From: Legionella sp. | Lineage (GTDB): Bacteria > Pseudomonadota > Gammaproteobacteria > Legionellales > Legionellaceae | Assembly: GCA_031291115.1 (NCBI GenBank) | Contig: JARLJQ010000008.1 | Span: forward strand, 1 to 64,000 | Length of the DNA stretch: 64,000 bases | Direction of reading: 5' to 3' | Shown: positions 1 through 64,000 of the stretch, piece by piece | Layout: every line of letters begins with the position of its first letter | Position numbering within the stretch: position 1 is the stretch's first letter | The notes under the pieces: generated by a model | Databases searched by the model: none | Seen by the model: only the letters and a program-made list of their open reading frames with translations | Told to the model about the DNA's origin: nothing | Program-made: the position numbers and the translations under genes

Positions 1-108
1 ATTACAGAGGGGTTTCATAGAAAGATGAAGTTGATACAAAGACGGGCTTATGGATTTCGGAACTTTGAAAATTATAGAACTCGTGTTAGGGTTCTTTGTT
101 GTTAAATG
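1..108 (+). pseudogene. ISL3-family transposase, C-terminal fragment (cut by window edge)
   Basis: Frame 1 reads 35 codons to a TAA at 106-108 and ends in a peptide containing FHRKMKLIQRRAYGFRNFEN followed by YRTRVRVLCC. This is the usual C-terminal signature of ISL3-family DDE transposases. Only the last part is in the window, so I cannot tell whether the upstream part is intact. The 170 bases after the stop, up to the island end at 276, hold no gene I can support; they probably include the IS right end and flanking chromosome. The fragment lies just outside the island boundary. Confidence 0.7.
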
Positions 109-275
109 GTGAGTGCCCCCGCAATTGGGAAAGACCCGAAAATTGATAAAGATCCCCGCGGACACAAAACAAATCTTGGCATTCTATCATTGGAAACAAA
201 CAGACCCTAGTTTCGTTGAACATTTTTGGGAATTAAGCCAGATATCAATAGCTTATAACATGATGATTCTTAAAG

Positions 276-296
276 TTTAATTGGTGGAGGCGGCGG
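276..296. repeat. attL: 21-bp direct repeat of the tmRNA 3' end
   Basis: These 21 bases are identical to 12644-12664, where the same sequence includes the CCA-encoding 3' end of ssrA. The match starts with TTTAATTGG and ends with GGCGGCGG. Such a copy of a tmRNA end far from the gene is the expected footprint of tyrosine-recombinase integration, so this marks the distal end of the island. The next bases diverge from the tmRNA. Confidence 0.88.
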
Positions 297-356
297 CTAT
301 TGAATAGATGGCTATGATCTACGCGTGTCTTGGGTTATGTTATTTATTTAAATAAT

Positions 357-396
357 GTTACCCCGAAAGTTACCCCTGAATGATGGTTGTTACCCC
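357..396 (+). promoter_or_regulatory. Left cluster of GTTACCCC repeats (candidate integrase arm sites)
   Basis: The sequence GTTACCCC occurs at 357-364, 369-376 and 389-396. The 20-base block at 357-376 matches 18 of 20 bases of a block at 12516-12535 near the other island end. Short direct repeats placed just inside both ends of an element are typical arm-type binding sites for a tyrosine integrase or its directionality factor. The role is inferred. Confidence 0.55.
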
Positions 397-416
397 GATT
401 TTGTTTCCAATTTCTC

Positions 417-452
417 CCTACTATTCACAATTCGGGAATTACGAATAGTAGG
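417..452. other. 36-bp two-tier inverted repeat inside attL
   Basis: Outer arms CCTACTATTC (417-426) and GAATAGTAGG (443-452) are perfect complements. Inside them AATTC (429-433) and GAATT (436-440) form a second stem. No T-tract follows on either strand, so it is not a typical intrinsic terminator, although it lies downstream of the 490-1191 gene. It could be a protein-binding or recombination site, or a weak transcription end. Confidence 0.5.
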
Positions 453-489
453 AGTCATATCAAAACATTACGCCCCCGACGACAAAGAA

Positions 490-1191
490 TTAATTAACTT
501 GTTGAGAAATCAGTGAATATAATATTTTACCACCTTCATCTCTTCTGGCATTTAATATGCCGTTAAACTCTCCCCAGCCCAAAGCATCAACTTTTAATGG
601 TATAAATTTTACACTGGAGGTAATTAATTCATATTTTATTTCTGCTAGATATGTTGGGTTAGTTTGCTGAGGATCTCTTAACGGCATAGGCAATACAGCT
701 CTTAAACACAAATAACCAGACGGATTTACGGCTAATCTTAATTCAACACTCTCGACCCCATCAAGATCATTAATTTTTATACGTGATCCTTGTAGAAGAA
801 GTAGCATACAAGCTTGTAACTCACTCGCTCGCTTATCATTTCTTAAAATGCATAAATTTTTATCAATTATTAAAAGCGTATTTTCTAATTCAGTTAATGA
901 CTCATTGATATCGATTGGATTCTCAATGGTTATTCTGCCATTCAGTTGATTCGCTTCTTTATCGTATGACTTTAATAAGGATTCGTGCACCTTTTTAATA
1001 TTTTTATATACGTGCCCCCGATCCTTTAATCTAGGGTGAGCAATGAAATCCCCAATTTCTCTAGCCATTCCATTAACTGGTAATTGTTCACGAACACATA
1101 TTATTAATGACGAAATTAATTCCTGATCAAAACTGTCGGCATTAATTCGTTTGATTATGTTTTCAATTCTATAAATTAAATTTATGTTCAT
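490..1191 (-). CDS. Orphan protein of 233 aa, last gene of the HTH-NTase-phosphoesterase cassette
   Basis: I do not recognise a named domain. The N-terminal third is predicted helical and contains the string REIGDFIAHPRLKDRG; the C-terminal half looks beta-rich and ends in ILNARRDEGGKILYSLISQ. There is no signal peptide or membrane segment, so the protein is probably cytosolic. It follows the phosphoesterase gene by 42 bases on the same strand and is most likely co-transcribed with the three genes upstream of it. A 22-codon relic with 15 identical residues to its C-terminus lies at 3340-3411, so the gene once existed in two copies within this island. That recurrence suggests it is a standing component of the cassette rather than a passenger. 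Function unknown. Confidence 0.75.
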   Translation of the reverse strand: MNINLIYRIENIIKRINADSFDQELISSLIICVREQLPVNGMAREIGDFIAHPRLKDRGHVYKNIKKVHESLLKSYDKEANQLNGRITIENPIDINESLTELENTLLIIDKNLCILRNDKRASELQACMLLLLQGSRIKINDLDGVESVELRLAVNPSGYLCLRAVLPMPLRDPQQTNPTYLAEIKYELITSSVKFIPLKVDALGWGEFNGILNARRDEGGKILYSLISQQVN

Positions 1192-1233
1192 TATTTATGA
1201 CCTATATGCTCTGCTAGCTTTACGAGTTTATTC

Positions 1234-2049
1234 TTAAGCAAGAATGATTTCCTGAATCTCTGGTTTATAATACTGCGCTCCACCTGCTTTAATTTCCAAA
1301 TTGTCGAAAAAATTCATTGATACTGCTGTATGTGTATGCCCACATAAAACTAGAAAGTGAATATCTTTATGTTGTTGCGCAAAGTTTATGATCACATCCC
1401 CTGTTGCTTTTGAAGCAAAGTAAGGCAGCCAATTTTCATCACTGGGGCGATCTTTATGCCAACTACATTCAGGAATAGGTGGTATATGAGTAGCAATAAT
1501 TACTTTTTTGATATTGGTAGTAATTGTGCTCATTAATGTTTGTTCAAGAATCCTAGCATCCGCATCGGCTAATTTTTGCATTTCATTTTTCAATGCAGAT
1601 TTATTCAATAAAAATGCTTGGTACAATTCAGCAATTAAACGGCTGTCATTCAAGCTAACGGTGCTATGATCAAAATCGCCATAACGCGCATCAGCCCAGC
1701 CGTCATGTCCAAGTAATACTGTATCATTACTTAGTGCGATAATTTCAGGCTTCCCCAACCAAATTAATCTATTATTTTGCTGGCATAAGGACTGAATTTT
1801 CTTACGAACATTGATAACACTGCCAAAATAGTAATCATGATTACCCAATACAAAATAAATCGGTGTATTCACATGCTTGCTAAATTCGTCGAGTATTTCA
1901 CATACATCTTTCGCTTCAGCAATATCTCCAGTAATTAAGATCTTATCAGGATTACCTTCCGCAACACGTTCATAGAATTGCACTCTATCGGCTGGTTTCA
2001 AGAAATTAAGATGAATGTCAGTTAACCAAGCTATTTTGTTGCGATCCAT
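1234..2049 (-). CDS. Calcineurin-like metallophosphoesterase
   Basis: The 271-residue protein shows the whole metallophosphoesterase motif series in order: TDIH near residues 10-13, TGDIAE near 40, GNHDYY near 70, ATHIPP near 187 and GHTHT near 237. These supply the metal-binding Asp, His and Asn residues of the dinuclear active site. The substrate cannot be read from the sequence; relatives act on nucleotides, nucleic acids or phosphoproteins. No signal peptide is present, so it is cytosolic. Its start codon directly follows the stop of the nucleotidyltransferase gene (2049/2050), which implies translational coupling. An enzyme that adds a nucleotide next to one that can remove phosphoesters suggests opposing or sequential chemistry; this is inference. 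Confidence 0.85.
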   Translation of the reverse strand: MDRNKIAWLTDIHLNFLKPADRVQFYERVAEGNPDKILITGDIAEAKDVCEILDEFSKHVNTPIYFVLGNHDYYFGSVINVRKKIQSLCQQNNRLIWLGKPEIIALSNDTVLLGHDGWADARYGDFDHSTVSLNDSRLIAELYQAFLLNKSALKNEMQKLADADARILEQTLMSTITTNIKKVIIATHIPPIPECSWHKDRPSDENWLPYFASKATGDVIINFAQQHKDIHFLVLCGHTHTAVSMNFFDNLEIKAGGAQYYKPEIQEIILA

Positions 2050-2760
2050 TTATAGCTCCACTTGCACAATCGCTAATATCCGCTCTTTGACTATTTTTTC
2101 CCGACTCTCAGACTCTTGCGAATAATTTAAATGCCCAGGTAATGCCTGAAGAAATTGAGGATTATTCATTAATAATGCAAACTCGGACGCAAGATATTGT
2201 TTTAGATTTTCCGAGACAGTCGCAACATCGCTTACAATTTCAGGTCGACCATCGATCAAAGAAATGATGTCTTCCAAATCATGACTCAATAGAAAATCTT
2301 GGTTCCCGCGATCTTTAAAAGCTTCGAGCTTTGTTGCTAGAAAATACGGTGCAGAAATAACCTTTACATGGATTGTGTCTGTTATTTTCTGTTCTATCGC
2401 ATGAGCCTGAGCATCTTGATACCATCGGTTAGAAAACCCAAATACACCTTTATCTACTGGCATGACATCAATTAACACACCATCACAATCCCAGCGACAA
2501 ATAGGATGATCACCGGCAATCAACTCTTTGAACCCTTTTCGCCTGAGTTTTTTGGCAATAGCATAATAGTCGGATCTTGTAATGACATTCACAATACAAT
2601 CCACGTCCACTGTATAACGTACATCGGGGGCAGCCTTGTCTGTGATTAACAGCCCCGTGACGCATCCCCCAACAAATGTGACTTCATTGCATAGTTCCTC
2701 AAGTCGATGAGCAACCAGTGTCAGCAGCTCTATATTGTGTTGCGAAGAACTTTTATTCAT
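2050..2760 (-). CDS. AbiEii-like nucleotidyltransferase
   Basis: This 236-residue protein has a polymerase-beta-type nucleotidyltransferase core: the GG at residues 31-32 followed by VDVDC with Asp 52 and Asp 54, and a later VLIDVMPV that can supply the third acidic residue. It resembles nucleotidyltransferases of the AbiEii/AbiGii toxin class, which transfer NMP to a target such as tRNA or protein. It lies 7 bases downstream of a winged-HTH gene and abuts the phosphoesterase gene. In AbiE systems an HTH-bearing antitoxin precedes the nucleotidyltransferase toxin, and the same order is seen here. The target is unknown, and toxin activity is inferred from family and context. Confidence 0.75.
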   Translation of the reverse strand: MNKSSSQHNIELLTLVAHRLEELCNEVTFVGGCVTGLLITDKAAPDVRYTVDVDCIVNVITRSDYYAIAKKLRRKGFKELIAGDHPICRWDCDGVLIDVMPVDKGVFGFSNRWYQDAQAHAIEQKITDTIHVKVISAPYFLATKLEAFKDRGNQDFLLSHDLEDIISLIDGRPEIVSDVATVSENLKQYLASEFALLMNNPQFLQALPGHLNYSQESESREKIVKERILAIVQVEL

Positions 2761-2767
2761 TACTCAC

Positions 2768-3304
2768 CTACTTATAATTTTTTAATAACTCAGATATTTT
2801 CTGCGTAGCGATTTGTTTTTCTCGTGCTCGTCCAGATCGAATTGCATCTATGAGTGTTAAGAGATCATAAAATAAAGGATCGGGATGTTTCATCACCGAT
2901 TCGGGAACAGATGGATACAGAGGCTTGAGTGCTACGCCTCTTTCATTTCCTTCCCCATAAGGCCACACTGGTATGGGATCATTTCCAGAAATAATATGCT
3001 CATTTAAGCTTGGAGCTGCATAACTTGTTGGAATACCGCGAACAATTTCTCCTAATTTCGCAGGGAAAATATATTTAAGTCCGTGAGTAAAAAATTCTTC
3101 GCAGGCTTGAATGATTGGTTGTGGTTTATTTGGTGAATGGTAACGCGTCATTAAACCAGCTTCAACTAATCGTTTGAAGGCACTATTTATTTGAGAGGGG
3201 CTGAGACATAATTCCATCGCAATACTATTTTGAGACCAGCTCTTATTTTCATGGCAGGCCAAAAGTTTTGCTAAAACTACGATATCTTGGGGTTTAATTA
3301 TCAC
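2768..3304 (-). CDS. Winged-HTH regulator or antitoxin, first gene of the cassette
   Basis: This is a 178-residue protein. Residues 1-60 form a MarR-like winged helix-turn-helix: IAMELCLSPSQINSAFKRLV fits the recognition region. The C-terminal part (GIPTSYAAP, DPIPVWPYG, GVALKPLYPSVP) is a conserved tail I associate with HTH proteins paired with AbiEii-type nucleotidyltransferases. An AGAGG ribosome site precedes the ATG. A 17-bp palindrome at 3320-3336 lies 16 bases upstream and is probably its operator. A decayed second copy of the N-terminus is at 4190-4350 with the same palindrome upstream, which supports an autoregulatory pairing of protein and site. Confidence 0.8.
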   Translation of the reverse strand: MIIKPQDIVVLAKLLACHENKSWSQNSIAMELCLSPSQINSAFKRLVEAGLMTRYHSPNKPQPIIQACEEFFTHGLKYIFPAKLGEIVRGIPTSYAAPSLNEHIISGNDPIPVWPYGEGNERGVALKPLYPSVPESVMKHPDPLFYDLLTLIDAIRSGRAREKQIATQKISELLKNYK

Positions 3305-3319
3305 AATTGATTCCTCTAC

Positions 3320-3336
3320 ATTCTAGAACTTAGAAT
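3320..3336. promoter_or_regulatory. Operator palindrome O1 upstream of the HTH gene
   Basis: ATTCTA-GAACT-TAGAAT is a perfect 6-bp inverted repeat with a 5-base centre. It sits 16 bases upstream of the HTH start codon. The same element with one base change (GAATT centre) occurs at 4374-4390, at a similar distance upstream of the relic HTH start. Two copies in equivalent positions make a regulator-binding site likely. Confidence 0.7.
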
Positions 3337-3339
3337 AAG

Positions 3340-3411
3340 CTAGTTGAGTTTTTGAGAAATTACAGAATATATAATTTTCCCATATTCATCCTTCCTTGCG
3401 TTTAATACTAG
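3340..3411 (-). pseudogene. Relic of the 3' end of a second copy of the 233-aa gene
   Basis: Read on the minus strand from 3411 to the TAG at 3340-3342, this gives 22 codons: LVLNARKDEYGKIIYSVISQ then KLN, counting the first Leu. Compared with the last 22 residues of the 490-1191 product, 15 are identical and the others mostly conservative. An in-frame stop (3412-3414) precedes it and no start exists, so it is a remnant. It overlaps the final codon of the 260-aa ORF and lies just upstream of operator O1. It shows that a second unit ending in this gene once preceded the present operon. Confidence 0.75.
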
Positions 3412-4190
3412 TTAGCGGGGCTAAAATTACGACTGGTTAATCCACTGGAATAAATCGTGTCCGCTAGAGGTTGCACTAAAAATATATCCAGTAAACTTTT
3501 CCTATTTTCTATTTCCTCATCGGTTTCATAATCACAATAAATACGAAAAATTAACTTATTTTTTTGTAAAAACGAATGTATTGAATTTATGAGAGCTTCA
3601 ACTTCCGTCATCAGTTTAAAGCAATCGTTATCCGAAAAATCATGAAGTGTATCTTTCACTAGTTCCTCATATTCGTGGGGATACATCATGGTACTGGTGC
3701 TTGATACTGTCTGTGTTTTTACATCATGTTTTCCAGAATGGATATGTTTTATAGGGTTTCTCTTAATATTGTAATTGCCAGGAGTGACGGAGCAAATTAT
3801 TGCATTCCATTCCAGTTCGAGTGTTGCATAATCTAAAGAAGGCTGATGCTCTTTTTCAATTATTTCAGAAAAACATAACAGCTTTGTTTGTTTATCATTG
3901 TAATGTCGTTGTTTACGCTCACTATCCCAATCATAAAACAAAATAAAACCAATATGTTCTAAAAAATTTTCTAGTGCCGAAAATGCATAATCAAAGCAAA
4001 TCATTCTTAACTGTTGAATATCAAAAAATATATACTCAATATCCGGACGCATAAGCTGAGAGTTTCCATGCTGTTGACTTGATTGATCCATGCAAATTTT
4101 GATTTTATTTATAGTTTTTGTGGCATTTTGTGCTATTTTTAGAAACTGCGCATAGCCTCGAGAATTGAGCATATCCTTTCTTTGGTACAT
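3408..4190 (-). CDS. Orphan protein of 260 aa in the core slot of the eroded cassette unit
   Basis: I recognise no definite family. The protein is mostly helical; the stretch FDYAFSALENFLEHIGFILF near residues 70-90 recalls HEPN-type helical bundles, but no R-x4-6-H active motif is obvious, so this is only a possibility. No signal peptide or convincing membrane span is present. The ATG overlaps the end of the HTH relic (TAATG arrangement at 4188-4192), and the stop overlaps the 233-aa gene relic. It therefore occupies the position that the nucleotidyltransferase and phosphoesterase hold in the intact unit. A promoter with -35 TTGACT and an operator-overlapped -10 lies at 4374-4409. It is long and intact between two dead genes, which suggests it is still under selection. 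Confidence 0.65.
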   Translation of the reverse strand: MYQRKDMLNSRGYAQFLKIAQNATKTINKIKICMDQSSQQHGNSQLMRPDIEYIFFDIQQLRMICFDYAFSALENFLEHIGFILFYDWDSERKQRHYNDKQTKLLCFSEIIEKEHQPSLDYATLELEWNAIICSVTPGNYNIKRNPIKHIHSGKHDVKTQTVSSTSTMMYPHEYEELVKDTLHDFSDNDCFKLMTEVEALINSIHSFLQKNKLIFRIYCDYETDEEIENRKSLLDIFLVQPLADTIYSSGLTSRNFSPAN

Positions 4191-4350
4191 TATTTCCTCT
4201 CCATAATCATACTAAAACGAACCGTTTCCCCACAAACATGCAGTATTGTGCGACTTGTTTGCGAAGGACTGAGGCACAATTTAAAGGCGACACTATATTG
4301 CTCTAATCGATGAAAGGCTTGGCCAAAATTACATCTTGAGGCTTAAGCAT
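4190..4350 (-). pseudogene. Frameshifted relic of a second winged-HTH gene
   Basis: From the ATG at 4348-4350 the minus strand reads MLKPQDVILAKP, matching MIIKPQDIVVLAK of the intact regulator, then hits a stop. One frame over it continues as EQYSVAFKLCLSPSQTSRTI, matching QNSIAMELCLSPSQINSAF, and then degenerates to a TAA at 4190-4192. A single small indel near the AKP position explains the shift. The relic keeps only the first 45 or so codons. It joins directly to the start of the 260-aa gene, whose ATG overlaps its stop. Confidence 0.75.
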
Positions 4351-4373
4351 ATGCTTACCATCATCCATTCCAT

Positions 4374-4409
4374 ATTCTAGAATTTAGAATAAAGAATGAT
4401 TTTAGTCAA
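4374..4409 (-). promoter_or_regulatory. Promoter P2 with operator palindrome O2
   Basis: On the minus strand TTGACT (4404-4409) is followed after 17 bases by TAAATT (4381-4386), a good sigma-70 pair. The palindrome ATTCTA-GAATT-TAGAAT occupies 4374-4390 and covers the -10 box, so a bound HTH dimer would block initiation. This would drive the relic HTH gene and the intact 260-aa gene. The regulator from the neighbouring unit could still act here. Confidence 0.6.
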
Positions 4410-4574
4410 TAATATTACGCAACAATTATTAATAAATAAGTAATTAAAACTGATTTTATAACAAAAATCAGGTGGATACGGGTTCTATTCGACATACGAA
4501 ATCAGTGATTTATTTCCTAAAAGTACATTTTTTTACTATCATTAACCTAAATTTATATTATTTATGGTGTTCTG

Positions 4575-5285
4575 ATGAGTTATTTAAGCTTTATCGACGA
4601 TGAAAAACTTGAAAGTATTGTTTTAAAAATATTGGATCGAGGGGCGTCTTCTATAAAAAATGCACAAGATAAATTTGCTAGAAATGTAATTGATCCCTTT
4701 TCAATTCTTTTTGAAATGAGCAGCTTTAATATGGATTCAAACAAATGGATTGAAAATGAAACGATGCGACAAGCTCAAAAATCATTATCAAATCATATCG
4801 GGGATTTTCATCAGAAATTACTTGGCTCATTTAATGGATGGGAGTGTTTATCTACCGGGGAGATTATTGATGGCATTTGCCATGAAAAAAAAATCATCGC
4901 TGAGATTAAAAATAAGCACAACACGCTAAAAGGCTCTGATCGTTCAGCCATGTATTATAAACTGGATGATTTAATCATGAAGAAAGGACAGAAATATAAA
5001 GATTTTACCGCCTATTATGTTGAGGTAATCCCTAAAAAACCAGCGAGATACAATCTGCCATTCACCCCATCTGATTCTAGCAAAGGCACAAAATGTCCTG
5101 TTAATGAAAAAATTAGGGTTATTGATGGTTATAGTTTTTATGCCTTGGCATCAGGGGTAGATAATGCATTAGAACAAATTTTCAATGTGCTCCCCATCGT
5201 GATTCAAAAAGTAAAACCTAGTTACAAATTTATAAACCACGAAGAGGTATTAAAGTATTTTAACTCGGCTTTCTTGGGCAAATAA
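4575..5285 (+). CDS. Eco47II-like type II restriction endonuclease
   Basis: The 236-residue protein resembles Eco47II-family enzymes along most of its length: an N-terminal NVIDPFSILFEM block, WIENETMRQAQKSL, IGDFHQKLLGS and IAEIKNKHNTLKGSD, then RVIDGYSFYAL and FNVLPIV near the end. Eco47II cuts GGNCC; the same specificity here is a prediction. The E-x-K in IAEIKNKHN, with the Asp of the upstream IIDG, fits a PD-(D/E)xK-type active site. The gene converges on the methyltransferase gene and their ends overlap by 26 bases. No strong ribosome site precedes the ATG, so expression may be weak. It is transcribed divergently from the eroded cassette unit. Confidence 0.82.
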   Translation: MSYLSFIDDEKLESIVLKILDRGASSIKNAQDKFARNVIDPFSILFEMSSFNMDSNKWIENETMRQAQKSLSNHIGDFHQKLLGSFNGWECLSTGEIIDGICHEKKIIAEIKNKHNTLKGSDRSAMYYKLDDLIMKKGQKYKDFTAYYVEVIPKKPARYNLPFTPSDSSKGTKCPVNEKIRVIDGYSFYALASGVDNALEQIFNVLPIVIQKVKPSYKFINHEEVLKYFNSAFLGK

Positions 5286-6510
5286 TCATACTATCAGGAT
5301 CATATACATTAGAAAGCATAGCAATTATGCATCTACCAATATGATAACCAAGATTAACAGGTACAGCATTACCTATTTGTTTGTATTGGGAAGACACTGA
5401 GCCAGAAAAGATCCATTCATCAGGGAATGACTGAATTCGTGCATATTCTCTTACTGTAAGCGGGCGAGTTTCAGATGGATGACATCGCTCAGTTTGTTTT
5501 TGTGCTGGGTTACAAGTTAAAGTAAGTGATGGTTCATTCCAAGACAATCGTCTAGCCATTCCAGTTTTGCCACCACCTAAAAAATAACTAGCCCCCATAT
5601 ATGATCTTTGCAAATCATCTGGTAAATCTCGCCAATACCCACCTTCTGAAATTAGCTCCATTATCTGTTTTTTTGTGGTAGTGTATTTTTGTCCTTCAGA
5701 GAGAGGAGTGTCTTTTAATGCCTCACGAAGACTAATCGTATAATCTTGTTCTTTAGGAAATGCTATCGAGTTTTGAATATCCTTTCGAATACCAAATATT
5801 ACAAGCCGCTCTCTTTTTTGTGGAACATCAAGATATTGTGCTCGCAAAACTCTATAAGCAACATGATATCCAAGATCGTCTAGTACTTGTAGCATTGTAT
5901 CAAGAGTTCGGCCGCCGTCATGTTTCTCCAGACCTCTAACATTTTCGCCCAGTATAACTTTAGGCTGAATTTCTTTAACAGCACGTGCATATTCAAAAAA
6001 TAATGTCCCGCGAATATCTTCAAATCCTAGTCGTTTTCCCGCATAACTAAATGCTTGGCAAGGGAAGCCACCTGCAACTACATCTGCTTGTACTTCTTTA
6101 AAACTAACATTCGCAATATCATCGCCAATAACATTCCATAAAGGTTTGTTGTTTCTGAGTGTTGCCACTGGATTTTTATCAATTTCTACTAATAGCTCAC
6201 AGTTCAAACCCGCATTATGTAAACCAAGAGCCAAACCTCCAGCTCCTGCAAATAGCTCAACAACTTTGAAACCTGAATTAATGTTTGACTTTAAAATTTT
6301 AAACTCTGCGTTACATCCTTGACCTGTAAGTTTAGATTTGAACCGCTCTAATTCAGATATTTGAAATAATCTATGCCCAGATTCATTTCGATGTGCTTTA
6401 ATCAATCCTTTTTTTTCCCAGCGCCTGATAGTATCAATTGATACATCTAGTATTTCAGTTGCTTGTGCAATACTTAAATATGAAGTATGCCTTAATTCCT
6501 CGACATTCAT
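5260..6510 (-). CDS. DNA (cytosine-5) methyltransferase with N-terminal MerR-like HTH
   Basis: Residues 10-58 form a MerR-type HTH (LSIAQATEILDVSIDTIRRW, then GHRLFQISELERF). Residues 80-410 form a C5-methyltransferase: motif I FAGAGG near 87-92, motif IV GGFPCQ with catalytic Cys 151, motif VI GENVRGL, motif VIII QKRERLVIFG and motif X IGNAVPVNLG. It should methylate the site cut by the convergent Eco47II-like enzyme and protect host DNA. The HTH may let it control its own promoter or that of the nuclease, as in other HTH-fused methyltransferases; this is inference. A GGA ribosome site precedes the ATG. Its 416 residues are explained by the added HTH. Confidence 0.9.
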   Translation of the reverse strand: MNVEELRHTSYLSIAQATEILDVSIDTIRRWEKKGLIKAHRNESGHRLFQISELERFKSKLTGQGCNAEFKILKSNINSGFKVVELFAGAGGLALGLHNAGLNCELLVEIDKNPVATLRNNKPLWNVIGDDIANVSFKEVQADVVAGGFPCQAFSYAGKRLGFEDIRGTLFFEYARAVKEIQPKVILGENVRGLEKHDGGRTLDTMLQVLDDLGYHVAYRVLRAQYLDVPQKRERLVIFGIRKDIQNSIAFPKEQDYTISLREALKDTPLSEGQKYTTTKKQIMELISEGGYWRDLPDDLQRSYMGASYFLGGGKTGMARRLSWNEPSLTLTCNPAQKQTERCHPSETRPLTVREYARIQSFPDEWIFSGSVSSQYKQIGNAVPVNLGYHIGRCIIAMLSNVYDPDSMIICPRKPS

Positions 6511-6868
6511 TCTAGATTCCTTTTTTTATTATTTACATCAATATTATATATAACCATTGCATATGTAAAGGTTACCATAATAAATGGGTATGATTGATCA
6601 TTAATACATAAAAATGGATTTTACGTTCATGTTTTTCTGAGGCGAGCAATATCTTTCCAAGCAGAATACTAATCTCAGGAGTCTTGGAAAATAAATTACT
6701 TGGTTATTCCCTCATTGCATTACATGCAACGAATGATTAGGTAGTACAAGGCGCTTGTATTGCCATTCCATTTAGAGCAATTAGTTGGACCAGCGAGTAT
6801 TCTAAATAAATTGGTGATTCATATCAAACCAAAATATAAATATTTCATTAATACCAGCCATTTTGTAG
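6511..6868. other. 358-bp intergenic region upstream of the methyltransferase
   Basis: No gene is supported here. On the minus strand, upstream of the methyltransferase, GGTAACC and TGGTTA flank TTTACATATGCAA around 6555-6580, a loose inverted repeat that could bind the HTH domain of the methyltransferase. Smaller inverted repeats (TTGCA/TGCAA near 6714-6729; CAAG/CTTG near 6748-6758) lie between the restriction-modification and replication modules. I see no terminator with a clear T-tract. Confidence 0.35.
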
Positions 6869-7450
6869 CTACAACACGAACCTTAATATTTTTTTCATGG
6901 CTTTCATTACGAATAAATCATGCTCATCTACTAATCGCTCAAATGTGTCCCAATGCATGCCTTTGGGTTTTTCTTCATGCTCATCTAATATCCCAGGCTC
7001 CCACCCAAGTCGAGCGCGAATCTTATCTGCTCGACGTATCGCTCGATCTTCAGGTGTTTGCAGCTGGCAGAAATAAATTAACTTGTAACAATGCCGACAG
7101 GCGAAAATTGTGTCTACAAGATAAAGCTTGGCCACTCTATGAGAGCATCCTTCGACCGGACAAATAAACCATGGTCTTGATCCACCATAATTGCACGCAG
7201 TCCAAACTAAAGGTACTCCGTAACAATGTTCTTTATTACGCTTATCTTGGTGGAGAAGAATTAATTTATCTATTTCCGTAAGTATATGCACAGATGTCCC
7301 TTCATCTTCATCATTGGACCAACGCCGTGTATAAGCTTGTCCTGCGGTTAACAGTCCTTTTCGATGTAAGCGTCCTACATCTAATTGGCAATGCCCTGAA
7401 GTAATTTTTATAATTCTCCTCCAGGGTTTTCCACTTCCGAAGCCACCCAT
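6869..7450 (-). CDS. Mobile-element protein of 193 aa with zinc-ribbon-like Cys motif
   Basis: The protein starts MGGFGSGKPWRR, a start I associate with small proteins of integrative elements and prophages. Residues about 100-125 contain FICPVEGC and FACRHC, spaced like a four-Cys zinc ribbon. The C-terminal part is charged and helical. It is the last gene of the replication module, 76 bases after the 115-aa gene. Nucleic-acid binding is likely from the Cys motif, but the role is unknown. Confidence 0.65.
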   Translation of the reverse strand: MGGFGSGKPWRRIIKITSGHCQLDVGRLHRKGLLTAGQAYTRRWSNDEDEGTSVHILTEIDKLILLHQDKRNKEHCYGVPLVWTACNYGGSRPWFICPVEGCSHRVAKLYLVDTIFACRHCYKLIYFCQLQTPEDRAIRRADKIRARLGWEPGILDEHEEKPKGMHWDTFERLVDEHDLFVMKAMKKILRFVL

Positions 7451-7526
7451 ATTTTCTCCCGGATTTAATCGAAATCATTAGTCAAATTTAGTTGGGCTGT
7501 TGTTTTGTAAACATCAACCAACCCCT

Positions 7527-7874
7527 CTAATCTACGCTACGAGCCACAAAACATGCGCAATTTATTAAAATATCGATTATTGGTCTATAGGTTCTTGAAC
7601 AGTGGTGAAGGTCACCACGCTTTGCAGCAAGGCATTGGCCGCTTCTCGATAAATTATTGCATTGCGAGCAATATCTTCGAGGATCATCTTCTGCTAAACC
7701 AGTATTAACAGAATAATGAAACCCATTGAATGATTCTATTTGCGTATCTGCTACTGCTAATGTTGCTATTTTTGCTACTGTTTCGGTTTTTGATTCTGGA
7801 TCAGTAGCAACATTAGCAGAAATAGCATTAGCACGGCTCAACCTAATTTCTGCTATAAGTTGCAAAATAGTCAT
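7527..7874 (-). CDS. Small protein of 115 aa with C-terminal Cys cluster
   Basis: The first 60 residues are Ala/Thr-rich and helical; the last 40 hold RYCSQCNNLSRSGQCLAAKR and HHCSRTYRP, giving C-x2-C, C and C positions suited to one zinc or Fe-S site. Its ATG overlaps the stop of the DUF3987 gene by 4 bases, so it is translationally coupled to it. I recognise this Cys-rich tail only as a recurrent companion of primase genes in integrative elements. Function unknown. Confidence 0.6.
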   Translation of the reverse strand: MTILQLIAEIRLSRANAISANVATDPESKTETVAKIATLAVADTQIESFNGFHYSVNTGLAEDDPRRYCSQCNNLSRSGQCLAAKRGDLHHCSRTYRPIIDILINCACFVARSVD

Positions 7875-9985
7875 ATTTTAACCTCATACTTAAGCAATAT
7901 GGGGTTTATCTCAATACACTTCGGTCGAACAGTCATGTTTAACCTCACACGACCAGCCTCTTCCAAAATTTGTAAAGTAGCTTTTAGTGCAGCACTTTTC
8001 CTCATACCCGGAGGACCGCATTGCAAAATTGCTTGAGAGGGAACTCGATCAACATTTTGTTTCTGACAATAGGCAAGTAACCACGTTTCTAAACGAACTG
8101 CATCGGCAAGATCCGGAGGCAAGGCCAGTCCACCAAAAAATCGCCTGGATTCATTTAAATGCCACAAAATAATGAGACTGGCATTTTCAAAAGAATCTAA
8201 GGCTATATCTCCATCCATTCCATATTCTATGATCTGAAATAAGGCAGCTAATCTTACTGCGTTATCAGCAGCTTTACTTGCAACATCACGTACATCATAT
8301 AATTCACCACTATTATGCAATTCACTTTCAATTCTATTGTGAAATTTTATCCATGCAATTTTTGCCGATGCTGACAATGACATTAAAGATGGTCTTAACT
8401 TGCCATTACTATCGATAGGAGGAGGATTATTTAATATCGCAGTAATGCGTTGATGGAATTTGGCTAAATGAGGCCAATTCTCTGGTGGTTCCGAAAAAAG
8501 ACGGTAACCCTGTGTGGATTCAGGCCAAGAAAATAAAACCCGTGCAAAATAGCCGATTCCACGCACCATACTACCTAATCGAGCAATAAACTCCAGTAAG
8601 GTAACCTCTTGAACTTGGACAAACATTGTCAACCGAACTTCTTCAGCTACTAGCGATTCGGAACCGATTCGATCAGTAGGAACACTCTTACCATCCCATC
8701 CTTGATTATAGGTAGCAAGATTTCGCATTGCTGAATCTTTCTGCATAGCATGTGCACCAAGTACGATACCACCTTCACTGGAAATAATGCCTGCGGAAGG
8801 CCAAACCATTGCCAAATTTCGCTTCAAAGCCTCTGGTGTTGCATCACTATAAATAAGTCTCGGAACTCTTGGTGATTCAGGCTTTCTATGTGCAAGATCC
8901 AACAATTCTGATTCTTGAGACGTTGTATCCTTACCTTTTGCAGCCAACCGACGTATTTCAGTTTGAACTCCATCACATTTAGATTTCCAAACCGCTAATT
9001 GGGCGTTATAGTCTTTTATTAATGGTCTTGCGGCCTTTGCTTGCTCCTCTTCATATCTGTAGATAGCCTGCATAAAAAAACTATCACATGTTGATTTTCT
9101 CTCGCCTGAATCGGCAATAGTCATTAAAAACAATCCGGTGGGACCACATAGTTTTTCTGCTCGTTTAACATCAACATATGTTTGCCCCGTTAACGAAATA
9201 GCAGCAAGAGCAGAGGAAACAACTAATGGTATTGGTGCTTTTGTAAATTCTTGTACTTCTATTACCGCTGCACGTATTGTTTCTGGCAATGCGTCCAGAG
9301 GATATGGCTCTGGTGTAATAATGCTGGTCAATGATGTAATCTCTGGCCAATCATTTATATTTTGATCGAGTAATTCATCAAACATAGGTAATTGCAAGAG
9401 ATCATCGCGTGCAGCATTTGGATTTTCTTTTATCCAATCAACAACGTCATCTCCTTCATTTAGATTTAATTTATCAACGTCAACATAACGAATGGTACAA
9501 TTTAACTCTTTCAGGATTTTTGTTACTTCTTGTGAATAACTTAGCCCTTCCTCATCAGAATCTCTCCAAATAATCACGAATCTTCCGCGAAGTACTTCCC
9601 AATTTGCTTGCAACGCACTTGTGGAACTACCGGAAGTTGTTGCTAAAAAACCAAATTTTTCTAGCAAATCTACCTTTTGCTCACCTTCGACAATCCAAAC
9701 AATATCGTCTGTGTTTTTTATAAGTGTAGATAAGTGATATAGGGGTTTACCTGTTGTAAATTTAGGCTCACCAATATCCCAATTTTTCTTATTGTTATTG
9801 AAATAAAATGGACGAATCCATTTTCTGCTATCGGGATGCTTTAAACGAATACGAAAATAAAGTAATTCTCCTGACTCATCGTCATAGACATGTAAGGCTT
9901 CCAGTAGAAAGCCTTCTGCTAATTCTTTTTTTGCATGTTGCCCAACAAGTTTTTCTGCTATAGTTTTCAATTCATCTTTATTCAT
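7871..9985 (-). CDS. DUF3987 primase/helicase-like protein with Toprim-like N-terminus
   Basis: This 704-residue protein has two parts. Residues about 90-170 look like a Toprim fold: VWIVEGEQKVDLL followed by VIIWRDSDEEGLSYSQEV, with the conserved Glu and the D-x-D. Residues about 235-600 match DUF3987: LMTIADSGERKSTCDSFF gives a Walker-A-like loop. Such proteins are replication or mobilisation factors of phage satellites and integrative elements and are thought to unwind DNA after a CHC2-type primase. The upstream CHC2 gene overlaps it by 8 bases, as expected for a primase split between two chains. Expression should follow the AlpA-headed operon. Confidence 0.8.
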   Translation of the reverse strand: MNKDELKTIAEKLVGQHAKKELAEGFLLEALHVYDDESGELLYFRIRLKHPDSRKWIRPFYFNNNKKNWDIGEPKFTTGKPLYHLSTLIKNTDDIVWIVEGEQKVDLLEKFGFLATTSGSSTSALQANWEVLRGRFVIIWRDSDEEGLSYSQEVTKILKELNCTIRYVDVDKLNLNEGDDVVDWIKENPNAARDDLLQLPMFDELLDQNINDWPEITSLTSIITPEPYPLDALPETIRAAVIEVQEFTKAPIPLVVSSALAAISLTGQTYVDVKRAEKLCGPTGLFLMTIADSGERKSTCDSFFMQAIYRYEEEQAKAARPLIKDYNAQLAVWKSKCDGVQTEIRRLAAKGKDTTSQESELLDLAHRKPESPRVPRLIYSDATPEALKRNLAMVWPSAGIISSEGGIVLGAHAMQKDSAMRNLATYNQGWDGKSVPTDRIGSESLVAEEVRLTMFVQVQEVTLLEFIARLGSMVRGIGYFARVLFSWPESTQGYRLFSEPPENWPHLAKFHQRITAILNNPPPIDSNGKLRPSLMSLSASAKIAWIKFHNRIESELHNSGELYDVRDVASKAADNAVRLAALFQIIEYGMDGDIALDSFENASLIILWHLNESRRFFGGLALPPDLADAVRLETWLLAYCQKQNVDRVPSQAILQCGPPGMRKSAALKATLQILEEAGRVRLNMTVRPKCIEINPILLKYEVKI

Positions 9986-10337
9986 GATGCCATGCTCCCA
10001 ACTGAGTCACTGCATCAAAAAAGCTGAGGCCATAACGTAATCGATGGAAGGCCAATACATCGTGGCCTTTTGCACCACATCCAAAGCAACGGAAACAGCC
10101 ATTGACCAAATTAATACTTAAACTAGGGTTATTATCGTCATGGAAGCAGCATGTTACACTTACCCATTTTGACTTAATTTTTAATTTCTTGAACTGCTCA
10201 CTGTAATAAGAAGATGGCGTTGGTAATCGGGATCGATCGAATTCACGCTTATGTTTTTTTCTAGTATAATCAGCTTGACCATTCTTTTGATAAGCCCCAT
10301 TCGTTGGCGCGAATGGGTGATTTTTGATATTACTCAT
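9978..10337 (-). CDS. CHC2 zinc-finger primase subunit
   Basis: The 119-residue protein has CCFHDDNNPS followed by CFRCFGCGAKGHD, the CHC2 zinc-binding domain found at the N-terminus of DnaG-type primases. The basic first 40 residues may bind DNA. The catalytic Toprim part is encoded by the next gene, with which it overlaps by 8 bases. Its own start overlaps the AlpA-like gene by 4 bases. Together they would form a split primase for element replication. Confidence 0.85.
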   Translation of the reverse strand: MSNIKNHPFAPTNGAYQKNGQADYTRKKHKREFDRSRLPTPSSYYSEQFKKLKIKSKWVSVTCCFHDDNNPSLSINLVNGCFRCFGCGAKGHDVLAFHRLRYGLSFFDAVTQLGAWHHE

Positions 10338-10549
10338 CGGTCACTCTCCTGCTTATAACTAGCAAGCAGGGCATGGATATCTTCAGCTTTCCATACTGTA
10401 CAACGTGCACTCAATTTATATGGCTGAGGGTATTTACCTGATTTGACACCCGCCCAAAATGCTGAGCGACTGACGGGAAAAACTGCAAGGATTTTGTCAA
10501 TTTTGACATATCCAACTTCTGGGATGGTTAGCATTTGATAGTCCTCCAA
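10334..10549 (-). CDS. AlpA-family regulator / excisionase-like protein
   Basis: The 71-residue protein carries an AlpA-type HTH: VKIDKILAVFPVSRSAFWAG, then SGKYPQPYKLSARCTVWKAE. Such proteins activate the integrase gene or act as excision directionality factors in P4-like elements. It heads the operon with the primase genes. Candidate binding sites lie near the island ends (12489-12580 and 357-396), but which protein binds them cannot be told from the sequence. Confidence 0.85.
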   Translation of the reverse strand: MEDYQMLTIPEVGYVKIDKILAVFPVSRSAFWAGVKSGKYPQPYKLSARCTVWKAEDIHALLASYKQESDR

Positions 10550-10624
10550 GATGCCTGTAGATATTAGGAGGTCTAAGAGTAACGAGTTTTATTAAGGGTA
10601 CATGAACATTCTACCCTGATTTAT

Positions 10625-11299
10625 TTAAGGTAAATCTTTACGTGACTTAAACCAAGATCTGATAGCCTCAAACCCTGGTGTGCACTCATTTGGATATTTT
10701 TCTTTAAGTCTACGTTCAATTTTTTTATAGCAATCTGTTTTGAATTTTGTTTCAGACCTTACTTCGCGATACAGTTCTTCGGCTTCAGATTCAAACCGAA
10801 TTTTCATGTTTCTGCTTGCATTGGCTTCATTTGTTCGGGATGCTCCAGCAGAGTATTTTGGATGCACTTTATCAAGAATAAAAAGCCGAAAATACAGCTC
10901 TTGAACTTCCATTGCTATATCCAAGATACCGATGCATTCAAGATTTATGGGTGGCCAAGGCAACATTCTACATTTATGGTCAATTAGTGCAGCTAAATAC
11001 TCTCCAGCCTGCCCCCCATGGCCCTTATCTCTTTTCTCAATCGCTGCAAATAAAGATAAACACACATATTCTACGCGCTCTATTTTTCCATTAATTACAT
11101 CAAAATAACCGGTTGTATCGTCAAATCCTTTTAATTTTAAATACTCTTGTACATTCATAGCATAATAAGTTAAGCGTTGTTCAGCAAAACTCTGAGGCGC
11201 AGCTTGGTCACTAAATTCAAATGGAGACTCATAAAGCTCAAATAAAGTAACTTCATGTTGTTTTGTCCTACCAATATTATCAAATTTAATTTTTCCCAA
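10625..11299 (-). CDS. Island orphan of 224 aa downstream of the integrase
   Basis: No family recognised. The protein is cytosolic, with a helical middle; the basic C-terminal 60 residues (YKKIERRLKEKYP, IRSWFKSRK) resemble a DNA-binding tail. Its start overlaps the integrase stop by 14 bases, so both are probably read from one transcript. The position next to the integrase is typical of cargo or regulatory genes in P4-like islands. Role unknown. Confidence 0.6.
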   Translation of the reverse strand: MGKIKFDNIGRTKQHEVTLFELYESPFEFSDQAAPQSFAEQRLTYYAMNVQEYLKLKGFDDTTGYFDVINGKIERVEYVCLSLFAAIEKRDKGHGGQAGEYLAALIDHKCRMLPWPPINLECIGILDIAMEVQELYFRLFILDKVHPKYSAGASRTNEANASRNMKIRFESEAEELYREVRSETKFKTDCYKKIERRLKEKYPNECTPGFEAIRSWFKSRKDLP

Positions 11300-12500
11300 A
11301 ATATTCCCCAGCTTTTAATTCATCCAAGTAATCAGCCCATCTTTGCATCATTCTATGGCGCTCAGGTAAATGCTTTGTGCGGTTATATGCACGACCATTG
11401 GGGTCTCTTACTGCGTGTGCTAATTGATGCTCGATCAGATCAGGGGATTCACCTAACACTTCATCAAGAATCGTTCTTGCCATTGCTCTAAAGCCATGAC
11501 CACTCATCTCATCTTTACTAATGCCTAGACGTCGCATTGCAGCAAGAATTGCGTTATCACTCATGGGGCGATCACTACTACGCGCCCCCGGAAAAACATA
11601 ACGCCCCGTGCCTGTCAAAGCATAAAGCTCACGAAGAATCGCGACAGATTGCTTGGCAAGAGGAACTATGTGAGGGGTATCAGTTTTAGTAACAATGTAT
11701 CGCCATTCTGCTGCCTCAAGATCAAAATCCTTCCACTCAGCTGTCCGAAGCTCTCCAGGCCTAACAAAGAGAAGAGGAGCAAGACGCAGTGCACATGAAA
11801 CAGCGAAAGTTCCTTGATAGCCTTCAAGTGTACGTAGTAATTCAGCTACTTGTTTTGGCTCAGTAACCGCAGCAAAATGTTCTCCTTTCACAGGAGGCAA
11901 GGCACCTCTAAGATCTCCTGAGGGATCTCTTGTTGCTCGTGATGTTGCAACGGCATAACGAAAAACCTGTCCACAATTGGCTAAAGCACGATGTGCTGTT
12001 TCTAATGCCCCGCGATTTTCAATACGGCGAATAACCTCAAGTAATTGAGGAGGGGTAATCTCTTCTATCGGTCGTTCGCCAAGCCAAGGGAAAATATCAC
12101 GTTCAAATCTTCGTATAATGCGATCCCCGTGAGATTTCACCCAATTAACAGAGTATTTGGCATACCACTCTCTTGTTACGACTTCAAAACTATTGGCTAA
12201 TCGTTCTTGTTTAGCGGCTTTTTGCGCTTTACGATTTTCACCTGGGTCAATTTCATTTGCTAATAACTTACGAGCAGCATCACGGCGATCTTGAGCATCT
12301 TTCAGACTTACATCAGGATAAGTTCCAAGGGAGAGTAACTTTTCTTTTCCGTTGAAAGAATAACGAAATCGCCACCATTTTTTACCCTTTGGAGTGATGA
12401 TAAGAAACAAACCACGCTCATCAAAAAGCTTATATTGCTTCTCACGAACTTCGGCATTTCGGACATGTATATCTTTTAAAGTCATTTTGGGGTAACTCAT
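11286..12500 (-). CDS. P4-type tyrosine integrase of the island
   Basis: The 404-residue protein has the DUF4102 N-terminal DNA-binding domain (residues 1-90, ending SLGTYPDVSLKDAQDRR). A core-binding domain follows (about 105-200), then the catalytic domain with Arg 247 (VRPGELR), Lys 272 (VTKTDT), His 335 and Arg 338 (HGFR), His 362 and nucleophile Tyr 372 (AYNRTKH). All catalytic residues are present, so it should be active. It recombines the tmRNA 3' end with the element's att site. It lies directly beside attR and is transcribed away from ssrA, the usual layout. A GTTACCCC-type site overlaps its first codons, which suggests self-regulation. Confidence 0.95.
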   Translation of the reverse strand: MSYPKMTLKDIHVRNAEVREKQYKLFDERGLFLIITPKGKKWWRFRYSFNGKEKLLSLGTYPDVSLKDAQDRRDAARKLLANEIDPGENRKAQKAAKQERLANSFEVVTREWYAKYSVNWVKSHGDRIIRRFERDIFPWLGERPIEEITPPQLLEVIRRIENRGALETAHRALANCGQVFRYAVATSRATRDPSGDLRGALPPVKGEHFAAVTEPKQVAELLRTLEGYQGTFAVSCALRLAPLLFVRPGELRTAEWKDFDLEAAEWRYIVTKTDTPHIVPLAKQSVAILRELYALTGTGRYVFPGARSSDRPMSDNAILAAMRRLGISKDEMSGHGFRAMARTILDEVLGESPDLIEHQLAHAVRDPNGRAYNRTKHLPERHRMMQRWADYLDELKAGEYFGKN

Positions 12501-12535
12501 TTCATGCTCTATGAGGTTACCCTAAAAGTTACCCC
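12489..12535. promoter_or_regulatory. Right cluster of GTTACCC repeats (candidate integrase arm sites)
   Basis: GTTACCC at 12516-12522 and GTTACCCC at 12528-12535 are direct repeats, and GGGGTAAC at 12489-12496 is the inverted form. The block 12516-12535 matches 357-376 at 18 of 20 positions. The inverted copy covers the start of the integrase gene, so binding there could repress translation or transcription of int. Function inferred. Confidence 0.55.
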
Positions 12536-12554
12536 ACCTAAGCGTTGGATGTCA

Positions 12555-12580
12555 TTGGACGACATTATGTCCAAATGGAC
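12555..12580. promoter_or_regulatory. Three alternating TGGAC sites between int and attR
   Basis: TTGGAC (12555-12560), GTCCAA (12569-12574) and ATGGAC (12575-12580) give two overlapping inverted repeats. They lie in the likely promoter region of the integrase gene and could bind the AlpA-like protein or act as further recombination accessory sites. Confidence 0.4.
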
Positions 12581-12643
12581 GTAAAGATCAATAGGAATAT
12601 AGATTTTATGAGGAATGAAAATGTTATTGGATGGTATAAAACA

Positions 12644-12664
12644 TTTAATTGGTGGAGGCGGCGG
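12644..12664. repeat. attR: 21-bp direct repeat at the tmRNA 3' end
   Basis: Identical to 276-296. Bases 12650-12664 belong to the tmRNA acceptor and T-stem 3' strand; 12644-12649 lie just beyond the CCA. The gene is restored after integration because the element supplies the same end. Confidence 0.88.
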
Positions 12665-13043
12665 GAATCGAACCCGCGTCCGCAGATCCTCTGCCTTCAG
12701 CTCTACATGCGTAGCCTTGTCATTTGATTTAACTGTGGACACTCCGACAGGCAGGATGGTACACAGCGATTCCCTGAATTTCGCATCATAACCCGGGATA
12801 GATTAGGACACTAGCTTATCTTCTATGACCGTTGATTCGATACCAATAAGCGAGCTCGGTCAACGGGGCACCGGGGTTAAGGCCGATACACGTTGCAGTA
12901 AAACCAAAGCTTATGCAGCTATAGCTTGTCCTGCGAAGTTTTCATCGTTTGCATTTATATTTTTTGAGTCTGATTAACGAGAGTTCCCATGCTCGGCATG
13001 CACTTCTGGTTTTGCAACCCCCGTCGAAGCCAGGTCGCCCCCA
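12650..13043 (-). ncRNA. ssrA: tmRNA (transfer-messenger RNA)
   Basis: On the minus strand the RNA starts GGGGGCGACCTGGCTTCGAC and ends with a T-arm GGTTCGATTCCCGCC and the encoded CCA, about 394 nt. The tag reading frame runs from the resume codon GCA at 12952 down to the TAA at 12911-12913 and reads ANDENFAGQAIAA. With SmpB the RNA frees stalled ribosomes and tags the nascent chain for proteolysis. A plausible extended -10 (TATACT) lies upstream near 13060, though the spacing suggests a processed 5' end. The 3' end is the island's insertion site. Confidence 0.95.
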
Positions 13044-13078
13044 ATTTGTACACTTTAAGTATAACATAAAATAATCAC

Positions 13079-13096
13079 AGAGGAGTATATTCCTCT
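13079..13096. terminator. Stem-loop between prlC and ssrA
   Basis: AGAGGA and TCCTCT form a 6-bp stem around GTATAT. It lies between the 3' end of the oligopeptidase gene and the ssrA promoter. No strong T-tract follows on the minus strand, so termination is only possible. Confidence 0.35.
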
Positions 13097-13164
13097 AAAA
13101 ATTGGTGATTAAGCGTAGGTATGCCCTTCTTCACTGAATTCACTCAGCAAAGAAGAGCCAAAAA

Positions 13165-15183
13165 CTAATCACGTATGCCGTTATGACGCAGTAAAGCATC
13201 CACTGTTGCTGGGCGTCCTCTAAAGGCTATATAAGCTTCTGCGGCCTTTTTCGAACCACCGATTTCCAGAATTTGACTCAGGAAATCATGGCCTGTTTTT
13301 GAATTTAACACGCCCTCTTCTTCAAAGCGTGAAAACGCATCGCTGGATAAAACTTCTGCCCAGCTGTAACTATAATAACCCGCCGCGTAACCACCACCAA
13401 AAATATGGCTGAAACTGTGTTGGAAACGGTTATAAGGAACAATGGGAATGATGCCTGTTTTAGAACGTACGTCGGCTAAAACATCATTTACGAAAGAATC
13501 TTTTTCAGGCGTGTATTCTTGATGAATACGGAAGTCAAAAATGGAGTATTCCATTTGTCTTACCATGGCCATTGCTGATTGAAAATTCTTGGCTGCTATT
13601 AAGCGTTTATATAATGAATCTGGAAGTGGTTTTCCAGTGTCTACATGTGCCGTTAACACGGCCAGCGCACTTTGTTCCCAGCACCAGTTTTCAAAAAATT
13701 GGCTGGGTAATTCTACTGCATCCCATTCCACACCGTTAATTCCTGAAGCACCTAGATAATCAACTTGAGTCAGTAGATGATGCAGGCAATGGCCGAATTC
13801 ATGGAATAAGGTCGTGACTTCATCATGCGAGAGCATTGCCGGTTTGTTTGCTGATGCTTTCGCAAAATTACAGGTTAAGGTCGCGATTGGTAATTCCAGA
13901 CTGCCGTCTTCCAGTTTTCTGCGACTTTGTAGGGAGTCCATCCACGCACCGCTGTGTTTGTTGGGACGGGCAAATAAATCGGTATACACATAACCGCGCA
14001 CTTGATTGTGCTCATCGACCACGCAAAAACACTGAACGTCTTTATGCCACACATCAACGCCTTTGATTTCTTCAATAGTCATGCCGTAGAGTGTTTTAAC
14101 CAGATCAAATAGGCCTTGCATTACTTTAGGCTGCGGGAAGTAAGGACGTAAATCTTCTTGTGATAAGGCAAATAAATCCAATCTTCTTTTTTCCGATAAA
14201 TAGCCAATATCCCAGGGTTTTACGGGATTAATAACCCATTTATCTGCAGCAAACTGCTCTAATTCGGCAAATTCTTCTTTAGCCTGGTGGCGTGCTCTTT
14301 TTACCAAATCATTCATAAAATCCATGACTTGCGTGGTTGAGTCGGCCATTTTCGTTGCCAAAGACAGTTCTGCGTAATTATTAAAACCTAACAGTTGGGC
14401 TTTTTCATGACGTAAAGCCAGCATCTCATTAATTAAAGGACTATTATCAAAAGCCCCCGCACTTGGGCCTTTATCCGAGGCGCGTGTTACGTAAGCCTGA
14501 TACATTTCTTCACGTAAGGCGCGATCTTCAGCGTAACTCATGACGGCTTGATAAGAAGGATATTCCAAAGTAAGTACATAACCTTCTAGCCCTTTTTCTG
14601 TGGCTAGTTCTTTGGCTGTATTTAACGCGTGTTCTGGTAATCCAGCCAAACGTTTGGCGTCTTTAAGATGAATGGTAAATGCTTGGGCTGCGTCTAAGAT
14701 GTTGTGTTCAAATTGATTGCCCAGCTCATCCAAACGTGCCTGAATTTCTTCAAAGCGTTTTTTATGTTTTTTATCCAGAGCAACGCCGGATAATTTGAAA
14801 TCACGCAGACTGTCTTCTATTAGTTTTTTCTGGATGGGATCCAGTTTATGAGTATCAATTGATTTAATCGCTTCATACAATTCGTGATTGTGCCCAATCG
14901 CTGCTTCATAAGCTGAAAGTGCTGGCAGGCAAGCATCGTAGCAGTCTCGTAAAACAGGTGAATCCATTACTGAATGTAAATGCGACATAGGCGACCAAAA
15001 GCGTTCCAGCTCATCGGCCATATCTTCTAAGGGATACATTAAATTATCCCAAGTATAGTAATGATTTTCCTTCAGTAATCTGTCTACTTGTTCTAAATGA
15101 TTTTTAAGCATTGCATCAAGATGCGATTTAAATCCATCGACATCGATATGGCTGAATTGAGGTAATCCGATTGGTGCTGACAT
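13165..15183 (-). CDS. prlC: Oligopeptidase A (M3 metallopeptidase)
   Basis: The 672-residue protein has the M3 zinc motif HEFGH in TLFHEFGHCLHHLL near residue 460, with the downstream Glu in NGVEWDAVELPSQFFENW. The length matches E. coli OpdA/PrlC (about 680). It hydrolyses short peptides in the cytoplasm, including signal peptide remnants. No signal peptide is present. It is read alone, followed by ssrA on the same strand. The distinction from other M3 members (Dcp) rests on the IN-GVEWDAVELPSQ context and length. Confidence 0.92.
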   Translation of the reverse strand: MSAPIGLPQFSHIDVDGFKSHLDAMLKNHLEQVDRLLKENHYYTWDNLMYPLEDMADELERFWSPMSHLHSVMDSPVLRDCYDACLPALSAYEAAIGHNHELYEAIKSIDTHKLDPIQKKLIEDSLRDFKLSGVALDKKHKKRFEEIQARLDELGNQFEHNILDAAQAFTIHLKDAKRLAGLPEHALNTAKELATEKGLEGYVLTLEYPSYQAVMSYAEDRALREEMYQAYVTRASDKGPSAGAFDNSPLINEMLALRHEKAQLLGFNNYAELSLATKMADSTTQVMDFMNDLVKRARHQAKEEFAELEQFAADKWVINPVKPWDIGYLSEKRRLDLFALSQEDLRPYFPQPKVMQGLFDLVKTLYGMTIEEIKGVDVWHKDVQCFCVVDEHNQVRGYVYTDLFARPNKHSGAWMDSLQSRRKLEDGSLELPIATLTCNFAKASANKPAMLSHDEVTTLFHEFGHCLHHLLTQVDYLGASGINGVEWDAVELPSQFFENWCWEQSALAVLTAHVDTGKPLPDSLYKRLIAAKNFQSAMAMVRQMEYSIFDFRIHQEYTPEKDSFVNDVLADVRSKTGIIPIVPYNRFQHSFSHIFGGGYAAGYYSYSWAEVLSSDAFSRFEEEGVLNSKTGHDFLSQILEIGGSKKAAEAYIAFRGRPATVDALLRHNGIRD

Positions 15184-15253
15184 GCTGTACCTGCAAAAAA
15201 TTAATTAAGATATAAAAGCATAGCATTCAATTGATAAAGGCTCTACATCTCAA

Positions 15254-16570
15254 TTAATAAGAACAGCAAAATCCGCCAGGTTCTTCATCTTCTTCAAGAT
15301 TATTATCAAGAACGGGTAGGGATGCCACAGGGCGATTTTTTGGCCTACCAAAAATACCCAGTTCCGCAACACCCGAAGGAGCATCTATTATATCTTTGGG
15401 ACGCTTATGGTTAAGAATAGGCACTAAAGCAAAGTTGATGAGGCAAATAATGACCAGGCACAGTGCACCAACCAGAGGAATCACAGGATTTAAAGCAAAT
15501 ATTGGCGCCGCACAGCACATAGCCAAGAAAATACCAATAGTACTCAGTACATGTGAACCAAAACGCAGTATTTCAAATTTCATTTGCTCGTCTAGCGCTT
15601 TTAGGTGATCTTCTATTTCAGCTTTATTTGCTGCGGTAAGAGGCATTTCTTGATATTGTTTTCTTAATTCATACAGTCTATTGAGCTCAATGTACGCGCG
15701 TATTACTGCCACAACCACGTCATAAGCAAAAAATCCGATGGCCAGATAAGTGGCCATTGGAGCTAAGGCACCAACGAATATAAAGCAATTAACGACACCG
15801 ACACCAACCCATGCGATATCGTTTGCCAATTCAAACCAACGGCGTTGCAATTGCGCCTGAAAACGCAGCTGCCATCCTAAATCGCGTTCATCTTGAGTCA
15901 TCCAAGAGCCGGGAATAACATGCAGTCCCATTAAATAAAGATTAACCAATAAGCGCGGAAGATAGAAAAGCCAGCCTAAATGAGGAATGACAGGATCTGT
16001 GTAATCATCCAAGTTCACGATCATCCGGCGATACCAATCCGCACTAAAATCTTTCATCGCAATCAAATCCAAAGCGCGTTTACCACGGAGGAATAATAAG
16101 CGGTATAAATTAACGGCTATCGTTCTTGTGCGTAATTCGTTAGAGAAAGATAAACCGACAGCTACAGGGTCATCATCCACTACTTCAACACGATCTATTT
16201 TCTGAATTTCGGCTAAGACATCACGATACAATTGCTGTTGTTCGCGTAAACGCCGGACTTCTCGTGGCACAATAAGGTATTTTTTATAGGTATTTTCTAA
16301 GATCTCCGCCAAGAGCAGTGCAGCGCTTATTTGCTCAATGATTTGATTTTTTTTCTCGAGTTGTTGCGATGCAATATTACGGAGAATTTGCTGGCCCAGC
16401 AGGCTGTATTCCATATTTAAAACTAAATGTGAAGGAACAATTTTTTTATAAAAATCAGAGCCGAGCGCTTGAATTTGTTGGCTAAACGCTTTATTCAATG
16501 GATTTGGATCATCAAGCATGAAAGATTGATCTCCAAGAGTACTCTGTAAACGCTCAATGACCGCTGTCAT
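15254..16570 (-). CDS. Legionella membrane protein with acidic C-terminal tail (candidate Dot/Icm substrate)
   Basis: I recognise no named family. The ATG at 16570 with an AAGG site 6 bases upstream is preferred over the TTG at 16600 because of the ribosome site; it gives 438 residues. The N-terminal half is helical with a coiled-coil-like stretch near residues 65-125. Hydrophobic segments lie near 255-290 and 340-385, giving about four membrane spans. The tail reads NNLEEDEEPGGFCCSY. A Glu-rich block this close to the C-terminus resembles the E-block secretion signal of Dot/Icm effectors; secretion is inference. The terminal CCSY could be acylated but is not a standard CaaX box. Confidence 0.65.
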   Translation of the reverse strand: MTAVIERLQSTLGDQSFMLDDPNPLNKAFSQQIQALGSDFYKKIVPSHLVLNMEYSLLGQQILRNIASQQLEKKNQIIEQISAALLLAEILENTYKKYLIVPREVRRLREQQQLYRDVLAEIQKIDRVEVVDDDPVAVGLSFSNELRTRTIAVNLYRLLFLRGKRALDLIAMKDFSADWYRRMIVNLDDYTDPVIPHLGWLFYLPRLLVNLYLMGLHVIPGSWMTQDERDLGWQLRFQAQLQRRWFELANDIAWVGVGVVNCFIFVGALAPMATYLAIGFFAYDVVVAVIRAYIELNRLYELRKQYQEMPLTAANKAEIEDHLKALDEQMKFEILRFGSHVLSTIGIFLAMCCAAPIFALNPVIPLVGALCLVIICLINFALVPILNHKRPKDIIDAPSGVAELGIFGRPKNRPVASLPVLDNNLEEDEEPGGFCCSY

Positions 16571-16858
16571 AATGCCCTTAATAATTTTTTTGGATATCAA
16601 TTCTGCTCACAAACAAGCTGAACCGTAAAAAAATAGACCTCATTATACATAAAATAACAGATAAAGTAAATTTATGTACTATTACTGTTCGTTTTCATTG
16701 TATCTATATTCAAGCCTCTGGCAAGTGTTTTAATAAGAAATAACTCAGGTACAAACTGGCTTCTTAGCAAAGTTTGTTTAAAAATGGGTACGTTTTCTTG
16801 ATGATTCCTGTCATCTGAGCGACAATAGCGCAACCAGTTAAGCGTATATAGAGAACGC

Positions 16859-18853
16859 ATGAATCTTTCCAAAGAATTAGCGAATGCCATTCGTATTTTA
16901 AGTATCGATGCAGTAGAGCAAGCTCAGTCAGGACATCCGGGAATGCCTTTAGGCATGGCGGATATAGCCACTGTTTTGTGGAAAAAATTTCTCAAACACA
17001 ATCCTAAAAACCCACATTGGTTTAACCGCGACCGCTTTGTATTGTCTAATGGTCATGGTTCCATGCTGCTGTATTCCTTGCTGCATCTAACAGGCTATAA
17101 ACTGTCTATAGACGATCTGAAAAATTTTCGTCAGTTAAACTCACCGACTCCAGGTCATCCAGAATTAGGGCATACTCCTGGTGTGGAAACAACTACGGGT
17201 CCTTTAGGCCAAGGTTTGGCTAATGCCGTAGGCATGGCCATAGCTGAACGTATTTTAGCCAGCCAATACAACCATGGCGACTTTGATCTGGTGGATCACC
17301 ATACTTATACCTTTATTGGTGATGGCTGTTTGATGGAAGGGATTTCTCATGAAGCCTGTTCTTTAGCCGGAACTTTAGGCCTGGGTAAACTAATTGCCTT
17401 TTACGACAGCAATGGTATTTCCATTGATGGTCAAATCGATACCTGGTTTAGTGACGATACTGCATTGCGCTTTAAAGCTTATAACTGGCAAGTGATTGAA
17501 GCGATTGATGGTCACGATATGGACGCTATCGAGCAAGCCATTATTAAAGCCCAAGCCAATACCACCCAACCCACACTGATTATTTGTAACACCGTAATCG
17601 GACTGGGTTCTTCAGTTGCTGGCAGTGAAAAATCACATGGCTCGCCCTTAGGTGCCAAAGATATTGCCGCTGTACGTGAGTTCTTTCACTGGAACGAAGC
17701 ACCTTTTATAATTCCTGATACCATTTATCAACAATGGAATCACCAAGAACAAGGCCAGCACGATGAGCAGGAATGGTTAGAACTTTTAAGCCAATACCAA
17801 CAAAAACACCCTGCTGCATACGAGCAATTTTTACGCCGGATTAATGGTGACCTTCCCGATGACTGGCACAGTTATTCGCAAGCCTTTTTAGAACAATGCC
17901 GTGGTAATGAAAAAGCCATCGCAACGCGTAAAGCATCACAACAATGCATCGAGCACTTTGCGCGTTTATTACCAGAAATGCTTGGTGGTTCTGCTGATTT
18001 AACAGGTTCTAATAATACCAATTGGTCAGGCAGCAAAGCCATCACCAGCGCAGATTTTTCAGGTAACTACCTCAATTATGGTGTACGTGAGTTTGCAATG
18101 GCTGCCATTATGAATGGTCTGGCTGTACACGGTGGATTCATTCCTTATGGCGGAACCTTCCTTGTGTTTGCAGATTATGCGCGTAATGCCATTCGTTTAA
18201 GCGCTTTAATGAAACAGCGTGTTATTTATATCTTTACTCACGACTCCATTGGCTTAGGTGAAGATGGGCCAACACATCAACCTGTGGAACACGCGTCTAT
18301 GTTACGCATGACTCCTGGTATGTCGGTTTGGCGCCCTGCTGATTTAATGGAAACTGCTGTTGCCTGGCAACAAGCTTTAGAACACCATAATGGCCCTGCG
18401 TCTTTATTACTTTCCAGACAGAATTTACCTGCCTTACCTCATGCTACAAACGCTGCTGACTTAATTAAGAAAGGCGGCTATGTCATTGTAGATTGTGCAG
18501 GAACTCCAGATGCCATCTTAATTGCTACCGGATCTGAAGTGCAATTAGCACTTGCTGCGGCTGAGCAAGTTAAAGCTCAAGGACTTAAAGTGCGTGTCGT
18601 TTCCATGCCTTGTGCGGAGCGCTTTTTAGAACAAGATTTGAGTTACAAAAATCAAGTACTGCCTAAAGAAGTAGAGACTCGTATTGCTATTGAAGCCGCC
18701 AGTTCTGCCTATTGGTATCAATTTGTTGGCCTGCGTGGCGCAGTAATTGGCCTGGATAGTTTTGGTGTATCCGCACCGGCACATCTTGCTTACGAATTCC
18801 TCAATATCACTATGGAGCGAATCGTTACTACCTTAAATACATTAAACAAATAA
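16859..18853 (+). CDS. tkt: Transketolase
   Basis: The 664-residue protein matches transketolases in length and motifs: SGHPGMPLGMADI near residue 25, SNGHGSMLLYS near 64, the thiamine diphosphate motif GDGCLMEGISHEA near 157 and the pyrimidine-domain stretch YIFTHDSIGLGEDGPTHQPV near 460. It moves two-carbon ketol units in the pentose phosphate pathway. It is the first gene of a cluster with gap, pgk and pyk, all on the plus strand; the 62-base gap to gap is compatible with one operon. Confidence 0.95.
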   Translation: MNLSKELANAIRILSIDAVEQAQSGHPGMPLGMADIATVLWKKFLKHNPKNPHWFNRDRFVLSNGHGSMLLYSLLHLTGYKLSIDDLKNFRQLNSPTPGHPELGHTPGVETTTGPLGQGLANAVGMAIAERILASQYNHGDFDLVDHHTYTFIGDGCLMEGISHEACSLAGTLGLGKLIAFYDSNGISIDGQIDTWFSDDTALRFKAYNWQVIEAIDGHDMDAIEQAIIKAQANTTQPTLIICNTVIGLGSSVAGSEKSHGSPLGAKDIAAVREFFHWNEAPFIIPDTIYQQWNHQEQGQHDEQEWLELLSQYQQKHPAAYEQFLRRINGDLPDDWHSYSQAFLEQCRGNEKAIATRKASQQCIEHFARLLPEMLGGSADLTGSNNTNWSGSKAITSADFSGNYLNYGVREFAMAAIMNGLAVHGGFIPYGGTFLVFADYARNAIRLSALMKQRVIYIFTHDSIGLGEDGPTHQPVEHASMLRMTPGMSVWRPADLMETAVAWQQALEHHNGPASLLLSRQNLPALPHATNAADLIKKGGYVIVDCAGTPDAILIATGSEVQLALAAAEQVKAQGLKVRVVSMPCAERFLEQDLSYKNQVLPKEVETRIAIEAASSAYWYQFVGLRGAVIGLDSFGVSAPAHLAYEFLNITMERIVTTLNTLNK

Positions 18854-18915
18854 AAAATCGTGTACTCCGCTGCGTTAAATAAAGCAGCTAAAGCACATTA
18901 AATTGGAGAAGTAGT

Positions 18916-19908
18916 ATGACAATCCGCGTTGCGATTAATGGCTATGGCCGTATCGGTCGTTGCATTTTAAGATCAATTTTTGAGTACAACAGACAAAATG
19001 AATTTGAAGTAGTGGCAATTAATGATTTATCCGGTATTGCAACCACCTCGCATTTGACTCGTTATGATTCCACGCATGGCCGCTTTGCCTCTGAAGTTCG
19101 TGTTGAAGGCAACACACTGGTTGTTGATGGTCATGCCATCCAAGTTATTGCAGAACGTAACCCTGCGAATTTGCCCTGGAACGAATTAAACATTGATATC
19201 GTTTTTGAATGCACCGGCCATTTTACTGAGCGAACTGCCGCCATGCAGCATATTAGTGCGGGAGCTAAAAAAGTATTAATTTCTGCTCCAGGAAAAAACG
19301 CTGATGCAACTATAGTATACGGAGTGAATCATCAATCCCTTAAAGCATCTGACGTTGTCGTTTCTAACGCCTCTTGCACAACCAATTGCTTAGCTCCTGT
19401 TGTAAAACCATTAAGTGATGCTTTAGGTATTGAATCAGGTCTGTTAAACACAGTTCATGCCTACACCAGCGATCAAATGCTTTTAGATGGCAGCCATAAC
19501 GACTTACACCGTGCGCGTGCTGCAGCGCAAAACATTATCCCTACTAAAACAGGAGCTGCTGCTGCTGTGGGTTTGGTTTTACCTGAATTAGCTGGAAAGC
19601 TGGACGGTTTTGCCATGCGCGTACCGGTAATGAATGTTTCTGTAATTGACTTAACTTTTATTGCAGGTCGTGATACTACTGTTGAAGAAGTGAATAATAT
19701 TGTGCGTCAGGCAAAAAGCTCTGTCTTACACATCAATGATGAGCCTTTGGTCTCTTCTGATTTTAATCACAATCCAGCCTCTGCTACTTTTGATACCACC
19801 CAAACTAAAGTATTTGGTAAGTTGGTTAAAGTAGTTGCCTGGTATGATAACGAATGGGGCTTCTCTAATCGTATGCTTGATACAGCAAAGCAAATGATGG
19901 AAAGCTAA
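18916..19908 (+). CDS. gap: Glyceraldehyde-3-phosphate dehydrogenase, type I
   Basis: The 330-residue protein has the Rossmann motif INGYGRIGR and the catalytic block [12 protein letters not shown] with Cys near 152. The stretch [14 protein letters not shown] and [24 protein letters not shown] follow the GAPDH pattern. In enterobacteria the same position beside tkt and pgk is held by erythrose-4-phosphate dehydrogenase, but the substrate loop here is GAPDH-like, so gap is preferred. A GGAGAA ribosome site lies before the ATG. The enzyme converts glyceraldehyde 3-phosphate to 1,3-bisphosphoglycerate with NAD. Confidence 0.9.
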
Positions 19909-19927
19909 ACCCTGAGCGGAGATAAGA

Positions 19928-21118
19928 ATGAATTTGATACAAATGAGCGACATAGACCTTTCTGGAAAGAGAGTGCTAATTCGTGAAGATTTGAACGTTC
20001 CAATCAAAGATGGGATTATTACCAGCGATCAACGGCTGCAAGCAGCATTACCTACCCTGGAGGCTGCCTTGGCAGCTGGGGCTGCAGTGATGGTTTTATC
20101 ACACCTTGGCCGACCTGAAGAAGGCCGGTTTGAAAAACGCTTTTCTTTACAACCTGTCGCCGACTATTTAAAACAAAATTTAAATTATCCAGTGCGCTTT
20201 GTTAGCGATTATCTTGATGGTATTGAAGTAGCTGCCGGTGAATTAGTGATTTGCGAGAACGTCCGTTTTAATGCCGGTGAGAAAAAGAACGACGAACTCT
20301 TGGCTAAAAAATTAGCCAAGCTATGCGATGTCTTTGTCATGGATGCCTTTGGTACCGCGCATCGCGCGCAGGCATCGACTTATGGCGTGGCTCAATTTGC
20401 TCCAATTGCTGTTGCCGGACCTTTGTTGGTTCGAGAGTTGGATGCGCTTGGAAAAGCGCTTAAAGCCCCAGAAAAACCCATCGTGGCTATAGTTGGCGGC
20501 GCTAAAGTGTCCTCCAAACTCAGTTTATTGCGGCAACTGGTGTGCATGGTAGATTGTTTGATTCCTGGCGGTGGTATTGCCAATACCTTCTTAAAAGCAC
20601 AAGGCTTTGAAATTGGCCTATCCCTTTATGAACCTGACTTACTCGATGAAGCACGAGCTATTCTTCAATTAGCTCAAGAAAAAGGATGTCATATTCCTTT
20701 ACCAACTGATGTAGTTGTAGGTAAAACATTTAGCGAAAACTGCCCTGCTTATAATAAATCATTACAGAATGTAGCTGCTGACGATATGATTCTTGATATA
20801 GGACCAATAACCGTCAGTGACTATGTGGACATTATTGATGAGGCGAAAACCATCATCTGGAATGGTCCAGTTGGCGTTTTTGAGTTTGCACAATTTGCTT
20901 ATGGCACACGTGCCTTAGCGATTGCTATTGCTGAAAGTGATGCATTTTCAATTGCTGGTGGTGGTGATACTTTAGCCGCGATTGATCTCTATGACCTGAA
21001 TCAGCAAATATCTTATATTTCCACCGGAGGTGGGGCATTCCTTGAGTGTTTAGAGGGGAAAACCCTGCCCGCGGTTGCCATTTTGCAGGAGCGAGCCAAA
21101 GATGTTACGTCAAACTAA
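19928..21118 (+). CDS. pgk: Phosphoglycerate kinase
   Basis: The 396-residue protein shows [14 protein letters not shown], the substrate loop SHLGRPEEG, the hinge motif [11 protein letters not shown] near residue 190 and the nucleotide site WNGPVGVFE with GGGDTLAAI near the end. It makes ATP and 3-phosphoglycerate from 1,3-bisphosphoglycerate. It lies 19 bases after gap with a CGGAG ribosome site, and its 3' end overlaps the pyk start by 17 bases, so gap-pgk-pyk form one operon. Confidence 0.96.
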
Positions 21119-22523
21119 AATAGTTGCCACACTAGGTCCTGCCAGTAGCTCCCCCCTAACGCTACGTGCCATGTTGACTGCAGGAGTCGACGTGGTACGC
21201 ATTAATTTTTCACATGCGGATGCATCGGCACTCCAGCTGATTGGCCTAGTACGGGAAATTGCTGAAGAATTAAACCATCCCTTAGCCATTATGGCTGATT
21301 TGCAAGGGCCTAAGATACGTATAGGCCGTTTTAAAGACAAATCAGTTACCCTTGTTGAGGGACAGCGTTTTACTCTCGATTGTGCCACTGAAGAGTGCTT
21401 AGGTGATATTTATGAAGTATCTGTGGCTTATCCTAATTTAGACAAAGAGCTTGCTCCCAATGATTACTTGCTGATTAATGACGGATTAATTGAATTGCAA
21501 GTCAATGAAATTTCTGGCTCTAAAATTCATTGCACCGTAATTGAAGGCGGTATTTTAACCGACCTTAAAGGTTTAAATAGAAAAGGTGGCGGGCTTGCTG
21601 CCAGAACCTTAACCGATAAAGACAAACGTGACTTAGCTACGGCAATTAAAGCTGAAGTAGATTACATCAGTCTGTCTTTTGTCAAAGATGCTGAAGATAT
21701 TCGTCAAGCCCGAGCTCTGATGCATGAAATGGGCGCAAAAAAGACACCGATTATTGCTAAAATCGAACGCACTGAAGCACTAGAGCATCTCACTGAAATT
21801 ATTCATGAAGCGGATGCGGTAATGGTGGCTCGTGGTGATTTAGGGGTAGAGGTCGGTGCAGCCGAGGTTCCTGCGATTCAAAAACACATTATTAGCCAGG
21901 CACGTCGCTTGGATAAAGTGGTGATTACAGCAACCCAAATGATGGAATCCATGATCACGAATCCACAGCCTACACGAGCAGAAGTTTCTGATGTGGCAAA
22001 TGCTATATTAGATGGGACGGATGCCGTAATGTTGTCTGCAGAAACAGCCAGTGGTCAATTTCCAGTTAAAGTCGTGACTATGGTAAATAAAATCTGTTTA
22101 AGTGCGGAGAAGCATGCCAGCGTTAACTACCACAGTGCTCCGGAATCCTGTCATTACCAGCGCGCAGATCAAGCCATTGCCATGGCAACGATGCATGCAG
22201 CGAATCATTTTCCTATTCAAGCCATTATTACCTTAACTGAATCAGGTGATACTGCGTTATGGATTTCCAGACAGTACAGCACGGTTCCTATTATTGCCGT
22301 ATCTGCTAATAAACGCACTATTGGCCGTTTAAGCCTGATGCATAATGTTTTTCCTGTGTTTATGGATTACCATCAATTTGCCGCGGATGATTTAAACCAG
22401 CAAGTGCTTAATCAGCTGGTGAAATTACATTATCTTGAGAAGGAAGGTTTTGTTTTATTAACCCGAGGTCGAACTATTGGTACGGCAGGTGGGACTAATA
22501 GTATGGAGATTATTCGGCTGTAA
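21102..22523 (+). CDS. pyk: Pyruvate kinase
   Basis: I choose the ATG at 21102 because AGGAG lies about 11 bases upstream and the protein then starts [16 protein letters not shown], as in the family; the reading frame is open to 21075. The 473-residue product has [40 protein letters not shown] and [18 protein letters not shown], which cover the ADP, Mg/K and phosphoenolpyruvate sites. It produces pyruvate and ATP. It is translationally coupled to pgk and ends the cluster, followed after 9 bases by a dispersed palindromic repeat. Confidence 0.95.
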
Positions 22524-22532
22524 CATACTTTT

Positions 22533-22614
22533 GTCGTCCAGAGCGAAGAGCAGGACCTCCCATCAGCTGGCACTGTGCCACATTCAGGAGGTCCTTCGCT
22601 TCGCTCTGGACGAC
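22533..22614. repeat. Dispersed ~82-bp palindromic repeat, copy A
   Basis: Left arm GTCGTCCAGAGCGAAG and right arm CTTCGCTCTGGACGAC are complementary, with a central TGGCAC/GTGCCA pair. It lies between the convergent pyk and rocC genes, 9 bases after the pyk stop. Related copies are at 28607, 47200, 48876 and 63702. It may serve as a bidirectional terminator or mRNA stabiliser. Confidence 0.8.
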
Positions 22615-22620
22615 GGGGTA

Positions 22621-23325
22621 CTATTCTACTGTTTCTTTTTTCTCTTCAAGACTTCTTGATAAACCCAATTTTTCTTTTAACCGTGCTACGGCATCAGGAT
22701 CATATTGTCTTGTGGTTTTATGTTTTACCACAACAGCCGCTGAACGGACGGGTTGAGCTGGTGCGTTTTGCGCACCGTAAGAGCGTACTGGATAAGTGGG
22801 TAGATAATCATCTGATGCGCTGCTTGATTGGCTGCTATTATTACTACTGCTGCTGCCAGACTTTGGCTGATAGCTTGCAGGCTGATGATTGGCGCTGTAA
22901 TGAGTAGCTGATTTTTCTGCCATAATTTTTCGTGCATTTCTAACGCTTTTTTCAACTCGTTTTTTTATCTTGGCAGCCGCATGTTCCGCTTCTTCAGCAC
23001 TTACTTCTGCAAAGTCATTACCTTGCAAATCAACACGCATTTCACGTAATTTCAAGCAGGCTAAATAATCCAGTCTACGAGTAAATAAAACTACTGCTTC
23101 TCTTAATTTACTCTTAGAAATTCCTGCTTCTAAAGCTTTATCTGCGTGCAGTAAAATATCATCCATAATCCCTGTCTTTAATGGACGAATACGCACTGAA
23201 TTATCAAATGCTGTAGGGAAGTTTGTTGCAAGCCATACTAAAGCGTCTGTACGTGCTTTTTTTGACTTGTTTTTTTGAGTTTTATTAATAACGACAGTGC
23301 GTGGGTGCAGCTCCTGCTTTCTCAT
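22621..23325 (-). CDS. rocC: FinO/ProQ-domain RNA chaperone, RocC-like
   Basis: The 234-residue protein has a ProQ/FinO domain in residues about 20-130: ARTDALVWLATNFPTAFD, IRPLKTGIMDDILLHAD and LREAVVLFTRRLDYLACLK. A basic linker and a Ser/Gln-rich low-complexity tail follow. In L. pneumophila the FinO-domain protein RocC binds the small RNA RocR and represses competence genes after transcription; the gene position beside pyk/pgk also agrees with my memory of that locus. It is convergent with pyk. A different ProQ paralog is possible, but the domain placement and tail favour RocC. Confidence 0.82.
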   Translation of the reverse strand: MRKQELHPRTVVINKTQKNKSKKARTDALVWLATNFPTAFDNSVRIRPLKTGIMDDILLHADKALEAGISKSKLREAVVLFTRRLDYLACLKLREMRVDLQGNDFAEVSAEEAEHAAAKIKKRVEKSVRNARKIMAEKSATHYSANHQPASYQPKSGSSSSNNSSQSSSASDDYLPTYPVRSYGAQNAPAQPVRSAAVVVKHKTTRQYDPDAVARLKEKLGLSRSLEEKKETVE

Positions 23326-23539
23326 CAGTGTACCTTTGGTTAGATATGGGTTGTTGCTCTATCCGGAAATAATACGGGCATTCGCATTAAGAATGAGCGC
23401 ACAATGTACAATGTTTAGTTGTGGTTTGCAAGCACTCTAAGCCAGGTTCTCTCGTTCTCAAACAAAAATAAAGATCAAAGTAGAAAAATTCATGATAATC
23501 AGCCTATAATTAAGCTGAAATTCACCTAATAGACGAATT

Positions 23540-23737
23540 ATGATCCGATTATTTAAGCGATTATTTATAGCCTTTTTAGCAATAGCTGCCCCCTGGATTA
23601 TAATGCTAATGAACGATGATCCTGTAGCTGCTGTTGGAGCGCTTATACTGCAAGCTACATTGGTTGGCTGGCCATTTGCAACTATTTGGGCATGGAGAAC
23701 ACAATATCCTGGTAAAAAGAAAAATAACTCCCATTAA
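23540..23737 (+). CDS. Small inner-membrane protein of 65 aa
   Basis: The protein has two hydrophobic segments: LFIAFLAIAAPWIIMLM (residues 8-24) and AAVGALILQATLVGWPFATI (about 30-50), then a basic tail YPGKKKNNSH that would stay in the cytoplasm. No family recognised. The GATCC-rich start region lacks a clear ribosome site. It stands 51 bases before dapB on the same strand. It is probably real because hydrophobicity and charge fit a small membrane protein, but function is unknown. Confidence 0.6.
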   Translation: MIRLFKRLFIAFLAIAAPWIIMLMNDDPVAAVGALILQATLVGWPFATIWAWRTQYPGKKKNNSH

Positions 23738-23788
23738 AATCCATTTTATTTACTCAATAATCAAGAACCGAATCAATCAAGGAACATT

Positions 23789-24520
23789 ATGTTAACTCGC
23801 GTTATTGTAAATGGGGCTCACGGCAAAATGGGGTCCCTCGCCTGTGAGACACTGCAAAAACACCACGACTTTGAATTAGTAGCCCAATTAGGCAAGCAGG
23901 ATGATTTAGCACAAGCTATTCGCGATACGCAGGCTCAAATTGTTGTTGACTTAACTTCTGCGGATTCTGTTTATCAAAACAGCCTTACGATTATCAAACA
24001 AGGTGCACATCCCGTAATTGGTGCATCAGGTTTACTTCCAGAGCAGATTAAAGAATTAAGCGCGCTCTGCGAGGCTCAAGGCTTAGGTGGAATCATAGTC
24101 CCTAATTTTTCTATTAGCGCGGTACTAATGATGCTTTTTGCGGCTAAAGCGGCGGAATATTTTACCGAAGTAGAGATCATTGAGACGCATCACCAGCAAA
24201 AACTCGATGCACCATCGGGGACTGCTTTAAAAACTGCAGAAATGATTGCCGCAGCCAGAAAAAAAGCTAAAAATAAATTAAACTTAAAAGAGTTAATTCC
24301 TGGTGCTCGAGGTGGTACACATTGCGATGTATCGATACATTCTTTACGTTTACCTGGTGTATTAGCACGTCAACAGGTTATTTTCGGTAATGCCGGTGAA
24401 ACCTTATCCATCATTGATGACAGTATTGATCGAAGTTGTTTTATGCCGGGCGTGGTTTTAGCGTGCCAAAAAGTATTAGGTTTAACAAGCCTGGTTTATG
24501 GATTAGAACACATCCTTTAA
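23789..24520 (+). CDS. dapB: 4-hydroxy-tetrahydrodipicolinate reductase
   Basis: The 243-residue protein has the N-terminal NAD(P)-binding motif VNGAHGKMGSLA and the substrate motif IIETHHQQKLDAPSGTAL near residue 130. The length is typical. It catalyses the second committed step of the diaminopimelate/lysine pathway. AAGGAA precedes the ATG. The gene stands alone and converges on the 791-aa orphan gene, with a strong hairpin between them. Confidence 0.93.
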   Translation: MLTRVIVNGAHGKMGSLACETLQKHHDFELVAQLGKQDDLAQAIRDTQAQIVVDLTSADSVYQNSLTIIKQGAHPVIGASGLLPEQIKELSALCEAQGLGGIIVPNFSISAVLMMLFAAKAAEYFTEVEIIETHHQQKLDAPSGTALKTAEMIAAARKKAKNKLNLKELIPGARGGTHCDVSIHSLRLPGVLARQQVIFGNAGETLSIIDDSIDRSCFMPGVVLACQKVLGLTSLVYGLEHIL

Positions 24521-24534
24521 TACCCAAATTTGAG

Positions 24535-24560
24535 AGAGCAGTTGTTTTAGCAACTGCTCT
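24535..24560. terminator. Bidirectional hairpin between dapB and the 791-aa gene
   Basis: AGAGCAGTTG (24535-24544) and CAACTGCTCT (24551-24560) form a perfect 10-bp stem around TTTTAG. It starts 14 bases after the dapB stop and ends 3 bases before the convergent stop. T-richness after the stem is modest on both strands. Confidence 0.6.
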
Positions 24561-24563
24561 AAT

Positions 24564-26939
24564 CTATTCAAGCCGAACCGAGCTATGTGCCATTTCCCTC
24601 TTCGATGCCTTAAATAAATTATCCCATTCTGTGACTATTGCTTCTATCCCATCAACAGATTGGTCTAATATTTTGCGTATGCCATTATAAACTGAATTTG
24701 TAGCATCTGAGCGGCTTTCATCTTCTTCAGGCCGACTTTTTACAATAGCTAATATTCCCGCTAAACGCATTACATTGTTTGATCCTGCCTCAGGAGTTTC
24801 CATCAAATTTTTAATTTTTACTATCCCATTAGGTTGCAAGGGTTTGAATAGCTTAGGCACCCATTCCTTGTTTTTTTCCTTGGGAATAAATAGATTTGAC
24901 TCATTAACTAAGGCATACAATGAAGTGTAAAGACGTGTGCAGGTCGCTTCTCCTAATTTTTTGGTTGTTAATTGGCAATATACATGATTTATAGAGTCTT
25001 TTTCTATAGGAATTTTCTTAACCTCATTAAAAGTAGCTATTCGATCATCATTTGTTGTGCTGTTAGGACCTATGCGTTTATTAATTTCTGCAACAATATC
25101 CGCAGGAAAATACATGGACGGCGTTTTAATTCCTTCAGCGCCCGGAGCATTTTGTCCTGCGTGCACATGATGATGGCGCGTAGTATAAAGATCAGCGACT
25201 ATAGAGACAAAATGAGTGCGCTGAACTGACCCTGGCGCATCAGCAAGTTTGGGCCACTCATTATAACGATCGTTATATAGAACCATCGCATTGGTATGCA
25301 TTATTTCCACTGCTTTTCTGTCTTTATTACTAACGCATGAACCATAAGGATAGCCATTAACAGCTAAAACAAGCAACTGTACCAAAGAACTTAAAAATAA
25401 TTCTTTGCTTAAATTAAAGACACCCAAAGCACTTTTATAATCCTCAATAAGCCGCTCTATTTTACTGAACTCTTCCATTTTAGCCAGAAAAGCCGCACGA
25501 TATGGTGCTTGGCCATTTGTTGCTATATCGGGTAAATATTGTCCGTAATTGAGAGGATGATTAATATAATAAATATCGAACTGATCTTTTACTCTTTTTA
25601 TAGCCGCACGCAACAATTCATCCAGTCTATAATCAGGAGTTAAATCGCCGCCGATAGAAAGTGGCGTAATTAAAGTGTGAACCGCAATTAATTGATTTTT
25701 TTTGGCATTTTCCAGGACTTTACGTAAATTAGATACGACGTGCCGAAGTTGTACCGCTTCGGGCCATCCCAATGCATCGCGCGAACTCACATGACTGGAG
25801 CGGTATTTCGGCTCATAAAAAGGGATAAAATTCAGTTTCGAATTTATTTTTTCTAACACGTGCGTACCAAAGTTTGCCGGTAAAGGCAGAGTTCGCAGCC
25901 GACTGGGTGGAGATGCAACAGCCTCTTCTATGGTTTCTTTAGTTTGAAGCACATACTCTAAAAAGCACTGTTGATGCAAAGGAAGCACCCAGTACCATTG
26001 AGGAATGCGCGTCACTTCCGCCAAGGTGTCACGATACTCTTGGCGATTAATAACTCTATTTAATGAAAGTAAGTTTTTATCTATTTGTTCTATTGTAACT
26101 GGGGGTTTTGCTAAAACCCTGAACATTTCTTGTTGATGAACGGGCAACTCATTAAACCAGCTTGGAATAGAATCATGGTCTTTTGCTATTAAGACTAAAT
26201 CTTCTTGAATATTTTTTGCCTGCTTTTTTACATCCGTCCAGTAGTTTAAAAGTTGACCGAAGTCCTGGATGCAATTTATATCTTCGTTTTTCAAATTACA
26301 AAAATAAGCCTGCATAAAATGGTTTTCAGGGGCACTAAGAGCGCGAAACCAACCCGGCGTTTTAGGATATTTATCGTTCTTTATTTGTCTTAATTCTTGA
26401 AGAAGCTCATCATAACAAGGGGATAAAGTCGTATCTATCTGAAGAATATATTCGCATTCGTCAGCCCCTTGATCTGCTTTAACGGGCATTAAGGTAACTA
26501 AATTATCGCGTCCCTTAGCCATCAAAGCGTATTGCTCTGCCTCATTTAATAAACGAGTGGCTGTCTCAGCTGGCTCATTCCATAATACACTCACCGTACC
26601 ACGTACAGACGTAGAGAATGCTTTCAACTCGATCTCTAAAGCATCCAAATCTTTTAGTGAGCTGGTTTTAGCTAAAAAAGCAGCTTTGCAATCATTAATA
26701 TACGATTGAACCAGTTCCTTGGTAAAAGGAGCGTCTTTCTGAGAGCAAGGATACGCTTCAAGAAGAAATAGAAATGCTTTATGCAGGCTTTCAACACGCC
26801 GCGTAATGCTTCGTTGATAGTCTGGTTCTTTATTATAAACTTCCAGGACATAACCTGGGAAACGCTTTGCTAAAGCGTCCAGTAGCTGTAATGATAACTC
26901 CATACCCTGAGGTACGCGTATAATGATTCCATTTCCCAT
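24564..26939 (-). CDS. Large orphan of 791 aa with C-x5-R motif (candidate phosphoinositide phosphatase effector)
   Basis: The protein has no signal peptide or membrane span and is helical throughout. Residues 528-541 read NGYPYGSCVSNKDR; the C-x5-R from Cys 535 to Arg 541 resembles the SopB/IpgD-type phosphatase loop C-K-S-x-K-D-R. A following HHHVHAGQNAPGAEGIKTP (about 589-607) could be part of the same fold. This is a pattern match, not proof of activity. In L. pneumophila I recall a Dot/Icm effector gene lying between dapB and mmsA, so an effector role is plausible. The gene is read alone towards dapB. Alternative: an ordinary cytosolic protein of unknown role. Confidence 0.65.
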   Translation of the reverse strand: MGNGIIIRVPQGMELSLQLLDALAKRFPGYVLEVYNKEPDYQRSITRRVESLHKAFLFLLEAYPCSQKDAPFTKELVQSYINDCKAAFLAKTSSLKDLDALEIELKAFSTSVRGTVSVLWNEPAETATRLLNEAEQYALMAKGRDNLVTLMPVKADQGADECEYILQIDTTLSPCYDELLQELRQIKNDKYPKTPGWFRALSAPENHFMQAYFCNLKNEDINCIQDFGQLLNYWTDVKKQAKNIQEDLVLIAKDHDSIPSWFNELPVHQQEMFRVLAKPPVTIEQIDKNLLSLNRVINRQEYRDTLAEVTRIPQWYWVLPLHQQCFLEYVLQTKETIEEAVASPPSRLRTLPLPANFGTHVLEKINSKLNFIPFYEPKYRSSHVSSRDALGWPEAVQLRHVVSNLRKVLENAKKNQLIAVHTLITPLSIGGDLTPDYRLDELLRAAIKRVKDQFDIYYINHPLNYGQYLPDIATNGQAPYRAAFLAKMEEFSKIERLIEDYKSALGVFNLSKELFLSSLVQLLVLAVNGYPYGSCVSNKDRKAVEIMHTNAMVLYNDRYNEWPKLADAPGSVQRTHFVSIVADLYTTRHHHVHAGQNAPGAEGIKTPSMYFPADIVAEINKRIGPNSTTNDDRIATFNEVKKIPIEKDSINHVYCQLTTKKLGEATCTRLYTSLYALVNESNLFIPKEKNKEWVPKLFKPLQPNGIVKIKNLMETPEAGSNNVMRLAGILAIVKSRPEEDESRSDATNSVYNGIRKILDQSVDGIEAIVTEWDNLFKASKREMAHSSVRLE

Positions 26940-27096
26940 CGATTCATTTCCTTACTACTTTTTAGTCCTCATCACTCCATCAGGAGCAGCTTGAGTAAAA
27001 CTAGTACCCTCGGAACTTATCTATTATTGTATAAATAGTTTCATGAAACAATTACAATGATTAACTTAATTGATAATAATCATAAAAAGGAGCTTG

Positions 27097-28599
27097 ATGA
27101 TGAGTTATACGGTGCAACATTTTGTTGATGGCCAACTAATTAAGGACCCCAGCACACCGAGTCAACCTATTTACAACCCTGCTTTAGGTGAAGTTATTGG
27201 ACAAGTTCACTTTGCATCTAAATCTTTGTGCGACCAAACTATTAAAACGGCAAAAGACGCCGGCATACAGTGGTCACAAACCCCTGCCATTAAAAGAGCT
27301 CGAGTGTTGTTTAAATTCAGAGAATTAATGGAAAAAAATCAGCTGGATTTAGCACGTATCATCACGCGTGAGCATGGTAAAACCATCGATGACGCAAAAG
27401 GCTCTGTAGCGCGAGCTATTGAAGTGGTTGAATTACATTGCGGTCTGGTTAATCAGCTTAAGGGCGATTTTTCAGCCGAGGTTGCCAGCCACATCGATTG
27501 CCATACCTTCAGACAACCCATTGGCGTCTGTGCGGGAGTTTCCCCGTTTAATTTTCCGGTTATGGTTCCTGTATGGATGATGATTCCTGCCATTGCCTGC
27601 GGCAATACGTTTATCTTAAAACCATCAGAACAAGATCCTTCTGCGTCAGTACGTTTATTTGAATTATTAAGTGAGGCCGGTTTACCAGATGGAGTTGCCA
27701 ACTGCCTGCAAGGCAACAAAGACACTGTAGATTATTTACTGACCCATCCTGATATCGCCGCATTTACTGCTGTAGCCTCAACGCCTGTTGCACAATCTAT
27801 TTACACTATGGCCACAGCACAGGGCAAACGCGCTCATACTTTTGGTGGCGCTAAAAACCATGCGGTCGTGATGCCAGATGCTGATTTGGAGCAAGCCGCT
27901 TCTGCTATTGTTGGCGCAGCCTATGGTTCTGCTGGCGAGCGGTGTATGGCTATTTCTGTAGTTGTTGCCGTAGGTGATGCTACTGCTGATGCCTTAATTG
28001 CTAAAATGACACCGCAAATTCAAGCCATGCGGATTAACGCCGGCGATGTACCCAATACGGATATGGGCCCATTAATTAGCAGCGTGCACAGGCAAAGAGT
28101 AGTGGCTGCGGTAGATAAAGGAATTAATGAAGGCGCTAAATTAATTATTGATGGCCGCTCTTTTAAACAACCAGAACACCCACAAGGCTTCTTTTTAGGC
28201 CCTTGTCTATTTGATGACGTCACAGAAAACATGTCTTTGTACCAAAATGAAATTTTTGGCCCGGTTTTAATCATCGTGCGTGTGCCTGATTTTGAAGCGG
28301 CTTTAACGTTGGTCAATAAGCATCAATACGGCAATGGCACCGCTATTTTTACTCGTGATGGATTTTTTGCGCGTGAATACAGCCAACGTGTACAAGTGGG
28401 CATGGTTGGCATCAATATTCCAATTCCAGTACCCATTGCCAATCACCCTTTTGGCGGTTGGAAACGCTCGGCTTTTGGCGACAGTAACATGCATGGCGAT
28501 GAGAGTATTCATTTCTATACGCATCGGAAAACCATAACTACTAAATGGCCGGTGAACGAGCTAAAAGGAAACGCGTTTATTATGCCAACGCATGATTAA
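27097..28599 (+). CDS. mmsA: Methylmalonate-semialdehyde dehydrogenase (acylating)
   Basis: AAAAGGAG lies 4 bases before ATGATG at 27097, so this start is preferred over the upstream TTG. The protein of about 500 residues is an aldehyde dehydrogenase with GVSPFNFPVMVPVWM and the catalytic GSAGERCMAIS near residue 285; the last motif is typical of MmsA. It converts methylmalonate semialdehyde, from valine, to propionyl-CoA. The neighbours mmsB and an acyl-CoA synthetase gene support a valine/propionate pathway. Confidence 0.93.
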   Translation: MMSYTVQHFVDGQLIKDPSTPSQPIYNPALGEVIGQVHFASKSLCDQTIKTAKDAGIQWSQTPAIKRARVLFKFRELMEKNQLDLARIITREHGKTIDDAKGSVARAIEVVELHCGLVNQLKGDFSAEVASHIDCHTFRQPIGVCAGVSPFNFPVMVPVWMMIPAIACGNTFILKPSEQDPSASVRLFELLSEAGLPDGVANCLQGNKDTVDYLLTHPDIAAFTAVASTPVAQSIYTMATAQGKRAHTFGGAKNHAVVMPDADLEQAASAIVGAAYGSAGERCMAISVVVAVGDATADALIAKMTPQIQAMRINAGDVPNTDMGPLISSVHRQRVVAAVDKGINEGAKLIIDGRSFKQPEHPQGFFLGPCLFDDVTENMSLYQNEIFGPVLIIVRVPDFEAALTLVNKHQYGNGTAIFTRDGFFAREYSQRVQVGMVGINIPIPVPIANHPFGGWKRSAFGDSNMHGDESIHFYTHRKTITTKWPVNELKGNAFIMPTHD

Positions 28600-28606
28600 A
28601 GCCCAC

Positions 28607-28688
28607 GTCGTCCAGAGCGTAGCGAAGGATCTCCTGAATGTGGCATGGTGCCAACTGAAGGGAGGTCCTTCGCTGCGCTCTGGACGAC
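28607..28688. repeat. Dispersed palindromic repeat, copy B
   Basis: GTCGTCCAGAGCGTAGCGAA at the left and TTCGCTGCGCTCTGGACGAC at the right form a long near-perfect stem. It begins 8 bases after the mmsA stop and ends 20 bases before the mmsB start, so it sits inside an apparent operon and may reduce or uncouple mmsB expression. Confidence 0.8.
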
Positions 28689-28708
28689 AAAAGTAAATGG
28701 AGAAGTAT

Positions 28709-29605
28709 ATGGCAAAAATTGGATTTATCGGATTAGGTCATATGGGTTTGCCCATGGCTATTAATCTTGTTAAAACAGGGCATGCTGTTACAGGGTATGA
28801 TTTACAATCATCAGCCCTGGAGCAATTAGTACGGGCTGGTGGCTCAGCTGCGCGAAATGTCATAGAAGCCGCTCAAGAGCAAAACGTACTCATCACCATG
28901 CTCCAAACAGGTCAGCAAGTGCTGCAAGTTTGCCATGGCAGTGAAGGTTTATTCAATGCGGCTCAAAGTAATACCTTGTTTATTGACTGCTCGACCATTG
29001 ATGTGAACAGTTCACGTGAACTGCATCGTTTAGCCGCCACCCAGCAACTACCAGCCATTGATGCACCTGTATCTGGCGGTACCGTCGGTGCTGCTGCAGG
29101 CACATTAACCTTCATGGTGGGCGGGGAAGTAAAGGCCTTTCAAATGGCTGAGCCTATATTGGCAGCAATGGGACAAAAGATCATCCATGCGGGTGCTGCG
29201 GGCAGCGGCCAAGCGGCAAAAATATGCAACAATATGATTCTTGGTATCTCCATGGTTGGTATTTCAGAAGCCTTTGTTTTAGCAGAGCAATTGCAATTAT
29301 CCCCAGAAAAATTATTTGAAGTAGTCAGCAATTCATCCGGTCAATGTTGGGCCATGAGCAAATACGCGCCTGTTCCAGGACTATTGGAAAACGTTCCTGC
29401 AAATAATGACTACAAACCAGGATTTGCAGCAGCAATGATGCTCAAAGATCTACTGCTCAGCCAAGACTCAGCCCACTCAGTAAAAATAAACACGCCCTTA
29501 GCGGCCAAAGCAACGGCTTTGTATCAACAATTTATTGATGAAGGCTTTGGCGCAAAAGATTTCTCCGCCATTATTAAACTAATTGCCCAAGGTAAAGAGG
29601 CTTAA
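28709..29605 (+). CDS. mmsB: 3-hydroxyisobutyrate dehydrogenase
   Basis: GGAGAA precedes the ATG at 28709, giving MAKIGFIGLGHMGLPMAINL, the NAD-binding motif of the beta-hydroxyacid dehydrogenases. DAPVSGGTVGAAAGTLTFMVGG and the Lys in GSGQAAKICNNM supply the substrate-binding and catalytic residues. About 298 residues, normal for the family. It oxidises 3-hydroxyisobutyrate to methylmalonate semialdehyde, the MmsA substrate. The next gene starts 1 base after its stop. Confidence 0.93.
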   Translation: MAKIGFIGLGHMGLPMAINLVKTGHAVTGYDLQSSALEQLVRAGGSAARNVIEAAQEQNVLITMLQTGQQVLQVCHGSEGLFNAAQSNTLFIDCSTIDVNSSRELHRLAATQQLPAIDAPVSGGTVGAAAGTLTFMVGGEVKAFQMAEPILAAMGQKIIHAGAAGSGQAAKICNNMILGISMVGISEAFVLAEQLQLSPEKLFEVVSNSSGQCWAMSKYAPVPGLLENVPANNDYKPGFAAAMMLKDLLLSQDSAHSVKINTPLAAKATALYQQFIDEGFGAKDFSAIIKLIAQGKEA

Positions 29606-29606
29606 G

Positions 29607-31472
29607 ATGCAGCTAACACACACAGAAGAATCATTAACTGAATTTTGGTCCGAAATTGCCAGCCAAACAGTCGATTGGCTGCAACCTTGGGATACAGTAC
29701 TGACGGGTGATTTAAAGAAAGGGCATGTGACCTGGTTTGCAGGCGGAAAATTAAATGTCAGCGTTAATTGCCTGGACCGACATTTGGCTCATAAAGCCAA
29801 TCATCCAGCGCTTATATGGGAAGGTGATTCCCCCAGCCAACACAAAACATTTACCTATGCAGAACTGCATGCTGAAGTCTGTCGCATGAGTAATGTATTG
29901 AAAAAATTAAAAGTTAAAAAAGGCGATAAAGTTGCCATCTATTTACCCATGATACCGGAAGCGGCAATCGCGATGCTTGCCTGTTCGCGCATTGGTGCGG
30001 TGCACATCGTCGTCTTTGCAGGCTTTTCAGCACATGCTTTAGAGCAACGTTTGACTGCGTCTGACTGTGCATGTCTCATTACGGCAGACAGTTTCTATCG
30101 TGGCGGCAAATTAGTTAATTTAAAAGAACAGGTTGATGAGGCTTGCGCGAATTTATCCTTACCGCGACTACTGATTAAAAACAGCGGCGCCCCCATCGCC
30201 TTTGATAAAAAACACGACCATTGGTGGCATAAGCTAAAAACAACAGTAAGCACTCAATGCGAGCCAGAGCCCATGGACGCTGAAGATCCTTTATTCATCT
30301 TATACACTTCAGGCAGTACAGGCCAACCCAAAGGAGTAGTGCATACTACAGGCGGTTACCTGGTACAAGCAGCCTATACCCATCAATTGATATTTGCATG
30401 TAAAGAAGATGACGTATTTTGGTGTACCGCCGATATAGGCTGGATTACCGGACACAGTTACGTGGTTTATGGTCCATTGTGTAACGGTGTAACTAGCTTA
30501 ATCTATGAAGGAATCCCGACTTGGCCCGATGCGTCCAGAAACTGGCAAATCATTGATAAACACAAGGTCAATGTATTTTATACAGCACCTACGGCAATAC
30601 GCGCCCTAATGCGTGCTGGTGATGAATGGTTGCAAACCAGTTCAAGAAGTTCTTTGCGTGTATTAGGCTCTGTAGGTGAACCCATTAATCCTGAAGTATG
30701 GCAATGGTATTTCCAACAAGTGGGCCACAGCAAATGCCCTATCGTAGATACCTGGTGGCAAACAGAAACAGGCGCTATTATGATAAGCCCTAGAGCCTGC
30801 GACCCGGCAATAAAAGCAGGCTCTGCTCGCCACCCCATTCCCGGTATTGTTCCTGTTTTATTAAATGACAAAAATGAAGAAATTCATCAAGCCGGTGAAG
30901 GGTTTTTAGCAATCAAATATCCCTGGCCATCCATGGCGCGTACCATAGCAGGTGATCACAAACGTTATTGCGCCACTTATTTGCATAAAGGTTATTACAT
31001 CACTGGCGATGGGGCAAAGCGTGATGAGGATGGGGATTACTGGATTACGGGGCGAGTAGATGATGTCATTAATGTATCTGGCCATCGTTTAGGTACCGCT
31101 GAAATTGAAAGCGCACTAGTGAGCCATCTGGCAATTGCAGAAGCTGCTGTTGTAGGTATTCCTCATGATCTTAAGGGTCAGGGTATTTACGCTTACATTA
31201 CTTTAAAAATAGGTTTTACTGTTACTGAGTCTTTGCATAATGAACTGGTGGAACAAGTAAAAAAAGAAATCAGCGCGATTGCCAAGCCAGACGTCATTCA
31301 CGTGACGCATGAGCTGCCAAAAACACGCTCCGGGAAAATCATGCGCCGTATCTTGCGTAAAATTGCTTGCAAAGAAATACATAGTCTTGAAGAGCTAGGT
31401 GATTTATCGACTTTGGCTAATCCGCAGGTGGTTGAAGATTTATTGCGGGAAATGGTCTTAGAATTTAAGTAA
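29607..31472 (+). CDS. acs: Acetyl/propionyl-CoA synthetase (AMP-forming)
   Basis: The ATG at 29607 follows the mmsB stop directly and gives a 621-residue protein. The adenylate-forming motifs are clear: ILYTSGSTGQPKG near residue 230, WWQTETGAIMISP near 385, YWITGRVDDVINVSGHRLG near 475 and PKTRSGKIMRRILRK near 570 with the acetylatable Lys. It makes acyl-CoA from a short fatty acid, CoA and ATP. With mmsA/mmsB upstream, propionate is as likely a substrate as acetate; acs versus prpE cannot be decided by eye. Confidence 0.88.
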   Translation: MQLTHTEESLTEFWSEIASQTVDWLQPWDTVLTGDLKKGHVTWFAGGKLNVSVNCLDRHLAHKANHPALIWEGDSPSQHKTFTYAELHAEVCRMSNVLKKLKVKKGDKVAIYLPMIPEAAIAMLACSRIGAVHIVVFAGFSAHALEQRLTASDCACLITADSFYRGGKLVNLKEQVDEACANLSLPRLLIKNSGAPIAFDKKHDHWWHKLKTTVSTQCEPEPMDAEDPLFILYTSGSTGQPKGVVHTTGGYLVQAAYTHQLIFACKEDDVFWCTADIGWITGHSYVVYGPLCNGVTSLIYEGIPTWPDASRNWQIIDKHKVNVFYTAPTAIRALMRAGDEWLQTSSRSSLRVLGSVGEPINPEVWQWYFQQVGHSKCPIVDTWWQTETGAIMISPRACDPAIKAGSARHPIPGIVPVLLNDKNEEIHQAGEGFLAIKYPWPSMARTIAGDHKRYCATYLHKGYYITGDGAKRDEDGDYWITGRVDDVINVSGHRLGTAEIESALVSHLAIAEAAVVGIPHDLKGQGIYAYITLKIGFTVTESLHNELVEQVKKEISAIAKPDVIHVTHELPKTRSGKIMRRILRKIACKEIHSLEELGDLSTLANPQVVEDLLREMVLEFK

Positions 31473-31525
31473 TTCAATCGTTCAAAACCATTACAAGCTA
31501 TAATCAAAGATAAGAGTAAAACATC

Positions 31526-31545
31526 CCTGGTTGCAAGCAACCAGG
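31526..31545 (-). terminator. Terminator between convergent acs and engB
   Basis: CCTGGTTG and CAACCAGG form an 8-bp stem with a CAAG loop. On the minus strand it is followed by GATGTTTTAC, a weak U-tract, 5 bases after the engB stop; it may also serve acs. Confidence 0.55.
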
Positions 31546-31550
31546 CTACA

Positions 31551-32177
31551 CTACACAGAGGGCGCGCTGTGGTTCTGGTTTAATTCCATCCATTGATTAA
31601 GCACGCCTATCAGCTCAGAAACGCCCTCTTTTTTCAAGGAAGAAAAAGCTTGGACGCTGATTAAATGCCCGGCGAGCTCATAATGTTTTCGCACTTTAAG
31701 TACGGTATTTTTTACATCGCTGCGGCTTAATTTATCTGCTTTGGTCAGCAGAATATGCACTGGCAAATCACGATTTAAAGCCCAGTCAATCATCATTTGA
31801 TCCAGGTCTTTTAATGGATGACGTACGTCCATCATCAGCACCAAGCCTCTTAGGCTTTGTCTGATATCAAGATAATGCGCCAGATTTTTTTGCCAATCCA
31901 TCTTCACTTGTAAGGCAACTTTAGCGTAACCATAGCCTGGTAAATCAACCAAACGATGATCTTCATCAAGGGTGAATAAATTAATTAATTGCGTCCGTCC
32001 GGGCGTTTTACTGGTTCGTGCCAGACCTTTAATGCCCGTTAAGCAATTTAAGGCACTGGATTTACCTGCATTGGAGCGACCGGCAAAAGCGACTTCATAA
32101 CCGGTATCATCAGGTAAATGAGTTACGCGAGCGGCGCTCTTTAAAAATACTGCTTTAGAATAAGGATTATCTCTCAT
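31551..32177 (-). CDS. engB: Ribosome biogenesis GTP-binding protein YsxC/EngB
   Basis: The 208-residue protein has the EngB G-motifs: [13 protein letters not shown] (G1) near residue 30, [11 protein letters not shown] (G2), [10 protein letters not shown] (G3), LTKADKLS (G4) and the G5-like VQAFSS near the end. It is a GTPase needed for assembly of the 50S subunit. The length is typical. It is divergent from the cytochrome c4 gene with a 100-base shared upstream region. Confidence 0.94.
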
Positions 32178-32280
32178 GACCTATAATATTTTGGGTTTTC
32201 GACTGCGGCAGTGTACCATTAGTTCAGTAATTTATATAATGTTCCCTTAAAAGCTGTTGATCAATAGAAATGAGAAGGTA

Positions 32281-32880
32281 ATGAATAAACTTGTCTTAGC
32301 ACTAATGCTCTGCGTTTCGTTTAGTATTTTTGCAGCAGAACATATGGCAACTGATGCCAATAAAGCCATCGTGTGTACCGCCTGCCATGGTCAGGAAGGT
32401 AATAGCACAAATCCACAATGGCCTAATATTGCCGGCCAACACCCTAAATATTTTATAAAACAACTCAATGACATGAAGGATAATGCCGTACGTGATGCAC
32501 CCACGATGAGCGCATTGGCAGCAACTCTTAGCAAACAAGACATGGATGACTTAGCAATATATTATGCTAAAATGCCAGTCGCTCAAGGAAGCACGCCGAA
32601 GGAATTTCTCCAACGTGGTGAGCAACTCTACCGAGGCGGAGACTTTTCTAAACGAATAACTGCCTGCATCGCCTGTCATGGTCCACAAGGCAAAGGTAAT
32701 GCACAAGCAGGTTTTCCAGTGATTTCCGGCCAGCATGCGGCTTATACGGTACTGCAATTATTAGCGTTTAAAGACGGTAAACGAAAAAATGATTTAAACC
32801 ATATTATGCAAGACATCAGCAGCAGAATGAGTCAAGAAGATATGGAAGCAGTTGCACATTATATTGAAGGTTTACATTAG
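32281..32880 (+). CDS. Cytochrome c4 (diheme)
   Basis: The ATG at 32281 follows a GAGAAGG site. The first 18 residues (MNKLVLALMLCVSFSIFAA) are a signal peptide, so the protein is periplasmic. Two heme-binding motifs, CTACHG near residue 38 and CIACHG near 131, and two distal Met candidates (APTMSAL, DISSRMSQ) give the two-domain layout of cytochrome c4. It would pass electrons from the bc1 complex to a terminal oxidase. The dsbA gene follows by 11 bases, which fits a shared need for thiol-redox control in cytochrome c maturation. Confidence 0.9.
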   Translation: MNKLVLALMLCVSFSIFAAEHMATDANKAIVCTACHGQEGNSTNPQWPNIAGQHPKYFIKQLNDMKDNAVRDAPTMSALAATLSKQDMDDLAIYYAKMPVAQGSTPKEFLQRGEQLYRGGDFSKRITACIACHGPQGKGNAQAGFPVISGQHAAYTVLQLLAFKDGKRKNDLNHIMQDISSRMSQEDMEAVAHYIEGLH

Positions 32881-32891
32881 GGAATTAAAAA

Positions 32892-33500
32892 ATGTTAAAA
32901 AAACTAATTTGTTTGTTCTTACTCCTACCTGCCTTAGCATTGGCTGAATCATTTGTTGAAGGCAAAGATTATCAAGTCGTTGCCAATCCACAAGCGACTC
33001 ATAATAAAGCGCCTGTTATTCAGGAATTTTTTAGTTACGGTTGTCCCTGGTGTTATAAAATTGAAGCACCGATGAATGTATGGGCTGCTAAAATGGGTAA
33101 AAACCTACAGTTTGAGCGCGTTCCTGTAGTCTTTAAACCCAGCTGGGAACTGTATGCTAAAGCTTATTACACTGCGAAAACATTAGCTCTTTCAGATAAA
33201 TTAAATCCTTTATTATTTAAAACCATCCAAACAGATAAGACACCATTGGATTCAAAACAAGCCATGATTAACTTTTTTGTAGCTCAAGGTGTGGATAGAG
33301 AAATTGCTAAAAGTGCTTTTGAAAATTCACCTACTATCGATATGCGTGTCCAAACTGGTATGGCATTGATGGCAGCCTATCAAGTAAATGCAGTTCCTGC
33401 CTTTGTTGTGAATAACAAATACAAAACGGATTTACAGATGGCTGGTGGACCTGAGCGTTTGTTGCTGGTGTTGGATTATTTGGTAAGAAAGCAGTCTTAA
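32892..33500 (+). CDS. dsbA: Thiol:disulfide interchange protein DsbA
   Basis: The 202-residue protein has a signal peptide (KKLICLFLLLPALALA), the redox motif GCPWCYK near residue 50 and a cis-proline segment NAVPAFVVNNKY near 163. CPWC instead of CPHC is a variation that could alter the redox potential. It introduces disulfides into periplasmic proteins. It is the second gene of a probable cytochrome c4-dsbA operon. Confidence 0.9.
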   Translation: MLKKLICLFLLLPALALAESFVEGKDYQVVANPQATHNKAPVIQEFFSYGCPWCYKIEAPMNVWAAKMGKNLQFERVPVVFKPSWELYAKAYYTAKTLALSDKLNPLLFKTIQTDKTPLDSKQAMINFFVAQGVDREIAKSAFENSPTIDMRVQTGMALMAAYQVNAVPAFVVNNKYKTDLQMAGGPERLLLVLDYLVRKQS

Positions 33501-33538
33501 CCGAACCGTCATCCAGATTGTAACCTGGTTGTCTGCAA

Positions 33539-33570
33539 CTGTCTCTTGATCACATCTCATCAAGAGACAG
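33539..33570. terminator. Strong hairpin downstream of dsbA
   Basis: CTGTCTCTTGAT (33539-33550) and ATCAAGAGACAG (33559-33570) form a perfect 12-bp stem with an 8-base loop, 38 bases after the dsbA stop. No T-tract follows, so it may be a 3' stabilising or Rho-related structure rather than a standard intrinsic terminator. Confidence 0.5.
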
Positions 33571-33733
33571 CAACTAAATCTCTCTCCCCAACAGTAGCCC
33601 AAGCAACGCCAGGTAATTTTACTACCTTATTTACTCATTTTTTAGATTCATAGATATATTGGACTTTCGCGACAAATAAATACAAATCATCTATAATTAG
33701 AGCATTAGATTTAAATTTTAGTCAGGTGCCATT

Positions 33734-36700
33734 ATGAAACCAGACAAAGACAATAAACTAAGAGCAGAGTTAGAGAGTTTATTTGTTGTTCCTACTGTTC
33801 AAAGCATGTTAATAGACAAGATGAATGGTACTTCCCAATTTTACAAAGAAGATATTTTTGAAAAAATCATTGCTTGGTCAAACTACCTAGAAAAATCAAC
33901 TAATGATTGGTTCTGTGTTTTTAATGCCAATTTAGGCGTTATTAATGGCAAAACTCAATTTGTTACTGTAGTGCTTTTCTATAACCTAGAGCCAGCATCA
34001 ACAATCAGGGGTTTAATTTTTGACCCCTATAATAATAAAACATTTTTTGAAGATTTTGAGCACCAACTTCAAAATAAGAAAGTTTTAGCAAACGCTCCAT
34101 ATAATTTTGGAAGATTTTACATCAACCATATAAAGCTCAATGACCAAGAGTCTTCACCACCTGCGAAAGCCTTGGTAATTTGTAACCGCCTCTTCAGTTA
34201 CTATGCCGATATAAATTTCAAAAATACAATCGCCTCCAAACTTCTCGATTTTGAAGCAAAACGAATCATCGGAACAGATGGTCATCACCAAACCCTCTAT
34301 GATACAACTCAGCCCGATGAACAATTTTTTAAGCAACATGGTTATAACCTACTTGATAATGACACTTACTCATTAAAATACAATGAAGAGGCCGGGCTTT
34401 CCGATAACTTATCAAAACATTCCCGCATGATGCCTAAACCTCATGAAATTAATGATGTCCATTTTATGAAAAATTGGTATATGGTATCAATGAGCTGTAT
34501 TGCCTCTGGTATGTTTAGTCATAAATATAAATATGAAAGTGGAACTGGGTTATGGAGTCTTAAGTCCGTAGATAGTTTGTTAGCCGATTACAGATCTAGA
34601 CCGCGCAGCGATGAGTCTCAGTATGAAGAAGAAGAAAAAAAGGAATCTTCTGCTACTAAACCAGCGCTACAATTGCCTGCACACGACAAACCTGTTGAAA
34701 TGGAGCCTCAGCCTATCGCTGCTAGCATTCAGCCTCCCCCCATTTCTTATACCCAGCATAAACGTATGATTTACCCCTATTCCGCTAATTTAACCTCCTC
34801 GACAGAATTTAAGCCTGTTATTAAAAATAAGCACGATAAAAAAGAATTAGTTCAATTGTATCAAGATCAAATACGTTTACATGCGGCTCGTCGTGTCGAA
34901 TTATTTTTTATGTTGTTAATTGCTTACTCGGAAAAGAATTTAAAACCAGACATTGCCAAAACGGTGTTACAACATGGCCAAGCCCATAATAAAAGAGAGA
35001 TTGTTTTTTCTGCCGCCCACCGAAGCGTTATTACCGCTTTAGCTGATAATTCAAAAGGCGATTGGATTTTAACAAATACGTTTTTGCAACAAGAATTAAA
35101 TGCTACCGATTTATTACCACATTTCGTTAATGAATTTGATTCCCAGATAGAGATTGACCGTCAGCGTTATGTAAAAATTATTCATGAAGTTTCAAATGGC
35201 AAAATAGATCCGATAAAAGGATTATTAAATTTTTTAACCATATTAGATACTCGTTTAAAATACATACAACATTACGTCGTAGATAACCATGGTGTTTTAC
35301 CAGAGCTCCTTAAATACACAAGAGAAGGGAGTTTTGATTTCATTTTAGTCAATTTCAAAAAATTAAACCCCGCTTTTTTAAAAGCATTATTGGGAATGAC
35401 TGATGCAGAAGAACATTTAGATACAGCTCAACACAAACAATTGCGCACAGATAAAATGAAAGACATCCAATTAAGCCTTCTCACACAACCCAGCCCAGAG
35501 GCTTTTAGGCAAAGCCCTGCATCTCAATTTGTAATGCTGGATATGTCTTCTAAAAAAACAGACATCCCCAAACAAGAACCGGAGCCTTGGTCATTTGCTC
35601 ACATAAAATCAAAACTAGATGAACACACTACAATTGCAACCTCTAAATTAAGTTTATATGATTACGTATTACCATTTAGCAGCCTCACGGAGGTTGAAGA
35701 ACTAAAAAAAGATAAACAATTAATCGATAAATTAATTGCATCTATAAGTACACAAATTCAAGAACAACCAGATAATCCAGAAATTCAAAATTTAATCATC
35801 AAACAAAAACTTCTCATTATCAAAATGAAGAAGGCCGTGACCTCAATTTTGGCATCAAAAGCTCCCAATAATAATGCACTACGCTATTTTAAACCTACGG
35901 ACTTAGCCCATATTAGAAGTTTTGACGTTATTTATAACAGAGAAAAAGATAAAATTAATTTCGTTCTACAACGAAAAAAAGATAAAAAGAAGAACTCGAG
36001 TAATGAACTGAGTTCATCAAAGAATTTATTAATAAGGCCAAAATTAGATTTAAACTTAATTCCCGAAACTATTTTAGAGGAAGACAATGTACCATCTGCT
36101 AGCACAACGCCGCCTACTAAAAGCAATTTAAGCACGGCAGGAGCAAAAATTTTAACCAAAGTTGAAAAAAGAAAACTCGAGAAGATTCAACTATTATCGA
36201 AATCTTTATTTACATACACCTTTAACTCGTCTTCTGAACTAAAAATTATTAATACTTTAATACAAATCCACAAGCTTATCTCTGTTTTATCTGAATACGA
36301 TAATAAAGAGGTTAAGGAAGCAAACCAAGAGCTTATTCATTTTGTTACCAATGACCGTCTTGTTAATAATATTAAAGTGTTTTTAAAACTTAATAGTGAC
36401 AATGACATTGAGACCGTATTAGAATTTTCTATAACATTATTAACTCAACTTAACATTCAAATAAATTCCATTCTTACGATCCAATCACTCTTTGCACCCA
36501 ATGAACTGAATAAACAATTGCATTTATTGCATGGAATTATGAAACAACTCAATAGGGAAATTGACATCAAAGACTCTCCTGAAATTCAAACATTATTAGC
36601 TAAACGACAATTTATTGTTAATTCAATAGAAAAACAAATACCTCACATTACGTCATCAAATCCAGAAGACGCCCATGTTATTGAAGGCCTAGAATCATTA

Positions 36701-37708
36701 TTTGCCACTACAAAACGACGTAACAATAATAAAACAATACCAGATAAAGAAGAACTCTCTGCATCAGATGGTCCTGCAATAGACGAAAATTTACCTCAGC
36801 TAGCCGACAATGCAAAGCAAAACAAAAAATTACCTCAAAAAGAAGGAATAAGCCCTGCCTTGGCTGATAATGAACCACTTATAGAAATTAATCTTTTATT
36901 TAAATCCTTATTTAACCATGCTTTTAATGTGCATTCCGAGCGCCAAATCACTCTTACATTAAAACAAATCACTGAGTGTGTTGCCAAACTGGCGGAATAC
37001 GATCAAGAAACGGCTAAAGAACTGAGTAAAAAAGCGATACAATTTATTACCCAAGACAAGCTACCCCATGAATTTGAAGTGCTTTTAGCAGATTTACATA
37101 GAGCAAACATCTCGGTTCATCAATTAGATAAATTACTGGAAGTTTCTATCGCACTACTGGCTAAACTTCAAGTACAGTTAAATTGCATTATAGATTTCAA
37201 ATCCCTATTCGAACCCAAAGATTTTGAGTTCCAAATCAACTTATTCTATAAAGCCTTTAAAGAACTTCATTCAGAAATTAATTCACAACTTTTAAAAGCA
37301 TGGAGCTCTAAAGAAAATCCCGCAATTAAAATTCCTCCTAATTATAAAGAAATGTTGAACGCATTCAATCAGCAAGAACTAAACATAACTGAACTATTTC
37401 ACCATCAAAATCCGATGCTCATTCCCTCTGCTCATATCCTCATTAAAAAAATTAACCAAACAGATCGCTCTCAAAATTTTTTTATGACAGGACTTGACCA
37501 TCCAATATTAATGCCACCAACGCTAATATTTGACCTTAAGTTAAGCTTAGAACTAAATAAAGAGTGGGATCAACAGAAGTGTAATGAGCTAATATCTTTA
37601 TTACCAAAAATGGTGGAGAATTTTAAAAAATTTGTCGATGCAATTGAACAGAGTTATAAAGTTCTAACGAATCCAGTTGAACCAAATTTCAAAACTAGTG
37701 TAGGATAA
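33734..37708 (+). CDS. Very large orphan of 1324 aa with two internal repeats (candidate Dot/Icm substrate)
   Basis: No known domain recognised. The N-terminal 280 residues look globular. An acidic, proline-rich linker (about 290-345, with EEEEKKESS and QPPP) and a long helical region follow. Two diverged repeats of about 130 residues start near 817 (IQLLSKSLFTYTFNSSSE) and 1051 (INLLFKSLFNHAFNVHSE); both go on through FV/IT-x-D-K/R-L and IxxLFxPxxxxxQ. They are separated by a charged linker. There is no signal peptide. Gene size, isolation, low GC and coiled-coil style are common in Legionella effectors; that is inference. A GTCAGG ribosome-site candidate lies before the ATG. Confidence 0.7.
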   Translation: MKPDKDNKLRAELESLFVVPTVQSMLIDKMNGTSQFYKEDIFEKIIAWSNYLEKSTNDWFCVFNANLGVINGKTQFVTVVLFYNLEPASTIRGLIFDPYNNKTFFEDFEHQLQNKKVLANAPYNFGRFYINHIKLNDQESSPPAKALVICNRLFSYYADINFKNTIASKLLDFEAKRIIGTDGHHQTLYDTTQPDEQFFKQHGYNLLDNDTYSLKYNEEAGLSDNLSKHSRMMPKPHEINDVHFMKNWYMVSMSCIASGMFSHKYKYESGTGLWSLKSVDSLLADYRSRPRSDESQYEEEEKKESSATKPALQLPAHDKPVEMEPQPIAASIQPPPISYTQHKRMIYPYSANLTSSTEFKPVIKNKHDKKELVQLYQDQIRLHAARRVELFFMLLIAYSEKNLKPDIAKTVLQHGQAHNKREIVFSAAHRSVITALADNSKGDWILTNTFLQQELNATDLLPHFVNEFDSQIEIDRQRYVKIIHEVSNGKIDPIKGLLNFLTILDTRLKYIQHYVVDNHGVLPELLKYTREGSFDFILVNFKKLNPAFLKALLGMTDAEEHLDTAQHKQLRTDKMKDIQLSLLTQPSPEAFRQSPASQFVMLDMSSKKTDIPKQEPEPWSFAHIKSKLDEHTTIATSKLSLYDYVLPFSSLTEVEELKKDKQLIDKLIASISTQIQEQPDNPEIQNLIIKQKLLIIKMKKAVTSILASKAPNNNALRYFKPTDLAHIRSFDVIYNREKDKINFVLQRKKDKKKNSSNELSSSKNLLIRPKLDLNLIPETILEEDNVPSASTTPPTKSNLSTAGAKILTKVEKRKLEKIQLLSKSLFTYTFNSSSELKIINTLIQIHKLISVLSEYDNKEVKEANQELIHFVTNDRLVNNIKVFLKLNSDNDIETVLEFSITLLTQLNIQINSILTIQSLFAPNELNKQLHLLHGIMKQLNREIDIKDSPEIQTLLAKRQFIVNSIEKQIPHITSSNPEDAHVIEGLESLFATTKRRNNNKTIPDKEELSASDGPAIDENLPQLADNAKQNKKLPQKEGISPALADNEPLIEINLLFKSLFNHAFNVHSERQITLTLKQITECVAKLAEYDQETAKELSKKAIQFITQDKLPHEFEVLLADLHRANISVHQLDKLLEVSIALLAKLQVQLNCIIDFKSLFEPKDFEFQINLFYKAFKELHSEINSQLLKAWSSKENPAIKIPPNYKEMLNAFNQQELNITELFHHQNPMLIPSAHILIKKINQTDRSQNFFMTGLDHPILMPPTLIFDLKLSLELNKEWDQQKCNELISLLPKMVENFKKFVDAIEQSYKVLTNPVEPNFKTSVG

Positions 37709-37869
37709 ATTTTATCAATCAGTTAAATGGTGAGGGCATGCCAGTGTGTAGGAATCGTGTTGCAAAATAACGCGCTTCAATGATTGGCGTGCACGCACCG
37801 CAAAGAAATTTAAAGTACTATCCAGTTCCAAATCAAAGCGCCGAAACAAAAAAAGGACCATTTTTTTGC

Positions 37870-37915
37870 CTCAGAGCAAGATGTATAGAAGATTCAGTGA
37901 CTCGCTCTGGATGAC
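37870..37915. repeat. Degenerate palindromic repeat remnant
   Basis: CAGAGC (37872-37877) and CGCTCTGGATGAC (37903-37915) resemble the arms of the dispersed repeat, but the middle is shorter and unrelated. It lies upstream of the convergent end of the ABC ATPase gene. Confidence 0.35.
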
Positions 37916-37939
37916 TATATTTGGGGTACAACGGGTGAA

Positions 37940-39238
37940 TTAAGCGCCTTTACCTGGGTTTTCCAGACTTAAGATTCCCGTATTAAAATCATAAGCAAAA
38001 ATTTCCGCATAACGTCCCCAGTCGATCATAGTACGTAACACACGTTCAGCTTCTTTCTCACTTAAATAGTCTTCAAGCTTACTTAAGAAACGTTCTTCAG
38101 AAACTCGATGCCCTACTTTCTCATCAAGAACGCGTCGAATGTAACGGGCTAAAGGTACTTTTTCTAATAGACGTTGGGCAAATAACTGCTTACGTTCTTG
38201 CAAATCGGCTTCGGAAAATTGTTTCCCCAAATCGCTTAACTGAATGTCTCCAGCGGATACTTTAGCAAAACCTAATATTTCCAAAGTCTCAAGAATTGGG
38301 AAGAGATCGTCAATATTCATCATCAGCTCGTCAGCAAGCTCAGGCAAATCGATACACTCTTCAAAAGACGTCATGGTTTCAATCAAACCAGTTAATTCTG
38401 AAGGCTCTACATCAGGCAAGCGATAACCCAAACCAATTTGACGCTCTCGTTGCGCACGTTTTGCTTTTTCTTTAGGACCTGTAGTCATCAAGGTATAAAT
38501 TTTATCAACCAAAGCACGAAACTCTGGTGACTCTGAATCGCGTGGTTGCGGTAGGGTTACTGGTAACTCCGCACGAATATAGCCAGGATCATTACCAAAA
38601 ATTACAATCCTATCCGCTAAAGTAGCTGCTTCTTCAATATTATGCGTGACCAATAAAATACCGTTGGTATTGTTTTCCTTATCTTTCCACAATTCCAATA
38701 AGTCGGATTTTAAGTTTTCTGCAGTCAATACATCCAAGGCGGAAAAAGGCTCGTCCATTAAGAGGACATCAGGATTAATCACTAAAGCACGCGCAAAGCC
38801 AACCCGCTGGCGCATCCCACCTGAGAGCTCCTTTGGAAAAGCAGATTCAAACCCGTCAAGTCCGATGATATCAATGGCTTCAATAGCACGATGCCGGCGT
38901 TCTTCGCGCCCAACACCTTGTGCCTCAAGACCAAGCTCCACATTTTCTAATACAGTTAACCAAGGCATCAGCGCAAAAGATTGGAATACCATGGCAATAC
39001 CTGCAACAGGACCTGTAACTGGCGTGCCTCGATAAGTTATAGTGCCGCTTGATGGCGGAATCAGGCCTGCAATAATCCGCAGTAAAGTGGACTTACCCGA
39101 GCCCGATTTACCCAGTAATGCAACTATTTCGCCTTCTTGCAGCTTAAAATTAACATCCTCAAGCACTAACAAATCTTGTTCCGATGCTTTTTTAAAAGAC
39201 TTTCGCAAACTTTCTATAGCAATAATGGTTTCAGACAT
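37940..39238 (-). CDS. NitT/TauT-type ABC transporter ATPase with C-terminal AAA-associated domain
   Basis: Residues 1-250 form an ABC ATPase: Walker A GKSGSGKST near 43, Q-loop VFQSFALMPWL, signature LSGGMRQRV near 140, Walker B VLLMDEP and the switch His in LLVTHN. Residues about 280-420 form an extra domain of the AAA-associated type seen in a subset of nitrate/sulfonate transporter ATPases, probably regulatory. It powers uptake with the two-domain permease encoded upstream. The substrate is not indicated, and no binding-protein gene is in the window. A 157-bp palindrome separates it from the permease gene. Confidence 0.9.
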   Translation of the reverse strand: MSETIIAIESLRKSFKKASEQDLLVLEDVNFKLQEGEIVALLGKSGSGKSTLLRIIAGLIPPSSGTITYRGTPVTGPVAGIAMVFQSFALMPWLTVLENVELGLEAQGVGREERRHRAIEAIDIIGLDGFESAFPKELSGGMRQRVGFARALVINPDVLLMDEPFSALDVLTAENLKSDLLELWKDKENNTNGILLVTHNIEEAATLADRIVIFGNDPGYIRAELPVTLPQPRDSESPEFRALVDKIYTLMTTGPKEKAKRAQRERQIGLGYRLPDVEPSELTGLIETMTSFEECIDLPELADELMMNIDDLFPILETLEILGFAKVSAGDIQLSDLGKQFSEADLQERKQLFAQRLLEKVPLARYIRRVLDEKVGHRVSEERFLSKLEDYLSEKEAERVLRTMIDWGRYAEIFAYDFNTGILSLENPGKGA

Positions 39239-39253
39239 AAGCGTCTCTGGTTT

Positions 39254-39410
39254 ACCCCTCGGACATGAAGATACTGGTTTTTGGACGACTCGATTTTTTT
39301 GCTCCTAAGCTTGAAAAAGACGAGTAATAGCGACCCTATTGCGAATCTTTTTCAAGCTTAGGAGCGGAAAAAGCGATAGACCAAATCCAGTATCTTCATG
39401 TCCGAGGGGT
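39254..39410. repeat. 157-bp imperfect palindrome inside the ABC operon
   Basis: Outer arms of 24 bp (39254-39277 and 39387-39410) are perfect complements, starting ACCCCTCGGACATGAAG. Inner arms of 20 bp (GCTCCTAAGCTTGAAAAAGA at 39301-39320, complement at 39346-39365) are also perfect, with partial pairing between. The structure looks like a MITE or a nonautonomous hairpin element lying in the permease-ATPase intergenic space. Confidence 0.85.
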
Positions 39411-39416
39411 ATTAAG

Positions 39417-41159
39417 TTAATTAAAATTAAAACGTTCTTCCGCCAAACGATACAACGGACGCCAAATCAGATGATTAAACATAAGCACGTACAAACACAT
39501 CATTGCCGTACCTAAAGCAATTTGTGGGAAATTTCCCGTCATCGTGCTGGCCTGGATGTATGCACCCAATCCGGTTGCCTTAAGCGTCACATTCCCCCAG
39601 CTAACCCATTCCGCCACGATACTGGCGTTCCAGGCACCACCTGCGGCAGTAATTGCGCCGGTGATATAAAAGGGGAAGATTCCAGGCAAGGCCAATCTTT
39701 TCCACCACAGCCAGCCTTTTAAGCCAAAATTATCCGCGGCTAAATACAATTCACGCGGGATGGTTGAAGCACCGGCTATCACATTAAATAAAATATACCA
39801 CTGCGTTCCAAGAATCATCAGTGGCGTAAGCCATATTTCGACATTTAAATTAAACTCAACAATCGCAATTACAAATAAAGGATAAAATAAATTCGCCGGA
39901 AATGCGGCCACAAATTGAATGATCGGTTGGATTTTTTGCGCAATACGTGGTCTTAGCCCAATCCACACGCCAACTGGAATCCAAATTAAAGAGCTCAATA
40001 TAATCAAAACAATAACTCGAGTGCCAGTGGCTGCCCCCAACAAAAATGCATGTAGAATATCGCTTACTTTCAATTCAGCAAGAATAAAGCGTAATAAAAA
40101 CCATCCGCCACTAAAAACCGCTAATAAAACTGCAGCGCCCCAAAAACGGTCTAAACGCTTTTGTTTTTTAGGATCTACTTCTTTCACCACTTTAGGCTCA
40201 CTAAGCCTAAACCAGCGTGCATTAACAAATGCATCGGTAAAAATCCCAATAATTTCTGTAAATTGTTTCATTAAACGACTGCCACGAATCCAATCAACTA
40301 ACCAAGATTGATATTCTGACTCATCAGGTGATTGCTCCACTTTAAATTTTTCTGACCAGGCAATTAAAGGGCGGAAGAATATTTGGTCGTATAAAAAAAT
40401 CACGATAATCATGGTTAAAATCGCATAACCCACGGCTTGTAAATCCTTTTGCTCTATCGCTAAAGCAATATAAGAACCTACTCCTGGCAATCGAATGTCT
40501 TGATGCGCTACAGAAATAGCCTCTGATAAAACCACAAAAAACCAACTGGCCGACATAGAAATCATCATATTCCACAGCAAGCTCGACATGGAAAAAGGCA
40601 CTTCAAGCTTCCAAAAGCGCTGCCATGCAGAGAGCCTAAACATCGCCGCAACTTCTTGTAAATCATGCGGTAATGTTTTTAAGGATTGATAAAAACCAAA
40701 GGTCATATTCCATACTTGTGCGCAAAAAATAGCAAAAATAGACGCGCACTCAGGGCCTAACAAACTGTGTGGAAACAGATGAATAAAGCCTGTAACCGTA
40801 ATCGATAAAAAACTTAATACGGGAATAGACTGCAAAATATCAATAGCCGGAATAATTACCTGCTCGGCACGACGATTTTTTGCAGCTAAAAGCCCAACAC
40901 TAAAAGTAAAGAGTATTGAAAAAATGAGGGCAATAAACATCCGCAGTACTGTACGCGATGCATAGAAGGGCAAATTAGAGGGTTCTAAAGAAATAGGGAT
41001 CTGGTCTCCTAGCTGATAAGGAGTGGCCATTTGTGACCCAGCCCAGCCGAAAAAAAATAAGACGGCGAAAATTAAAATAAGAAGTAACATATCCCAGCGA
41101 TTAATAAATCGCCCAACTCTATCAGGATTAGCAAAGTAGAACTTCTTATTGCGCACCAT
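39417..41159 (-). CDS. ABC transporter permease with two fused transmembrane domains
   Basis: The 580-residue protein contains two BPD-type permease halves. The first (about 70-265) has the coupling motif EVAAMFRLSAWQRFWKLEVP; the second (about 350-575) has LYLAADNFGLKGWLWWKRLALP. Each half has five to six predicted spans. Such fused permeases pair with NitT/TauT-type ATPases that carry the AAA-associated tail. The product is an inner-membrane importer channel of unknown substrate. It is the promoter-proximal gene, and the ATPase follows after the palindrome. Confidence 0.88.
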   Translation of the reverse strand: MVRNKKFYFANPDRVGRFINRWDMLLLILIFAVLFFFGWAGSQMATPYQLGDQIPISLEPSNLPFYASRTVLRMFIALIFSILFTFSVGLLAAKNRRAEQVIIPAIDILQSIPVLSFLSITVTGFIHLFPHSLLGPECASIFAIFCAQVWNMTFGFYQSLKTLPHDLQEVAAMFRLSAWQRFWKLEVPFSMSSLLWNMMISMSASWFFVVLSEAISVAHQDIRLPGVGSYIALAIEQKDLQAVGYAILTMIIVIFLYDQIFFRPLIAWSEKFKVEQSPDESEYQSWLVDWIRGSRLMKQFTEIIGIFTDAFVNARWFRLSEPKVVKEVDPKKQKRLDRFWGAAVLLAVFSGGWFLLRFILAELKVSDILHAFLLGAATGTRVIVLIILSSLIWIPVGVWIGLRPRIAQKIQPIIQFVAAFPANLFYPLFVIAIVEFNLNVEIWLTPLMILGTQWYILFNVIAGASTIPRELYLAADNFGLKGWLWWKRLALPGIFPFYITGAITAAGGAWNASIVAEWVSWGNVTLKATGLGAYIQASTMTGNFPQIALGTAMMCLYVLMFNHLIWRPLYRLAEERFNFN

Positions 41160-41237
41160 GCTCCCCTTATCTTAAAAATTTATAAACCGCGTAATATTAA
41201 CATGATAAAAGGCTAATCAATATATTTTGTATTAAAA

Positions 41238-41267
41238 TTGAACTTTTTAATATTAACCGTGTCTAAA
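41238..41267 (+). promoter_or_regulatory. Candidate promoter of the structured RNA
   Basis: TTGAAC (41238-41243) and TCTAAA (41262-41267) are spaced by 18 bases, which would start transcription near 41274, exactly at the first stem of the structured RNA. Confidence 0.45.
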
Positions 41268-41273
41268 TAGGTG

Positions 41274-41384
41274 AGCATTTCCCCGAATGCTTAAGTTCCA
41301 CTTTACCCCCTCTTAAGTGGAACGGCGTTTGAGTCCTCGACTCGAACACCAAACTTGCCCCGGTGACATACCGGGGATTTTTTT
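41274..41384 (+). ncRNA. Candidate small regulatory RNA with four stem-loops and intrinsic terminator
   Basis: Four consecutive hairpins are visible: AGCATT/AATGCT with loop TCCCCG (41274-41291); GTTCCACTT/AAGTGGAAC with a C-rich loop (41295-41323); GTTTGAGTC/GACTCGAAC with one G-U pair and loop CTC (41327-41347); and CCCCGGT/ACCGGGG with loop GACAT followed by ATTTTTTT (41358-41384). The last is a classic intrinsic terminator. The loops carry UCCCC, ACCCCCUCU and CCUC, which could pair with Shine-Dalgarno sequences. No ORF uses the region. It is an unassigned trans-acting RNA candidate; whether it is RocR or another known Legionella RNA is untested. Confidence 0.6.
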
Positions 41385-41448
41385 ATGTTGAGAAAATGAG
41401 TACACTAAAGCTTATGCAATTGAATCAGAAGCTTAATCGAGAGATCTC

Positions 41449-41967
41449 ATGAACAGAATACTATCACTAGCCTTTGTACTTTTATCGCAACTCAGTCATG
41501 CAGGTCCTGAACAAGCACCCTTGGTTGTCTGGGCAAATGAGGCAGCTGTTGCTACCTACAGTTTTAGTTACAAAAATTTCCTACCCGATCAAAAACAAAT
41601 CGCTAAATATTTTACCTCTGAAGGCTGGATGGCCTATTCCAAGGCCTTAACTGACTCCAAGCTTCCTGAGTCCGTACAAAAAAATCAATATGTTGTCAGT
41701 GCGGTACCCACACTTCCACCCGTTATTACTGCCATTGACGCCACACATTGGAAGGCCGTTATGAATTTATTGGTGGTTTATGAAAATCCCCAATACCAGC
41801 AACATCAGAATTTAAAAGTCACCATTAATTTTGGCGTGGCCCCAGCAGGTCAAGGCGTACGCGGTTACAGTATCAGTAGTTTGCAAGCCCTAGCCAGTAA
41901 ACCACCTTGCAAATGCCCTATTGAAGAAGAAGAAGCAATACCTGCTAATTTAGGAAATGCCAAATAA
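41449..41967 (+). CDS. Periplasmic IcmL/DotI-like protein
   Basis: The 172-residue protein has a signal peptide (NRILSLAFVLLSQLSHA) and a domain resembling the periplasmic part of IcmL/DotI: VWANEAAVATYSFSYKNFL, IAKYFTSEGWMAYSKAL, VVSAVPTLPPVI and a final beta-rich region to ISSLQ. IcmL proper has a cytoplasmic and membrane N-terminus, which is missing here. It may be a soluble paralog linked to the Dot/Icm type IV secretion apparatus; function unknown. Its stop overlaps the end of the DUF3592 gene by 23 bases, in convergent orientation. Confidence 0.8.
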   Translation: MNRILSLAFVLLSQLSHAGPEQAPLVVWANEAAVATYSFSYKNFLPDQKQIAKYFTSEGWMAYSKALTDSKLPESVQKNQYVVSAVPTLPPVITAIDATHWKAVMNLLVVYENPQYQQHQNLKVTINFGVAPAGQGVRGYSISSLQALASKPPCKCPIEEEEAIPANLGNAK

Positions 41968-42412
41968 TCAATCCAGCCTGCACGACAATTAATATGCCGA
42001 TTAAAATTAAAATCACATTTAATTTTTTCGGCATAGTCACATCCAATGCCGATTGCTCGGGATGATTCGGATTATAATACACCTCAATTTCTGCATCTTC
42101 TTTAAAGGCAAGTGCTGCTTTATAAGCAATAAAACGCGCGTATTTACTGTTAGGGTTATTATGTGCCGTATCTAAAAATAAATACTCACCAAGCAAATCT
42201 TTATCATGTACCTGGTAAGTATATTCAATCTTAGGCCAAACGCTATGCCCCACCGTAGTCAATTCATACTGAGTAATATGGCCTTTTACTTGCAGCCAGG
42301 ATTGTGCCTGCAACAAAGCCTTTCTGTCACGCCAAAAATGCCAAAACAAGATAAACAGAACCGCCAGCCATCCTAAGTCCAATATCCATCGCCAAGCACC
42401 AAGCAAAGTCAT
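41945..42412 (-). CDS. DUF3592-type membrane protein
   Basis: The 155-residue protein has one membrane span at each end (WILDLGWLAVLFILFWHFW near 8-26; NVILILIGILIVVQAGLIIW near 130-150), which enclose a beta-rich middle with WPKIEYTYQVHD and IEVYYNPNHPEQSAL. The YNP-x-P-x-S/A-L string is characteristic of DUF3592. The middle part would lie outside or in the periplasm. Function unknown. It is divergent from gcvT with about 150 bases between, in which I see no glycine riboswitch. Confidence 0.75.
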   Translation of the reverse strand: MTLLGAWRWILDLGWLAVLFILFWHFWRDRKALLQAQSWLQVKGHITQYELTTVGHSVWPKIEYTYQVHDKDLLGEYLFLDTAHNNPNSKYARFIAYKAALAFKEDAEIEVYYNPNHPEQSALDVTMPKKLNVILILIGILIVVQAGLIIWHFLN

Positions 42413-42560
42413 GAAACAATCCTATAAATGTGAGATAGGCAATATTACAGTATATAGCCAGTTCAGAGCATAATCCTAAAAAAATCAAAGCGGAAATCTC
42501 GCAAAATTAATCGCAATAGGTATAATCTTTCTCTTAAGGCGATAAAAAAGGATATCAGCA

Positions 42561-43643
42561 ATGACTGCTAAAACTCCACTTCACGCGACCCATATAAGCT
42601 GTGGCGCTAAAATGGTTGATTTTCATGGATGGGATATGCCACTGCATTACGGCTCTCAACTGAATGAACACCACCATGTTCGTCGAGATGCGGGCATGTT
42701 TGACGTCTCACATATGACTATCGTTGACGTACTTGGTGCTGGCGGACGTCAATTCCTACGCAAACTTCTTACCAATGACGTCGACCAAATAGAACATAAT
42801 GGTAAAGCCATCTACAGCTGCATGTGTAATGAACATGGCGGCATTATTGATGATCTTATCATCTACCAACGTGCCTCCGACAATTACCGAATCATTCTTA
42901 ACTCAGCAACAAGAAATGAGGATCTGGCCTGGATTCACAAGATGAGCGAAGGTTTTGCTGTCGGCTTACAAGAACGCAGAGAACTAGCCATGCTTGCGGT
43001 TCAAGGACCTGAAGCCATAGCCAAAACACTTAAAATACTTAATCCATCCCAAATTGATGCCGTATCCACCTTAACTAATTTTGAATGTGTTGATGTAGAA
43101 CAGTGGTTTTTTGCGCGTACAGGCTACACCGGTGAGGATGGTTTTGAAATTATTGTACCCCAGGAATCAATAGTGCAATTATGGACTGACCTGATGAACG
43201 CGGGTGTACAACCCTGCGGACTGGCGGCACGCGATACACTAAGACTTGAAGCAGGTATGTTACTGTACGGACAAGACATGGATACCAACACCAATCCTTT
43301 AGAGTCAGGACTTGCCTGGACCATCAAATGGACACCTGAAGACCGCGGTTTCATTGGCATGGGGGCCTTATTATCACAAAAGCAACAAGGAATTAAGCAA
43401 AAGATGGTGGGCTTAACCTTAGCTGATAAAGGCATTATGCGAAGTGGACAACGCGTGGTGATTGAAGGCCTTGCAGACGGTATTATTACCAGCGGCAGCT
43501 ACTCACCTACTTTAGAACAATCCATAGCATTAGCACGCGTTCCAGTAGAAACTGGCGATGCAGTCTTGGTTGATATCCGCGGCAAGTTAATTCCTGCAAA
43601 GGTAGGTAAACCCCGCTTTATCAAGAACGGTAGGGCACTATAA
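42561..43643 (+). CDS. gcvT: Aminomethyltransferase (glycine cleavage T protein)
   Basis: The 360-residue protein has the T-protein signature: KMVDFHGWDMPLHYGS at the N-terminus, GMFDVSHMT near 47, FARTGYTGEDGFEI near 190 and GLAARDTLRLEAGM near 222. It transfers the methylene group from the aminomethyl-lipoyl arm of H protein to tetrahydrofolate and frees ammonia. It is the first gene of the gcv operon; AAGGATA precedes the ATG. The upstream 150 bases lack a recognisable glycine riboswitch. Confidence 0.95.
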   Translation: MTAKTPLHATHISCGAKMVDFHGWDMPLHYGSQLNEHHHVRRDAGMFDVSHMTIVDVLGAGGRQFLRKLLTNDVDQIEHNGKAIYSCMCNEHGGIIDDLIIYQRASDNYRIILNSATRNEDLAWIHKMSEGFAVGLQERRELAMLAVQGPEAIAKTLKILNPSQIDAVSTLTNFECVDVEQWFFARTGYTGEDGFEIIVPQESIVQLWTDLMNAGVQPCGLAARDTLRLEAGMLLYGQDMDTNTNPLESGLAWTIKWTPEDRGFIGMGALLSQKQQGIKQKMVGLTLADKGIMRSGQRVVIEGLADGIITSGSYSPTLEQSIALARVPVETGDAVLVDIRGKLIPAKVGKPRFIKNGRAL

Positions 43644-43692
43644 AATTCTGGCACAGCCAGCACATTAAATTTTATACTATTAAGGACGAACG

Positions 43693-44070
43693 ATGAATGA
43701 CTTAAAATTTACCTCAACTCATGAATGGCTCAGAGAAGAACAAAACGAAGTCACTATTGGTATCACGGATCATGCCCAGCAATTATTAGGCGATATGGTC
43801 TTTGTTGAGTTGCCGGAAGTGGGGGATGAAGTTCATGCTGGCGATGAATTAGGTGTAGTTGAGTCAGTTAAAGCTGCTTCAGACTTTTATGCGCCAATCA
43901 GCGGTGTAATTACTGCGATTAACGACGTAGTGGTTGAAAATCCTGCTATAGTCAATACTGATCCCTATGCTGCAGGTTGGCTTGTCAAACTAAAGCCTAA
44001 CCATCCTGAAGAAATCGAACAACTGCTAAGTGCCGCACAATATCAAAATGAGACTGCTGAGGAACACTAA
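43693..44070 (+). CDS. gcvH: Glycine cleavage system H protein
   Basis: The 125-residue lipoyl carrier shows [25 protein letters not shown] and the lipoylation loop [18 protein letters not shown], with the acceptor Lys near residue 64. It shuttles the aminomethyl group between P, T and L proteins. It follows gcvT by 49 bases with AAGGACGAACG before the ATG, and the gcvPA ATG comes 1 base after its stop. Confidence 0.96.
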
Positions 44071-44071
44071 T

Positions 44072-45430
44072 ATGCCTTATATCCCACACACTCCCGAAGA
44101 CACCAAAGAAATGCTGAAAGCTATTGGTGTTCAAGATACTCAAGCGTTATTTGATGAGATTCCGCAGTCCTTACAATATGCCGGTTTTCAAAATATGCCT
44201 GCGGGCATTAATGAAATGGATATGTTGCGCGAAGCACAAAGTCTTGCGAACAAAAACCATAATGGCATTTGCTTTATGGGCGCAGGCTGCTACGAGCATC
44301 ATATTCCTGCTGCAGTGTGGGATATTGCCTCACGCGGTGAATTTTTAACGGCTTATACTCCCTATCAAGCCGAAGCCAGTCAGGGAACGTTGCAATTATT
44401 ATACGAATTTCAATCCATGATCTGCGAACTCACCGGCATGGATGTAGCCAATGCGTCAATGTATGATGGGGCTACTGCTTTAGCAGAAGCCATCTTAATG
44501 GCAGTGCGCGTTAATAAACACAGCAAAACAAACCGTATTTTGATTGCTGGGACTGTTCATCCTTTATATCGCGAAACAATTGAAACCATACTGAGTAGTC
44601 AGCATATTGAAGTAGTGACTCTGCCTTTTAACGAACAAGAAGGCATTACCGCTCTTTCTGCCTTAGATGCCTATACTGGGGAAGACATTACCGCTTTAGT
44701 TATTGCTCAGCCGAACTTCTTTGGTAATCTGGAACGAGTAGACGAGCTCTGTGATTGGGCTCAACAAAATAAAACCATTAGCGTAGGCTGTGTGAACCCC
44801 GTGTCGCTTGCCTTATTAAAGCCGCCTGGATTATGGGGCAAACACGGCGTGGACATTGCTTGTGGTGAAGGTCAGCCTTTAGGCTCACCAATGGCATCTG
44901 GCGGTCCTTATTTTGGCTTTTTAAGCACTAAGATGGCGCATGTTCGCCAAATGCCCGGACGAATTATCGGCTGCACTGTCGATAAAGACGGCAAAAGAGG
45001 ATTTACCTTAACCTTGCAAGCACGCGAGCAACATATTCGTCGCGCCAAGGCTACGTCCAATATTTGCACCAACCAAGGCTTATTGGTTACAGCCGCAACG
45101 ATTCATATGAGTCTTTTAGGTGCAGAAGGATTACGCCAGGTTGCCAGCCAATGTCATCAAAATACTCATGAGCTGGTTGAACTGCTCACCAAAATTGATG
45201 GAGTAGAGCTACTTTTTAGCGCCCCCTATTTCCATGAAGCATTGCTCAAGCTTAATAAGTCTGTTGATGCGGTATTAAAACAATTAGCTGATGCAGGAAT
45301 TACGGGTGGTTTTGCTCCAGCGAAGTTCTACCCGCAATGGGACAACACGCTTTTAGTTTGTGCCACTGAAATGCGAACGGCTGAAGATATGGCGTTTTAT
45401 GCAAGCACATTAAAATCCATCATGAGTTAA
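44072..45430 (+). CDS. gcvPA: Glycine dehydrogenase (decarboxylating) subunit 1
   Basis: The start at 44072 directly follows gcvH and gives MPYIPHTPEDTKEMLKAIGV, the family start; the frame is open further upstream inside gcvH. The 452-residue protein matches the N-terminal half of P protein: FMGAGCYEHHIPAAV, YTPYQAEASQGTLQ, MYDGATALAEA and SGGPYFGFLS. With subunit 2 it forms the PLP-dependent decarboxylase of the glycine cleavage system. This two-chain form replaces the single ~950-residue GcvP of enterobacteria. Confidence 0.95.
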   Translation: MPYIPHTPEDTKEMLKAIGVQDTQALFDEIPQSLQYAGFQNMPAGINEMDMLREAQSLANKNHNGICFMGAGCYEHHIPAAVWDIASRGEFLTAYTPYQAEASQGTLQLLYEFQSMICELTGMDVANASMYDGATALAEAILMAVRVNKHSKTNRILIAGTVHPLYRETIETILSSQHIEVVTLPFNEQEGITALSALDAYTGEDITALVIAQPNFFGNLERVDELCDWAQQNKTISVGCVNPVSLALLKPPGLWGKHGVDIACGEGQPLGSPMASGGPYFGFLSTKMAHVRQMPGRIIGCTVDKDGKRGFTLTLQAREQHIRRAKATSNICTNQGLLVTAATIHMSLLGAEGLRQVASQCHQNTHELVELLTKIDGVELLFSAPYFHEALLKLNKSVDAVLKQLADAGITGGFAPAKFYPQWDNTLLVCATEMRTAEDMAFYASTLKSIMS

Positions 45431-45441
45431 CGAGGTGTATC

Positions 45442-45750
45442 ATGTTTGTAATCCAATTAACCTATTTAGTACCGACTAGTGAAGTAGACAAATACCTCAG
45501 CGCGCATCGGGAATTTCTTGATTACTACTACAAGCAAGGGTTATTGGTAGTCTCAGGCCCAATGAAACCACGGACTGGCGGCATCATCATTGCCGCCACA
45601 AACGATCGTGCGGCTTTAGAAGCCATATTCAAACAAGATCCCTATTATTTGGCGGAGATTGCAGAGTACCAATTTATTGAATTTACGCCAGTCAATCATC
45701 GAGCTGAACTCAAAGAATTTATTCAAAAAATGGAAGGCAAATTATGTTGA
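45442..45750 (+). CDS. YciI-like protein embedded in the gcv operon
   Basis: The 102-residue protein has the YCII fold features: [39 protein letters not shown] with the conserved His, and [20 protein letters not shown] near 70-90. YCII domains are ferredoxin-like dimers with a putative His/Asp active site and no firmly known general reaction. It starts 11 bases after gcvPA, and gcvPB starts inside its last codons, so its level is tied to the two P subunits. A role in glycine or one-carbon metabolism is inferred only from position. Confidence 0.85.
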
Positions 45751-47192
45751 TTTTTGAATTATCCCATAAGGGGCGCCAGGCAACGGCACAGGCTCCTAAA
45801 ATGACACAGAGCAAATACGCAATTCCTGAAGAATTGCAACGCAAAACACCCCCGCAAATGCCTGCGTGCTCTGAATTACAAGTGGTGCGTCATTTCACGC
45901 GTCTGTCCCATAAGAATTTTGCCATTGATAGCAATTTTTATCCTTTGGGTTCTTGCACGATGAAATACAACCCTCGTGGCGTGCATAAAGCAGCGTCTAT
46001 GCCCAATTTCCTCAACCGTCATCCCTTGACACCAGAACAAGACAGCCAAGGATTTTTGGAGCCTTTATATCGTCTACAAGAGCAGATTGCTGAAATCACC
46101 GGTATGGCTGGTGTGTCCTTAACGCCAATGGCAGGTTCACAGGGTGAGTTTGCAGGAGTTGCGATGATTAAAGCTTATCATCAGTCTCGTGGTGACACGA
46201 CTCGTGATGAAATGCTGATTCCTGATGCAGCACATGGTACAAACCCTGCTTCTGCGGTAATGTGTGGCTTTAAAATCGTTGAAATTGCCACAGCGGCCGA
46301 TGGCGATATCGATCTGGAAGAATTAAAAAGTAAATTAGGCCCTAAAACAGCAGGCATCATGTTAACTAATCCCTCCACTTTGGGATTATTTATGCGCCAA
46401 ATTAAAGAAATTGCCGCCTTAGTACATCAAGCCGGTGGCCTTTTATATTATGACGGAGCGAACCTCAACGCCATTCTTGGGAAAGTACGCCCTGGAGATA
46501 TGGGCTTTGATGTCATGCATTTAAATTTGCATAAAACCTTCGCGACCCCTCATGGAGGCGGTGGCCCAGGTTCTGGTCCCGTAGCCGTAGGTAAACGTCT
46601 TTTACCCTTTATACCTTTGCCTGTAGTTAAAAAAACGGACACAGACTATCAATGGGCGACACGCCAAGATTACCCACAAAGTATCGGCCGTTTATCCTGC
46701 TTTATGGGTAATGCCGGAATTTTATTACGTGCTTATTTTTACACCCGTGTCTTAGGCAAAGAAGGTTTATTGCGTGTTTCTGAATATGCAACGCTTAATG
46801 CCAATTACCTGTTGAAAGAATTAACACGAATTGGGTTTACAGCTGCTTACCCAAGTCGCCGTGCGTCACATGAATTTATTATCACGTTAAGCCCTGAGAA
46901 AAAGGCTTATGGCGTGACGGCGATGGATTTGGCGAAAAGGCTTTTAGATTATGGAATCCATGCCCCAACGACCTATTTCCCTTTACTGGTTCCTGAATGT
47001 TTGCTCATTGAACCTACGGAAACTGAAAGTAAAGAAGAATTAGATAATTTTGTGCAGGTAATGAAAACCATTAGAGAAGAAGCAGCTGAGAATCCAAATC
47101 TGCTTAAAGAGGCTCCGTTTACCTTGCCAGTCAAACGATTGGATGACGTAAAGGCTGCGAGAGAGCTGGATTTAAATTATTTTGCTCGTTAG
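45744..47192 (+). CDS. gcvPB: Glycine dehydrogenase (decarboxylating) subunit 2
   Basis: The 482-residue protein shows [47 protein letters not shown] and the PLP-lysine motif [19 protein letters not shown] near residue 264. It is the catalytic C-terminal half of P protein. The ATG at 45744 overlaps the YciI-like gene by 7 bases. It ends the gcv operon; a dispersed repeat begins 8 bases after the stop. Confidence 0.96.
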
Positions 47193-47199
47193 AAGCCCC

Positions 47200-47280
47200 G
47201 TCTTCAGAGCGCAGCGAAGGACCTCCTCGCAGTGGCACGGAGCCATTTGAGGGGAGGTCCTTCGCTGCGCTCTGGATGAC
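47200..47280. repeat. Dispersed palindromic repeat, copy C
   Basis: Left arm GTCTTCAGAGCGCAGCGAAG and right arm CTTCGCTGCGCTCTGGATGAC with a centre GGCACGGAGCC. It starts 8 bases after the gcvPB stop and ends 68 bases before kdsB, so it can act as a transcription barrier between the two. Confidence 0.8.
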
Positions 47281-47348
47281 GGTATTGTCGCCATCGTTTA
47301 AAATTTAAGCTAAAATCTCCATTTTATCACTCAAGGAATGTTCTTATC

Positions 47349-48191
47349 ATGCACACCGCGATCGTAATCCCTGCACGCTACGCCTCAACTCGCTTGCCTG
47401 GAAAGCCTTTGGCAATGATTAGTGGCCAAACCATGTTGCAACGTGTCGTACGTCTGTCCCTTGCTGCAGCAGAAGGGTTAAATAATGTATCGGTGGTCGT
47501 AGCGACAGATGATGAACGAATCATGCAGCATTGCCAAGCACTTGGCGTGGCTTCAGTAATGACTCCGGAAGACGCACCTAGTGGTACTGACCGGGTCGCT
47601 GAAGCGGTACGCCAGATGACAAGCAAACCTGATTTTATTTTAAACATGCAAGGTGATGCACCTTTAACACCGCCTGATTTCTTGCGCGCGATGATCGATG
47701 CTTTTGCAGCATCTCCTTGTGATTCAGTTACCCCGGTGACGCAATTAAGCTGGAAACAGCTGGATGATCTACGTCAAAGTAAACTAACCACCCCATTTAG
47801 TGGCACCACCGCGGTGTTTGATGAACAAACAGGTAATGCTTTTTGGTTTAGTAAAAACATCATCCCGGCGATGCGTAAAGAGGAGGCACTGCGTCAGCGC
47901 AGTGATAAAAGTCCTGTATTTCGTCATATTGGTTTGTACGGTTATTCACGGAGTCTCTTGGAGCAATACATTCGCTTGCCAGAAAGCAAATTTGAACAGC
48001 TCGAGGGTTTAGAGCAATTACGTTTATTGGAAAACGGTTATACCATCCGCTGCGTTCCTGTTGATTATAAAGGGCGGGCCAGCATGTCTGGTGTGGACAG
48101 CCCAGAAGATGTTGCTCGCGCAGAAGCGCTCATTGCCAAACACGGAGAATTAATACTCTCTACTGATATTAAATTCCAAGGAACTGTATAA
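47349..48191 (+). CDS. kdsB: 3-deoxy-manno-octulosonate cytidylyltransferase
   Basis: The protein starts MHTAIVIPARYASTRLPGKPL, the CTP-binding motif of CMP-Kdo synthetase, followed by VVATDDERIMQHC, TGDRVAEA-like SGTDRVAEAV near 78, and ILNMQGDAPL near 97. It activates Kdo for lipopolysaccharide core synthesis. At 280 residues it is about 30 longer than E. coli KdsB. The usual QGD-x-P has Ala (QGDAP) where most have Glu, and the ligand-binding details may differ, so a related sugar (such as 8-amino-Kdo) is possible. It is 2 bases from the next gene. Confidence 0.82.
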   Translation: MHTAIVIPARYASTRLPGKPLAMISGQTMLQRVVRLSLAAAEGLNNVSVVVATDDERIMQHCQALGVASVMTPEDAPSGTDRVAEAVRQMTSKPDFILNMQGDAPLTPPDFLRAMIDAFAASPCDSVTPVTQLSWKQLDDLRQSKLTTPFSGTTAVFDEQTGNAFWFSKNIIPAMRKEEALRQRSDKSPVFRHIGLYGYSRSLLEQYIRLPESKFEQLEGLEQLRLLENGYTIRCVPVDYKGRASMSGVDSPEDVARAEALIAKHGELILSTDIKFQGTV

Positions 48192-48193
48192 GC

Positions 48194-48838
48194 ATGACTA
48201 TAAAATTTTTAATCGCCCGCCATGGCAATACCTTTGCCGCAGGGGATATAGTGCGCCGAGTCGGCACTACCGATTTGCCGCTGGTTGGCAGTGGACTGCA
48301 ACAAGGCCGCCTGTTGGGTACTTATTTGAAGCAAAATAATCTGATTCCTGATGTGATTTTTACCTCAAGACTGAAACGTGCCATCCAAACTGCAGAGCAA
48401 GCACAAAAAGCCATGGGAACTGATTTGCCAATCGAAACCCTATCTATTTTTAACGAGATTGATTACGGCCCTGATGAAAATAGGCCTGAAGAAGAGGTTA
48501 TAGCTCGATTGGGTAAAGAGGTACTAGCTGCCTGGGAAAGTCAGGCCATAGTACCTGATGGCTGGAAAGTTGACCCTGCTGATATTATTAGAAACTGGCT
48601 GGATTTTGCAGCACATCTGAATCATGAGTACGTAGGAAAAACATGCCTTGTTGTAACCAGTAATGGCATTGCACGTTTCTCGCCCTATTTAATCGGTGAT
48701 TTTGCGACGTTCAGTGCGCAGCATGGAATTAAGATAGCAACCGGTGCTGTCTGTATTTTTGAGAGTAAAAAGGCTTCTGAGCAATGGAACTGTCTTGCAT
48801 GGAATGTAAAACCTGCGAATGAATTAAATAAAGAGTGA
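48194..48838 (+). CDS. Histidine phosphatase family protein
   Basis: The 214-residue protein starts TIKFLIARHGNTFAAGD, which contains the catalytic RHG motif; SRLKRAIQTAEQA and FNEIDYGPDENRPEEE follow, as in cofactor-dependent phosphoglycerate-mutase-like phosphatases, and CLVVTSNGIARF occupies the place of the second catalytic His (SHG in the family), where Ser-Asn-Gly is seen instead. Loss of that His could weaken or change activity. It starts 2 bases after kdsB, so the pair is co-transcribed. Role unknown, possibly sugar-phosphate related. Confidence 0.8.
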   Translation: MTIKFLIARHGNTFAAGDIVRRVGTTDLPLVGSGLQQGRLLGTYLKQNNLIPDVIFTSRLKRAIQTAEQAQKAMGTDLPIETLSIFNEIDYGPDENRPEEEVIARLGKEVLAAWESQAIVPDGWKVDPADIIRNWLDFAAHLNHEYVGKTCLVVTSNGIARFSPYLIGDFATFSAQHGIKIATGAVCIFESKKASEQWNCLAWNVKPANELNKE

Positions 48839-48875
48839 TAGGATCGAGCTGGGGGCTGATGCCCCCCGACATTTC

Positions 48876-48945
48876 GTCGTCCAGAGCGCAGCGAAGGATC
48901 TCCCTTCAGGTAGAACCGAGCCACATTCAGGAGATCCTTATGACG
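48876..48945. repeat. Dispersed palindromic repeat, copy D (deleted right arm)
   Basis: The left arm GTCGTCCAGAGCGCAGCGAA is intact, but the right arm reads GGAGATCCTTATGACG and lacks the CGCTGCGCTCTGG segment. It starts 38 bases after the phosphatase stop and lies between two convergent genes. Confidence 0.7.
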
Positions 48946-48962
48946 GATATTGTGCTGATGTC

Positions 48963-49472
48963 TTAGCCTACATGAGCAAAACGGCGATCGTTCATGTGAA
49001 TTGACTTGTTTACCAAGTCGTCCATCTTTGGCGGCTCGCAGTTTTGAAAAGTATTTTTTATTGCTGAAACATCCACTGAAGTTTCTTCAGTATCAAATGC
49101 CATATCCCCCGCAGCATTACTAAAAGCCATAAATTTATCTGTAGCAAAAGGCTGACATTCAGCCAAAGTATCATCTTGGCAGATTGAAAACTTAACTAGA
49201 TGATTTGCACGGAAAGGAACCTGCACAGGACGACCTCCATAGGTCATTTGGTGAAGCATTGCGGCATCGGAACCTGCACAAAAATAATAACCGTCTTGAA
49301 ATTTATTATTTACATAAACATCACTACGGATTATTCGACCTTCTCCTGATTTTAAGCCTGTTAGAATTGATGTATGCATAACTATTTTATAGTCATCAGG
49401 TTCAGAATGTTTTTGTGCTATAGCAAATCCTGAAAAAACCAAACCCAACATCAATAATACAACATGTCTCAT
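48963..49472 (-). CDS. Secreted orphan of 169 aa, paralog of the upstream gene
   Basis: AAGGAG lies 9 bases before the ATG at 49472, so this start is preferred over 49499. The protein has a signal peptide (RHVVLLMLGLVFSGFAIA) and is periplasmic or exported. Its C-terminal 85 residues (VKFSICQDDTLAECQPFATD, ending DRRFAHVG) match the next gene over almost the whole length, with two Cys in C-x6-C spacing. The first half is unique and contains another Cys near 68. It is the second gene of a two-gene operon. No known family. Confidence 0.7.
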   Translation of the reverse strand: MRHVVLLMLGLVFSGFAIAQKHSEPDDYKIVMHTSILTGLKSGEGRIIRSDVYVNNKFQDGYYFCAGSDAAMLHQMTYGGRPVQVPFRANHLVKFSICQDDTLAECQPFATDKFMAFSNAAGDMAFDTEETSVDVSAIKNTFQNCEPPKMDDLVNKSIHMNDRRFAHVG

Positions 49473-49507
49473 CCTGGATAACTCCTTATGGTATTGCATT
49501 TGTTTGA

Positions 49508-49870
49508 TTAACCTATGTGAGCAAAACGACGGTCACTAATATGACTCGCATTTTTAACCAAGTGATCTACTGATAGTTGAGGTTCACTGGCTTGAAATGC
49601 GTCTTTAACTGCGGAAAAATCTGTAGCGACTTCGGTTTCATGATGCGCTAAATAAGCATCGAGGCCTTTAAAGGCAGTGTATTTATCTGTAACAAATTCT
49701 TGGCATTCAGCCTTGGTTTCATCTTGGCATACTGAATATTTAATTAAGTGTTCTTCATGAAAAGGAACAGTAGCGTTTACTTTGGAATGATCTGCGTAAT
49801 AAATTGGTTCTGCGGCTCCCACAACATGGGTGAATAACAGGCTTAGTATCAATACGGTCATTTTTTTCAT
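49508..49870 (-). CDS. Secreted orphan of 120 aa
   Basis: The protein has a signal peptide (KKMTVLILSLLFTHVVGA) and the domain HLIKYSVCQDETKAECQEFV through DRRFAHIG, shared with its neighbour. CQDETKAEC gives a conserved C-x7-C pair that may form a disulfide. It is the first gene of the operon, transcribed away from the decayed histidine kinase. Tandem duplication with an N-terminal addition in the second copy is likely. Function unknown. Confidence 0.7.
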   Translation of the reverse strand: MKKMTVLILSLLFTHVVGAAEPIYYADHSKVNATVPFHEEHLIKYSVCQDETKAECQEFVTDKYTAFKGLDAYLAHHETEVATDFSAVKDAFQASEPQLSVDHLVKNASHISDRRFAHIG

Positions 49871-50197
49871 TCGGTCCCAGCTCCTAATTTTAAGTTCCTG
49901 AAGGCAATTAAAAATTAACTACCCATCGTAACAGCGAAGTACTCTAAATAAAGCTTCCAAAACTAAATTCAGCCCGCATTATACTCTATTTTGAACAAAA
50001 AAGGGGTAACTATTTACAAAATTCTTACCATTCTGACTTATAATGACCTAAATAGCGAGAGTTTTGCGTTACTCATTTTTCTTTATGAACAGTACGCATT
50101 ACTCCAGCCCAGCCAGCATGTCCGGTCGTTTCTTGCACTATTTTGAAGTGTATATTTCTCTTAATTTACTATTTTTAACTGCGGCTACGCAACCCAT
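49871..50197. other. 327-bp noncoding region upstream of the decayed kinase gene
   Basis: I see no gene here. It should hold the promoter of the secreted-protein pair (minus strand) near 49890-49960, and AT-rich sequence on the right that may be the eroded 5' part of the kinase gene. No terminator or repeat stands out. Confidence 0.4.
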
Positions 50198-51140
50198 ATG
50201 ATTGCCTACACTTTGATACATATTGGGCTATTGTTTTACAAAAAGCGTAACTATATGGATATGCAAAAGCTCTCTGAACATAGCAAATTAGAAGAAGAGT
50301 ATAAAAAAACCATTCGCAATCTACATAGTAAAATTGCGCTTCTTGAAAATGAACACGGCAAACTTAAAAACTTAATTGATCTCTTTCCGGGCGATATCTA
50401 TTGGAAAGATAGGAAGGGCATTTGGGCGGGAATAAACAAACACTGTATTCGCACTTTAATCACGAATCTCTATAAAGTCCGTGCCCTGGAAAAAAATCTG
50501 GATTTAACGCTTCAATGGGACAGTAAACTGCCCCAATTTGTAATAGGGGATAAAACCCGTGTGGACATTGGCTTAGGCGAAGGCATGGATGGTTATGAAG
50601 TGGCCCGGCTCATGCGTGAGCAAGAGAATGAGAATCAAGCATGGATGCGGTACTGACTAAACCACTGTCGCAGGCGCATGCAACCAACATCCTGAATACC
50701 TTCGGCCAGCAAGGCGCGCCAAGTCAAACGCAAATGCACCCCATGTAAAATCTGATTTACCCAAACAGAATATAGACTTATTTAAATTAGAACAATTTGC
50801 TTTATTTGATCAGGAAGAGGCGTTAAAAAGTTGCGGCAGCAATAGTATATTAATCGAACTATTAACCTTAATGATCACTCAGGAAATGCCCGCTGATTTA
50901 GAGCAACTCAGCAAAGCTTTTCATAAAAAAGATTTTGCGCTGGTTGAAAAAATTGCTCATAAAATTAAAGGTGAAACCATATATATAGGCACAATCAGAG
51001 TGAAATATGCCTGCCAATATCTTGAGCGTTACTGGAAAACCGGGGAACACGCCCTCATCGAGAAATTGTATTATCAATCCATTGATGTCATTGAAGATAC
51101 CTGCGCCCACATTACAACTTGGCTTAAAAAAAGCCTCTGA
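50198..51140 (+). pseudogene. Decayed hybrid histidine kinase (PAS, kinase, receiver, HPt remnants)
   Basis: Pieces of a hybrid sensor kinase occur in order. An N-terminal membrane/coiled segment and a PAS-like FPGDIYWKDRKGIWAGINKH come first. A fragment of the kinase domain, LDLTLQWDSKLPQFVIGDKT, then joins directly to a receiver fragment GMDGYEVARLMRE, so the H-box and most ATP-binding motifs are deleted. A frameshift at about 50640 leads to MDAVLTKPLSQAHATNIL, the receiver's Lys region, which ends at a stop. Then 50871-51140 encodes an HPt domain (HKIKGETIYIG with the phospho-His). Only the HPt part could still be made. The parent was an ArcB/BarA-like sensor; its signal is unknown. Confidence 0.8.
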
Positions 51141-51147
51141 TCTGCAC

Positions 51148-52023
51148 TTAAGGCAGGCTTGCAAACAAATGAATTTGCAAGTTGAGAACATACCCATACT
51201 TCATGCAATACTCCGCAGCGTATTCATGATTGCGTTGGTTTTTATTCAAGTCTAAAAGCTCAGGCTCCCAAAAACTAACTACTTCATTAATTTCTGAACG
51301 CTCAGCGGCAGTCAACTGACGCCCTTCATCCCGAGCGATTTTCACGCGTTGCGGCTCTTTTTTATAACAATTCATGGGACTGATAAAAATGTGCTTCTTT
51401 GTTTTCTCAGCCCATTCATGTGCCCAGGAAGGCAGTTCACTATAGGGTGCATAACGTGCGTCTTCTGGAGCAGACAGGACAAACTTCAAATAATCAGCTC
51501 GTTCTAGCATGACTTTATTAGGTTCAAGGTAACGAATGACCTTTCCCTCTTTTTCTAAACACTTAGGACTAACAACAAGGCACGTGCTTTTAGGTAAATC
51601 AGATAGTATAGAAATACCATTGGATTCAATTTGGATGTCTTGAAAATAAGGCTGCGCGGCTTCTAGAAACGCCGATAAATTAGCTTGTAAGGAAGGCTCT
51701 CCACCAGTAATTACCAGTACCATTTTTTTTGCAAACCCTTGTGCCCATACAGGAGTAGGAATAGAGCGACTCTTAAAAAATTCATGAATCACCTCATCTG
51801 CCTCTGCCAACAAAGAGCTAAAATTCCGCCAATCACCCGAATCAAAATAAGTATCACAAAAAGAACAGGCTAAATTGCATTTGGCTAAACGGATAAAATA
51901 GGCAGGATGGCCACGGAAAGGACCTTCGCCTTGTAAGGTAAAAAAACGACTGGTGACTAAAAGCGTGTCATGTTGTGCGTCTTTAAAAAAAGATTTTCCT
52001 ACTATGTCGTTCATGCCAAACAT
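51148..52023 (-). CDS. queE: 7-carboxy-7-deazaguanine synthase
   Basis: The 291-residue protein carries the radical SAM cluster motif CNLACSFCDTYFD (C-x3-C-x2-C) near residue 50, preceded by TLQGEGPFRGHPAYFIRLAKC, and VLVITGGEPSLQ near 107. These are the QueE signature blocks. It converts 6-carboxytetrahydropterin to CDG in queuosine synthesis. At 291 residues it is longer than most (about 210-250), with an insertion after the cluster and a longer C-terminus. It converges with the decayed kinase gene, 7 bases from its end. Confidence 0.9.
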   Translation of the reverse strand: MFGMNDIVGKSFFKDAQHDTLLVTSRFFTLQGEGPFRGHPAYFIRLAKCNLACSFCDTYFDSGDWRNFSSLLAEADEVIHEFFKSRSIPTPVWAQGFAKKMVLVITGGEPSLQANLSAFLEAAQPYFQDIQIESNGISILSDLPKSTCLVVSPKCLEKEGKVIRYLEPNKVMLERADYLKFVLSAPEDARYAPYSELPSWAHEWAEKTKKHIFISPMNCYKKEPQRVKIARDEGRQLTAAERSEINEVVSFWEPELLDLNKNQRNHEYAAEYCMKYGYVLNLQIHLFASLP

Positions 52024-52454
52024 CGAGACAATCCAAGTGCTGTGTACTATTTTGCCATATTATAAGCATAAATGAGCAGAAAGTCTTGTGCTTACTCACG
52101 GCTGGTACAGGAGCCGAAAACTGAAGCCAAAAATTGATGATATCTTCATACACTAGCAGATCAATTAAAAATCGATATGAATTAAGTATATGCTATGAAT
52201 TTTCGTTGTTCAAAAAGAAGAACAACAAATAATAATACACCCTGTTAAATAAAAAGAGCCCCGGCCCATGCTCAACTACTTAGCACAATGATAACTTGAT
52301 GATAACCAGTTGATTTCATTTCAAAAAAACTCTTTTCTATTGAAAAAAAATAAGTTATAACTCTTTATATCTGGTTCAGGGATCGATAGATCAGTGTGAG
52401 GACAGCATTTGATTTGCGTAGTGCTGAATATTGTTTTTTTCACGGAGTGAGAAA
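52024..52454. other. 431-bp intergenic region upstream of the XRE-like gene
   Basis: No ORF or RNA gene is supported. The segment is AT-rich and should contain the promoters of queE (minus) near 52040-52090 and of the regulator gene (plus) near 52330-52420. The motif AGCCCCGGCCC at 52257-52268 is a GC-rich island without a clear partner. Confidence 0.35.
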
Positions 52455-52727
52455 ATGAACAGTAAAGTATTTTCGCAACGTTTCAATCGCGAATTAGCTA
52501 CATTAGGTTTTCCTGAAGAATTAACAGAAAAGACTAAAGCAGTATCCAAAGTGTTTGGGATTTCACGCCACTTGGCGAACTCTCTAATCTTTGGTCATGT
52601 ACTCCCGGCTCATAACCAACTGGATAAAATAGCTGAAATTCTTGAAGTCTGTCCTCAGTGGTTAGGCGGGGCAACAGACAAAAAGAAAGCGTATCCCGTT
52701 CGTGAAACTGCGGATAATGAATCGTAA
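52455..52727 (+). CDS. XRE-like small DNA-binding protein
   Basis: The ATG at 52455 follows GGAGTGAGAAA and gives a 90-residue protein. Residues 10-75 form a Cro/CI-type HTH: FNRELATLGFPEELTEKTKA, FGISRHLANSLIFG, then LPAHNQLDKIAEILEVCPQW. The layout matches phage-type repressors with the second helix AVSKVFG. It stands alone with its own terminator, so it is an isolated regulator of unknown targets. Confidence 0.78.
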   Translation: MNSKVFSQRFNRELATLGFPEELTEKTKAVSKVFGISRHLANSLIFGHVLPAHNQLDKIAEILEVCPQWLGGATDKKKAYPVRETADNES

Positions 52728-52742
52728 CAATATGCAGTGGTC

Positions 52743-52780
52743 AAAGTTGGGCAAAATATCATATGCCCAACTTTTTCTTG
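52743..52780 (+). terminator. Intrinsic terminator of the XRE-like gene
   Basis: AAAGTTGGGCA (52743-52753) and TGCCCAACTTT (52764-52774) form an 11-bp stem followed by TTCTTG. It lies 16 bases after the stop. Confidence 0.8.
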
Positions 52781-52956
52781 ACGAATTAACTTGCTTCATA
52801 CTCGAAGAATCAATGGCTTACCAACTAAACTTGGGATAATCACTAAAATTATTGTATACTAGGTCTAATAGTCTGTATCCGCAGCACTCTTTCAATAAAT
52901 GCAGATGCAGTTAGTACATCGTAAACACACCATTATTTACAGCGCAGGTTACTATC

Positions 52957-53763
52957 ATGGAATGCTTAAGCTTTTGTATCGCTAAATCAATTGATCTGAC
53001 TCGTTTAGACACTCATTTTAAAACGGTCTCTACTGAATTCAGCTCATTAAGAACTCGCGACGTATTGAAACTCACTCCCAACAAAAATGCGACTCATACT
53101 ATCTACGTCTTTAAGAATGGTACGGTAGTCTCTTGGGGGGTAAAACGCTATCAAATTAAAGAGTACTTAAACACGATTAAACAGCTTATCGACAAACCCG
53201 TAAGCCGTCTGGTCCATGATGAATTCCATTACCAATATAGTGATAAAACAACGATTGAGCCGCATGATTTTTTTGATGTGGATTGTATGACCTTGGAAGA
53301 CGACAGCGAGGAATTAAAACTCAGCCTGGCTTATGGATTTTCTCAATCGGTGAAACTGCAATACTTTGAAAACATTATTGATGCACTCATCGAAAAATAC
53401 AATCCAGTAATCCAAATGTTGTCACACACAGGTAAAATGGGAATTGGCCGCAGACAAATACAGCAAATTATTGGTGAAATCCTGGGCGCCAAAAGCGAAA
53501 TGAACTTAATCAGTAATTTCCTCTACCACCCTAAATATTTTTGGCAACATCCCACTCTGGAACAACATTTCTCGATGCTCGAACGTTATTTGCATATTCA
53601 AAGACGAATCAATGCAATTAACCATCGACTGGATACATTAAATGAGATTTTTGAGATGTTTAATGGCTATCTCGATAACCGTCACGGCCATAATCTTGAA
53701 ATCATTATTATCGTATTGATTATCATGGAAATTATAGTGGCTGTTTTAAACTTACATTTCTAA
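52957..53763 (+). CDS. RMD1/DUF155-family membrane-anchored protein
   Basis: The 268-residue protein matches DUF155 (RMD1/YagE family): YVFKNGTVVSWGVKRYQIKE near 48-70, LSLAYGFSQSVKLQYFEN near 108 and, at the end, LNEIFEMFNGYLDNRHGHNLE followed by a single C-terminal membrane span (IIIIVLIIMEIIVAVL). Eukaryotic members are mitochondrial inner-membrane proteins. The bacterial function is unknown. It is monocistronic with a terminator at 53770-53797. Confidence 0.85.
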   Translation: MECLSFCIAKSIDLTRLDTHFKTVSTEFSSLRTRDVLKLTPNKNATHTIYVFKNGTVVSWGVKRYQIKEYLNTIKQLIDKPVSRLVHDEFHYQYSDKTTIEPHDFFDVDCMTLEDDSEELKLSLAYGFSQSVKLQYFENIIDALIEKYNPVIQMLSHTGKMGIGRRQIQQIIGEILGAKSEMNLISNFLYHPKYFWQHPTLEQHFSMLERYLHIQRRINAINHRLDTLNEIFEMFNGYLDNRHGHNLEIIIIVLIIMEIIVAVLNLHF

Positions 53764-53769
53764 TTATTT

Positions 53770-53797
53770 AACCCGCATCAAAACGCGGTTTTTTTTT
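53770..53797 (+). terminator. Intrinsic terminator after the DUF155 gene
   Basis: AACCCGC and GCGGTT pair (one bulged C) around ATCAAAAC, followed by a run of eight or more T. Confidence 0.75.
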
Positions 53798-53884
53798 ATG
53801 CTTAATAATTTCGTGAGATAATTTCTGCTTTATGAAAAACAAGCTATCCTTAATAAGAATAAAATCCTTTTAATAAAGTCGCTT

Positions 53885-54760
53885 ATGTTACTAACTACAA
53901 CAAATCAACTGAATGCAAAACAACTCCAGGATCTGGAGCAATTAAAATTAAGTACAAAAAGTGCCGATGGCAGTATTCCTAATTTATACACGCATCTGTT
54001 ACTGCAACCCCGTACCTTACCGACTATTTCACTTTATTATGAACAAGAACAGCTAATTGGTTTCTTAAGTATTTATTTCTTTTATGAAGATGCCGTAGAA
54101 ATCGCCCTGCTTGTTGATCCCAAGGCTCGCCGGAAAGGAATTGCCAAACAATTACTCCAGCAGATGCTTACGCTGGTGCAAGAACATAATTATTCTAAAT
54201 TAATTTTTTCCAGTCCAGCGCATTTAAATGATCGTTGGCTTCCTGAGCTTGGGTTCTCATACCGTCATAGTGAATACTATATGGAGAGGTGTAATTTAAC
54301 CCCTTTATTAGATCATCATAAAAAACTTAATTTTCAAACAGCAACTGTCGAACACATACCGCAGTTATGTTTATTGGATGAAGCCTGTTTTCATAAAACA
54401 AAAGCCGAATTAGAACCTCGTTTTAATCACATTATAAGTGATCGAAATTACCAAGTCGTCCTCGCTTTTGAAAAAAATAAACTGGTTGGCAAAGCCCATT
54501 TACGCTGGCAGAACACCGGCGCAACACTTTCAGATATTGCCATTTTTCCTGACCGACAAGGCCAAGGCTTGGGAACCGCTTTGATTGCTCACTGCATTAA
54601 TTACGCGTTGAGCGAAGGCAAGCCACACCTTAATCTTGATGTGGAAACCCATAATCAAAAAGCACTGGAACTCTACACCCGCCTGGGATTTTTTACCCAA
54701 AATGCCTGTGATTACTGGGAGATTGGGCTCCTTGCATTACAAAAAGTCCTTAAAATATAA
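53885..54760 (+). CDS. Double-domain GNAT acetyltransferase
   Basis: The 291-residue protein holds two GNAT domains. The first (residues 1-140) has EIALLVDPKARRKGIAKQLL with the R-x2-x-G-x-A acetyl-CoA loop; the second (150-291) has SDIAIFPDRQGQGLGTALI with Q-x-x-G-x-G and ends in HNQKALELYTRLGFF. Tandem GNATs of this size occur in mycothiol synthase and other small-molecule acetyltransferases; no mycothiol pathway is expected in this organism, so the substrate is open. The gene stands alone between two terminator-bounded genes. Confidence 0.85.
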   Translation: MLLTTTNQLNAKQLQDLEQLKLSTKSADGSIPNLYTHLLLQPRTLPTISLYYEQEQLIGFLSIYFFYEDAVEIALLVDPKARRKGIAKQLLQQMLTLVQEHNYSKLIFSSPAHLNDRWLPELGFSYRHSEYYMERCNLTPLLDHHKKLNFQTATVEHIPQLCLLDEACFHKTKAELEPRFNHIISDRNYQVVLAFEKNKLVGKAHLRWQNTGATLSDIAIFPDRQGQGLGTALIAHCINYALSEGKPHLNLDVETHNQKALELYTRLGFFTQNACDYWEIGLLALQKVLKI

Positions 54761-54909
54761 ACAATACGTCCCCTAACACATCAAGTTTGCAAGCAATTGA
54801 TTAAAATCACTTTATAATGGCTTGTTGCAATAACAACTTGACAGAGTTTAAACCACACCTTTAGTATTACGCTGCAAAAATGCTTCTATATCAATCATAA
54901 GGACAGTGG

Positions 54910-56139
54910 ATGAAAAAAAGGGTTGTAATAACCGGCATGGAAATAACGTCTTCCATAGGAACAGGTTTAAATAAATTCTGGGATGCGGCAAGTCAGGGTT
55001 TATGTGGAATAAAGCGTATTGAATGCTACGACCCCTCTCCTTATCCAACACAAATAGGTGGTGAAATCACCGATCTGTCTCTTGAGCATCTGCCCCAATT
55101 TAATAAAAGTAAACGCTACCCACGTGCTGCACAGTACGCTCTTTATTGCGCGCATCATGCCATAGAACAATCAGGACTTAGCGCCCAAGAATTAATCCAT
55201 GCAGGAACCTATATTGGCACAAGCATGGGTGGTTATTCTGAGTCTGAAACCGTCTTTGACATCATTCATAAATCTGGCTGGAAAAAAATGCCACCGCTGA
55301 GTGTGATCCGCAGCATGCCCAATTCCATTGCCAACCATATTGCCATTGCATTTGGCATCGGTGGTCCTAATTCAACGATTTCTAATGCATGTATTTCCTC
55401 AGCAGAAGCCATTGGTACTGCCTATCAGCAAATCGCTCAAGGCAGACTGTCTACAGCCCTTTGTGGCGGGGCAGATTCCTTGCTTTGGGAATCCGTAATA
55501 GCGGCTTGGTGTAAATTAAGAGTGATGTCTACGAATAACGAAAATCCAACAAAAGCCTGTCGTCCTTTTGATCTGCACCGCGACGGTATGGTCATTGCTG
55601 ATGGTGCAGGTATTTTAATTCTGGAAGAATTAGAACAAGCCAAAGCACGTGGCGCTACTGTCTTCGCTGAAATTATTGGTTTTGGTGCCAGCTGTGATGC
55701 ATTTCATCTTACAGCACCTAGTACTCCAGGGCAGAAACGTGCCATTTGTGCGGCATTAGATGATGCCCGAGTTTCCGTCAATGACGTACATTACATTAAT
55801 GCGCACGGCACAGGAACGCAGTTAAATGACAGCGTTGAAACTGAAACGATTAAAGCTATTTTTGGTGAGCGTGCTTATAACATTCCCATAAACGCACAAA
55901 AATCCATGACCGGACACGCAATAGGTGCCGCAGGTGCCATGGAAATTATTGCCACGGCCTTAAGCCTGCAACATGACCTGATTTTACCAACCATTAATTT
56001 AGATACCCAAGATCCCGCCTGTGATTTGGACTATGTGCCCAATACAGCGCGTAAAAAAGCAATTGACATTGCCTTGTCGAATCATTTTGCCTTTGGCGGA
56101 TCTAACGCGGCATTGGTGTTAAGCAAATATATAAAATAG
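54910..56139 (+). CDS. fabF: 3-oxoacyl-ACP synthase II-like condensing enzyme
   Basis: The 409-residue protein starts MKKRVVITGMEITSSIGTG like KAS I/II. The catalytic triad is visible: Cys near 162 in SNACISSAEAIGTA, His near 300 in YINAHGTGTQLND and His near 335 in SMTGHAIGAAGAMEI. It elongates acyl-ACP with malonyl-ACP. It lies alone, away from other fab genes, so it may be an extra FabF-like enzyme serving a special acyl chain or polyketide; the symbol is by family. Confidence 0.85.
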   Translation: MKKRVVITGMEITSSIGTGLNKFWDAASQGLCGIKRIECYDPSPYPTQIGGEITDLSLEHLPQFNKSKRYPRAAQYALYCAHHAIEQSGLSAQELIHAGTYIGTSMGGYSESETVFDIIHKSGWKKMPPLSVIRSMPNSIANHIAIAFGIGGPNSTISNACISSAEAIGTAYQQIAQGRLSTALCGGADSLLWESVIAAWCKLRVMSTNNENPTKACRPFDLHRDGMVIADGAGILILEELEQAKARGATVFAEIIGFGASCDAFHLTAPSTPGQKRAICAALDDARVSVNDVHYINAHGTGTQLNDSVETETIKAIFGERAYNIPINAQKSMTGHAIGAAGAMEIIATALSLQHDLILPTINLDTQDPACDLDYVPNTARKKAIDIALSNHFAFGGSNAALVLSKYIK

Positions 56140-56215
56140 CCCTCTTCCTGGATTGTTTTTGCACTATAATATAAGAAATTAGAATTATAAAGCGCATTCC
56201 AGGAGGGACTTTATT

Positions 56216-57148
56216 ATGAAACCATTTCGTAATATATTATTTGTGAGCAGCGGCACTAAAGATGATGTAGAAGCGTTGCAACAAGCCATAAAATTAGCCC
56301 ATAACAACCAGGCAGCGCTCGAAATCCTGATGGTTTGCCCAGAATTTCCGGATTCTTTTGAGCAGTATAAAACATCCTATGAATCTTTTTTAAAAGAACA
56401 AATAAGCAAATCAATTGAAGCGGCAAAATCAGACTTACCGGCCAATCACAAAAAACTGCTGATTCCCATTGATATTGAATGGGGAACTTCACCTGATAAC
56501 ATCGTGATTCAACATGTACTGCGTCAAGGGCATGATCTGTTGATTAAATCCGTTGAGGAAGGTGAGCGCGCCCAAGGTTATAAAGCTATGGATATGGGTT
56601 TATTACGTAAATGCCCGTGTACCTTATACCTTCACCGCCCTCTGAAACATAGTAAAGACATTCGCATTGCTGTGGCTGTTGATCCGGACAATAAAGATCT
56701 GTCAGGACAGGATTTAACCCTGAATCTTTTAAAATTAGCCCATTCTCTGGCAAAACATTATAAAGCCGAATTGAGTATTATTTCCTGTTGGAATTACGTC
56801 ATGGAAAACGTCCTGCGCAGCAGCGCCTGGATGGAAATACCACAAAGCAGATTAGATGAAATGATTTTGCATGAAGGTAATGAAAGCTTTCTTGAACTGG
56901 ATAAGCTCATCCAAAAATCAGGGATGAGTAAACCAACCATACTCCATTTAAAAGGCAGTCCAACCGAATTAATTCCCCAAATTGTTACAGAAAAAAGCAT
57001 CGACGTACTCGTCATGGGAACTGTAGCACGAACCGGGATAGCTGGGTTTATCATTGGTAATACAGCAGAGAATATTTTACAAAAACTGGATTGCTCTCTT
57101 TGGGCGTTGAAACCTTTGGGCTTTGTTTCTCCAGTTAAAGCCTATTAG
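56216..57148 (+). CDS. Tandem universal stress protein (UspE-like)
   Basis: The 310-residue protein has two Usp domains. The first starts FRNILFVSSGTKDDVEALQQ; the second starts IRIAVAVDPDNKDL near residue 148 and ends with LVMGTVARTGIAGFIIGNTAENILQKL, the G-x2-G-x9-G-(S/T)-type ATP loop. The length matches UspE. It probably acts in the cytoplasm in stress survival. A GGAGGG ribosome site precedes the ATG. Confidence 0.88.
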   Translation: MKPFRNILFVSSGTKDDVEALQQAIKLAHNNQAALEILMVCPEFPDSFEQYKTSYESFLKEQISKSIEAAKSDLPANHKKLLIPIDIEWGTSPDNIVIQHVLRQGHDLLIKSVEEGERAQGYKAMDMGLLRKCPCTLYLHRPLKHSKDIRIAVAVDPDNKDLSGQDLTLNLLKLAHSLAKHYKAELSIISCWNYVMENVLRSSAWMEIPQSRLDEMILHEGNESFLELDKLIQKSGMSKPTILHLKGSPTELIPQIVTEKSIDVLVMGTVARTGIAGFIIGNTAENILQKLDCSLWALKPLGFVSPVKAY

Positions 57149-57312
57149 GCAAAAGTACTATACAAATCAAAATTGGGTTAGATTAAAGCGGTGTTTGCTG
57201 CAAATATTACCAACATTCCATAGCACCCCAGTTAACTAACCCTGATAAAGAGCGGGATTAATTAACTGGATGCATTTATTCCATCATATCCTGGAAATGA
57301 TTCTTAGAGTAA

Positions 57313-58845
57313 CTATCTACAAATACGCGGTAAACAGACAAGCAAATTATTGTCAAATCCTTGAGCTGGCGGTAATGTTGGGGACAAGGTCCAATTTAGG
57401 CCATAATCGGTGGAGTAATAACTTACAGGAACTTTGCGAGTGCCCTTATTGTAAACTCCTACAGCGGTACACTGGTTGCCCGTGCACATAATGCTGTTAA
57501 GAGCATTATCACCTGTTCCCTGTGCAGAAGGCTGGGTAAAAGACTCAGTCCAATTTAGGCCATAGTCAGTGGAATAATAGCTTACAGGGACATAGCGAGT
57601 ACCATCATAGTAAGATCCTACCGTCGCACACTGGTTGCCGGTGCACATAATACCCGTGAGCTTATTGGTACCCGTTCCTTGGGCTATGGGTAACGTGTTA
57701 GACAAGATCCAACTTAAGCCATGGTCTAAGGAATAGTAGCTTAAAGCAACCGATCTAGTACCATTGTAGTAAGTTCCTACGCTAGCACACTGGTTACCTG
57801 AGCATGTAATACTATTAAGATAATTGTTGCCTGTTCCTTGATATGAAGGCTGGATGGGGGACAAAGTCCAATTTTGTCCATGATCAGTAGAGTAATAACT
57901 TAAAGGCGCATATCGAGTACCATTATAGTAAGCTCCTACAGCAACACACTGATTATCCTCGCATGCAGTACTGTTAAGATAATTAGTCCCTGACCCTTGC
58001 GCCGTAGGTAAGCCACTAGACAAGATCCAGTTTTGTCCATTGTCAATGGAGTAATAACTTAAAGAGAACGTTCGAGTGCCATTGTTGTAAGATCCTACAG
58101 CGGCACATTGCTGGCCCGCACACGCAATGCCGTTAAGACTATTTTCGCCTGTACCTTGCGCCATGGGTAAAGTACGAGACAAAGACCAGTTTTGTCCATT
58201 GTCCGTGGAGTAATAGCTTAAAGGAACAGCTCGAGTACCATTACTGTAAGATCCTACAGCGGCACATTGACTATTCGCGCAAGCAATGCTGTTAATGTAA
58301 TTCTCGCCGCTCCCTTGAACCGAAGGTAAAGGATGAGACAAAATCCAACTTAAGCCGCGGTCTAGGGAATAGTAACTTAAGGGAACAAATCGCGTGCCAT
58401 CGAAATATTCACCCACAGTAGCAATAAAACTGGAGACTTCCGTTTTATTCACTTGGAGTTGTTTGGTGACTTCTGGCTGATAACACTGATTTAGGTTGGG
58501 GCTACCATCGGAATTAGCCTGACAAAGAACAGGCCCTTTTTTAATGCCTTCTTTCGATACAGAGCTCCCATGAATGGTGATGGCAAGATTACAGGTACTT
58601 CCTTTCCCCACTAAGTGACAGGAGGAAGCATTAAGACCTGGTGTATACTGCAGCACCAGATTTTTTGCTTTATTGGATTGATTAGTGACTGTGTAATGCA
58701 CAGTCGATGTGCTACCGTCAGCAACGGTTACGACAGCAGGGCTAGGGACAGAAAAATTCCACACAGGGATGCTTGCTTGAGCCAGGGATGTTACTAACAT
58801 GCCCGCGATAATCAACCCTTGTTTTTTATGATCATATTTTTTCAT
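57313..58845 (-). CDS. Secreted protein with seven Asp-box repeats (beta-propeller-like)
   Basis: AAGGA before the ATG at 58845 favours this start over 58863. The 510-residue product has a basic N-terminus and signal peptide (GLIIAGMLVTSLAQA), an Ig-like domain (residues about 25-135, with one disulfide-like Cys pair) and then repeats of about 53 residues. Each repeat has SYYS-x-D-x-G-x-x-W (seven copies), the Asp-box motif of sialidase-type propellers, and most have a C-x4-C pair in IACxxxQCAAVG-like segments, which suggests one disulfide per blade. The final repeat ends near the stop. No catalytic residues of a sialidase are apparent; adhesion or binding is a guess. Confidence 0.8.
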   Translation of the reverse strand: MKKYDHKKQGLIIAGMLVTSLAQASIPVWNFSVPSPAVVTVADGSTSTVHYTVTNQSNKAKNLVLQYTPGLNASSCHLVGKGSTCNLAITIHGSSVSKEGIKKGPVLCQANSDGSPNLNQCYQPEVTKQLQVNKTEVSSFIATVGEYFDGTRFVPLSYYSLDRGLSWILSHPLPSVQGSGENYINSIACANSQCAAVGSYSNGTRAVPLSYYSTDNGQNWSLSRTLPMAQGTGENSLNGIACAGQQCAAVGSYNNGTRTFSLSYYSIDNGQNWILSSGLPTAQGSGTNYLNSTACEDNQCVAVGAYYNGTRYAPLSYYSTDHGQNWTLSPIQPSYQGTGNNYLNSITCSGNQCASVGTYYNGTRSVALSYYSLDHGLSWILSNTLPIAQGTGTNKLTGIMCTGNQCATVGSYYDGTRYVPVSYYSTDYGLNWTESFTQPSAQGTGDNALNSIMCTGNQCTAVGVYNKGTRKVPVSYYSTDYGLNWTLSPTLPPAQGFDNNLLVCLPRICR

Positions 58846-59015
58846 GAAGCAATCCTTATGCAATATATGTCAGTAACCAAAATCTCATTGATATACCGAT
58901 GATTAGAACTTAGGCATGAGTTTAATACGTTCCAACAACCTCAGCCCAAGCTATCCTAATATTGTAACCCCCTGTTCTTCCTCTCAATCATTTCCCCATT
59001 AAATAGAGCAAATAA

Positions 59016-59768
59016 CTAAAATAAATAGCTTAAACTAAACAACAACTCATTAGTATACAAATGCGCCGAGCCAGGCCCTTGGCTGAGTGAAACCCCATTG
59101 CCGCCTAAATAATTTTTTCCCCAATCCGCAAATTCATAACCAACACCAACCTGCCAATTCTGAGTCACCATTTTTTGGACACCAAGCCCAACCGTATAAG
59201 AAAACGCAACCGTGCTGTTGGTAGCAAATTTTGCTAATGGATAAAGAACTGGATCAATTGTTCTGGAAAGGTAATCATGGGCGTGATTAAACCCTGCGCC
59301 AAAACTGCCGCTCACGTAAGGTTGCAACAAGCGATAACCAAAGCCAATCAGTTTTCCCTTAAATTCCGCACGTACATGGCTCACTTGATATTGGTAAGTA
59401 GTCACTGCCGGAACGCCGCCATTCACATTAATGACTCCAGACAATTGCGCATCACTGGCTGCGGCCACGCCAATTCCAAATTGCCCTATCAAATCAGGAC
59501 ACAACAAACGCTGTAAACCAAAATAAATCTCGCCAGTACCTAGAGTAGTTGTTTTATTATCAGCAATAAAGTAATTCGCAGGAAGTGGCGGAGTAGGATA
59601 TAAATACTGATCTTTCCCTGGAGAAACCCAGGCAGGACCACCACTTAGGGTAATAATTGAGGCCCATTCCAAAGGCAAATTGGGATCAAACACACCGTCT
59701 CCAGCAACAGCATTTATCGTAAAAAATGCACCCAGTCCTGTGACTAATATTTTTTTAAACATACTCAT
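59016..59768 (-). CDS. Outer-membrane beta-barrel protein
   Basis: The 250-residue protein has a signal peptide (FKKILVTGLGAFFTINAVAG) and alternating hydrophobic strands with a C-terminal Phe (LLFSLSYLF), typical of Omp85-inserted barrels. Conserved-looking strand text such as PYVSGSFGAGFNHAHDYL and WQVGVGYEFADWG resembles OmpA/OmpW-like eight-strand barrels found in many copies in Legionella. It is likely an outer-membrane porin or surface protein. Monocistronic. Confidence 0.8.
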   Translation of the reverse strand: MSMFKKILVTGLGAFFTINAVAGDGVFDPNLPLEWASIITLSGGPAWVSPGKDQYLYPTPPLPANYFIADNKTTTLGTGEIYFGLQRLLCPDLIGQFGIGVAAASDAQLSGVINVNGGVPAVTTYQYQVSHVRAEFKGKLIGFGYRLLQPYVSGSFGAGFNHAHDYLSRTIDPVLYPLAKFATNSTVAFSYTVGLGVQKMVTQNWQVGVGYEFADWGKNYLGGNGVSLSQGPGSAHLYTNELLFSLSYLF

Positions 59769-59946
59769 CCTTTTGATTTACACAAACAAGCTCAATAAAA
59801 TTGCCTCTAACTTACTGATTTTATACCTTTATTATGCTATTTGTAAGGACTTCTATCGCTGCAGAGTATTTTTTCCAAGCTATATCGAAAATGCACTATA
59901 AGGGGTATATAATTCAGCCTATTTTGCAGAATTTAAAGGCTAAAAA

Positions 59947-60996
59947 ATGAGTGCTTCACTGTGTGATATTGCAAACCTGGTACAAGGAGTAGTCATAGGT
60001 GATGACTCAATCCAAATTTCCTCCTTATCCCCAATTGATGACATTGTCCCAGGAACTTTGGTTTTTGCAGACAGTAATGAAAAAATTAAATTAGCAGAAG
60101 CCTCACAGGCCGCAGCAATTTTGGTCAATCAAGCAACATTGGTTTCTGAAAAACCATTAATTCAGGTGGCTCATCCGTTTAAAGCGTTTATTGCCTTGTT
60201 ACACCATTTTAATCCATCCCCAAAAATCACTCCAGGCGTACATCCCAGTGCAGTAATTGGTGAAGGCGTGCAATTAGGTGAACAGGTTTTTATCGGACCT
60301 TTTGTCGTTATTGAAGCCGGTAGCGTTATTGGCAATCACAGCATACTCAAAGGCCATATTCATATAGGTCATAATGTTACGATTGGCGAGCACACCACCA
60401 TTCATCCGCATGTCACTGTCTACGACAACTGCCAAATTGGTTCGCGAGTGACCATTCATGCCTCTACTGTAATTGGCTCTGATGGTTTTGGTTATACCTT
60501 TGTTGATGGCAAACATTTAAAAGTGCCGCATACAGGATGTGTGGTGATTCACGATGATGTGGAAATCGGTGCCAATTCCGCTGTTGACCGCGCAACTATG
60601 GGTGCCACCGTGATTGGTGAAGGGACGAAAATTGATAACCTGGTTCAAGTCGCGCACTCGGTTAAATTAGGCAAGCACAATATTCTTTGCGGCTTTACAG
60701 GTATTGCGGGCAGTACGACTACAGGCAATCATGTAATTTTTGCAGCCAACGTCGGAGTGAGTGATCACGTACGCATTGATAATGGTGTGGTTCTTGGTGC
60801 ACGTACTGGCGTTCCACCCAATAAACATCTTAAAGAAGGTGTCGTTTATTTTGGTAACCCGGCACGCCCCAAAGAAATTGCAATGAAACATGAGCTGGCC
60901 GTTAATCGTATTCCATTAATCCGCAAAAATATTAAAAAACTGTCTGAGCAAGTTGCACTCCTGAGTCAAAAACTAGCCGAATTAGAGGTAGAATAA
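59947..60996 (+). CDS. lpxD: UDP-3-O-acylglucosamine N-acyltransferase
   Basis: The 349-residue protein has the LpxD layout: an N-terminal uridine-binding domain ([16 protein letters not shown]), then a left-handed beta helix of hexapeptide repeats ([60 protein letters not shown]), with the catalytic His in the VAHS segment near residue 238. It adds the N-linked 3-hydroxyacyl chain in lipid A synthesis. Legionella carries lpxD paralogs, and this one is not beside lpxA/fabZ. It is translationally adjacent to polA (1 base). Confidence 0.93.
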
Positions 60997-60997
60997 T

Positions 60998-63688
60998 ATG
61001 ACCGCACCTTTAATTCTTATCGATGGTTCATCTTATTTCTTTCGTGCATTTCATGCGCTGCCGCCACTGACTAACTCTAAGGGGCAACCCACTGGAGCAG
61101 TCTATGGTGTCGCGAATATGATTAAAAAGCTCATTAAAGACTATAAACCTGTAGAGTTGGCCGTAGTTTTTGATGCGAAAGGCAAAACATTCCGCGATGA
61201 ATGGTATCCAGAATATAAAGCGCACAGACCACCAATGCCACAAGAGCTGAGCTCGCAATTCCAACCTTTAATCCAATTATTAGAAGCAATGGGGTTTCCC
61301 TTGCTGATTGTTGAAGGAGTTGAGGCAGACGATGTTATTGGCACTTTAGCAAGAAAAGCTACGGAACAAGGCATCCCGGTGGTTGTTTCGACTGGCGATA
61401 AGGACCTGGCACAACTGGTCAATGAACATGTAACGCTCATTAATACAATGAGCAATTACAGCATGGACATTGAAGGCGTCAAAGAGAAATTTGGTGTGAC
61501 TCCTGAGCAAATTATTGATTATTTAACATTGGTTGGCGATACTTCCGACAACATACCCGGTGTAACCAAATGCGGACCAAAAACTGCCGTTAAATGGCTG
61601 TCAGAGTATAAAACTCTGGATAATTTATTAGACAATGCGCACAGCATCACGGGTAAAATTGGTGAGTATTTGCGCGCCAGTATGCCACAGCTGCCTTTAT
61701 CCAAAAAATTAGTCACCATTAAAACCGATTTAGAGCTGCCTTTAGACTTACACGAACTCAAGCCAAACGCAGTGGATAAAGAGCAATTAATTACCCTGGT
61801 TCGCGAGCTGGAATTTAAAAATTGGTTGAAGGAGTTATTAGAGCAGGACGAAACCACGGCCGAAACGCCCGCCGAACCAACGGCCACTAATTCTGCTTAT
61901 GAACTGGTAACAACACATCGGCAATTAAATGATTGGCTGAATCAATTGGAGCAATGCAACTCATTCTGCATTGATACTGAAACCACAAGTCTTGATATCA
62001 TGCAGGCAGAAATTGTGGGTATTTCACTAGCCATTGAAGAACATAAAGCGGCTTATATCCCCTTGGCTCATACTGATGATACGCCGCAATTAAATCGTGA
62101 TGAAGTATTAACGGATTTAAAACCTATTTTAGAAAATCCAGCGATTAAGAAAATCGGTCAAAACATTAAATACGATTATTCCGTATTAAAAAATCACGGC
62201 ATTAGCTTACAAGGCGTTGCCTACGACACCATGCTGGAGTCTTACATACTCAATAGCAGTGCCAATCGCCATGATATGGATACTTTATCTTTAAAGTATT
62301 TAGGACATAAAACGATTACCTTTGAAGAAGTGGCAGGTAAAGGCGCGAAGCAACTGCGTTTTGATCAGATTCCGGTGGATAAAGCTGGTATTTATGCTGC
62401 CGAAGATGCGGATATTACCCTGCAATTACACCATAAACTCTTTCCCATGATGGCTGAATCCCTGCAAAAGGTATTTAACGACATCGAGATGCCACTGGTT
62501 CCTGTATTAGCTAATATGGAATTACTTGGTGTGTTAATTGATCCCGTGACGTTGCAAAAGCATGGCGCTCGTTTAAAAGATCGGATTAAGACCTTGGAAG
62601 AAGAAGCACTGCAATTGGCCGGTAGAGCATTTAATTTGAACTCGCCCAAACAATTACAAGAAATTCTTTTTGACGAACAAAAGCTTCCTGTACTGAGCAA
62701 GACGCCTAAAGGACAACCCTCTACTGCGGAGTCTGTATTACAAGAGTTAGCTTTTGATTATCGAATTGCTGCAGTGATTCTTGAATACCGAAGTTTAACA
62801 AAGCTTGTGTCTACTTATATTGATGCTCTGCCTAAAAAAATTAACCCGCAAACACATCGCGTGCATACGTCTTATAATCAGGCCGTAGCCGCAACGGGAC
62901 GCTTGTCTTCCAGTGAGCCTAATTTGCAGAACATCCCTATCCGTAGCGAAGAGGGCCGCTTGATTCGTACGGCATTTATTGCCCCACCTGAGCACATTAT
63001 TTTGGCAGCCGACTATTCACAAATTGAATTGCGCATCATGGCGCATTTATCACAAGATGATAATTTGCTCACCGCCTTTGCCAATGGTTGGGATATTCAT
63101 ACAGCAACTGCCGGTGAAATTTTTCAAACCACACGCGAGGAAGTCACGTCAGAGCAACGCCGAAGAGCAAAGGCGGTTAATTTTGGTTTAATTTACGGTA
63201 TGTCAGCCTTTGGTTTGGCAAAACAAATTGGTGTGGAACGTCAAGACGCGCAGCATTACATTGATACGTATTTTCAACGGTATCCAAAAGTATTGGAATA
63301 CATGAATAGAACCCGCCAGCAGGCCCATGAACAAGGCTATGTTGAGACTTTGTTTGGAAGACGACTGTATTTACCTGAAATTAATGCACGTAATATAATG
63401 CGCCAGAAGGCCGCAGAACGCATGGCCATTAATGCACCCATGCAAGGTACTGCCGCAGATATTATTAAAAAGGCTATGCTGGCTATTGCCGACTGGCAAA
63501 ACAGTCAAATTAAACCTCATGCAAGAATGATCATGCAGGTTCATGATGAATTGGTGTTTGAAGTAGCGAAGAACGAGGTGGAATCATGCACGCGGATGAT
63601 TCGCCAAATGATGGAGCACGCGGTAGCGCTTTCAGTTCCCTTGCTTGTTTCTATTGGTACGGGCGCTAATTGGGATGCGGCGCACTAG
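60998..63688 (+). CDS. polA: DNA polymerase I
   Basis: The 896-residue protein has all three domains: the 5'-3' exonuclease (DGSSYFFRAFHALPPL, GVEADDVIGTLA, STGDKDLAQLV), the 3'-5' exonuclease with FCIDTETTSLD (Asp/Glu present, so proofreading is probably intact) and the polymerase domain with LSSSEPNLQNIPIRSEEGR, LAADYSQIELRIMAH, RRRAKAVNFGLIYGM and MIMQVHDELVFEV. It fills gaps and removes RNA primers. It begins 1 base after lpxD. Confidence 0.97.
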   Translation: MTAPLILIDGSSYFFRAFHALPPLTNSKGQPTGAVYGVANMIKKLIKDYKPVELAVVFDAKGKTFRDEWYPEYKAHRPPMPQELSSQFQPLIQLLEAMGFPLLIVEGVEADDVIGTLARKATEQGIPVVVSTGDKDLAQLVNEHVTLINTMSNYSMDIEGVKEKFGVTPEQIIDYLTLVGDTSDNIPGVTKCGPKTAVKWLSEYKTLDNLLDNAHSITGKIGEYLRASMPQLPLSKKLVTIKTDLELPLDLHELKPNAVDKEQLITLVRELEFKNWLKELLEQDETTAETPAEPTATNSAYELVTTHRQLNDWLNQLEQCNSFCIDTETTSLDIMQAEIVGISLAIEEHKAAYIPLAHTDDTPQLNRDEVLTDLKPILENPAIKKIGQNIKYDYSVLKNHGISLQGVAYDTMLESYILNSSANRHDMDTLSLKYLGHKTITFEEVAGKGAKQLRFDQIPVDKAGIYAAEDADITLQLHHKLFPMMAESLQKVFNDIEMPLVPVLANMELLGVLIDPVTLQKHGARLKDRIKTLEEEALQLAGRAFNLNSPKQLQEILFDEQKLPVLSKTPKGQPSTAESVLQELAFDYRIAAVILEYRSLTKLVSTYIDALPKKINPQTHRVHTSYNQAVAATGRLSSSEPNLQNIPIRSEEGRLIRTAFIAPPEHIILAADYSQIELRIMAHLSQDDNLLTAFANGWDIHTATAGEIFQTTREEVTSEQRRRAKAVNFGLIYGMSAFGLAKQIGVERQDAQHYIDTYFQRYPKVLEYMNRTRQQAHEQGYVETLFGRRLYLPEINARNIMRQKAAERMAINAPMQGTAADIIKKAMLAIADWQNSQIKPHARMIMQVHDELVFEVAKNEVESCTRMIRQMMEHAVALSVPLLVSIGTGANWDAAH

Positions 63689-63701
63689 CGCCTTCCCCCA
63701 T

Positions 63702-63784
63702 GTCGTCCAGAGCGCAGCGAAGGACCTCCTGTAAATGGCACGGTGCCATTCTGAAGGGAGGTTCTTCGCCGCGCTCTGGGTGAC
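63702..63784. repeat. Dispersed palindromic repeat, copy E
   Basis: GTCGTCCAGAGCGCAGCGAA and TTCGCCGCGCTCTGGGTGAC form the arms with TGGCACGGTGCCA at the centre. It begins 13 bases after the polA stop. Confidence 0.8.
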
Positions 63785-63856
63785 AGCATTTTCCCTCATT
63801 GTCTTTAAACGCCAACCAATGTATTATATTCGCCCACAAAGACCAATTTAGACCAC

Positions 63857-64000
63857 ATGCCACCCAAATTTAAATCTGATGAAACGGCAAAATCAATCCC
63901 TCAGAAAGTGGTGGGCTGGTTATTTCGCGAACATAATTTATCTCTTAGATTTACAGAATGGCTGCGATTATTGTCCGCAACACTGATTGTAAGAAACAGA
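63857..64000 (+). CDS. Start of a hypothetical gene, cut by the window end
   Basis: The frame from ATG 63857 reads MPPKFKSDETAKSIPQKVVG without a stop and runs off the window after 48 codons. No ribosome site is obvious, and the basic N-terminus gives no family. It could be the first part of a real gene downstream of polA. Confidence 0.45.
   Translation, partial: MPPKFKSDETAKSIPQKVVGWLFREHNLSLRFTEWLRLLSATLIVRNR

What the first reader, a model, noticed from the sequence alone, without database searches (positions are those of the whole stretch)
3320..4409. Eroded sister unit of the same cassette with an exchanged core
Seen: operator O2, a frameshifted HTH relic, the 260-aa ORF and a relic of the 233-aa gene's 3' end, in the same order and orientation as the intact unit. 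Inference: two tandem units with a common frame (HTH in front, 233-aa gene behind) and different cores, i.e. a modular system in which the effector slot is swapped.
Basis: partly seen in the sequence, partly recalled or inferred. Interest (0 to 1): 0.85.

Follow-up and report, generated by a model that had tools for sequence, protein, structure and literature searches.

The report
Swappable front end for defence genes
Next to an intact bacterial defence-type operon lies the broken front part of a second copy that now sits before a different gene, and related bacteria show the same control region placed before several different defence genes, so it looks like a reusable switch with interchangeable weapons.

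Summary
Observation confirmed. Between an intact unit (operator O1, winged-HTH, NTase, phosphoesterase, p233) and an Eco47II R-M lie, in the same order and strand, promoter-operator O2 (4367-4391), a broken HTH head (about 52 codons), a 260-aa gene, and the last 22 codons of a p233-like gene. HTH and NTase are PADLOC candidate PDC-M21. p233 is not a frame: phmmer finds it in none of 164 related loci. p260 has no detected relative. The constant part is the roughly 600-bp promoter-operator-HTH. Its 25-nt operator occurs in 35 of 143 Legionellaceae genomes, own included (reversed-pattern control 0 of 143). Behind an intact HTH stand NTase-phosphoesterase, DarTG, AbiE, RhuM-Fic or HipA-like genes; homology of 7 non-NTase loci to 10 NTase loci ends 3-67 nt before the HTH stop in 70 of 70 pairs. 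HTH residue 38 (Q or E) matches the operator core (TTCTAGAA or TTCGCGAA) in 83 of 84 HTHs. Effector swapping behind a mobile repressor is well supported; p260 under HTH control in trans is inferred. Against a general regulon: most genomes with only HTH-less operators lack this HTH.

The parts
4404..4409 (-). -35-like TTGACT of the unit 2 promoter
   Evidence: TTGACT, at about this distance, also precedes the operator in the 10 intact HTH loci listed; the 45-nt promoter-operator stretch is 43 of 45 identical to that before the intact HTH of L231 (= L104, Legionella MAG). Promoter activity not tested.
4367..4391 (-). operator O2 (palindromic, TTCTAGAA core)
   Evidence: 25 of 25 identical to several intact Legionella loci; only site in the window
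4200..4350 (-). relic of the HTH gene, about the first 52 codons, broken by indels and a stop
   Evidence: z 7.9-10.7, 0 of 300 shuffles; tblastn pieces
3408..4190 (-). p260: 260-aa gene in the effector position; family unknown
   Evidence: ORF, coding score and SD; no family at E<=0.001 in Pfam, PADLOC, NCBIfam, PHROGs (best Pfam 0.0066, under its cut-off)
3343..3408 (-). relic: last 22 codons of a p233-like gene
   Evidence: tblastn 1e-7, DNA 50/67; also found by the genome search, E 0.013
3313..3337 (-). operator O1 of unit 1 (weaker copy)
   Evidence: 20 of 25 identical to O2; palindrome core kept
2768..3304 (-). HTH: MarR-like winged-helix protein, 178 aa (PDC-M21A)
   Evidence: PADLOC PDC-M21A 1.6e-49, Pfam MarR 3e-7; AF2 pLDDT 91.9, recognition helix 36-48 with Q38
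2050..2760 (-). NTase, 236 aa (PDC-M21B, AbiEii-like)
   Evidence: PADLOC PDC-M21B 1.8e-71, Pfam AbiEii 8e-5; GG-x19-DVD and IDVMP strings present
1234..2049 (-). MPE: calcineurin-like metallophosphoesterase, 271 aa
   Evidence: Pfam Metallophos 1.5e-14; DxH, GD, GNHD, TH, GHxH strings present (motif names recalled)
490..1191 (-). p233: 233-aa gene behind the module, function unknown
   Evidence: one distant relative (L099, 6e-10; single-pair BLASTP 2e-15); phrog_29586 6e-5
276..296 (+). att-like copy of the tmRNA 3' end (far end of the element)
   Evidence: 21-nt exact repeat of 12644-12664
11286..12664 (-). integrase-like gene (11286-12500) beside tmRNA, and att-like repeat 12644-12664: near end of the element that carries both units
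   Evidence: tmRNA 12650-13042, repeat, ORF; 'integrase' by likeness to the Pfam-tested L214 integrase, not scanned itself

Best explanation
The stretch is the broken front of a second copy of a mobile promoter-operator-repressor module, now standing before a different effector gene (p260). In Legionellaceae this front (promoter, palindromic operator, MarR-like winged-HTH of the PDC-M21A family, about 600 bp) is coupled to interchangeable toxin-antitoxin or anti-phage genes. Shown from sequence: relics, operator identity, swapped neighbours with homology ending near the HTH stop, and covariation of HTH residue 38 with the operator core. Inferred: the HTH dimer sits on the operator, which by eye overlaps the promoter, and represses its own operon. 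In the window p260 has lost its own HTH but kept promoter and operator, so the intact HTH of unit 1 (Q38, matching the TTCTAGAA core) would repress p260 in trans. Loss of repression on infection or damage would switch on p260 and NTase-MPE together. NTase as growth-arresting nucleotidyltransferase, MPE as the enzyme that reverses or helps it, and p260 as a toxin-like effector are guesses. Both units ride on an element of about 12.4 kb integrated at tmRNA.
For: Relics significant. O2 promoter region 43/45 identical to an intact unit of another Legionella, while the relic beside it is only 131/192 identical (Fisher p 6e-5), so the promoter outlived the HTH. p260 has coding usage and an SD just behind the relic. 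Operator in 35 of 143 family genomes, own included, reversed control 0. Of 40 operator sites read, 18 precede an intact HTH; 11 of these go on to NTase (9 whole, 2 broken or short), 7 do not: DarTG, AbiE directly, AbiE after a 522-nt gap and a 137-aa ORF, RhuM-Fic, HipA-like, two with none. Best local homology of these 7 to each of 10 NTase loci ends 3-67 nt before the HTH stop in 70 of 70 pairs (L252 RhuM-Fic against L251 NTase: 96% over 612 nt), and tblastn at 1e-3 finds no NTase or MPE relic behind. Q38 with TTCTAGAA 33 of 33, E with TTCGCGAA 50 of 51 (p 1e-22 if rows were independent); on the tree the residue changes 3 (supported) to 6 times and the operator changes with it in 2-3 of 3 supported pairs, never the other way. 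Four other sites have operator plus HTH relic, one (L216) before a 298-aa gene of unknown family.
Against: p260 has no known relative, so its effector role rests on position alone. I searched 24 of the 35 operator genomes with the HTH: 11 have none at E<=1e-6. Of 16 whose operators all lack an intact HTH of this class, 11 have none, 4 a distant one (G008 38%, G006 52%, G058 51%, G030 57% over a part) and G066 fragments, so those operators are not repressed by this HTH now. Of 17 HTH-less sites, 8 face a defence gene on the same strand (one after a 148-aa ORF) and 9 do not. At AbiD and AbiE sites a likely promoter lies downstream of the operator (by eye). The tree gives only 3 supported independent pairs, too few for significance. 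O1 and the unit 1 promoter are degenerate (26/45). Defence genes would be neighbours in any island. A 15-nt string behind the HTH of L252 resembles NTase codons by eye, so that locus may be a deletion rather than a clean swap.
Confidence: 0.6

Rival explanations
1. Decay plus chance insertion: unit 2 is an old neighbouring copy of the cassette that lost its middle; p260 is an unrelated island gene that landed in the gap and uses the leftover promoter or its own. No modularity in the window itself.
For: p260 has no relative and no shown role. HTH relics with no same-strand gene close behind exist (L229, L215). Defence islands are crowded.
Against: The promoter-operator is preserved while the adjoining HTH decayed (p 6e-5); p260 starts right behind the relic with an SD; other effectors behind intact HTHs occur in at least 4 other genomes (DarTG, AbiE, RhuM-Fic, HipA-like).
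Confidence: 0.27
2. The operator palindrome acts mainly as a recombination seam: cassettes are exchanged at this 25-nt site, which explains operators with foreign flanks on both sides and no HTH.
For: At AbiD, S13 and AbiE sites the 25 nt are kept 23-25 of 25 while the 20 nt upstream are not (3-10 of 20). Some homologous blocks end close to the operator (L223 against L254 and L255 at -24; L226 against L217 and L220 at -51). Three operators in direct repeat within 20 kb in G039. HTH-less operators persist in genomes without the HTH.
Against: Operator type covaries with HTH residue 38, as expected of a binding site. In the seven swapped HTH loci the right-hand edge lies near the HTH stop, not at the operator. 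Other pairs run on through the operator (L254 with L255, L217 with L220). No recombinase was tied to the site.
Confidence: 0.2
3. p260 and p233 are old partners (HTH-p260-p233 was the original unit) and unit 1 gained p233 by recombination with it.
For: A p233-like tail stands directly behind p260, and p233 follows the NTase-MPE module in no other locus read.
Against: No p260 found anywhere else; the p233 relative L099 stands beside a 212-aa gene unrelated to p260 by BLASTP (E 0.61).
Confidence: 0.13

Closest known systems
PDC-M21 (PADLOC-DB candidate, M21A HTH + M21B NTase)
   Same: Unit 1 HTH and NTase hit both models strongly; HTH-NTase pairs are common: 29 of 42 HTH loci from a class-wide draw of 369 genomes.
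   Different: Unit 1 adds MPE and p233; unit 2 has no NTase and a broken HTH. The HTH also pairs with DarTG, AbiE, RhuM-Fic and HipA-like genes, so it is not just half of a two-gene system. No held paper contains 'PDC-M21'.
BrxR/CapW-type repressors before diverse defence systems (BrxR: PMC9122601, passages read; CapW: PMC9122588, listing only)
   Same: A DNA-binding repressor gene heads diverse defence systems and has inverted repeats upstream of it.
   Different: BrxR proteins carry a WYL domain; none was listed here at E<=1. Here the operator type follows one recognition-helix residue.
RptR of a Type I R-M/DarTG2 island (PMC12255303, abstract and passages read)
   Same: Small repressor heading a defence island, palindromes overlapping the promoter, different modules behind it; the authors suggest a recombination hotspot.
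   Different: RptR is 79 aa, alpha-helical, site TAGCTA; here 178 aa, MarR-like winged helix, site TTCTAGAA or TTCGCGAA.
AbiE type IV toxin-antitoxin (PMC3985639, passages read)
   Same: wHTH-type regulator plus AbiEii-like NTase in one operon; autoregulation through inverted repeats is the model.
   Different: The HTH hits no AbiEi model at E<=1; the NTase only borders the AbiEii cut-off, with 19 instead of 15 residues between GG and DhD.
HepT-MntA (HEPN-MNT) pairs
   Same: In L055 and L062 the same HTH family is fused to an NTP_transf_2 domain with a small downstream gene, HepT-like by Pfam in L055 and homologous in L058 and L062.
   Different: Not in the window; p260 has one RNPIKH string only and no HEPN family hit.

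Membership tests
PDC-M21 (unit 1) | M21A HTH protein | tested here: met
   1.6e-49
PDC-M21 (unit 1) | M21B NTase next to it | tested here: met
   1.8e-71, genes adjacent
PDC-M21 (unit 2) | intact M21A HTH and M21B NTase | tested here: not met
   HTH broken, no NTase piece found
AbiE type IV TA (unit 1) | AbiEi-type antitoxin | tested here: not met
   no AbiEi model at E<=1 in PADLOC for the HTH
AbiE type IV TA (unit 1) | AbiEii NTase with GG and DhD motifs | tested here: inconclusive
   Pfam 23.1 bits against cut-off 22.5; PADLOC AbiEii 1e-4; motif spacing 19 instead of 15
AbiE type IV TA (unit 1) | toxicity neutralised by the antitoxin | not testable with these tools
   needs an experiment
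BrxR/CapW WYL regulators | WYL domain | tested here: not met
   Pfam scan of the HTH to E 1 lists no WYL
BrxR/CapW WYL regulators | heads diverse defence systems with palindromic sites (works like) | tested here: met
RptR | 79-aa protein, TAGCTA site | tested here: not met
   178 aa, TTCTAGAA core
HEPN RNase (p260) | HEPN family profile and RX4-6H motif | tested here: inconclusive
   one RNPIKH at residue 144 (motif recalled); no HEPN hit to E 10; AF2 without relatives pLDDT 33
Transcriptional control by the HTH | HTH binds O1 and O2 and represses | not testable with these tools
   covariation only

The most novel reading that the evidence does not exclude
A roughly 600-bp promoter-operator-winged-HTH block is a mobile regulatory front end that Legionellaceae (and, by the code, other phyla) plug before unrelated toxin-antitoxin and anti-phage effectors, with operator specificity set largely by one recognition-helix residue (Q reads TTCTAGAA, E reads TTCGCGAA). 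In the window the block has been reduced to promoter and operator, so one repressor guards two different effector units, and p260 is a new effector family found through its operator.
Probability: 0.45. Interest if true: 0.75.

Novelty: new variant of a known kind. Interest (0 to 1): 0.62.

Why it matters
How defence genes are kept silent until needed, and how new weapons are fitted to existing switches, is poorly known. A short, conserved, readable operator with a simple residue code makes the question testable: it predicts which genes a repressor controls and can serve as a probe for unknown effectors, as it did here (p260, the 298-aa gene of L216). It also moves a PADLOC 'two-gene candidate system' towards a regulator with many partners.

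Tried and rejected
p233 hit in G021 (L006): lies in a gene that looks like yggS (ORF; label recalled), rejected as chance. p233 hits L100 and L101 (E 0.002-0.01): L100 falls in a gene that looks like an ArsR-type regulator fused to a methyltransferase (label from reading), rejected; L101 not examined. Weak p260 hits L081-L096 (E 0.02-0.4): scattered short pieces, taken as chance without further reading. p233 was also not found in plasmids, phages or viral contigs, nor its relative L099 in plasmids.

p260 as HEPN: tempting (RNPIKH), not supported by any profile; AF2 of p260 alone gave pLDDT 33 and was not used.

Full report
What is there. The window is the first 64 kb of contig C31 of a 2.6-Mb genome, 82% complete. 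The genus of its genome search group is Legionella: contigs of that group match named Legionella records by length and place, for example G032:C19 (2,403,021 bases) = L. steelei. On the minus strand lies an intact unit: operator O1, HTH (178 aa), NTase (236 aa), metallophosphoesterase (MPE, 271 aa) and p233 (233 aa). HTH and NTase are the two members of the PADLOC candidate PDC-M21 (1.6e-49 and 1.8e-71). Upstream, in the same direction, lie a second operator O2, a broken HTH head, a 260-aa ORF and the last 22 codons of a p233-like gene. Each relic beats every one of 300 shuffles, and p260 looks coding.

Where it sits. Both units are cargo of an element of about 12.4 kb: tmRNA at 12650-13042, a 21-nt exact repeat of its 3' end at 276-296 and 12644-12664, an integrase-like ORF beside tmRNA, a DUF3987 protein with a weak Toprim match and an Eco47II R-M.

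Who carries the module. The HTH model hits 45 of 369 genomes of the class (own included). I fetched the surroundings of the other 44; 42 show the HTH by phmmer, 29 have the NTase, 3 also the MPE, none p233 or p260. A scan of genome contigs with HTH alignment A1 kept the best 80 of 97 relatives: 70 have NTase pieces, 14 MPE pieces, none p233 or p260. The two sets overlap in several genomes. A Legionella adelaidensis plasmid also has HTH-NTase-MPE, followed by other genes. Homology of unit 1 to seven Legionella cassettes runs from the operator (for L247, from inside the HTH) to within 16 nt of the MPE stop (3338 or 3238 to 1228-1250), so p233 is outside the shared module.

The operator. The sequence before the HTH relic is nearly identical to the promoter-operator before intact HTHs of other Legionella: 43 of 45 against L231, operator 25 of 25, while the relic itself is 131 of 192 identical, with gaps (Fisher p 6e-5). 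I searched the 25-mer with up to 3 mismatches: 18 of 45 genus genomes and 35 of 143 family genomes have it (own included; the 143 include the 45); the reversed pattern, 0 of 143. I read 40 sites, the window's O2 included: 18 before an intact HTH, 5 before an HTH relic (window, L215, L216, L229, L230; L230 weak, z 2.2), 17 without HTH. Three viral contigs have an exact match.

Swapped effectors. Behind the 18 intact HTHs: NTase in 11 (9 whole, 2 broken or short; MPE in 7 of them, a DUF2971-like gene behind MPE in 3), DarT-DarG (L219), AbiE (L258; in L232 only after a 522-nt gap and a 137-aa ORF), RhuM-Fic/PDC-S23 (L252), HipA_C with a HipA-N/HTH partner (L259), no same-strand gene close by (L222, L253). 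I compared these 7 non-NTase loci with 10 NTase loci: the best alignment over the HTH ends 3-67 nt before the HTH stop in 70 of 70 pairs and never runs past it. The best pair, L252 and L251, is 96% identical over 612 nt. That is what effector exchange behind a common front should look like; loss of NTase and a chance neighbour is not excluded for single loci.

A recognition code. In 84 HTHs with one strict core upstream, residue 38, at the start of the recognition helix (36-48 in a model of pLDDT 91.9), is Q with TTCTAGAA in 33 of 33 and E with TTCGCGAA in 50 of 51. On a tree built without the recognition-helix columns the residue changes at least 3 (supported) and at most 6 times; in 3 supported independent pairs the operator changes the same way in 2-3 (mean 2.9), never the other way; three pairs cannot reach significance. 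The window HTH is Q38 and both O1 and O2 have the TTCTAGAA core, so the unit 1 HTH should read O2.

Against. HTH-less operators stand before AbiD (3 sites; two scanned, L255 by likeness), PDC-S13 (3 sites; L214 and L257 scanned, L223 by likeness) and AbiE (2 sites, one behind a 148-aa ORF); the other 9 of 17 face no recognised defence gene. I searched 24 of the 35 operator genomes with the HTH: 13 have one at E<=1e-6, 11 have none; of 16 without an intact HTH of this class at the operator, none has a whole close one elsewhere. Those operators are therefore remnants, seams, or sites of another regulator. For the window itself the HTH is present in cis.

History. Differences between relics and intact genes fall at codon positions 10/2/18, so the second unit probably diverged while functional and is not a fresh tandem copy. 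p260 fills the gap between HTH codon about 52 and p233 codon 212.

Mechanism proposed. Shown: anatomy, exchange, covariation. Inferred: autorepression by the HTH; repression of p260 in trans from O2; release under attack. NTase and MPE keep their catalytic strings. Whether p260 is a toxin, nuclease or sensor is open.

Known kin. BrxR (PMC9122601, passages) and RptR (PMC12255303, abstract and passages) are repressors that head diverse defence systems; the HTH family here is neither (no WYL; 178 aa with another site). CapK/CapS (PMC13373217) and CapW (PMC9122588) were seen only in the search listing with the start of the abstract. AbiE autoregulation: PMC3985639, passages. No held paper has the term PDC-M21, and two narrow term combinations found nothing; other wording was not searched.

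Noticed in passing
window 276-12664: The units, an Eco47II R-M and a DUF3987 gene form an element of about 12.4 kb integrated at tmRNA, with an integrase-like gene beside it.
   Followed up: partly
L223:8589, L254:4429, L255:6098: AbiD genes in three genomes have two palindromes upstream, one TTCGCGAA and one TTCTAGAA, i.e. sites of both HTH classes, although the HTH was not found in these genomes.
   Followed up: partly
L214:4451, L223:6701, L246:4431 and 5498, L248:1534: A second conserved motif TATGYCCCAAATTGRCG lies near the operator or before AbiE and S13 genes; function unknown.
   Followed up: no
L055, L058, L062: The HTH is 289-309 aa long here; in L055 and L062 the extra part is an NTP_transf_2 (MNT) domain. 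A small gene follows, HepT-like by Pfam in L055: the same HTH family on a HEPN-MNT pair.
   Followed up: partly
L042 (= L113): A close HTH from outside the family (63% identity) stands alone before a folD-like gene (label from reading) and keeps a 71-column relic of the NTase C-terminus.
   Followed up: partly
L099 / L102:8354-9082: The only p233 relative sits in a gene array with repeated flanking stretches and an integrase-like gene at L102:13294, suggestive of an integron (by eye; not tested).
   Followed up: no
L214-L215 (G039:C1:266392, 275393, 285464): Three operators in direct repeat within 20 kb; the first two flank a stretch with an integrase and a DUF3987-like gene.
   Followed up: no
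L217, L220, L226: Operator just behind the 3' end of a SIR2-like gene, facing no gene of 60 aa or more close by; block edge at -51 in L226.
   Followed up: no
L242:307-331: A viral contig carries an exact operator followed by a TTCGCGAAC palindrome; possible phage-borne decoy or regulated gene.
   Followed up: no
L216:5599-6768: Parallel case to the window: operator, HTH relic, then a 298-aa gene without family.
   Followed up: partly
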